26,659 nt of DNA from the IMG/VR virus record IMGVR_UViG_3300037247_002433, positions 1-26,659 of that record; one strand, 5' to 3'. The notes below the pieces were generated by a model. That model saw only the letters and a program-made list of their open reading frames with translations. It was not told the origin of the DNA and did not search any database. The translations under genes and the position numbers were made by a program. Numbering within the stretch: the first letter of the stretch is position 1; every line of letters begins with the position of its first letter. Origin of the DNA: a virus. Below, one piece after another: positions 1-26,659 of the stretch.

Positions 1-255
1 TCAGCACCATCGCAGTTTGAACGCTACTGCATCTATTTCATCTTCAAACACCCACTCAAAACGATCAATGTGTATAACTTTTCCTATATTATCATCTATC
101 CATTGTGCTTGCTCAAACCATAGTGAACTTTTTTCAGAGAACTCCATTACTGCCGATATTATCAAATTGGATTTACCAACACCCCTTATTCCGTTTCCCA
201 TTTTGTCGATAAGGTAGTGGTCTAAATATGACATTGTTGTTAAATATTCTTTCAT
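1..255 (-). CDS. Small protein with C-terminal DAVAFKLRW tail
   Basis: This 84-residue protein has no function I recognise. Its last 15 residues, FEDEIDAVAFKLRWC, match the ends of five other small proteins in this window (consensus F-x-[DE]-x-x-DA-x-A-[FY]-KL), while the rest differs. It begins MKEY, like the protein at 866-1096. The ATG at 255 follows a good ribosome binding site (aaaggagatttaag). It is the last gene seen of the leftward operon, 13 nt after the stop of 269-463. Residues 22-29 (GIRGVGKS) fit the loose Walker A pattern, but 84 residues without a Walker B cannot form a P-loop NTPase, so I treat that as chance. The gene is real by context; the role is unknown. Confidence 0.75.
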   Translation of the reverse strand: MKEYLTTMSYLDHYLIDKMGNGIRGVGKSNLIISAVMEFSEKSSLWFEQAQWIDDNIGKVIHIDRFEWVFEDEIDAVAFKLRWC

Positions 256-268
256 CTTAAATCTCCTT

Positions 269-463
269 TTATAGCCATTTCAGTTTGAACGCTACTGCAT
301 CTTCATCATCATCAAACACAATGTAGGTATCAGAACCACATTCTATCATTCCCCACACCGTTTTATGTTCATAGAACCAGTTGATTATTTCACGATTTAC
401 TATATTAGGTTCCCACAACACCTTGTACGCCGCATCAATAACATTATCATACTTATCTAACAT
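269..463 (-). CDS. Small protein with C-terminal DAVAFKLKW tail
   Basis: This is a 64-residue soluble-looking protein of unknown function. The body is rich in aromatic residues, including several Trp. The end, FDDDEDAVAFKLKWL, belongs to the DA-x-A-F-K-L tail family seen six times in this window. The start overlaps the stop of the upstream gene by one base (TAATG), so translation is probably coupled. With 1-255 it forms a tandem pair sharing the tail, which suggests duplication followed by divergence of the N-terminal parts, or spread of the tail as a module. No catalytic motif or membrane segment is visible. Confidence 0.75.
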   Translation of the reverse strand: MLDKYDNVIDAAYKVLWEPNIVNREIINWFYEHKTVWGMIECGSDTYIVFDDDEDAVAFKLKWL

Positions 464-684
464 TATGAATCATCCTGTAAATCACGGTTGGGGTTTGATT
501 GTTGTTCATCATCCTCTAATCTACGCACTCTTTTTTCGACCGCATCAACCAAATCAACTATCTTAAAACTGAATTCGTTTTCTATTATAAGTCTTTCTTT
601 TATTTTTTTATGTTGTAGGTCTATAACAACATAGAATATTATATTCAATAGGACACTTATTCCTACTATTATTTCTAAAATCAT
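463..684 (-). CDS. Small single-span membrane protein with charged C-terminus
   Basis: The first 22 or so residues (for example EIIVGISVLLNIIFYVVI) form one hydrophobic segment, followed by a Lys-rich stretch and a heptad-like region containing IVDLVDAVEKRVRRLE. The most natural reading is an N-terminal membrane anchor with a short coiled coil in the cytoplasm; topology is inferred from the positive charges after the helix. The RVRRLE stretch loosely recalls the RI-x-KLE ends of the coiled-coil proteins at 1800-2027 and 2362-2574. The ATG at 684 follows aatgagg. The 73-residue product has no recognised family. It could be a membrane-acting accessory protein, but nothing in the sequence identifies the partner. 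Confidence 0.7.
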   Translation of the reverse strand: MILEIIVGISVLLNIIFYVVIDLQHKKIKERLIIENEFSFKIVDLVDAVEKRVRRLEDDEQQSNPNRDLQDDS

Positions 685-699
685 CTTAATAAATCCTCA

Positions 700-873
700 T
701 TATTCGGTTGGTTTGTCACAGTGCAGGCATTTTGATTTCAATGGTATTGGTTTCTGTTTCATTTCTTCCAGTTCCTTGTATCCCATATCCAACATTCGCT
801 CCCATTCACGAAATCTTACAACGCGACCCATATGGGTCATTAGTCCGAAAAAATGGTCATATTCTTTATTCAT
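700..873 (-). CDS. 57-residue protein with a C-terminal CxxC pair
   Basis: This short frame has an ATG at 873 that overlaps the stop of 866-1096 (aATGaataa) and a TAA at 700-702. It fills what would otherwise be a gap in a tightly packed operon. The 57-residue product is Met- and charge-rich and ends in KCLHCDKPTE, so one CxxC pair lies near the C-terminus. A single pair could bind zinc only as a dimer or with other ligands, so a metal site is only a suggestion. There is no obvious Shine-Dalgarno sequence beyond the purine-rich end of the upstream gene, which suggests coupled re-initiation. No family is recognised. Confidence 0.55.
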   Translation of the reverse strand: MNKEYDHFFGLMTHMGRVVRFREWERMLDMGYKELEEMKQKPIPLKSKCLHCDKPTE

Positions 874-1096
874 TATCTAAATCCTCTTTAAGCGTTGTGG
901 GGGAAGGGTGTTCACTGCTTTTATCAATGTTTATATACAAAGCCAGTGTTAGAAAATCGTTGTATTGTTTTCTTACTTCATCGTTCATCATATACTGGTC
1001 AAAATCATCAACATATACGACATTGATGTATTCTTCACCATCTATCAATGCTTTTATTACAATACGGTTTAGGTAGTCTTTTATATATTCTTTCAT
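866..1096 (-). CDS. Small acidic protein with PSPTTLK tail
   Basis: This 76-residue protein is of unknown function. It begins MKEYIKDYLNRIVIKA and ends SSEHPSPTTLKEDLDNE. The tail is shared with 1093-1320 (HPSASTLKQGDKE) and 1651-1806 (TPSAETLKRGDE). The start overlaps the stop of the upstream gene (ATGA), and its ribosome binding site (ggagataaag) lies inside the coding sequence of that gene's tail. The middle carries a strongly acidic stretch, VVYVDDFDQYMMNDE. No catalytic motif, membrane segment or signal is visible. It is an operon member by spacing and ribosome binding site; a functional guess is not justified. Confidence 0.72.
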   Translation of the reverse strand: MKEYIKDYLNRIVIKALIDGEEYINVVYVDDFDQYMMNDEVRKQYNDFLTLALYINIDKSSEHPSPTTLKEDLDNE

Positions 1097-1320
1097 TCTT
1101 TATCTCCTTGTTTAAGCGTTGAGGCGGAAGGGTGTTTTATCTTACCTTCAATATCCGAAACATAATCCAGCACATCCTTTTCCTTATAGAAATGTATAAC
1201 ATTCCTTTGTTCGGAAGGTATATTAGCAATATAAAAACGGTCTTCATATTTCTTTAATATTCTATATTGGTAGTCAGTTGTATAATCTAATATGATATTA
1301 TAGGTTGTTTCTATTTTCAT
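1093..1320 (-). CDS. Small protein with PSASTLK tail
   Basis: This 75-residue protein begins MKIETTYNIILDYTTDY and ends HPSASTLKQGDKE. The codons for QGDKE also form the ribosome binding site (aaggagataaag) for 866-1096, so the tail is partly constrained by the need to start the next gene. The upstream PS-x-x-TLK part is not explained by that. The start ATG at 1320 follows an almost identical ribosome binding site in the short gap after 1358-1648. The body is rich in Tyr, Lys and Ile and has no family I recognise. It may be a paralog of 866-1096 beyond the tail, but the similarity there is too weak to assert. Confidence 0.72.
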   Translation of the reverse strand: MKIETTYNIILDYTTDYQYRILKKYEDRFYIANIPSEQRNVIHFYKEKDVLDYVSDIEGKIKHPSASTLKQGDKE

Positions 1321-1357
1321 TCTTTATCTCCTTCGGTTTTTTCCATTATTGTTTTCG

Positions 1358-1648
1358 TCATTGACACTTCAACTTAAATGCCATTGCATCTTCTTCACAA
1401 CTAAATACGAAATAGAGTTTCGATTCTTGTCTCATTATCGACCACATTGTTAAAAACATTGGTGGATTCTTCAATCCTATCTCGCATGATATAAAACCAA
1501 CGGCATACAATAATGTAGCATTTACACTAGGTTCTTTATCTTCTGTTATCATATTATCAAAATCAGATGAGACACTTTTAGCATCTAATATATATCCTTG
1601 TATACCTTCTGTTGGCATTACATCTACTACAAATTGTTTAAAGTCCAT
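1358..1648 (-). CDS. Small protein with C-terminal DAMAFKLK tail
   Basis: This 96-residue protein has no recognised function. It ends FSCEEDAMAFKLKCQ, the third member of the DA-x-A-F-K-L tail family in this operon, with the usual aromatic residue replaced by Cys. The preceding 80 residues contain a mildly hydrophobic stretch (NATLLYAVGFISCEIGL) that is marginal for a membrane span. The ATG at 1648 follows gaggagatgaataata, which also encodes the end of the upstream small gene at 1651-1806. The gap after it holds a 14-codon frame ending in EGDKE, like the tail of 1093-1320, perhaps a remnant of the same element. Confidence 0.72.
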   Translation of the reverse strand: MDFKQFVVDVMPTEGIQGYILDAKSVSSDFDNMITEDKEPSVNATLLYAVGFISCEIGLKNPPMFLTMWSIMRQESKLYFVFSCEEDAMAFKLKCQ

Positions 1649-1650
1649 TA

Positions 1651-1806
1651 TTATTCATCTCCTCGTTTAAGCGTTTCGGCGGAAGGTGTTTCTATCCGTG
1701 TTGTTTCACCGTTTGGGTGAATTATCTCTGCGGTATAAATCACAAATATTCCTATTGTTATTACAGAAAATATCACTATTAAATCTACTATACTTCTATT
1801 CAACAT
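1651..1806 (-). CDS. 51-residue single-span membrane protein with PSAETLK tail
   Basis: This gene fills the interval between its neighbours exactly: the ATG at 1806 overlaps the stop of 1800-2027 by 7 nt and the TAA at 1651-1653 abuts the next start at 1648. The product starts MLNRSIVDLIVIFSVITIGI and has one clear hydrophobic helix at about residues 6-24. A polar stretch follows, and the end TPSAETLKRGDE matches the tails of 866-1096 and 1093-1320. The tail codons contain the ribosome binding site (gaggag) of the next gene. A small phage membrane protein is the safest description. A role in lysis or in blocking superinfection is possible but not shown by the sequence. Confidence 0.65.
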   Translation of the reverse strand: MLNRSIVDLIVIFSVITIGIFVIYTAEIIHPNGETTRIETPSAETLKRGDE

Positions 1807-2027
1807 TCTTCATCCTCCGAACCAAAAGCTTTTTCAAACTCACCTCTTGAACGGCTTTTTTTTTCTTCTTCAAGTTTATGTATTCTTATATCATACGCCT
1901 CTAAAACTGCCCAAATCTGTTGAACCAAGTTTAAACTATCTATATTTCCTTGGTTGAATGTTGGTGCTGCCGTCGCAGATTCCGATGGCTTTCTACCAAT
2001 ACCCATTTCATAATCGTCTTTAATCAT
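1800..2027 (-). CDS. Small coiled-coil protein, paralog of 2362-2574
   Basis: This 75-residue protein has a central segment, NLVQQIWAVLEAYDIRIHKLE, that aligns with GMVQHIVKIFEAHEIRIAKLE in the protein at 2362-2574. The shared pattern is MVQxI...EAxxIRIxKLE. The segment has heptad spacing of Ile, Leu and Val and is likely an amphipathic or coiled-coil helix for self-association. The N-terminal part is Ala/Ser-rich and probably flexible, and the C-terminal part is highly charged. The ATG at 2027 overlaps the stop of 2024-2185 (ATGA), with aaggagaag as ribosome binding site inside that gene's end. The relation to the paralog is seen directly; the function is unknown. Confidence 0.7.
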   Translation of the reverse strand: MIKDDYEMGIGRKPSESATAAPTFNQGNIDSLNLVQQIWAVLEAYDIRIHKLEEEKKSRSRGEFEKAFGSEDEEC

Positions 2028-2185
2028 TTCTTCTCCTTATATCCTTTTCTATAACTATTATAAACTTTCACTAAATTTTTATAAAATCTTGTTGATTCTG
2101 CAAAAAATATTATTCGTTGATTTTTTGTAAGACTATCCAGATATTCTTTTATTTTCTTTCTACTTTCTTTATCTTTTGTCGTCAT
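2024..2185 (-). CDS. 53-residue basic protein
   Basis: The ATG at 2185 follows a strong ribosome binding site (acaggagatagaag). The frame runs 53 codons to a TGA that overlaps the next start in an ATGA junction, which is strong support for a real gene despite its size. The product begins MTTKDKESRKKIKEYLDSL and ends KGYKEKK. It is very rich in Lys and predicted to be mostly helical, with aromatic residues (IIFFAE, RFYKN) in the centre. A small nucleic-acid- or protein-binding role would fit the charge, but no family is recognised. It is the first gene after the hairpin-rich spacer at 2208-2319. Confidence 0.65.
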   Translation of the reverse strand: MTTKDKESRKKIKEYLDSLTKNQRIIFFAESTRFYKNLVKVYNSYRKGYKEKK

Positions 2186-2207
2186 CTTCTATCTCCTGTT
2201 AACTAAC

Positions 2208-2319
2208 AAGAACTTCATGTGAAGTTCTTCTTGCGCAACGATTATTACCGATGGTAATAACCGCAAGAATGTTCCGTGGTAGAAGTGGTTAAGAAGTCAG
2301 TAGGGCGACCACTTTTACC
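2208..2319 (-). ncRNA. Three-hairpin intercistronic RNA candidate
   Basis: The 170-nt spacer between genes 2362-2574 and 2024-2185 holds three strong inverted repeats. One is a 10-bp stem at 2208-2229 with a 2-nt loop. The second is a two-part stem at 2228-2269, with outer 8 bp TTCTTGCG/CGCAAGAA and inner 8 bp TTATTACC/GGTAATAA around GAT. The third is an 11-bp stem at 2278-2319 with one wobble pair. This far exceeds the structure seen in other gaps of this tightly packed operon. The strand is assigned from the operon. It may be an RNA-processing or stability element, an attenuator or a small RNA. No T-run follows, so a simple terminator is less likely. Confidence 0.45.
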
Positions 2320-2361
2320 TTTTCAGACTGGAACAACGCCTGCATCTATACGCCCTCAACT

Positions 2362-2574
2362 TTAATCTTTTTGTTCGAGTTTCTTCTCCAACTTTGCTAT
2401 TCTTATTTCGTGTGCTTCAAATATCTTTACAATATGTTGAACCATACCCAACGTGTTGGTATCTGCCTCTGGTTTCGGTGCTACCGGAACCACTGGTGCC
2501 ACTGGTGCTGCTTGCGCTGCTATTTTTTTATCTTCTATTTTCTTTACTACTTCACTCATATTTACTGTCGGCAT
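2362..2574 (-). CDS. Small Ala/Pro-rich coiled-coil protein
   Basis: I chose the ATG at 2574 because it has a well-spaced ribosome binding site (gaggaaatataag); an in-frame ATG lies 5 codons upstream at 2589. The 70-residue product has three parts: a helical start with MPTVNMSEVVKKIEDKK, a flexible Ala/Pro/Val linker (AAPVAPVVPVAPKPEAD), and a C-terminal amphipathic helix with HIVKIFEAHEIRIAKLE. The last part is shared with 1800-2027. The MP-x-VNMSE start recurs in the protein at 22770-23006. The layout of two helices around a Pro-rich linker suggests an adaptor that oligomerises through its C-terminus, but that is inference. It follows the methyltransferase genes in the same operon. Confidence 0.68.
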   Translation of the reverse strand: MPTVNMSEVVKKIEDKKIAAQAAPVAPVVPVAPKPEADTNTLGMVQHIVKIFEAHEIRIAKLEKKLEQKD

Positions 2575-2601
2575 CTTATATTTCCTCATTTTTGTTTGTG
2601 T

Positions 2602-3411
2602 TTATTCATTATTGAATAAATTATTTGCAGGGCATTCATATGCCCATGTAATATCTTTCTTGGCTATATCATAGTATTCTTCAACCTTCTCTATACCAAT
2701 AAAGTCCCGCCCGTTTCGGGCAGCCATTCTACCAGTTGTACCACTCCCCATAAATGGGTCAAATACAACATCGCCCTTATTACTCCATGATAAAATATGG
2801 TCAGTGGCTATAGCATCAGGGAATACAGCAGGATGTTTTGCTTTTTGACTGCCTTGATGCGGAATCAACCATATATTATGCCTTTGCCCAAATTCATTAA
2901 CAAGTTTCTTATTTTCGTTATACTTCTTAATACTACCATCTGGCATACGGGTTGAACCTTGATACTTACTACCAAAAGTAAGATTTTTTCTATCCATTAA
3001 CGCATTAAATGTCCCAAGCTTGCCTTTACTGAATACAAACATATACTCAAATACATGAGCATATCTAACTTTTAATGACCCAACAGTAGAAAAGTTTCCT
3101 TTGTCCCATATCATCGTGTCGTGTAACTTAAAACCTACACTCTGGAAGTATAATGCCTGACGAAATGAAGTGCCAGTCTCATTACCATCTACCGTGGCAT
3201 CAGATACAATCCATACAACTACTCCACCCTTTTTGGTTATACGATAAAGTTCACGAATGACGGGTTTCCATATATGTATACCCCAATCCAACGACCCTTC
3301 GTATGTTCGCAAATTATCATATGGAGGACTGGTCATGGTTAAATCTATACTATTCTCGGGCAAGTCTTTCATTTTATCAAGGCAATCGCCAAGGTGTAAA
3401 TTATACTTCAC
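2602..3411 (-). CDS. DNA methyltransferase, N4-cytosine/N6-adenine beta type
   Basis: This is a 269-residue S-adenosylmethionine-dependent DNA amino-methyltransferase. Catalytic motif IV, TSPPY, is at residues 27-31 and the SAM-binding motif, FDPFMGSGTT, at about 217-226. That order defines the beta class (N6_N4_Mtase family). TSPPY occurs in both N4-cytosine and N6-adenine enzymes, so the modified base is not settled. It is a paralog of the next gene: both start M-[EK]-YNLHLG and end in PANN-[IL]-F. The start is GTG at 3411, sharing its G with the upstream stop (TAGTG) and preceded by ggagaag. No restriction enzyme is adjacent, so it probably modifies phage DNA against host restriction or serves regulation. 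The target sequence is unknown. Confidence 0.9.
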   Translation of the reverse strand: MKYNLHLGDCLDKMKDLPENSIDLTMTSPPYDNLRTYEGSLDWGIHIWKPVIRELYRITKKGGVVVWIVSDATVDGNETGTSFRQALYFQSVGFKLHDTMIWDKGNFSTVGSLKVRYAHVFEYMFVFSKGKLGTFNALMDRKNLTFGSKYQGSTRMPDGSIKKYNENKKLVNEFGQRHNIWLIPHQGSQKAKHPAVFPDAIATDHILSWSNKGDVVFDPFMGSGTTGRMAARNGRDFIGIEKVEEYYDIAKKDITWAYECPANNLFNNE

Positions 3412-4703
3412 TATTCTTCTCCAAATATATTATTAGCAGGCGCATCATACTCTATACTGACACGCTGCTCTGCTATGTTATAATATGTTTCATTCATTTC
3501 TATACCAACGAAATCAAATCCTTCTCTGGCTGCCGCCATACCCGTTGAACCACTCCCCATGAACGGATCAAGTATAATACCACCTTTCGGTGTGACCAAT
3601 CTGCATAGGTATTTCATCAAATCTATTGGTTTCATTGTTGGATGGATATTTCCACTCTTTTTACTTTCGTTTTCATTTATTTCTTTTCTTACATCTAACA
3701 TATCTGATCCTTGACCAGCAGCTACATCTGAAAATGGCTTATTTTCTACACTCATGTATAGTGCTCGCTCTGATGAACTCACTTTCGGGTGATAGAAATA
3801 CTTCTCATATCCTTTGATTTCGCCTATTACATTCGCAGCCCATCTACCTTTATCACTGGCAGTCCAATCTCCTGATCCATCACCACCGGATATTGTATCA
3901 CCTTCTATACCATTGAAGAACGATGCGGGTCTTTTACCGGCTGATGGTTTAGGATTATCTATATTTGATCCGGGATAGAAAGAAATATTATCACCACTAC
4001 CTTTTGGTTTATCTTTATATGTTTCATAAACTGTTGTATAACTTTTACTATGCCATTCTGGTGTATTATCTTCTTTATATGGTATTCTACAAGCTCCAAT
4101 ATTCATGGAACCAACGCCATGTTCTAAACAGTTGGCAGCCGTGGATAGTTTAGTAGGCTTTCTTGCCAGACATATAGGCTCTTGACTTGGTTTTAGATTA
4201 GTGGAATAATCATCCCACTGTTTAGCAACATCGGAAGTTGGTTCATAAGAAGCATCTTTATCAATTTCTTTACCGTGTAAATCCTTTAAAAATCCCAAAT
4301 CGTATAGATTTGATTCTCCGTCTGTATCACGATAGTTATCGTTATGGTCATCGGTGTTATTACCGAGATACTTATCAATCTTTTTAGCGGTATTTCCGCC
4401 CTTTGGGAAACCCGAACTATAAATCCAAGAAATCATATCCTTAATCTCAAATCCAACATCTTCTATCATGGTGGCAGTCTTATGGTATGTTCTTGCCGAA
4501 CTAAACGCCAGCAGATATCCACCCGGTTTTAGGACTCTTAAACATTCCTCGAATACCGGTTTCAAATCTGTTTTATCACCATCCCAGCCTTTACCTAAAA
4601 AGTTTATAAGGTATGGAGGATCGCAGACTACGCTATGAAAATGATTATCTGGATAATCTTTTAATACTTCGGATGATTCGCCAAGGTGTAGGTTATATTC
4701 CAT
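3411..4703 (-). CDS. DNA methyltransferase, beta type, with large insertion
   Basis: This 430-residue DNA methyltransferase has motif IV DPPY at residues 28-31 and the SAM-binding motif FDPFMGSGST at about 378-387, again beta class. DPPY is typical of N6-adenine enzymes. I start it at ATG 4703 rather than an in-frame TTG at 4724 because MEYNLHLGES then aligns with MKYNLHLGDC of the neighbouring paralog and a purine-rich gaaggga lies upstream. Compared with the paralog it carries about 160 extra residues in the middle (roughly 125-330), probably the target-recognition region. The two genes overlap by one base and share N- and C-terminal ends, pointing to tandem duplication with divergence of specificity. 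Confidence 0.9.
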   Translation of the reverse strand: MEYNLHLGESSEVLKDYPDNHFHSVVCDPPYLINFLGKGWDGDKTDLKPVFEECLRVLKPGGYLLAFSSARTYHKTATMIEDVGFEIKDMISWIYSSGFPKGGNTAKKIDKYLGNNTDDHNDNYRDTDGESNLYDLGFLKDLHGKEIDKDASYEPTSDVAKQWDDYSTNLKPSQEPICLARKPTKLSTAANCLEHGVGSMNIGACRIPYKEDNTPEWHSKSYTTVYETYKDKPKGSGDNISFYPGSNIDNPKPSAGKRPASFFNGIEGDTISGGDGSGDWTASDKGRWAANVIGEIKGYEKYFYHPKVSSSERALYMSVENKPFSDVAAGQGSDMLDVRKEINENESKKSGNIHPTMKPIDLMKYLCRLVTPKGGIILDPFMGSGSTGMAAAREGFDFVGIEMNETYYNIAEQRVSIEYDAPANNIFGEE

Positions 4704-5031
4704 TGTTTTTAGAATTCCCTTCAAGATGTTTCTCCACTAACTTCTCCAACTTGGCAAGCTTATTATCAAGCGTAGAAGGCAGCCATTCCTCTTTATGTAG
4801 CACTTTATAGGCTTTCTTATATGCCTCGTGTGCCTCATCTTCGGTGTTAAACATACCAATATGTTGAGTTTTACCTTTATATTTTACGGAAGCTCGCCAG
4901 CGACCATTCAGAGAAAGGGTTCCTACTAAATGTTGTCTTGTTTCATCTATGAGTATAACATTTTCAACTATACCTTTTTCAGCTAGTCTTCGTAATTCCC
5001 TGATGATTTCATACTCATCATTTATCGGCAT
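4693..5031 (-). CDS. AP2-domain DNA-binding protein
   Basis: Residues 36-80 or so fit the AP2/ERF fold: VGTLSLNGRWRASVKYKGK (three-stranded sheet with the Trp-Arg pair) followed by HIGMFNTEDEAHEAYKKAY (the helix). In phages AP2 domains usually accompany HNH homing endonucleases, but this 112-residue protein has no nuclease part. The N-terminal 30 residues are helical and the C-terminus is a Leu/Lys-rich helix (LDNKLAKLEKLVEKHLEG) that could dimerise. The ATG at 5031 follows aggagataaaag. It overlaps the lipoprotein gene upstream and the methyltransferase downstream. It could be a stand-alone regulator of this operon or the remnant of a homing endonuclease. Confidence 0.8.
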   Translation of the reverse strand: MPINDEYEIIRELRRLAEKGIVENVILIDETRQHLVGTLSLNGRWRASVKYKGKTQHIGMFNTEDEAHEAYKKAYKVLHKEEWLPSTLDNKLAKLEKLVEKHLEGNSKNNGI

Positions 5032-5149
5032 CTTTTATCTCCTGTATCTCTTGTTGTTCAGCCACACTGAATATCAGTATCGCGGCGTCTAAATATATCG
5101 AGCATCCTGATAAAAATAGGGCACTTATCACTGTTAATATTTTAATCAT
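5018..5149 (-). CDS. 43-residue lipoprotein
   Basis: The frame begins ATG at 5149 after a strong ribosome binding site (ataggagag) and ends at 5018, overlapping the AP2 gene start by 14 nt. The N-terminus, MIKILTVISALFLSGC, is a textbook lipoprotein signal: Lys, a short hydrophobic core, and the lipobox L-S-G-C with the lipidated Cys at residue 16. The mature part would be only 28 residues, with a hydrophobic stretch and an acidic end. Small phage lipoproteins act as outer spanins (Rz1 type) or as superinfection-exclusion proteins. Mature Rz1 is Pro-rich and nested in Rz, and neither feature is seen, so exclusion or conversion seems likelier. That choice is inference. Confidence 0.65.
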   Translation of the reverse strand: MIKILTVISALFLSGCSIYLDAAILIFSVAEQQEIQEIKDADK

Positions 5150-5168
5150 CTATTTTCTCTCCTATATC

Positions 5169-5176
5169 TATTTATC
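5169..5176 (-). promoter_or_regulatory. T4-type late promoter box GATAAATA
   Basis: On the minus strand the sequence reads aaaaaGATAAATAgatatAGGAGAG, so transcription by the T4 spacing would begin right at the ribosome binding site of the lipoprotein gene. The same AAAGATAAATAGA stretch occurs on the minus strand at 10283-10290. It lies downstream of the sigma70-like promoter, giving the operon two candidate starts. Confidence 0.45.
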
Positions 5177-5188
5177 TTTTTATGCCTT

Positions 5189-5209
5189 TTTAGCGTTATT
5201 AACGCTAAA
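5189..5209. promoter_or_regulatory. 21-bp palindrome, probable operator
   Basis: TTTAGCGTT-ATT-AACGCTAAA is a perfect 9-bp inverted repeat with a 3-bp centre. It overlaps the -10 box and start region of the minus-strand promoter at 5208-5236, where a dimeric repressor would block initiation. As RNA it could form a hairpin, but no T-run follows on the operon strand, so an operator fits better than a terminator. Confidence 0.55.
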
Positions 5210-5236
5210 TATAGCAGTTTTATTCAACAGAGTCAA
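5208..5236 (-). promoter_or_regulatory. Sigma70-like promoter of the lipoprotein-methyltransferase operon
   Basis: The minus strand reads TTGACT, a 17-nt spacer, then TATATT. These are close to the TTGACA and TATAAT consensus at the ideal spacing. It lies about 60 nt upstream of the lipoprotein start and should serve host RNA polymerase early in infection. The 21-bp palindrome overlaps its downstream edge. Confidence 0.6.
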
Positions 5237-5360
5237 CAACTTTCTTCACTTTTTATCATTATTATCTATGTCAATAAGCATCTTAAAGTGTAACAAAGTG
5301 TCGCACTTTCGGGTATATTGTTGAATGATATAATATATGAACAACCATTCATACTTACAG

Positions 5361-5417
5361 GAAGTTGCGCAGCAACTATCCTGTTGCGCAATCGGAACCT
5401 ACGCGGGGCGTAGTTCC
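5361..5417. repeat. Two hairpin-forming inverted repeats
   Basis: TTGCGCA and TGCGCAA form a stem around a loop of about 13 nt near 5363-5390. Next to it GGAA-C-CTACGC-GGG-GCGTAG-TTCC (5394-5417) is a 10-bp stem with a one-base bulge. Neither has a T-run. They lie at the left edge of the iteron array and may be part of the origin. Confidence 0.45.
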
Positions 5418-5446
5418 GTCAAGTGTTTTATGGCTAAACTTTGTTG

Positions 5447-5872
5447 GCATACTGGGACACTTATAGCGCATTTTATAGTATTTTGGGCATACTGGGATAC
5501 TTATCAGCGATTTTTCATGTCAGGAATAAGTGTTTCATCGTAGGAATAAGTGCCTCAAGGTTAATAAGTACTCCAACGCCTCCCATAAGTGATCTAAGCC
5601 TCGCCCGAAACCTTGGTAAACCGTAGATATACCCTGAATTCATTGTGGATAATACTGGGATACTTATGTTTATGATTTGTTCACGATATGTTCCACGGTG
5701 TCCCTACGGTGTGTACTGTATCAAATAGTTAATAATAAACTATAACCAACAGTTTCTACCGTGCTTACATAAGTATCCCATAGTTGTGCTTAGACTATTA
5801 CTTACTTTGTGTATATCGTGGAACACTTATAGAGATATGATGGGGCACTTATGATAATGGTGGAGCACTTAT
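5447..5872. other. Probable replication origin: iteron array with DnaA box
   Basis: Eleven copies of the core ATAAGT(G/A) occur in both orientations at 5458, 5498, 5526, 5546, 5564, 5585, 5661, 5769, 5824, 5846 and 5866. The extended form is ATAAGTR-N-Y-CCA. Two runs (5526-5591 and 5824-5872) are spaced about 20 bp apart, two helical turns, so proteins would bind the same face. A longer form, TACTGGGAYACTTAT, appears three times. A perfect DnaA box (TGTGGATAA, complement of TTATCCACA) lies at 5644-5652 in the middle. No gene fits here. Iterons, a DnaA box, AT-richness and the nearby helicase and primase genes together suggest an origin; an operator array is the main alternative. Confidence 0.6.
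5644..5652 (-). promoter_or_regulatory. Perfect DnaA box
   Basis: TGTGGATAA is the exact complement of the consensus host DnaA box TTATCCACA. It lies in the iteron array, 9 bp before another ACTTAT core. A single 9-mer can occur by chance, but its position inside the repeat array makes it meaningful. Confidence 0.55.
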
Positions 5873-6272
5873 ATGTCAGAGTTGGGGAGGGGTATGGGGG
5901 GACTTGGGGGAAATAAAATTCTCGGGGGCATCTATGTATGCGAGCCGATACCCCTTGTATTTATAAATATTAAAGGAATTCAGTTAGGGTTTATTGTACC
6001 TCCTTTATGGCATGTAGGCTGTCATAGAACACCAAGTGTTGCTGCGTGAGTCAAAACATCTCACAATATAACCCTTTAAACATTGAGTAGATGAAAAGCG
6101 ATACATGCCTACTTCTTAATACTGCACTCTCATATTGAGTTGTATCGAGCAAAGAAAAAACATTACATTTATATCAGTCATTTCACACGTCAGGGTTTCT
6201 TTAATCTGATAGGTTTCTCTCAATCCCATTTTTAATGCGTTTCTATAATTCCAGTTTATCATAAGTGCTCCA
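5873..6272. other. Non-coding region right of the iterons
   Basis: I see no convincing gene in these 400 bases. Features present are a G-rich stretch at 5884-5930, overlapping late-promoter-like boxes on both strands at 5958-5969, and a region at 6010-6110 with short nested stems (GTAGGC/GCCTAC about 95 nt apart, AACAC-CAA-GTGTT, and GTGAG/CTCAC). These could form a structured RNA, but each stem is short. One more iteron-like site, ATAAGTGCTCCA, lies at 6261. Confidence 0.4.
5958..5969. promoter_or_regulatory. Overlapping late-promoter boxes on both strands
   Basis: TATAAATA is read on the plus strand at 5962-5969 and on the minus strand at 5958-5965, sharing the central TATA. It lies between the iteron array and the gene at 6273-6548. 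It could fire either way, or be a chance AT-rich match, since no gene start is close. Confidence 0.3.
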
Positions 6273-6548
6273 TTAGGCTCTATTGTTTCCACTGCATTCC
6301 ATTTGCAATATTCTATCTTGTTGGTGTTTCGGTAAATCAGATTTAGTCTTGAAATAGAATTTTAATAAACCACATTTTCGGCATTGGCAATCTAACTTTA
6401 ATCGTGATAATGTATTCTTTGATTCGGCGTCAGCAAGTTCATTTAGTTTATCTGGATTACCCGTAAGCCGAATACAATTATGTGCTCGCTTATAGGCAGC
6501 TTCTCTCTTTCTCTGATCGGCTAATATGATTTGTAGATGTTCGTTCAT
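6273..6548 (-). CDS. Small zinc-ribbon-like protein, predicted leaderless
   Basis: This 91-residue protein has a Lys/Arg-rich helical N-terminus and a C-terminal cluster CQCRKC (residues 54-59) followed by C86, enough for one zinc site of a short ribbon. I start it at ATG 6548. An in-frame GTG at 6632 would add 28 residues of low quality and has no ribosome binding site. The ATG lies exactly 5 nt after CATAAATA, so late transcripts would begin at or beside the start codon. It is read away from the helicase across a spacer with a 17-bp inverted repeat and toward the iterons. A nucleic-acid-binding role is plausible, and it may act on the adjacent origin. Confidence 0.6.
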   Translation of the reverse strand: MNEHLQIILADQRKREAAYKRAHNCIRLTGNPDKLNELADAESKNTLSRLKLDCQCRKCGLLKFYFKTKSDLPKHQQDRILQMECSGNNRA

Positions 6549-6553
6549 AGGGG

Positions 6554-6561
6554 TATTTATG
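6554..6561 (-). promoter_or_regulatory. Late promoter box CATAAATA directly before ATG
   Basis: On the minus strand CATAAATA-cccct-ATG leaves only 5 nt between the box and the start codon at 6548. With T4 spacing the first transcribed base is the A of ATG. No Shine-Dalgarno sequence is present. Confidence 0.5.
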
Positions 6562-6598
6562 TTTTTTAACAGTGTCACGTTAAAAGATGAGTACCCCC

Positions 6599-6710
6599 AG
6601 TATACTCTTATTACCCTTTTTTTGACATTCACGTATAAAAGAGAAAATGGATTCTTTTCAATTTACGTTATATATAGTAAAATTTAAGAAAAAGGTAATA
6701 AGAGTATACT
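6599..6710. repeat. 17-bp perfect inverted repeat flanking a promoter-like core
   Basis: AGTATACTCTTATTACC at 6599-6615 is the exact reverse complement of 6694-6710, with 78 AT-rich bases between. Inside, the minus strand has TTGAAA (6656-6661), an 18-nt spacer and TATACG (6632-6637), a weak sigma70-like promoter toward 6273-6548. The plus strand has TTGACA at 6622. The loop is too long for a terminator, so paired operators that could loop the DNA, or part of the origin, are likelier. A short GGCAG/CTGCC hairpin and ATAAGTA-ca-TACTTAT (6754-6769) follow before the helicase stop. Confidence 0.55.
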
Positions 6711-6772
6711 TTCGGCAGACTTCTGCCAAATAAGACCATACAAAAGACCATACATAAGTACATACTTATTTC

Positions 6773-8314
6773 TCATATATACGGTCCTTCCCACTCTTTA
6801 CGATTATTGAAGTAAAATTCATAAGTATCCATGTCACAAGCAGTATTTCTATCCTTACGATAAAAGACAGGTATTAACGTTCTTGTTCTGGTACTCCAAC
6901 GAACTTCTTTTTCATCAATGTTCTTATTTTTGTTCATATATTCTCGAACCATTTTATAAAACTTTTTATCACTTATCTTATATCTGGTATTCCCAACACG
7001 CTCCAGTTCTTTTACATATCCCTGATAAAGAACCTTTCTTTCAATACACTTAAATCCACCATGACCTAATACAGCCTCAATAAACCGAACATGTATAGTT
7101 TTCTGATCTTCCATAAGTGCTTTATAATCTTCACCATGTAATGCGGTAGGAAGTTTCCCACCCCCATACTCTTGTATTAGATTTCCCAACCATTTTGATA
7201 TTTCATCTTTACTACCTAATGTTTTTCTATCTCCTCCTCCAGTAAGCCATTCAGTAGAATCGTCAATAGACCATTCATCCTTCCCGTTACCATCAGCATA
7301 CATAGAAATCCACCACGCCATTGTAAAATTCTTTTCAACTTTCATAATAGACCATCTTCTATCGCTTTCATCTTGTCCCAACATGACTGCACTATCGGTA
7401 CTATTTCCACCCAACAAATACAACGGTGTATTATCGACTTCATATTCGGCTATATTTTTTTCATTTATAATAATCCGTTGTTTATGAATTAAATCTTTTA
7501 CAGATTCCATATCTGTTTTAATAGCCACTGCTTCATTTATTAAAACAACGGTCTTACCTTTAATACTACTATTGAATTTTCCAAGTACAGATTCTGATTT
7601 GGCAGATAGTGTTTGATGTTTTCCGAAGATGGCGGCGAGGACTAAATCAACTAGTAGGTTCTTACCTACACTACCTTCACCAAATATCACCAGCGCGGGT
7701 ATTTTGAATTCTTCGGGGTGGAGATACTTATAGGTTATTACTTTTTTCAAGTGTTCTATATTTTCTCTCTTACCACCACCCAATGAATACATTAGGCAAT
7801 CAAATATCCAATGGTGTTTTTCAAAAAAGGTTGGTTGAATCCAATGATCGGTAGTCATAAGATTTAGATAATCTTTACCCATTTCATGAAAACTATAAGT
7901 AATCTTACGATACTTATAGTTTTGCTCTTCCATTTCCATAGATACTATTTCACGAAAATCTTTATCATTCCATTCAACATGCATTTCTTTCATTGATATT
8001 GCTGAAAATAAATCATACTCGAAATCACCCAACTGTAAAACATATGCATTATTCTTATGAACATATTTGTATGGGTTTTTCACCAGCCACTCTATAGCAG
8101 GATTTCCAATCAGTTCCCCTTTTTCATTGATTTCCCAAGGTTTTACATTTCCTTCTTCTTTTTCAATCTTATCAAGTAAGTCCGCTATTTTATTTTCTAA
8201 TAATTCTGTTTCCCTGTTAACTTGTTTTTGAGTTAAGTTTGTGGGGTTGAATTTGCTTAAATCTTCTTTTGCCTTTACTAATTGTTTTTTCCAGTTTTCT
8301 AACTTATAACTCAT
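6773..8314 (-). CDS. Superfamily 3 replicative helicase (D5/DUF5906-like)
   Basis: This 513-residue protein has the SF3 helicase core in its second half. Walker A is GEGSVGKN at residues 212-219, Walker B VVLINEA at 256-262, and motif C LLGGNSTD around 300-307, with an arginine finger in DESDRRW (R319/R320). The Asn after the Walker A Lys replaces Ser/Thr, a variant I recall in phage helicases of the DUF5906 type. The first 60 residues are charged and helical, and residues 60-200 may be the D5-like N-terminal domain. The start overlaps the primase stop by 4 nt (8311-8314), so the two are made together and probably act as a primase-helicase pair at the fork. Hexamer formation is known for the family, not seen here. 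Confidence 0.85.
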   Translation of the reverse strand: MSYKLENWKKQLVKAKEDLSKFNPTNLTQKQVNRETELLENKIADLLDKIEKEEGNVKPWEINEKGELIGNPAIEWLVKNPYKYVHKNNAYVLQLGDFEYDLFSAISMKEMHVEWNDKDFREIVSMEMEEQNYKYRKITYSFHEMGKDYLNLMTTDHWIQPTFFEKHHWIFDCLMYSLGGGKRENIEHLKKVITYKYLHPEEFKIPALVIFGEGSVGKNLLVDLVLAAIFGKHQTLSAKSESVLGKFNSSIKGKTVVLINEAVAIKTDMESVKDLIHKQRIIINEKNIAEYEVDNTPLYLLGGNSTDSAVMLGQDESDRRWSIMKVEKNFTMAWWISMYADGNGKDEWSIDDSTEWLTGGGDRKTLGSKDEISKWLGNLIQEYGGGKLPTALHGEDYKALMEDQKTIHVRFIEAVLGHGGFKCIERKVLYQGYVKELERVGNTRYKISDKKFYKMVREYMNKNKNIDEKEVRWSTRTRTLIPVFYRKDRNTACDMDTYEFYFNNRKEWEGPYI

Positions 8315-9348
8315 ATCTTTCTACCTCCTGATATTTTGTATCTTAACTTTTCTAATGGTGTAGAAGGAAGTCGTGTTGCTTTACCAACACCCTTTCCGCC
8401 AAACTTTCTTATGGCACCACTTATAGACGAATCTAAATATCTGTCTTTTAAGTATATAGACTTTTCGCTACTTCCAGAAGGAGCGCAGTTGATTCGTTCC
8501 ACTATTCTCCTTTTTAGTTCTGAAATATCATGCGGGGGGCTTGTACTGGCTATCCATGATGCAATAGCACGCTGAATAGGCATATGATATCTTGGTCCTA
8601 TATCGTTCACCAATGCGTCAAAACCTTTTGGAATATAAGTGCTCGATGATATTATATTTGCTTTATCAAAAATAATTTCAGGCTTGGTAGGTTTGGGTAT
8701 CAGTAGACTATTATTTTCTTTTATAACAAAACCAGAACGCTTTTCAACTGGATCGTGAACATCAAGGAAGATTGGATTAGCAGTATAGTTGGGTTGAACA
8801 GTTCTCATTGGCGAATCGTCTAATACACCAGTAGAAATAGCCCAATCAGACGCTTCTTCATCGGTTAACGGTTCTTCAAGCCAGAACCATATATGGCATC
8901 TTAATTCATCCCATCCGTATAATCCAGCCTGTGAAGACCATTGATAATGATACGATATATTGTGGCAATAATCTGGTAGGTGCCCTATCATCCATTCAAC
9001 TCTATCTTTTTCTTGTAGACCTGGTATAGTGGGGAACTTATCAAAATCCGCCATTATAAAATATCTGCCTTTAGGGACAGTTATGTAATATGCCAGTTCG
9101 CCTTCCCAAGCATCTTTACGCCTTAATACTCTACTTGGATCACGACCTTCTATAAGTGCTCCCCTGATTACTACCATATGTGGTTCGGTTTCCAACGCGG
9201 TTAATAGTTCAGATAAGTCTTCTATTCCTGAGCAGGGCACTTCATTATGAATGAACCATTTGGCGAAATCATAATCTTTCTTCCCACGCTTGCTGAATAT
9301 CTTGGTCATAACATTTGGTTCAGCATTTAATACTGTAATATTATCCAT
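8311..9348 (-). CDS. Primase-polymerase-like (AEP) protein
   Basis: I start this 345-residue protein at ATG 9348 (gtgggggaata upstream) rather than at a GTG 4 codons earlier. It shows a plausible archaeo-eukaryotic primase signature: a D-x-D in RYFIMADFDKF (D101/D103), a conserved-looking His in RCHIWFWLEEP (H152), and a third Asp in NPIFLDVHDP (D196). Order and spacing fit AEP motifs I-III, with two acidic residues for metal, a His for nucleotide binding and a final Asp. The C-terminal 120 residues are basic and may contact DNA or the helicase. It lies directly upstream of the SF3 helicase with overlapping codons, the usual primase-helicase pairing. Overall similarity is too low for a firm family name. 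Confidence 0.7.
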   Translation of the reverse strand: MDNITVLNAEPNVMTKIFSKRGKKDYDFAKWFIHNEVPCSGIEDLSELLTALETEPHMVVIRGALIEGRDPSRVLRRKDAWEGELAYYITVPKGRYFIMADFDKFPTIPGLQEKDRVEWMIGHLPDYCHNISYHYQWSSQAGLYGWDELRCHIWFWLEEPLTDEEASDWAISTGVLDDSPMRTVQPNYTANPIFLDVHDPVEKRSGFVIKENNSLLIPKPTKPEIIFDKANIISSSTYIPKGFDALVNDIGPRYHMPIQRAIASWIASTSPPHDISELKRRIVERINCAPSGSSEKSIYLKDRYLDSSISGAIRKFGGKGVGKATRLPSTPLEKLRYKISGGRKI

Positions 9349-9752
9349 TATTCCCCCCACCTGAGCTTATAAGCCATAGCATCTGCATCATCATCAAATT
9401 TAATCATTACTGCCACTTGTTTGCCTGTACTTGTTGATGATTGATAATGTTCTATAATTTCTTTCATATCAAAATTGCCTTTTATATTTTCATGTATCCA
9501 ACCATAATAACCTATACGGGCCAGCATCATTTCTTTACTATCGGTATAATCTTCACCATTAACCCATGAAATAGCAAACCAAAAATCCTCTTCCATATCA
9601 TTGATTACTAATTTTACTTTTTCATTTGCTATAACTTGTTGATTTGTTTTTTGTAGTTTTCTTTTCTTAAAATATCTTTTTATATTAAGACCGGTTGTGA
9701 TTACTATATAAATCATACACACAACTATAGCTACTGTTTCTATTTCCATCAT
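9348..9752 (-). CDS. Membrane-anchored protein with DAMAYKLRW tail
   Basis: This 134-residue protein begins with one hydrophobic segment (VAIVVCMIYIVITTGL, about residues 7-22) followed by a very basic stretch (KRYFKKRKLQK), predicting an anchor with the rest in the cytoplasm. It ends FDDDADAMAYKLRWGE, the DA-x-A-[FY]-KL tail family. Two ATGs are adjacent (9752 and 9749); gaggttcgc lies upstream, and the start overlaps the stop of the previous gene. The stop overlaps the primase ATG (TAATG). It is the only tail-family member here with a clear transmembrane helix. Placement ahead of the primase might mean it links replication to the membrane, which is speculation. Confidence 0.75.
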   Translation of the reverse strand: MMEIETVAIVVCMIYIVITTGLNIKRYFKKRKLQKTNQQVIANEKVKLVINDMEEDFWFAISWVNGEDYTDSKEMMLARIGYYGWIHENIKGNFDMKEIIEHYQSSTSTGKQVAVMIKFDDDADAMAYKLRWGE

Positions 9753-10117
9753 GCGAACCTCAATTTGAAAGCCATAGCATCAGTTTCATCCTTAAAACGA
9801 TAACTAACCATATCATTGAAGTGGTACGCCGGATCGTTTAATATCATTTCATCATCAACATTAACACAATCAAGCCCACTATCATTACAATAAGTTCTTA
9901 TTTCTGATAATAAAGTATCTTTATCGTGATCATCAACGACTATAACTACCAACCAAGGCAATTCATCTATATAGAACTCTATTGCTGCTAACTCTTTACG
10001 ATGTTCATGGTGTTGCGCCGCTTGGGTTTTATACCAACTTTTAATAACACCTCTATTTTTTTTAATGGGTTTTATTACAAAACCTCTACTTTTTGGAAAT
10101 ATCATTTTTTCTGTCAT
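9749..10117 (-). CDS. Small protein with DAMAFKLRF tail
   Basis: This 122-residue protein is the first gene of the leftward unit. It has a basic N-terminus (RGFVIKPIKKNRGVIK), a central hydrophobic strand-like stretch (LPWLVVIVVDDHDKD) and the tail FKDETDAMAFKLRFA shared with five other genes. The ATG at 10117 follows aaaggagttagaaa. No known domain is recognised. The order strand, acidic turn, helix, tail suggests a small globular alpha/beta protein. The tail is very like that of 22770-23006 (ETDAMAFKL in both), although the two genes are on opposite strands and 13 kb apart. Confidence 0.75.
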   Translation of the reverse strand: MTEKMIFPKSRGFVIKPIKKNRGVIKSWYKTQAAQHHEHRKELAAIEFYIDELPWLVVIVVDDHDKDTLLSEIRTYCNDSGLDCVNVDDEMILNDPAYHFNDMVSYRFKDETDAMAFKLRFA

Positions 10118-10142
10118 TTTCTAACTCCTTTTGACAAAGTAA

Positions 10143-10174
10143 AGCCCCGAGCGTCTGGCGGAGCACTCGGGGCA
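10143..10174. terminator. GC-rich hairpin between divergent units
   Basis: GCCCCGAG (10144-10151) and CTCGGGGC (10166-10173) form an 8-bp GC-rich stem with a 14-nt loop. It is followed by tttactttg on the minus strand and agcattttg on the plus strand, so neither T-run is perfect. For the leftward unit it would lie in the leader, between the box at 10283 and the start at 10117, and could be an attenuator. Confidence 0.4.
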
Positions 10175-10402
10175 GCATTTTGTTTTATGAAGAAAAAACA
10201 AGAAGCGATTTTTGAGGACGAAAATCTAACCAAATTCTTTTATATTTTTTCTTCAAACATCCGCCGGAATGCTTTACAATTCTATTTATCTTTTCCGATC
10301 TAAACCTTGTAGTTATCAAGTGAACCGCCAAGGTTTAGTTAAACAATAGTTAATCAATACTTAAACTATACTATCATAAAGAAAGACCCGAGTCTATAAA
10401 AA
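10175..10402. other. Divergent intergenic region
   Basis: No convincing gene is present; a 38-codon plus-strand frame from 10186 lacks a ribosome binding site. The region holds a minus-strand late-promoter box (10283-10290) and a perfect 10-bp inverted repeat, CTAAACCTTG/CAAGGTTTAG, at 10300-10309 and 10329-10338 with 19 nt between. The rest is AT-rich and runs up to the plus-strand box at 10403. This is where leftward and rightward transcription separate, so the inverted repeat may be an operator. Confidence 0.45.
10283..10290 (-). promoter_or_regulatory. Late promoter box GATAAATA (leftward)
   Basis: The minus strand reads aaAAGATAAATAGAAtt, matching the extended form (N)ATAAATAGAA found upstream of the capsid gene and the gene at 24221. 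It points toward 9749-10117, about 165 nt away, through the GC-rich hairpin. Confidence 0.45.
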
Positions 10403-10410
10403 AATAAATA
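10403..10410 (+). promoter_or_regulatory. Late promoter box AATAAATA before the HNH-like gene
   Basis: AATAAATA ends 8 nt before the ATG at 10419, with no Shine-Dalgarno sequence between. By T4 spacing transcription starts about 3 nt before ATG, so the mRNA would be nearly leaderless. Confidence 0.45.
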
Positions 10411-10418
10411 ATATTATC

Positions 10419-11156
10419 ATGGAAACTTTTCAAGACACACCATTACCAGATAAAAACACTCCCATAGGAGAAGCCTTTTACAAGTTTGCCATAATCACTT
10501 CACCAGATTTCGACAAAGCTACAGCGGAAATATTTTTTGATACTCATCCATATTGGTTTGAAGACTATAAACCCAAGAAGAATAAAACAAGAAGCTTACC
10601 GGCTATTGATCTAAACGAATTCATCATCAAAGATATATTATTGAGAAAACTTGAAGAACGATACGAAATTCTTGAAAATGGATGTTGGCAGTGGATTGGT
10701 GCTTTTAATGTAGAAAATAGACCTGTTATTGGTATATATGAAAGTCCTACCTCTAGTCCTGGTAGAATAATGTATATATTATACAAAGGTGGTATTCCAG
10801 AAGGACGACCAGTTTATCGTAATTGTAAAAACCGGTTATGTGTAAATCCCGAGCACCTATATCATACAAAAGAAAAAGGTAGGAGGAAGAAAAAGTATAA
10901 ACCATCAGAAGAACAAAGAATAAGAAATAATAAAAAAAAACGACAAAAAATGGCGAATATGTCTCCAGAAGAAAAGGCTGTCATAGCAGCTACACAAAAA
11001 AAACATTATGATGAAAATCCAGAACTTCATAAAAAGAGAAGAGAAGAGAATTACAGAAAGCATCATGTTGCGAGACTTATATATGCTCGTGAACAAGGTA
11101 AAAGAAGAACATTAAAGAGACGACAGGAGAAAGAAAATGTCAAGAAAAAGCTATAG
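10419..11156 (+). CDS. HNH-like protein with altered catalytic His
   Basis: The 245-residue protein contains the HNH_3-type core CWQWIGA (residues 89-95) and GRPVYRNCKNRLCVNPEHL (129-147). Typical homing-type members read V-x-H-x-C-x-N...C-x-NP-x-HL; here the first His is Arg (R134), while C136, N138, C141, N143 and H146 remain. Catalysis may be changed or lost, leaving a DNA-binding protein, though such variants occur in phages as I recall. The last 90 residues are extremely Lys/Arg-rich helix, probably DNA-contacting. It is the first rightward gene, under an AATAAATA box, and overlaps the next gene by 20 nt. HNH proteins beside terminases can aid DNA packaging, a possible alternative to homing. 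Confidence 0.7.
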   Translation: METFQDTPLPDKNTPIGEAFYKFAIITSPDFDKATAEIFFDTHPYWFEDYKPKKNKTRSLPAIDLNEFIIKDILLRKLEERYEILENGCWQWIGAFNVENRPVIGIYESPTSSPGRIMYILYKGGIPEGRPVYRNCKNRLCVNPEHLYHTKEKGRRKKKYKPSEEQRIRNNKKKRQKMANMSPEEKAVIAATQKKHYDENPELHKKRREENYRKHHVARLIYAREQGKRRTLKRRQEKENVKKKL

Positions 11157-11478
11157 TTATACAAAAGGTAAGAAATTACAAGATTGGGTGAGGGATCAGT
11201 TATTTAAGCTGTTCCCGCATCTTGAAGAAGATGATGTGCGAAGTGCCTTCCGTGGCGAACATGGTGAAGACTTAAAGTTAAGTCCATTAGCACGTAGATC
11301 GTTTCCATTTAGTATAGAATGTAAAAATGTTGAAAAACTTTCATTTTGGGCTTCGTGGAAACAATGCGAAGCCAATAGCGGAAAGCATACACCGATAATG
11401 GTGTTAAAAAAAAATAATAAGAAACCAGTTGTGGTTTTAGATGCTGAGTTCTTTCTAAATGAGTTCTTTGATAAATAA
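11137..11478 (+). CDS. PD-(D/E)XK family nuclease, resolvase-like
   Basis: This 113-residue protein has the PD-(D/E)XK pattern. It starts with a helix containing KGKKLQDWVRDQLF, then GED (D45) ahead of LKLSPLARRSF, and the core E-C-K at residues 61-63 on the next strand (FSIECKN), followed by a helix with WKQCEAN (Q76). This matches small phage endonucleases annotated as Holliday-junction resolvases or VRR-NUC-like nucleases. Such an enzyme would trim branched DNA before packaging or degrade host DNA. The ATG at 11137 has gacaggagaaagaaa upstream, inside the HNH-like gene. Its stop lies inside a GATAAATA box. The exact substrate cannot be read from the sequence. Confidence 0.78.
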   Translation: MSRKSYSYTKGKKLQDWVRDQLFKLFPHLEEDDVRSAFRGEHGEDLKLSPLARRSFPFSIECKNVEKLSFWASWKQCEANSGKHTPIMVLKKNNKKPVVVLDAEFFLNEFFDK

Positions 11479-11693
11479 CCTTATACGACTTGGAAGTAAG
11501 GTTTTGGGAATCACAATGATACTGTGTTCATTTTGGATGATTGGCATTTAGGTCAAAACCTTGGAAGAAGTAGGTAAGGGAAATCATGAGTAGTATACTT
11601 AAATAAACCACGATTACGAACACCTAAACACAATAACAACACAGTAATAGGTTATTGTATCATCAAAGACCTTATAAAATGATAAATAACCTT
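11479..11693 (+). other. Non-coding region with a repeated promoter-like 14-mer
   Basis: No gene is evident. TGATAAATAACCTT occurs at 11469-11482 (overlapping the nuclease stop) and again at 11680-11693, each containing a late-promoter-like GATAAATA. AAGGTTTT (11498) and AAAACCTT (11555) could pair across about 50 nt. The second 14-mer would start a short RNA ending at the terminator at 11724-11764. Confidence 0.4.
11681..11688 (+). promoter_or_regulatory. Late promoter box GATAAATA of a possible small RNA
   Basis: GATAAATA in non-coding sequence would start transcription near 11694, only about 70 nt before a strong terminator and with no gene between. Confidence 0.35.
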
Positions 11694-11764
11694 GCAGGGT
11701 ACCAACCGAGCATTGAGAATACCAAGACCCCCGACTTACCTCCGTATTTCGGGGGTCTTTTTAA
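11694..11764 (+). ncRNA. Candidate ~70-nt small RNA
   Basis: The candidate runs from the predicted start near 11694 to the U-tract of the terminator. It has about 30 nt of single-stranded 5' sequence and then an 11-bp hairpin with a U-tail, the general form of Hfq-dependent small RNAs. The same phage encodes Hfq. Nothing proves it is transcribed alone rather than being the tail of the upstream message. Confidence 0.35.
11724..11764 (+). terminator. Intrinsic terminator fused to next promoter
   Basis: AAGACCCCCGA (11724-11734) pairs perfectly with TCGGGGGTCTT (11749-11759), an 11-bp stem with a 14-nt loop, followed by TTT-TT. The T-run continues straight into AATAAATA at 11763. Confidence 0.85.
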
Positions 11765-11770
11765 TAAATA
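11763..11770 (+). promoter_or_regulatory. Late promoter box AATAAATA directly before ATG
   Basis: AATAAATA-ccacc-ATG leaves exactly 5 nt before the start at 11776, the same spacing as at 6548-6561 on the other strand. It overlaps the U-tract of the preceding terminator. Confidence 0.6.
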
Positions 11771-11775
11771 CCACC

Positions 11776-11985
11776 ATGAAGAAAAACCACTGGGCTATTC
11801 GTCGAAAAATTATCATATTGGCTATTGTGTTTTGCGCATTAAGTATTGCGTTTGTGTTATTCGGTGGAGTAAACGATACACTTGGTGTAGTTGTTGTTAA
11901 AAGTGGATTCCTTGCCGCTACGGCTATTATTACAACCTATTGCTCAATGGCAGTCTGGGACGACAAAAAGGATAAAAAGAAATGA
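11776..11985 (+). CDS. Two-span small membrane protein, predicted leaderless
   Basis: I start at ATG 11776. An in-frame ATG at 11692 would lie before the terminator, and its extra residues look random. The 69-residue product begins MKKNHWAIRRK, has a first hydrophobic helix at about 11-30 (IIILAIVFCALSIAFVLFG) and a second at about 36-60 (LGVVVVKSGFLAATAIIT). It ends in a very basic tail, DDKKDKKK. Two helices, short length and charged ends fit a class II holin or another small membrane effector. It overlaps the terminase start by 4 nt (ATGA). The only promoter candidate leaves no room for a ribosome binding site, so translation from the 5' end is predicted. Confidence 0.7.
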   Translation: MKKNHWAIRRKIIILAIVFCALSIAFVLFGGVNDTLGVVVVKSGFLAATAIITTYCSMAVWDDKKDKKK

Positions 11986-14408
11986 CAAATGAAGGTTCTA
12001 AACGCTCAGAAGAAACCAAGTTGAAAATGAAAAAGGCTTGGGCAATAAGAAGAAATAGACCTAAAGATTGGATTTCCCCTGCGAAACAAAAAAAACTTGA
12101 TATGGAAGCTAACCCCCACAAATATCGCGCCACAATAAAACTACCACCAGTATCCAGAAGAAAGTTAGGTGCGGCTGCTCAAGCCGAACATGGGCAAGAT
12201 AGAACCTGTCTTCAATGTGATGTAACCAAAGAAGTTAATAACAAAAACTATACACCCTACAACGCCGGTAAGCGTGGCTGGAAGACTATATGCCGCCAAT
12301 GTGAAGCAGAAAACTATAAAGCGCAGGGAAAAGAAGTATTAGGTGAACATGATATAGCCCACTCAAAAGATCACACAAAGTTAACACCCGAACAATTAAA
12401 GAAATCCAGAGTTATGGGGCAACAAGAACGCTACCAAAGAGAACATCATCAAAAAAATACGGATATGATTGAAGAAATGTATAATCTGTTTTATTCCAAA
12501 CAGAATACTAAACGTTTGGATGAAATAGTTGAAGATTTACAAGATCAAGTTAGATCGTTATTCAATGAAGGCAAAAAGGAAGAAAGTTTTGAGTTATTCA
12601 TTCACATTCTAAAACCACTAATAATAGATTGGGTTGAGCCGGGTGAAATTCATGAAAATATTAAAAGAGGACTTCTATCTGAACACAGAAGGGTTCTTAT
12701 CATAGCAACACGATATAGTGCCAAGACCACATTAACTAAAATGTATGTTGCGTGGGAAATATTCTTAAACCCTCTAATGAATGTTTTAATTATATCTAGA
12801 GGAGCAAAGCTGGCAAGAAGATTTATGGGAACTGTAAGAAAGGTTTTCATTGAAAACTGCCCCGTTCTTGATCACTTGAAGCCAACCGGTCTTTGCCTTG
12901 ATAGTTCAGAAGAATACCAAACCCCACAATCTGTTGCCGTATCTACCGGTGGTATAACGTTATCCTGTCTTGGTCGTGGTTCAAACTTACCTGGTTTTCG
13001 TGCCGATTTAACTATTGCAGATGATATTGAGAGTCAATTGGATGATACACCAGAAAAGGTTGTTTCTTTAGAAGAAGAACTAAACGAACTTCATATGATA
13101 AATCCCAAAGGACGTAAGATTTTGCTTGGCACCTATCAAACAGAGTTTTCTATATATGCCAAACTTGCCGATTTGGCAGATTCGGAAGGTGTCCCCACAT
13201 GGGAAGAACATCGCGCTCTTATGTTTGAAGAAGTGTTGGTTAACGGCAAACTAAAATCCATTAAATCAAGATGGAAAGAAATGTATTCAGATAAAGATGG
13301 ATTAGATTGGCGTAAAAGTGTCACATTAAGGGCTTGGCGCTTGCATATTATGCTTATTGCTGATCCGGCTATTCTAAATGAACGACCGTTAAAAATATCA
13401 GACCTTTTAGTTTGTAAAGGCGACCCAATGGCTATGAACTTCCCAATATCAGCGGTGCGAACAAATATAGAAGCGGAAGACTTGAATAGATGGTCAGCAC
13501 CGAAGGGTGATGCGTGGTATTATGGTGATACAGAAGGCAAACCTCCTGCTCCTTATGCCGAAAATGTTATGGTTGTTGACCCTGCCAGCGGAATGGCTGG
13601 GCGCGATGCTATAGGTGTTGCAATATTGAGTGTAACACAAGCAGGCTTTGGTGTAATTAGGCATCTTGAAGGCGTTAGAAACGCTAATAAAAAGGATTCT
13701 ATGCGTAGGTTGGCTCAGATAGCCAAAATATATAATATTTCAGTATTATTGGTTGAAGAAACGGCTGAAAGTTTGTTTGGTGACACACTTGAAAATGAGC
13801 TTATTATTATTGGATATCCTGTTTCGGTGACTAGTATTACCACCAAAAACATTAAAAAAGGACAAAGAATAATCGACAACCTAGCGCCACCGATGGGAGC
13901 AGGAAGATTGATAATTCTTGAATGTGTTGTTGAATCCGATCACGGTGGTGAATTTGTAAATCAGCTAGTTAGAATCTCCTATGATGGTAGAACCGGCTCA
14001 GCTAAAGATCATGATGATATCGTTGATGCTTTAAGTCATGCAGTAGCACATGTAAGAGGTTCTTTAATATCTGATATTGCTGATAATATATCAGGATATA
14101 AAACCAACCAACTTGATAAATGGGCAAGAGTTCCATTACGATATGGTGGGCTTGGCGCTTACGATCAAGACGAATATAGTGATACAAATAGAATGAGCAT
14201 AGCAAGCTATTCCGGCGAACTTTCTATGGGTGAAGCATTGATGATGGAAGATGAGGTTTTGATATCTTTAACAGAAAGAAGAGATAGGTTAAACGAAGTT
14301 GTTGTTGAAGATAGAGCATTTAATAGAACCCCTGATCCGGGAACAGTTGCCAAGATTAAGGTGTTAAATAAACAGATTACAGAACTTAAACAGTTGAATG
14401 TTTTTTAA
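11982..14408 (+). CDS. terL: Terminase large subunit (T7 gp19-like) with zinc-ribbon extension
   Basis: This 808-residue protein is the packaging motor and nuclease. The ATPase has Walker A ATRYSAKTT (residues 242-250, K248) and Walker B LTIADDIE (343-350). The RNase H-like nuclease has VVDPASGMAGRD (531-542, D533), an acidic pair in LLVEET (589-594) and DHDDIVDAL (676-684). T7 gp19 is 586 residues, so there is an extra N-terminal region of about 200. It contains CxxC...CxxC (C76, C79, C104, C107), like the zinc ribbons often fused to HNH enzymes. That module may have been captured from an endonuclease or help recognise DNA. The ATG overlaps the previous stop with aaggat upstream. No small terminase is recognised nearby. 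Confidence 0.93.
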   Translation: MTNEGSKRSEETKLKMKKAWAIRRNRPKDWISPAKQKKLDMEANPHKYRATIKLPPVSRRKLGAAAQAEHGQDRTCLQCDVTKEVNNKNYTPYNAGKRGWKTICRQCEAENYKAQGKEVLGEHDIAHSKDHTKLTPEQLKKSRVMGQQERYQREHHQKNTDMIEEMYNLFYSKQNTKRLDEIVEDLQDQVRSLFNEGKKEESFELFIHILKPLIIDWVEPGEIHENIKRGLLSEHRRVLIIATRYSAKTTLTKMYVAWEIFLNPLMNVLIISRGAKLARRFMGTVRKVFIENCPVLDHLKPTGLCLDSSEEYQTPQSVAVSTGGITLSCLGRGSNLPGFRADLTIADDIESQLDDTPEKVVSLEEELNELHMINPKGRKILLGTYQTEFSIYAKLADLADSEGVPTWEEHRALMFEEVLVNGKLKSIKSRWKEMYSDKDGLDWRKSVTLRAWRLHIMLIADPAILNERPLKISDLLVCKGDPMAMNFPISAVRTNIEAEDLNRWSAPKGDAWYYGDTEGKPPAPYAENVMVVDPASGMAGRDAIGVAILSVTQAGFGVIRHLEGVRNANKKDSMRRLAQIAKIYNISVLLVEETAESLFGDTLENELIIIGYPVSVTSITTKNIKKGQRIIDNLAPPMGAGRLIILECVVESDHGGEFVNQLVRISYDGRTGSAKDHDDIVDALSHAVAHVRGSLISDIADNISGYKTNQLDKWARVPLRYGGLGAYDQDEYSDTNRMSIASYSGELSMGEALMMEDEVLISLTERRDRLNEVVVEDRAFNRTPDPGTVAKIKVLNKQITELKQLNVF

Positions 14409-14414
14409 TAAATA
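14407..14414 (+). promoter_or_regulatory. Late promoter box AATAAATA after terminase
   Basis: The box follows TTTTTT and overlaps the terminase stop. It would start a message near 14420 that carries the ribosome binding site of the holin-like gene and both fibres. Only a weak hairpin precedes the T-run. Confidence 0.5.
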
Positions 14415-14440
14415 ATAATATATAACCAAAGGAAAGGATT

Positions 14441-14641
14441 ATGCTTGAAGATACTCCCGAAATAGTTAAAGATGTGATAGACGTTGCAAGTGTAACAATT
14501 TTAGGTGCAGTTCTTTTGAAAATATTGTCGGATTTGGCAGTAATATTAACTGTTCTTTGGTTGATTGTAAGATTATATGAAAGTAAGACTTATAAAAGAG
14601 TTTCTGGTTGGATTATTAAAAAGATACGAGGAAAGAAATAA
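14441..14641 (+). CDS. Holin-like small membrane protein
   Basis: This 66-residue protein has an acidic start (MLEDTPEIVKDVIDV), a hydrophobic region at about residues 17-45 that could hold one long or two short helices, then the signature-like WLIVRLYESKT and a basic end (KKIRGKK). Size, charge layout and the R-[IL]-YE motif resemble class II holins of T7-like phages, including those of marine podoviruses as I recall. A holin opens the inner membrane at the end of infection. The ATG at 14441 follows aaaggaaaggatt. It sits between terminase and the first fibre, a common place for lysis genes in this group. The second small membrane protein at 11776 could share or regulate the role. Confidence 0.65.
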   Translation: MLEDTPEIVKDVIDVASVTILGAVLLKILSDLAVILTVLWLIVRLYESKTYKRVSGWIIKKIRGKK

Positions 14642-16152
14642 TGGCATTTGCATTAGATGAATATATTGCTACGAGTGAACAAACAGATTTTGTAATTACA
14701 TATCAATATCAAGCCCAAGAAGATGTTAAAGTAATTCAAAACGGTTCTACTTTAACCGTAACAATTCATTATACTTTTTATGATGCTTCTACTATAAGAT
14801 TGGTAACTGGCGCAACAACTGGCGATATTATATTACTTCAACGAAGCACATCACAAACAAAAAGAGATGTTGATTTTACTCCAGGTGTGTTAACAGAAGC
14901 CGACCTGGATAATTCAAACATTCAATCATTTTTTATGGCTCAAGAAGCCATTGATATAGCAAATAGATCAATGTTGTTGAATTCATCAGCAAACTGGGAA
15001 GCCCAATCAAAACTTATTCAGAATGTTTTAGACCCAACAACAGATCAAGATGTCGCTACAAAAAATTATGTTGACAATATTGCTATAGGTGAGTTAGGTT
15101 CGCCTATTTCTATAGAAAATGGTGGAACCGGTGCTTCAACGCCATCAGAGGCAAGAACTACTTTATCTGCTCAAACACAAGACGATGATCTTGATACATT
15201 GGCAGCACTTACTACTATTGCTTCTCTTGTAAGTTTAGCTGATTTGACAACAGCCGCAGACAAGATGCCTTATACAACAGCATCAAATACATATGCGACT
15301 ACTGTTTTAACAACATTTGCCAGAAGTCTGCTTGATGATGTCAATGCTACAGCAGCCAGAACAACATTAGAAATAACAGGTGTTGATATTCAAACATTTA
15401 CTAGTGATGGAACCTGGACAAAACCAACAGCCGCCGTAAGCGTTCTTGTACAGGCTTGGGGAGCAGGCGGTTCAGGTGGACAAGCAACCAGTAGTTGGGG
15501 AGGAGGAGGAGGCGGCGGCGGCGGTTATATGGAAGCACGATTTTTAGCCAGTGATTTAGGTTCAACGGAAGATGTTACGATTGGATTAGGTGGCACTTCC
15601 AAGACTACCAGCGGTAATGGCCGTGTGGGCGACAATACTACATTCGGCTCCCTGCTTACCATATATGGCGGCGGCGGCGGCAACGGCGGCGGCGGCTCAT
15701 CTGGTGGTGGTGGTGGTGGTGGTTGTGCCTTATCAGTAGGAAATACTGGAAGTGGAGTAACTGGTGGTGTTGGCGGCGGCACTTACGGCACGCTCAGCGC
15801 AGGTGGCGGCATGAATGGTGGTGATGGCGGCAAGGGCGATAGTACAAATGGTAATAATAAGTATGGACATCCCGCTATCTGGGGAGGTGGCGGTGGCGGC
15901 GGCGGCAAAGGAAATGACGGCTGGGCTGGCGGTAATTCTGTCTGGGGCGGTGGTGGTGGTAGCGCTGGCGCTGGCAGCGGCGCATCCGGCCCTGGTGGAA
16001 CCAGTGTCTATGGTGGCGATGGCGGAGTTGGTAATACTGGCGGAACCGCTGGAACAGCAGGAACACAACCCGGCGGCGGCGGCGGCGGCACAGAAACTGG
16101 TGATAGTGGTGCTGGTGGAAATGGCCAAATAATAATAATAACATATATTTAA
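14641..16152 (+). CDS. Tail fibre 1: T7-type anchor with glycine-rich tip
   Basis: Residues 1-150 match the T7 gp17 N-terminal domain that fixes fibres to the tail (MAFALDEYIATSEQTDF, then NGSTLTVTIHY, GDIILLQRSTSQ and DVATKNYVDN). A short shaft follows to about 255. The rest is a glycine-rich domain that begins FTSDGTWTKPTAAVSVLVQAWGAG in two segments and continues in long Gly runs with scattered Ser, Asn and Trp, ending GGNGQIIIITYI. Such domains cap phage fibres and resemble the polyglycine-rich adhesins of T-even-like phages, where short loops bind the receptor. The Gly codons (ggc/ggt) make a GC-rich island in an AT-rich genome. It overlaps the holin-like stop by one base. Confidence 0.9.
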   Translation: MAFALDEYIATSEQTDFVITYQYQAQEDVKVIQNGSTLTVTIHYTFYDASTIRLVTGATTGDIILLQRSTSQTKRDVDFTPGVLTEADLDNSNIQSFFMAQEAIDIANRSMLLNSSANWEAQSKLIQNVLDPTTDQDVATKNYVDNIAIGELGSPISIENGGTGASTPSEARTTLSAQTQDDDLDTLAALTTIASLVSLADLTTAADKMPYTTASNTYATTVLTTFARSLLDDVNATAARTTLEITGVDIQTFTSDGTWTKPTAAVSVLVQAWGAGGSGGQATSSWGGGGGGGGGYMEARFLASDLGSTEDVTIGLGGTSKTTSGNGRVGDNTTFGSLLTIYGGGGGNGGGGSSGGGGGGGCALSVGNTGSGVTGGVGGGTYGTLSAGGGMNGGDGGKGDSTNGNNKYGHPAIWGGGGGGGGKGNDGWAGGNSVWGGGGGSAGAGSGASGPGGTSVYGGDGGVGNTGGTAGTAGTQPGGGGGGTETGDSGAGGNGQIIIITYI

Positions 16153-16174
16153 GGAATAAAAAAGGATAAACATA

Positions 16175-18262
16175 ATGGCATTTGCATTAGATGAATATAT
16201 TGCTACGAGTGAACAAACAGATTTTATAATTTCGTTTTCATATCAAGCACAGGAAGATATTAAAGTAATTCAAAACGGTTCTACTTTAACCGTAACAATT
16301 CATTATATATTTTCAGATGCGACCACAATACAACTTGTAACTGGCGCAACAACTGGAGATATTATATTACTTCAACGAAGTACATCACGAACATCAAGAG
16401 ATGTTAATTTTACCCCAGGTGTATTAACAGAATCTGATCTGGATAATGCTAACATTCAAACGTTTTTTATGGCACAAGAAGCAATGGATTTAGCTGATCG
16501 AGCAATGAATCTTGACGAAACTGATGGTAAATGGACAGCAAGAACAAAAATCATTAAAAATGTTACAAACCCTATATTAGATCAAGATGCCGCTACTAAA
16601 AACTATGTAGATAGTGCTACACTTGCTGGATTTCCAACACCCCTTACGCTTGCTTTAGGTGGAACTTCTGCTGCAAATGCATCTGACGCTAGAGATGCTT
16701 TAGGTATTCAAATAGGAACATCTGGTTCGGTTCTTGGTTTACTTGATACTGATAATACCTACAGTGGAGCAAATTTATTCACACATATAGCAACAGAGAA
16801 TGACGATAGCGCGTTAAGATTAGAAGTGGACGCCGCTGGTTTTGGTGATGTTAAGGCAATACATATAGACTATACTACTGGTTCTGTAGCACCAACCGAG
16901 GCAGAAGCGCCTGTTCTAGTTTGTATTGATGAAACCTTAACAACGGGTGGAACGGTAAATGCGATAGACGTGCTAACCACTACCGAAGGATCAGCCGAGA
17001 TTGTAGGGATACATACCGGCGTTGGTGTTCATCCAATGCATCACGACGTAGGAACTTTTGGTGATATGGATAGTGCTCTTAATAAGGCGGTTGATGTATT
17101 GGCTGCATTAAGTTCTGGTGGTGCTGGTAATATTTCTGTTTTTGTTGCTGATAATGATACTATGACTATTGGGGATGCTGCTAAATTTGCTGAAATGGAA
17201 ATCATTGCTGATACCGGAGCAAGTGGTGGCGGCATCGCCCCTATATTTGAGTATAGTCTAGCTGGTGATACTTGGGGCACATTTAGTCCGATTGACGGAA
17301 CCGATGGGTTTAAACATACTGGGATTATTTCGTGGGAAATTACTGATTTAGCGGATTGGGTAGTAGATGGGAATACCGAATTTTCTATCCGAATAACTAG
17401 AACAAGAAACGGTTTATCAACCACTCCTATCCTCGATGAAGTTCAAATTGCTGCAACAACTATTTATGGTTGGGATAAAAATGGTGTAATCACAGCAGCC
17501 GAAGTACCTTTACCAAGAGGATATATTGATGGTTTAATCTTATCTCAAGATACAGATACGGATCACGATATTGATATAGCAAATGGTTCAACAAGAGATG
17601 GTAGTGATTCTGCTAATATTCTTTTAACTTCTACTTTGGTGAAACAAATAGATGCTAGTTGGACACTAGGAACTGATTGCGGCGGTCTTGATGGAACAGA
17701 AAGTTCTGCCGGAACACCAGATGCCTCTACCTGGTATCACATCTGGTTAATTAAAAGAAGTGATACCGGTGTTGTAGATGCGTTATTTTCTGAAAGTGCT
17801 ACAGCGCCAACTATGCCAACTGATTATGATCAAAAGAGAAGAATTGGTGCGGTGTTGACGGATGTCTCGGCTAACATCCTGGCATTCTTCCAGCATGGTG
17901 ATAACTTTTATTGGGTGGATGCGATTGAAGATGTTGCCGATAATACACCGGGAACGTCAGCTAATACGCCAACAATGTCGGTCCCTACTGGAATAGAAAC
18001 AATTGTGCGAATGACTGTTAGATTTCAAAACGATTCTACTTCACAGGTGCTTATCACAGCAATAGACGAGACTGATGTAGCGCCCGGTGCCACTACTCTT
18101 AGTGATATAACTTCCACCACTAATGCTCATCCTCAGTATATCAGCACCGAGCGAAAGACAAACACTTCGGCACAAATTCGATACCGTTCTTCCGATGGTA
18201 CAATTTCTATCCTTCGAATTTGGACACGAGGCTGGATTGATCCAAGAGGTAAAAACAGTTAA
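16175..18262 (+). CDS. Tail fibre 2: T7-type anchor with different tip
   Basis: The first 150 residues repeat the anchor of the preceding fibre. The first 51 bases are identical and another run of about 45 identical bases covers the NGSTLTVTIHY region, so duplication or conversion is recent. After the linker the protein differs completely. A domain at about 190-430 is of unknown type. The C-terminal part (about 430-695) contains YIDGLILSQDTDTDHDIDIA, TWYHIWLIKRSDTGVVDALF and KRRIGAVLTD, a module common in fibres of proteobacterial phages. The 695-residue length is typical of a full fibre. Two fibres sharing one anchor could co-assemble on the tail or give two host specificities. Confidence 0.9.
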   Translation: MAFALDEYIATSEQTDFIISFSYQAQEDIKVIQNGSTLTVTIHYIFSDATTIQLVTGATTGDIILLQRSTSRTSRDVNFTPGVLTESDLDNANIQTFFMAQEAMDLADRAMNLDETDGKWTARTKIIKNVTNPILDQDAATKNYVDSATLAGFPTPLTLALGGTSAANASDARDALGIQIGTSGSVLGLLDTDNTYSGANLFTHIATENDDSALRLEVDAAGFGDVKAIHIDYTTGSVAPTEAEAPVLVCIDETLTTGGTVNAIDVLTTTEGSAEIVGIHTGVGVHPMHHDVGTFGDMDSALNKAVDVLAALSSGGAGNISVFVADNDTMTIGDAAKFAEMEIIADTGASGGGIAPIFEYSLAGDTWGTFSPIDGTDGFKHTGIISWEITDLADWVVDGNTEFSIRITRTRNGLSTTPILDEVQIAATTIYGWDKNGVITAAEVPLPRGYIDGLILSQDTDTDHDIDIANGSTRDGSDSANILLTSTLVKQIDASWTLGTDCGGLDGTESSAGTPDASTWYHIWLIKRSDTGVVDALFSESATAPTMPTDYDQKRRIGAVLTDVSANILAFFQHGDNFYWVDAIEDVADNTPGTSANTPTMSVPTGIETIVRMTVRFQNDSTSQVLITAIDETDVAPGATTLSDITSTTNAHPQYISTERKTNTSAQIRYRSSDGTISILRIWTRGWIDPRGKNS

Positions 18263-18286
18263 ATAATATAATATTTTAAATAAATT

Positions 18287-18294
18287 TATAAATA
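18287..18294 (+). promoter_or_regulatory. Late promoter box TATAAATA for the capsid unit
   Basis: TAAATTTATAAATAGAA (18281-18297) is identical over 17 bases to the sequence at 24131-24147. It is the exact T4 late octamer, and transcription would start near 18300. Confidence 0.65.
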
Positions 18295-18338
18295 GAAATA
18301 CGGAATGATTCCTGATCAGAAGATTTCCCATTTATATC

Positions 18339-18360
18339 AAGCAACTGATCCTTGCTTTTT
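18339..18360 (+). terminator. Possible attenuator in the capsid leader
   Basis: AAGCAA (18339-18344) and TTGCTT (18352-18357) form a 6-bp stem with a 7-nt loop followed by TTT. The stem is weak. If used it would release a 60-nt leader RNA. Confidence 0.35.
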
Positions 18361-18481
18361 ATAAATTTTCAATACTCCTGCGGCTTGACGGCTTGAGTGA
18401 TTGGCGTTGTAGCGATATTCGGTGCAATAACCAAAACTTCATAACCAACATAACCAAGCGATATTAAGCGAAATATTAATT

Positions 18482-18522
18482 CAAGAAAACAATAACAGCA
18501 ATAGTGCTGTCTATTATTCTTG
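18482..18522 (+). promoter_or_regulatory. Nested hairpin before the capsid ribosome binding site
   Basis: Three aligned stems, CAAGAA/TTCTTG, AATA/TATT and ACAGCA/TGCTGT, close on an atag loop. Together they give 16 pairs with small internal loops. The stem ends about 8 nt before aaagga. It may protect or process the capsid message. Confidence 0.5.
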
Positions 18523-18544
18523 TATAGCCAAAGGAAATAAAAAA

Positions 18545-19558
18545 ATGGTTTTATTTGTAGGCGATCCTTCTGCTCCAACAAGATTTGGTACAGATGTTGC
18601 TGATACCAGCGACAATACGGGTCTATTCTTAAAAATGTTTGGTGGTGAAACTTACGCAGCATTTAGCGAAAAGACACACACCATGGACAAGCATGTCATT
18701 AAAGAAATTTCTTCCGGTAAATCTCATCAGTTCCCTAAGACTTGGAAAGTTAGTGCGGCATATCACACTGCTGGTCAAGAAATGTTGGGCCAAGACACTG
18801 ATGAAACCGAAAGAGTTATTAGTATTGATGGCTTACTTGTTGCTCACATCGGCATCTATGATTTAGATGATGCGATGTCTCACTTTGATGTTCGTTCAGA
18901 ATATACAAGTGAACTCGGAAAAGCTCTTGCGAGAGTTTTCGACACAAATGTTTATCGTACAATCATCAAGACAGCGAGAGCAGATAGCTCCCTAGCGGGC
19001 GCATCGAGTACATCGCCGTTCCCTGATGGTACACAACTATTGAGTGCTGATGTTTCTGGCACTATTACTGCAACTGCTGGTGCTCAGTGGTGGGAAGTTA
19101 TGCGTGGACTACAAGTTGACGCTGAGCTTGCTAACTATGATGGCCCAATTCATCTTGCAGTTCCGCCAGCAACTTTCGACGCTACTGCATACAGTCAGGG
19201 TAGTGATTCTCTTGCCAATCCATTCTTGTTCGCAAATCGTGATCTTGCTGGATTTGGTGGTCAAGACCCAGATAACGAGAGTCTTAGACTTCGTAAAGTT
19301 ACTATGTATTCTTCTAACCTTATTCCTCAAAGTGATGATTCATCCAACGGTGATGTGAAAGCAAAATACCGTGCCGATTTTTCAACAACTTTTGGAGTTG
19401 CGTGGGGTAGACAGGGCGTTGGTACAACCAAGTTAATTGGTATGGGACTTGAAACTACTCGTGACGTTCGTCGTCAAGAGGACTTCATAGTTGCAAAAAT
19501 CGCCGTGGGCCACGGTCCACTTCGTAATGAAATTACGTGGGACATCCGAAACACCTAA
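18545..19558 (+). CDS. Major capsid protein (T7 gp10-like)
   Basis: This 337-residue protein is the T7-type capsid subunit. Recognisable blocks are the N-terminal GDPSAPTRFGTDVADT, then GKSHQFPKTWKVSAAYHT, the central GQDTDETERVISIDGLLVAH and DLDDAMSHFDVRSEYTSELG, and the C-terminal FGVAWGRQGVGTTKL. Length and block order agree with HK97-fold capsids of T7-like and marine podoviruses. The ATG at 18545 follows aaaggaaataaaaaa. It has its own late promoter, a long structured leader and a strong terminator, as expected for the most abundant virion protein. Unlike T7, it lies upstream of portal and scaffold. No T7-style slippery extension (gp10B) is evident before the stop. Confidence 0.95.
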   Translation: MVLFVGDPSAPTRFGTDVADTSDNTGLFLKMFGGETYAAFSEKTHTMDKHVIKEISSGKSHQFPKTWKVSAAYHTAGQEMLGQDTDETERVISIDGLLVAHIGIYDLDDAMSHFDVRSEYTSELGKALARVFDTNVYRTIIKTARADSSLAGASSTSPFPDGTQLLSADVSGTITATAGAQWWEVMRGLQVDAELANYDGPIHLAVPPATFDATAYSQGSDSLANPFLFANRDLAGFGGQDPDNESLRLRKVTMYSSNLIPQSDDSSNGDVKAKYRADFSTTFGVAWGRQGVGTTKLIGMGLETTRDVRRQEDFIVAKIAVGHGPLRNEITWDIRNT

Positions 19559-19604
19559 TAGTTAGGTAAAACATTTCATTTCGTCTCCTGATGTTTTGAA
19601 AAAG

Positions 19605-19643
19605 AAGAACCCAGTCGCAGAAATGTGGCTGGGTTCTTTGATT
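19605..19643 (+). terminator. Capsid terminator
   Basis: AAGAACCCAG (19605-19614) pairs perfectly with CTGGGTTCTT (19629-19638) around a 14-nt loop, followed by TGATTT and then AATAAATA. Confidence 0.8.
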
Positions 19644-19644
19644 T

Positions 19645-19652
19645 AATAAATA
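19645..19652 (+). promoter_or_regulatory. Late promoter box AATAAATA for the portal unit
   Basis: The box lies directly after the capsid terminator. With T4 spacing the message starts near 19658, 17 nt before the ATG at 19675, leaving room for its ribosome binding site (caggagata). Confidence 0.55.
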
Positions 19653-19674
19653 CATTATACACAGGAGATATAAA

Positions 19675-20055
19675 ATGACAGACGAAGAAGAATTCAAATT
19701 ACCAAGATTTTCAGCAGATTTGATAGATTTTCTTGATGAACAAACACAACTCCCAGATTTTCCAACAACAGTAAATCAATGGGGTAATTTAAATCCAGCT
19801 ACTACACAACAACTTGCGTTTAAGAGTGGTTATAGAAAATGTGTAGACGATTTAGTTGAATGGTTAAGGGAAACAAACGAAATAGAGAATATAGATGATA
19901 ATAACGATAACGAATCCAACGAGACAATCTACGACAAAGAGTTCGGTAGAGTTTTGGATGACAGCAGAGAAAAACATCCGAAAGTGGCACCCGTTCACAT
20001 GGACGGGGTTTTTGCTGAGAATGTGTTCCGTGATTACAGTGACCCATCAGAATAA
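19675..20055 (+). CDS. Acidic protein, possible N-terminal part of a GNAT-domain protein
   Basis: The ATG at 19675 follows cacaggagatataaa. The first 75 residues are acidic and helical (for example DLIDFLDEQTQLPDF) and precede an Asp/Asn-rich linker. The end, HPKVAPVHMDGVFAENVFRDY, looks like the first strand and helix of a GNAT acetyltransferase fold. The continuation of that fold (NNPIGYIFFSDIP) is in the +1 frame, so this 126-residue frame stops in the middle of a domain. Either the gene is split by a one-base change, natural or from assembly, or the two halves are joined by a +1 frameshift. I see no classical slippery codon pair at the junction. As a free-standing protein its function is unknown. 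Confidence 0.65.
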   Translation: MTDEEEFKLPRFSADLIDFLDEQTQLPDFPTTVNQWGNLNPATTQQLAFKSGYRKCVDDLVEWLRETNEIENIDDNNDNESNETIYDKEFGRVLDDSREKHPKVAPVHMDGVFAENVFRDYSDPSE

Positions 20056-20329
20056 CCCAATAGGTTATATTTTCTTTTCTGATATACCATCTTATAAATA
20101 CAAAATAAAGGAATTACATGTTTGTTGTGATCTTAAATACAAAGGAAGATGGGTCACTAAAAAAGTGCTCAATAAAATCTATTTTTGGCTAAATAGTAAT
20201 GATATAGACATGGTTTATGCCAATATTCAACAAAAAGGAACAAAAAACTTTGTAAAAAGGCTTGGTTTTGAAGTTTTTGATAAATTGGCCGTATTAAAGA
20301 GAGGTGATAATAAATGGGAAATCCGTTAG
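20021..20329 (+). CDS. GNAT-like acetyltransferase domain (frame-shifted partner)
   Basis: The frame is open from 19895 to 20329, and I give ATG 20021 as the likeliest independent start, without a good ribosome binding site. The product has GNAT-like order: a strand IGYIFFSDIP, a strand KELHVCCDLKYKGRW (the acceptor ELHV strand and the pyrophosphate-loop helix start), the helix KKVLNKIYFWLNSN, VYANIQQ, then the typical closing KNFVKRLGFEVFDKLAVLKR. Small GNAT proteins beside portals are known in phages. The N-terminal strand lies in the preceding gene, in another frame. A TATAAATA at 20093 lies within the coding sequence and may be chance. Substrate is unknown. Confidence 0.6.
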   Translation: MCSVITVTHQNNPIGYIFFSDIPSYKYKIKELHVCCDLKYKGRWVTKKVLNKIYFWLNSNDIDMVYANIQQKGTKNFVKRLGFEVFDKLAVLKRGDNKWEIR

Positions 20330-20721
20330 GAATATTTGGTGGTGGAAGTCGCCAGCAAGTAAGAGTTCCAGAACCAGAGGAAGATTTAACACAAATCGAC
20401 CCTAATCGTGCCGCACAATTAAGAGAAGCTGCTAAAAGACGGCAAGCTATTTTTGCTCGAAGAGGTAGAAGTTCTTTAAGAACAGATTTACCAGGGAGAG
20501 TATTTGATCCTTCACAAGTTAATAATACAACTGTTCCAACACCACCTAAACCAAAACCAAAAAAAGTTAAAAAGGTAGAAACTGCATTACAAAAACTTAA
20601 AAGAGTGCGAGGTGTATTTGGGGGCGAACAGGGAGGCGGAAGTTCACAAGCGGAAAGAGCCGAAGCGCGCAGCAATGTTCGTGGCACTGGTGACGGCTTT
20701 GGAGTTGGAGGAGATTTTTAA
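20314..20721 (+). CDS. Small virion-region protein with RRGRSSL motif
   Basis: This 135-residue protein lies upstream of the portal. It has a Gly-rich start (MGNPLGIFGGGSRQQ), a helix leading to RRQAIFARRGRSSLRTDLPG, a Pro/Lys linker (PPKPKPKKVKKVE) and a Gly/Ser-rich end. The R-R-G-R-[AS] pattern after an Ala/Lys-rich helix is common in small unnamed proteins of the head-gene region of podoviruses, as I recall. It is probably a virion or assembly accessory, but no function is established. The ATG has agaggtgataataa upstream and overlaps the GNAT-like stop. The TAA overlaps the next ATG (TAATG). Confidence 0.7.
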   Translation: MGNPLGIFGGGSRQQVRVPEPEEDLTQIDPNRAAQLREAAKRRQAIFARRGRSSLRTDLPGRVFDPSQVNNTTVPTPPKPKPKKVKKVETALQKLKRVRGVFGGEQGGGSSQAERAEARSNVRGTGDGFGVGGDF

Positions 20722-20942
20722 TGGTAAAATCAAAAAAGAAAAATATAATACCCCGATCATCAGAAGCATTAGGCTTAAAAGCTGAAAAAAGACGAATAAG
20801 AATCTCGGTATTCGGCGGTTCACCAACCACCAATGCTGGATCAAGAACCCATCACGGTCGTATTTTTAATAAAAAAATCAAAGAAGATAAAGAATCAAAA
20901 GAAAGAAAAAATATTCCTATTTTTAAAGGAAAAGATGAATAA
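20721..20942 (+). CDS. Small basic protein upstream of portal
   Basis: This 73-residue protein is very basic (MVKSKKKNIIPRSSEALGLK, then RRIRISVFGGS, and a Lys/Glu-rich C-terminal third). It is linked by overlapping stop and start codons to both neighbours and has a very strong ribosome binding site (ggaggagat). The charge suggests contact with DNA or with an acidic virion partner. No zinc, nuclease or membrane motif is visible. The neighbours imply a head or packaging role, but this is context only. Confidence 0.7.
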   Translation: MVKSKKKNIIPRSSEALGLKAEKRRIRISVFGGSPTTNAGSRTHHGRIFNKKIKEDKESKERKNIPIFKGKDE

Positions 20943-22504
20943 TGACAAACATAAAACACCGATATGATGCTATGACTCCAGATAGGAATCAATTCCTTCA
21001 ACGAGCAAGACATAATGCAATGTTAACTATCCCTAGTTTAATGCCACTCGAAGGCCACGATCAAAAGTCGCATTTATATGAACCTTATAATGGTTTAGGT
21101 TCAAGAGCGATTATATCATTGTCATCACGATTGACACTGGCTTTAATCCCTGCTGGTAGACCGCATTTAAGACTTGATATTCCACCAAAAATGTTATTTG
21201 AGATGAAAGGTGAAGTTCCAACAAAAGTAAGTCAAGACCTTGCTAAATCAGAAAAGATTATCCAAGCAGAAGTTGAAAGAGCAAATTGGCGTGGAGCTAC
21301 CTTGGTTACTATGCAACAACTTATAGTTGCGGGTTCAGCGATAGAGATAATGTTAGATGATAATACAATCAGAACAATTAGATTAGATCAGTTTGTATGG
21401 CGAAGAGACCACAAGGGTAGAGTTATTGAATGTGTAATAAAAGAATTATTTGATGTTGATAACCCACCAGAAGGGGTAAAAATACCAAAGAATAGTGTAA
21501 AACCTACCGATATGAGCGATTCTAAACAATTTGAGTCTGAACTATACACTTATATCAAAATGAAAAATGTAAAAGGTAAGAAGACATATGAAATAACAAG
21601 AGAAACCGGTGATGGTATATCTGTACCAAGTAAAGAAAAATTTGATATTGAAGATTTACCATATCTGTTTTTGCGTTGGAGTATTACACCCGGCGAAGAT
21701 TACGGTCGAGCTAAAGTAGAAGAAACTATTGCTGATTTTAGATCGCTTGACGCTTTAGAAAAAGCAAGTTTAGATTATGCTGCTATGGCTGCTAAAAACT
21801 TTATAATGATTAAACCTGGAGCTTCTGCTAATCAAATAAGAAACAAAATAACCAGAATGAATAATGGTGATCCGATATTAGGTGATCCAGAATCAGTCCA
21901 ATTCAAATCGTTTACAAATGTTACTGGATATCAAATTATATCTGAACAAATTTCAAGATTAACAAATAGCATTAGCCAAGCATTCTTATTACTTGGAGGA
22001 GCACAAAGAGACGCTGAAAGAGTTACAGCAGTTGAAATTGAAAGAGATATTCAAGAATTAGAATCCACTTTGGGTGGAGTATATTCTACATTAAGTCTTG
22101 AATTGCTTGAAAGAAGAACTGAACTTTTGATAGAATCTATGAAAGAACAAGGTTCTTTCCCAGATATAGAAAAAGATGCTCTACAAGCAACTATTTTAAC
22201 TGGTCTTGAAAGTCTTAGCCGAGAAAGAGATGTTGGCAGAGGTGTCCAGGCAGCACAAATTATCAATCAATTTGGTCCCGCTGGTGCAGCAGTCATAAAA
22301 ATGGACGTTATACTAAATAAGATAATGGTTGGACTTGGATTCCCTGATGCTATAAAAGATGAAGAACAGATAAAACAAGAGAATCAACAAAGACAAGATG
22401 AACAATTAACACAGCAAGCAACCGGACCAGCTATAAATGCTGCTGCTAAAATTGCTGGTAATGTTGATCCAGCCCAATTAGAGCAAATGGCTCAACAACT
22501 ATAA
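20942..22504 (+). CDS. Portal protein / head-tail connector (T7 gp8-like)
   Basis: This 520-residue protein forms the dodecameric ring through which DNA enters and leaves the head. Typical blocks are RYDAMTPDRNQFLQRAR at the start, LTIPSLMPLEG and EPYNGLGSRAIISLSSRL at about 28-67, then LTLALIPAGRPHLRLDIP. YLFLRWSITPGEDYGRAKVEE follows in the middle (in two pieces), with RLTNSISQAFLL and the helix ERVTAVEIERDIQELE later. Length is close to T7 gp8 (536). The C-terminus is Gln-rich. The ATG follows aaaggaaaagatgaata. It is the anchor gene of the unit begun at 19645 and is followed by small genes and the scaffold. Confidence 0.95.
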   Translation: MTNIKHRYDAMTPDRNQFLQRARHNAMLTIPSLMPLEGHDQKSHLYEPYNGLGSRAIISLSSRLTLALIPAGRPHLRLDIPPKMLFEMKGEVPTKVSQDLAKSEKIIQAEVERANWRGATLVTMQQLIVAGSAIEIMLDDNTIRTIRLDQFVWRRDHKGRVIECVIKELFDVDNPPEGVKIPKNSVKPTDMSDSKQFESELYTYIKMKNVKGKKTYEITRETGDGISVPSKEKFDIEDLPYLFLRWSITPGEDYGRAKVEETIADFRSLDALEKASLDYAAMAAKNFIMIKPGASANQIRNKITRMNNGDPILGDPESVQFKSFTNVTGYQIISEQISRLTNSISQAFLLLGGAQRDAERVTAVEIERDIQELESTLGGVYSTLSLELLERRTELLIESMKEQGSFPDIEKDALQATILTGLESLSRERDVGRGVQAAQIINQFGPAGAAVIKMDVILNKIMVGLGFPDAIKDEEQIKQENQQRQDEQLTQQATGPAINAAAKIAGNVDPAQLEQMAQQL

Positions 22505-22521
22505 GGATAAGGAGATAAAAA

Positions 22522-22743
22522 ATGGCTGATGGAGAAATAACAATAAGTAACCAAAGTTATAAAGGCGACGGTTTTGAAGGAAATGATACAGTTATCACAA
22601 AAGATAATATTGTGGCAAGCAAAATTCGTTATAAAGCAATGATGGATTATCAAGAAGGAAAAGCTACGCCAGATCAAGTAGCATTATTGGAAGAGGGCGA
22701 CCGTATATTACAGGAAGCAATGGCTAATAGAAATAAAAATTAA
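22522..22743 (+). CDS. Small acidic protein after portal
   Basis: This 73-residue protein begins MADGEITISNQSYKGDGFE and contains a helical second half (KIRYKAMMDYQEGKATPDQV, then LLEEGDRILQEAM). The ATG has an excellent ribosome binding site (ataaggagataaaaa), and spacing to both neighbours is tight. Small acidic proteins sit between portal and scaffold in several podoviruses, but I cannot assign this one to a family. It could be an assembly cofactor. No membrane segment or cysteine is present. Confidence 0.72.
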   Translation: MADGEITISNQSYKGDGFEGNDTVITKDNIVASKIRYKAMMDYQEGKATPDQVALLEEGDRILQEAMANRNKN

Positions 22744-22769
22744 CAATTTAAATATCAGGAGATATTAAA

Positions 22770-23006
22770 ATGCCAATAGTTAATATGAGTGAATACGAAG
22801 TTCACATATATTCTATTTTTGGGAAATTTAAACAAATGATGAATTGGTGTCTATCTAATAATATAAATGTAGATTATAGAGGAATTTATAAAGAAAAAGA
22901 ATCATCAATGGGTAAAGAATATAAAAGAATTTTTACAGGAACAGCCTTTATTTTTGAGAGTGAAACAGACGCAATGGCTTTCAAATTAATGTGGGGCGGA
23001 GAATAA
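22770..23006 (+). CDS. Small protein with DAMAFKLMW tail in the head operon
   Basis: This 78-residue protein ends FESETDAMAFKLMWGGE, the only rightward member of the six-fold tail family, so the tail is used in both the replication/early arm and the virion arm. It starts MPIVNMSE, nearly the same as MPTVNMSE of the unrelated protein at 2362-2574, so it shares a head with one small protein and a tail with others. The middle has aromatic residues and Lys-rich turns. The ribosome binding site is caggagatattaaa, identical to that of the scaffold downstream. Function is unknown; sitting between portal and scaffold suggests a late role. Confidence 0.75.
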   Translation: MPIVNMSEYEVHIYSIFGKFKQMMNWCLSNNINVDYRGIYKEKESSMGKEYKRIFTGTAFIFESETDAMAFKLMWGGE

Positions 23007-23034
23007 TATAACAAACATATCAGGAGATATTAAA

Positions 23035-23880
23035 ATGACAGAAAAAAATATAGAAGTTAAGGTTGAAGATAATAAAAGTCAATCTGCAACTTTTACACAA
23101 ACAGTAGAAGAAGTAAAAGAAGGTCTTGCTGCGGCAAAGAAAGAAGAATCTGCAAAGGATTTGGATGTTGATCAAGCTTCTTATGACAAATACTACAAAA
23201 ACGGAAAAATGGATTGGGCTTCCTTTGGGAAAGAACAAGCCTTCAAACAAAAAAATACCAAAAAAGAAGAATCCACAGAAGATACGAAAGCAGAAGAAAT
23301 TGAGACTCTTAATAATGTAGAGAAAGTTATTGAAGATGCAGGTTTGAATTTTGACGATATGTCTGATTCTATTGTTAAAAGTGGTAATATTGAAGATAAA
23401 GATCGAAAGTCTCTTATTGATAGTGGTATCCCTGGTGATATAATAGATACTTATATTAAGCTTTTACATAAAGAAACGGCTGATCATATCGGTCAGATTG
23501 AAAAAGCTTTGGGTGGCAAAGAAAATTTCACACAAGTGTTTGAAGCACTTCAAGAAAAAGCCACACAAAAACAAAGAGATACTATAGATGGTTTGATGTT
23601 TGAAGCAAAAACTTTTAATGCTGGTATTAATTTAGCATTAGAACTTGCTGGTTTATCAGCACCAGAATCCGCAAAAGAAGAAAAAACTTCTATAAACACA
23701 TTGAATAAGACGGCACCTTCGAGTTCTGGTGTTAAGGGATTTAATAGTATGGAAGAACAAACTTTGGCTATGCGTGATCCAAAATATAAAAAAGACGCTG
23801 CTTATAGAAAAGAAGTAGAGAAAAGAGTAGGTGCGAGCACTTATAATACAAATGTTAGACTTCATAGTTCTGGACTGTAA
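23035..23880 (+). CDS. Scaffolding / capsid assembly protein (T7 gp9-like)
   Basis: This 281-residue protein is highly charged with no Cys and mostly helical, as scaffolds are. The N-terminal 100 residues are acidic and repetitive in Lys/Glu. The centre has [20 protein letters not shown] and [18 protein letters not shown], the gp9-type pair of helices. The C-terminus has [20 protein letters not shown] and [14 protein letters not shown], the capsid-binding block I recognise from T7-like phages. It guides capsid assembly inside the prohead and leaves before packaging. The ATG has caggagatattaaa upstream. It follows the portal by two small genes, while the capsid itself is 4 kb upstream. Confidence 0.9.
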
Positions 23881-23881
23881 G

Positions 23882-24124
23882 ATGGTTAGTGTTCAAGACG
23901 TCTTTCTAAAACATATTCAAACAAATAAATTACCTGTTACGATATTTCTTATGAATGGTGTTAAATTACAAGGAATCCTGCCATGGTTTGATGATTTTTC
24001 GGTGTTATTGTTACGAGACGCACATTCGCAATTAATTTACAAACACGCAATATGTTCGGTGGCAACAACAACCCCAAGACCATTGTTTGAGCAAGTTCTT
24101 ATAGAAGCCGTTAAAAACGACTGA
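23882..24124 (+). CDS. hfq: Hfq-family RNA chaperone
   Basis: This 80-residue protein starts at ATG 23882, just after the scaffold stop. [24 protein letters not shown] and [20 protein letters not shown] match the Sm1 and Sm2 motifs of Hfq in order. Aligned with E. coli Hfq, Q5 (Q8), K28 (K31), F39 (F42) and K54-H55 (K56-H57) are kept, so both the U-binding proximal pore and the distal face look functional. F22 replaces Y25, and the rim arginines 16, 17 and 19 become Q, T and K. RD-x-HSQL-[IV]-YKHAI and TIFL-x-NGVKL are typical of alphaproteobacterial Hfq. It presumably forms a hexamer that pairs RNAs or competes with host Hfq. An upstream in-frame start inside the scaffold is unlikely. Confidence 0.88.
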
Positions 24125-24136
24125 TGTAATTAAATT

Positions 24137-24144
24137 TATAAATA
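24137..24144 (+). promoter_or_regulatory. Late promoter box TATAAATA
   Basis: The exact octamer lies in the 17-base block TAAATTTATAAATAGAA shared with the capsid promoter. Transcription would start near 24150, about 70 nt before the ATG at 24221. Confidence 0.65.
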
Positions 24145-24220
24145 GAAGTGTCAAACAGTAAGAAGACATAGTAGAAGTCCACATTGATTAAACATAAACA
24201 ATATAAAAGGAATTTTTATT

Positions 24221-24847
24221 ATGGGATTATACAAAACTACAACCGATTTAGACGGTTCTGCCCTTTTAGTAAGAGGCGGTAATGCAGTTCAATCAGGTAC
24301 TGCTACAGAAAACCAAGCTTATACTGGTGAATTAGGCGAACTAACATATGATACTACTAATGATAGATTGGTGGTTCATGATGGTTCTACAGCAGGCGGG
24401 CACGCAGATAGTGCAGGCACTATTTTAAGTATTGCTGATGGTACAAATACATTATCTTTAACAGCGCTGGTACACGCAAATAGAACTTTAGTGGTTCTTG
24501 ATGCTTCACTCGCTGTCACACTACCAGAAGCCACAGGCACTGGTAATGTTTACAAAGTTGTTCAAGGTATTGCTGCTACAGCATCTACATTTGTGACTGC
24601 TGATACAGCCAACGCTGGTTTTTATGGAAGTATTCATGGCGTCGATACCGATGCTCCTACTACTTTATATGAATGGGCAGCTACTCCTGGTACATCAGAT
24701 ACAATCACCTTTAATGGTGTTGCTACTGGTGGTAAGATTTATGACTGGGTTGAGTTCATCGATGTTGCAACTGATTCTTGGTTGCTTGATGGTTGGATTT
24801 CCCAATCTGGTGGTTCAGAAGCTACTCCATTAAGCTCCGCAGCTTAA
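24221..24847 (+). CDS. Tropism-determinant-like / decoration protein A
   Basis: This 208-residue protein has an N-terminal module with MGLYKTTTDLDGSALLVRGG and ELTYDTTNDRLVVHDGSTAGG (residues 39-59). The E-L-x-YDT...RL-x-V-x-DGSTAGG pattern is the head of phage adhesins such as the major tropism determinant. The rest is rich in Thr, Ala and Gly with alternating hydrophobics (beta-structure) and ends in WLLDGWISQSGG. Codon use and its strong promoter suggest high expression. It may be a head decoration, fibre-like or tail-spike component. The upstream sequence aggaatttttattATGGGATTA is repeated exactly before the next gene, a paralog. Confidence 0.7.
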   Translation: MGLYKTTTDLDGSALLVRGGNAVQSGTATENQAYTGELGELTYDTTNDRLVVHDGSTAGGHADSAGTILSIADGTNTLSLTALVHANRTLVVLDASLAVTLPEATGTGNVYKVVQGIAATASTFVTADTANAGFYGSIHGVDTDAPTTLYEWAATPGTSDTITFNGVATGGKIYDWVEFIDVATDSWLLDGWISQSGGSEATPLSSAA

Positions 24848-24870
24848 GTCAGAATAAAACAAATTAGAAA

Positions 24871-24902
24871 CCCTTGCTGCTTTATAGTAGCGAGGGCTTT
24901 TT
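24871..24902 (+). terminator. Intrinsic terminator between paralogs
   Basis: CCCTTGCTGCT (24871-24881) pairs with AGTAGCGAGGG (24886-24896) over 11 bp with two G-T pairs and a 4-nt loop, followed by CTTTTT. It lies just 20 nt before the next ATG, so it probably reduces rather than stops readthrough. Confidence 0.75.
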
Positions 24903-24921
24903 AAAAAAAGGAATTTTTATT

Positions 24922-25674
24922 ATGGGATTAAATAATACTACAACTGATTTAGATGGTTCTTCTGTTATTAAAAGAATAGGTAAAGCAGTTCAAACGGGCA
25001 CAAGTGCTCAACATTCATCGTATACTGGTGAACTTGGTGAAATAACAATGGATACTACAGATAGTAGACTTGTTCTTCATGATGGTTCTACTGCTGGTGG
25101 TGCTCCTGTTGCCAAAGAATCAGAAAACTCAACAAACACCACCAATATTTCTACCAATACTACTAATATTGCCACCAATGTTACGAATATTTCTACTAAT
25201 GCTACAGCGATTACTAATAATGATCCTGTTGGTGGTGAATTCACTTATGCTGCTGGACTTGCTACAGTTGCTTCTGGTGGAACAGCCGTGAAGGTTGTTG
25301 CTGTAACGACTCCAAAAGGCGACGCAAATGGCATTACTGTTGGAAACGATAACACAATGACTGCTACTTTTACCGGTACAAAGTTATTAAATGTTAAGGG
25401 GCGGTTTGATGTCGATGTTGCTACTGGAACAGACAATCTTACTTTGCATATCTATGTAGATGGTGCTTCTGTTTTTGAAACTGCTGCCCAATCTGTTACT
25501 GCTGCCTCACAAGTTCAATATGAAATTGATGTATTGCTTGATGTTGCTAATGGTGATACTATTGAGTTATATGCTGAAAATGAAGACACAACTGAAAACG
25601 TCGATACTATTGCTTATTCGGATAGATTAGATATTGTTGGCAGTCATGGTTGGTTGCGTGTAACTGGTGCCTAA
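24922..25674 (+). CDS. Tropism-determinant-like / decoration protein B
   Basis: The start is ATG 24922, because MGLNNTTTDLDGS then aligns with the preceding paralog and has the same leader (aaaggaatttttatt); an earlier in-frame ATG lies in the terminator. The 250-residue product repeats the ELGEITMDTTDSRLVLHDGS module. It then has a run of NTTNI and NVTNI repeats (STNTTNIATNVTNISTN, about residues 78-95), which should form a short trimeric coiled coil. A beta-rich jelly-roll-like C-terminal domain follows (VKVVAVTTPKGDANGITVG; LHIYVDGASVFETAAQS; GDTIELYAENEDT). Anchor, coiled coil and globular tip describe a trimeric short fibre or head fibre. The bound partner is unknown. Confidence 0.72.
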   Translation: MGLNNTTTDLDGSSVIKRIGKAVQTGTSAQHSSYTGELGEITMDTTDSRLVLHDGSTAGGAPVAKESENSTNTTNISTNTTNIATNVTNISTNATAITNNDPVGGEFTYAAGLATVASGGTAVKVVAVTTPKGDANGITVGNDNTMTATFTGTKLLNVKGRFDVDVATGTDNLTLHIYVDGASVFETAAQSVTAASQVQYEIDVLLDVANGDTIELYAENEDTTENVDTIAYSDRLDIVGSHGWLRVTGA

Positions 25675-25725
25675 TAGCGCTACTGAGAACATCGCTGTTG
25701 GCACAGGCTAATAAAAAAGTATTTT

Positions 25726-25763
25726 AAACCCTCCTCTTCGTTGACTACGAAGGAGGGTTTTTT
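25726..25763 (+). terminator. Intrinsic terminator fused to next promoter
   Basis: AAACCCTCCT (25726-25735) pairs perfectly with AGGAGGGTTT (25751-25760), with an inner TCGT/ACGA helix and a 5-nt loop, followed by TTT. AATAAATA follows at once. Confidence 0.85.
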
Positions 25764-25771
25764 AATAAATA
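25764..25771 (+). promoter_or_regulatory. Late promoter box AATAAATA before the tRNA-like element
   Basis: AATAAATAGAA predicts a start near 25777, 4 nt before the first base of the tRNA/tmRNA-like fold. Terminator and promoter are contiguous. Confidence 0.55.
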
Positions 25772-25780
25772 GAATATATT

Positions 25781-25864
25781 GGGGCGCACAAATGGATTTG
25801 CCTGGGGGTTGGGATAGTATCCCGTAAACCCTTCAGTACGTTGGCTCGGAACCAACGCGCTCCA
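25781..25864 (+). ncRNA. tRNA/tmRNA-like structured RNA
   Basis: GGGGCGC (25781-25787) pairs with GCGCTCC (25857-25863) as a 7-bp acceptor-like stem. GTTGG-CTCGGAA-CCAAC (25840-25856) is a 5-bp stem with a 7-nt loop abutting it, exactly the T-arm layout, though T54 and A58 of the usual loop are C and G. After the first stem, tGGATTTGcc resembles the tmRNA D-loop GGATTCGAC. Instead of an anticodon arm there is a long helix (CTGGGGGTT/AACCCTTCAG with a bulge) capped by GGGAT-AGT-ATCCC. No anticodon loop, tag frame or encoded CCA is present. It may be a reduced tmRNA-like RNA, a regulatory leader for 25893-26177 or a relic attachment site. Confidence 0.5.
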
Positions 25865-25892
25865 CTGATAACATAATAACAGGAGATAAGAA

Positions 25893-26177
25893 ATGCGATT
25901 AGTTAATAAAGAAGTCACCAGACAAGGTGATATTATCACAATCAGAGGAGTTTGGTGTGATAGATTCAAACGATACGGCACTGTAGAAATCAAAGAAAAA
26001 ACTATGCACGAAGGCGTTCCAATGCCAACCACTATTATTAGTGGTGATGCTGGTGATGTTTTTAAGACATTATCAAGTTTGGCCGAGATTGCGTGGGGGC
26101 AAGGATGGCGTCCTAAAAATCTAACAGGAACACTTGTTGGTGTTATTGAAAATTATAAAATCCCGGATATTGAATAA
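25893..26177 (+). CDS. Conserved-looking small protein of unknown function
   Basis: This 94-residue protein begins MRLVNKEVTRQGDIITIRG and continues with beta-strand-like segments (GTVEIKEKTMHEGVP) and a helix (DVFKTLSSLAEIAWGQGW), ending in ENYKIPDIE. The ATG follows acaggagataagaa. It is the first gene after the tRNA-like element, so the element forms its 5' leader unless it is processed. Stop and next start overlap (TAATG). The strand-rich start and single helix suggest a small alpha/beta fold. I do not recognise a family, and no catalytic motif is visible. Confidence 0.7.
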   Translation: MRLVNKEVTRQGDIITIRGVWCDRFKRYGTVEIKEKTMHEGVPMPTTIISGDAGDVFKTLSSLAEIAWGQGWRPKNLTGTLVGVIENYKIPDIE

Positions 26178-26659
26178 TGGCTGATATGAAAGTTGGTATT
26201 GGACATCCAGATGATCCTTACAAAGACCAACTGTTAACAGTAGAAGAAGAACAAAGTATAGATGATAAAGGTCGTCGTGTTGTTAATGGTTTAGTATGGA
26301 GTAAAGCAAAAACTGGATTATATTTGGTAATATGCTTATCTCATGGTGATATAAAAAGCAAAAACAAAGTAATAGGAAGAACTAATATAAATTTAGGTGT
26401 ATCTGATTATATTCTTGGTGTTATGACTTCTTATGGTAAACCCTCTTTTAATAAACCCCATGTTGGAGCATGTCTTGAATTACCATCTGATTTAGGCAAA
26501 GACGAACTTAAAAAGAAATATATAACAGAGTGGATTACTAATACCACGGAAGAATGTTTTGGTATAAGTAAAATAAATGTCAAAAAAGAAAGCACTTATC
26601 ATACAGCTATAGCCGTTGTAGACGCTACTGAAAAAGCTATTGTGGCGTCTGGATTATAA
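26177..26659 (+). CDS. Protein of unknown function at the right edge
   Basis: This frame is complete, with 160 codons and a TAA on the last three bases of the window. The product starts MADMKVGIGHPDDPYKDQLL, has an acidic first third, a hydrophobic strand TGLYLVICLSHGD and a Lys-rich centre, and ends with the strand-like YHTAIAVVDATEKAIV. The overlap with the previous stop (TAATG) and a weak cggatatt site suggest coupled translation. No known tail-tube, internal virion or enzyme family is recognised. By position it may be a virion protein, but that is a guess. Confidence 0.65.
   Translation: MADMKVGIGHPDDPYKDQLLTVEEEQSIDDKGRRVVNGLVWSKAKTGLYLVICLSHGDIKSKNKVIGRTNINLGVSDYILGVMTSYGKPSFNKPHVGACLELPSDLGKDELKKKYITEWITNTTEECFGISKINVKKESTYHTAIAVVDATEKAIVASGL

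Follow-up and report, generated by a model that had tools for sequence, protein, structure and literature searches.

The 84-nt RNA encoded at 25781-25864 of a T7-like podovirus contig may well be a diverged, non-decoding derivative of tRNA-Tyr, with a predicted place at the head of the last late transcript. An origin from a tRNA is very probable and can be regarded as firm, while the Tyr type of the ancestral tRNA is likely, because the Tyr-specific matches are strong, yet the middle of the RNA is marginal and its T arm is also found in other phage isotypes. Since the outer stems pair and the codon-reading parts are gone, the RNA is best viewed as a relic or a reused structural leader and not as a tmRNA.

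The whole stretch of DNA that was analysed (the window) comprises all 26,659 bases of an IMG/VR virus record and may be a fragment of a genome; its portal, terminase, tail fibre and major capsid protein families mark a T7-like podovirus. An alphaproteobacterial host is indicated because the phage-encoded Hfq is nearest to alphaproteobacterial Hfq (up to 70% identical). The Hfq gene (23831-24121, + strand; PF17209, E 8e-24) starts within the scaffold gene, and a similar gene occurs in just a few records of the phage collection. Within 18545-22504, the major capsid gene precedes the portal module, and it follows the scaffold gene in relatives sharing these genes. Several small proteins (1-255, 269-463, 1358-1648, 9348-9752 and 9749-10117 on the - strand, 22770-23006 on the + strand) share a C-terminal motif like EDAMAFKLRW and are apparently a multiplied phage family. 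An adjacent pair of N6/N4 DNA methyltransferase genes (PF01555) lies at 2602-4724 (- strand), and about 1 kb at 5035-6110 has a convincing gene on neither strand.

Fold and parts of the RNA

The elements of the region are as follows.

25726-25763, + strand: intrinsic terminator of the upstream tail-gene transcript (inverted repeat, then T run)
25763-25771, + strand: T4-late-type promoter motif TAATAAATA, one of six intergenic copies ahead of late genes (predicted start about 25777)
25781-25864, + strand: tRNA-like RNA, 84 nt (fold, rarity and reciprocal covariance-model match with tRNA-Tyr)
25781-25787, + strand: 5′ strand of the acceptor stem, GGGGCGC (pair probability 0.93-1.0; pairs 5 and 7 still form but are reversed compared with tRNA-Tyr)
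25789-25800, + strand: weak hairpin at the D position, CAAA-UGGA-UUUG (pair probability 0.34-0.58)
25802-25836, + strand: long interrupted helix replacing the anticodon arm (minimum free energy structure; weakly like the tRNA-Tyr anticodon region)
25811-25823, + strand: inner hairpin GGGAUAGUAUCCC (sequence and alignments; in one reading an insert immediately 5′ of a GUA anticodon at 25824-25826)
25840-25856, + strand: T-type arm GUUGG-CUCGGAA-CCAAC (alphaproteobacterial tRNA-Tyr has the same stem and the same UAC before it; the loop here is non-canonical)
25857-25864, + strand: 3′ strand of the acceptor stem, GCGCUCC, with discriminator A (from the sequence; CUG follows, and CCA is not encoded)
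25881-25885, + strand: Shine-Dalgarno sequence AGGAG of the downstream gene (from the sequence; outside the fold)
25893-26177, + strand: first gene in the putative transcript, 94 aa (no family identified)
26177-26659, + strand: second gene, 160 aa (no family found; one-base overlap with the first gene)

The 84 nt fold with a minimum free energy of -33.4 kcal/mol (z -2.23). The first-pass annotation had placed a fold with a 7-bp acceptor-like stem at these coordinates, and this was confirmed: 25781-25787 pairs with 25857-25863 over 7 bp, with G.U at pair 3, the T-type arm abuts directly, and the pairs of both stems had probabilities of 0.93-1.0 in the four sequence contexts that were folded. 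The long helix that it had seen at the place of the anticodon arm is also present in the minimum free energy structure (25802-25836). Its claim of a T-arm in exact register stood for the 5-bp/7-nt geometry and fell for the loop: CUCGGAA keeps G53-C61, U55, C56 and R57 and breaks the tRNA consensus at 54, 58 and 60, away from the canonical UUCRANY, and because of this departure the label T-arm is valid for geometry alone.

A descriptor of this geometry (a 7-bp acceptor stem with an abutting 5-bp/7-nt arm) gave the RNA the highest score in the window, 32, with 28 as the next, and matched none of 60 whole-window and 5000 local dinucleotide shuffles, counts that are optimistic because the descriptor was picked after the finding was seen. 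The region is also the most G+C-rich non-coding stretch, at 57% G+C in a contig of 37%. It is improbable that the RNA is a structured 5′ leader whose likeness to a tRNA is accidental. Such an origin would agree with the silence of ARAGORN and Rfam and with the lack of homologs in the searches described below, but the descriptor nulls (0/60 and 0/5000) argue against it, as does the match to tRNA-Tyr under a structure-preserving null.

The anticodon region consists of a long helix with a 3-nt loop and contains no 7-nt anticodon loop with U33 and a free anticodon. The inner hairpin GGGAUAGUAUCCC can be read in two registers that score about equally, as an insert beside the GUA anticodon or as the anticodon arm itself. 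When GGGAUAGUAUCCC is deleted, a 5-bp stem with the loop UUGUAAA and the anticodon GUA results, which would suit a working but unusual tRNA-Tyr(GUA) in which the 13-nt hairpin beside the anticodon is either removed or serves as a shield against anticodon nucleases; evasion of tRNA nucleases has been proposed for phage tRNAs whose anticodon loops are altered (PMC10264068). We consider a working tRNA of this kind very improbable, since the ARAGORN standard search still made no tRNA call after the deletion, the T loop is without U54 and A58, and the alternative register scores about the same. An 11-codon frame running from ATG to TAA (25792-25827, + strand; MDLPGGWDSIP) lies inside the RNA with its start in the D-like loop, and is probably due to chance, frames of such length being expected often.

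Relationship to tRNA-Tyr and to tmRNA

The covariance-model check with tRNA and tmRNA models that had been proposed at the outset gave no match: a functional tRNA was not called by ARAGORN, by Rfam at gathering or relaxed thresholds or by a direct search with RF00005, and the tmRNA models RF00023 and RF01849 did not match the RNA at gathering or relaxed Rfam thresholds or in a direct RF00023 search. The relationship to tRNA-Tyr came from a covariance model built from the 84-nt sequence alone (R1), which was run against bacterial genomes. In the one with the Hfq nearest to the phage protein, R1 matched tRNA-Tyr and nothing else (32.3 bits, E 6.7e-4). R1 matched 14 loci in a draw of 142 alphaproteobacterial genomes and 3 in a draw of 398 from Pseudomonadota, making 16 distinct genes with one common to both draws, and all of the matched loci were tRNA-Tyr(GUA). 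In the other direction, a tRNA-Tyr model (R2) found only 25781-25864 in the window, at full length (E 8e-4), the two directions being not wholly independent because the tRNA-Tyr set behind R2 was gathered with R1.

Direct comparisons gave a similar picture. Among 31 distinct tRNAs from one genome, the Tyr tRNA scored 48.7 against the 84-nt RNA, and the next scored 26.0. The last 28 nt are identical to tRNA-Tyr at 23 positions, a level that 20,000 random sequences built on these stems never reached, and the stems plus linker agree at 18 of 20 positions, where the best cross-isotype pair in the compared genome agrees at 17. The UAC and T stem are the same as in alphaproteobacterial tRNA-Tyr; the T-arm string as such is shared by tRNA-Gln, Cys, His and Met of phages. 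The likeness of the middle to the tRNA-Tyr anticodon region is weak, with 57 of 1000 shuffles equally good, and the tRNA-Tyr genes in the compared genomes encode CCA, which the 84-nt RNA does not. For the 3′ part, the similarity exceeds both that of other isotypes and structured chance, and on these sequence comparisons the 3′ part is homologous to alphaproteobacterial tRNA-Tyr. The tRNA-like nature that the RNA was first credited with is thereby borne out by R1, R2 and the 23 of 28 identities.

The changes relative to tRNA-Tyr are unevenly distributed. All 12 pairs of the acceptor and T stems form in spite of five base differences among their 24 positions. In the acceptor stem, G-C has become C-G at pairs 5 and 7 and A-U has become G.U at pair 3; the T stem shows no change. 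Alteration or loss is seen in the T loop, D arm, anticodon loop and CCA. Kept stems and lost loops would fit a period of selection on the stems, acting either on a former tRNA or on a structure in use now. A plain decaying phage tRNA-Tyr pseudogene with eroded loops and no present function is possible, if doubtful. Decay would account for the loss of the loops, D arm, anticodon and CCA and for a middle that is nearly unrecognisable, and a decayed tRNA has been reported within a phage tRNA cluster (PMC3184105); it accounts less readily for the retention of every acceptor and T pair despite the base changes, two pairs having flipped, and for the high G+C retained in an A+T-rich contig.

Homologs with the same fold were sought in IMG/VR, among phages and relatives, by patterns and with R1, and none were found; searches by way of the neighbouring genes gave none in IMG/VR or phages. 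In relatives recognised by their portal and major capsid proteins, no counterpart could be detected for the RNA, the Hfq gene, the two downstream genes or the tail genes. Patterns of the T arm and of the acceptor plus D loop gave chance matches alone. A pattern for T arms of the tRNA-Tyr type matched 118 viral stretches; these were mostly ordinary tRNAs, the loop was canonical in every one, and R1 detected no relative among the 95 of them that were searched. Another phage contig (L063, 5186-5291, + strand) carries a 106-nt tRNA-like gene with the canonical T loop UUCAAAU; its middle is too long for a tRNA, and it may be a tRNA that has gained an insertion.

It had also been suggested that the RNA could be a relic attachment site, and that host genomes be searched for the same 3′ sequence. 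Such a site would be a copy of the end of a host tRNA gene, at its 3′ side. The tRNA-like part is indeed the 3′ part, but the exact 3′ 22-mer is absent from the genome_contigs collection and there is no long exact core, the RNA has a 5′ acceptor strand that co-varies, and the proteins scanned from this possibly incomplete contig included no recognised integrase. An attachment site is thus extremely improbable.

Because R1 cannot align tmRNA genes, whose halves are far apart or permuted, tmRNA was tested apart from R1, with 30 tmRNA domains from alphaproteobacteria and 9 of the standard type as the comparison set. In alphaproteobacterial tmRNA the T loop is non-canonical (GGC[GA]G[UA]A) and occurs together with G3.U70, which recalls the 84-nt RNA. 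A tmRNA origin was weighed on the alphaproteobacterial T loop GGCGGUA and was rejected against the 30 and 9 domains.

A minimal mimic of the tmRNA tRNA-like domain, which would be alanylated via G3.U70 and compete with host tmRNA for AlaRS or SmpB, appears improbable as well. In its favor, the RNA has G3.U70 and A73, as does every one of the tmRNAs extracted in both sets, its long helix and 3-nt linker are at P2-like places, and C56, G58 and A60 of its T loop are common to all or nearly all alphaproteobacterial tmRNAs. Apart from the lack of a model match, however, the T loop is no closer to tmRNA T loops than chance allows (p 0.05-0.14), the D region GGAUUUGCC compares with the conserved tmRNA D region GGAUUCGAC at p 0.10-0.12, the 3′ end is identical to the 30 alphaproteobacterial domains at no more than 16 of 28 positions, within the structured null, and the RNA, at 84 nt in all, has no tag-coding mRNA-like domain. 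The loop GGATTTG, which had been called tmRNA-like, was not confirmed as such (p about 0.1 against tmRNA D regions), and the proposed minimal tmRNA mimic or decoy is not supported. With the loop and 3′-end tests non-significant, tmRNA mimicry is a possible function and not an identification.

Predicted position at the head of a late transcript and putative leader function

A strong terminator lies directly upstream of the RNA, where one had been proposed, and the late promoter placed behind it is credible. TWATAAATA occurs 8 times on the + strand, where 1.6 copies are expected, and six copies are intergenic and lie before late genes (11762, 14406, 18286, 19644, 24136 and 25763), three of them fused to a terminator. 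The motif resembles the T4 late promoter consensus TATAAATA, as quoted in PMC3184105, and a TATAAATA-like element thus does precede the late genes; the motif is absent from the closest major capsid protein relatives, which are G+C-rich, and no T4-type sigma factor was identified in the contig. Because its recurrence supports a late promoter at 25763, the fold would lie at the 5′ end of a transcript. T4-type spacing from the motif predicts a start near 25777, 4 nt ahead of the fold, in agreement with the first-pass annotation. Direct occlusion of the downstream Shine-Dalgarno sequence by the fold is unlikely because 25881-25885 is outside it. A leader that controls translation, one of the initial suggestions, is a possible role all the same, as is a structured leader of another kind.

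The favored reading, a non-decoding tRNA-Tyr derivative, suggests the following course of events. A tRNA-Tyr-type gene would have been taken from an alphaproteobacterial host or from another phage, placed directly behind the late promoter where it heads the last late transcript, and then diverged into a non-decoding tRNA-like RNA, the loss of tRNA function being suggested by the non-canonical T loop, the tiny D arm, the lack of a free anticodon and the lack of an encoded CCA. The 12-bp acceptor/T minihelix that was kept, together with the long helix, would then serve the two downstream genes as a stable, cis-acting 5′ leader. Bacterial mRNA is protected by stable structure very close to its 5′ end, at a distance of a few nucleotides, and the leader could protect the 5′ end of this message and possibly offer a site for RNase P or RNase Z. 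The putative cis-acting function is the weak step, and our confidence in it is somewhat short of even. The fuller proposal is more tentative, namely that a host-type tRNA-Tyr was turned into a cis-acting 5′ leader of late mRNA, its minihelix kept by compensation and its decoding parts dropped, with host tRNA-processing enzymes or the fold itself setting both the end and the lifetime of the message. A functionless relic is nearly as likely as a leader role. If the leader role is true, the RNA would show clearly how a tRNA can be put to new use as part of an mRNA, with decoding lost, stems kept and a position at the exact start of a late transcript; if it is a mere relic, it would represent ordinary decay of a phage tRNA.

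Comparison with known systems

Phages often carry tRNAs, the role of which is debated. The T4 stable RNAs C and D (species 1 and 2) are non-decoding phage RNAs linked with tRNA genes; they are longer than the 84-nt RNA and are members of a tRNA operon. With the tRNA-like domain of tmRNA (RF00023, RF01849), the RNA shares G3.U70, A73 and a helix at the P2 position, but it differs in having no significant loop or 3′ match, no tag-coding part and no model match.

The closest resemblance is to alphaproteobacterial tRNA-Tyr(GUA), a class II tRNA, in length (84 versus 82-83 nt), in the UAC-GUUGG/CCAAC T stem, in the CUCC-A 3′ end and in the acceptor/T geometry, whereas the T loop, D arm, anticodon loop, variable arm and CCA are unlike it. 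A degenerate tRNA without clear specificity has been described inside the tRNA cluster of phage CBA120 (PMC3184105). Like that element, the 84-nt RNA is a tRNA-derived phage element without clear specificity; in contrast to it, the RNA stands alone, heads a late operon and has kept its outer stems.
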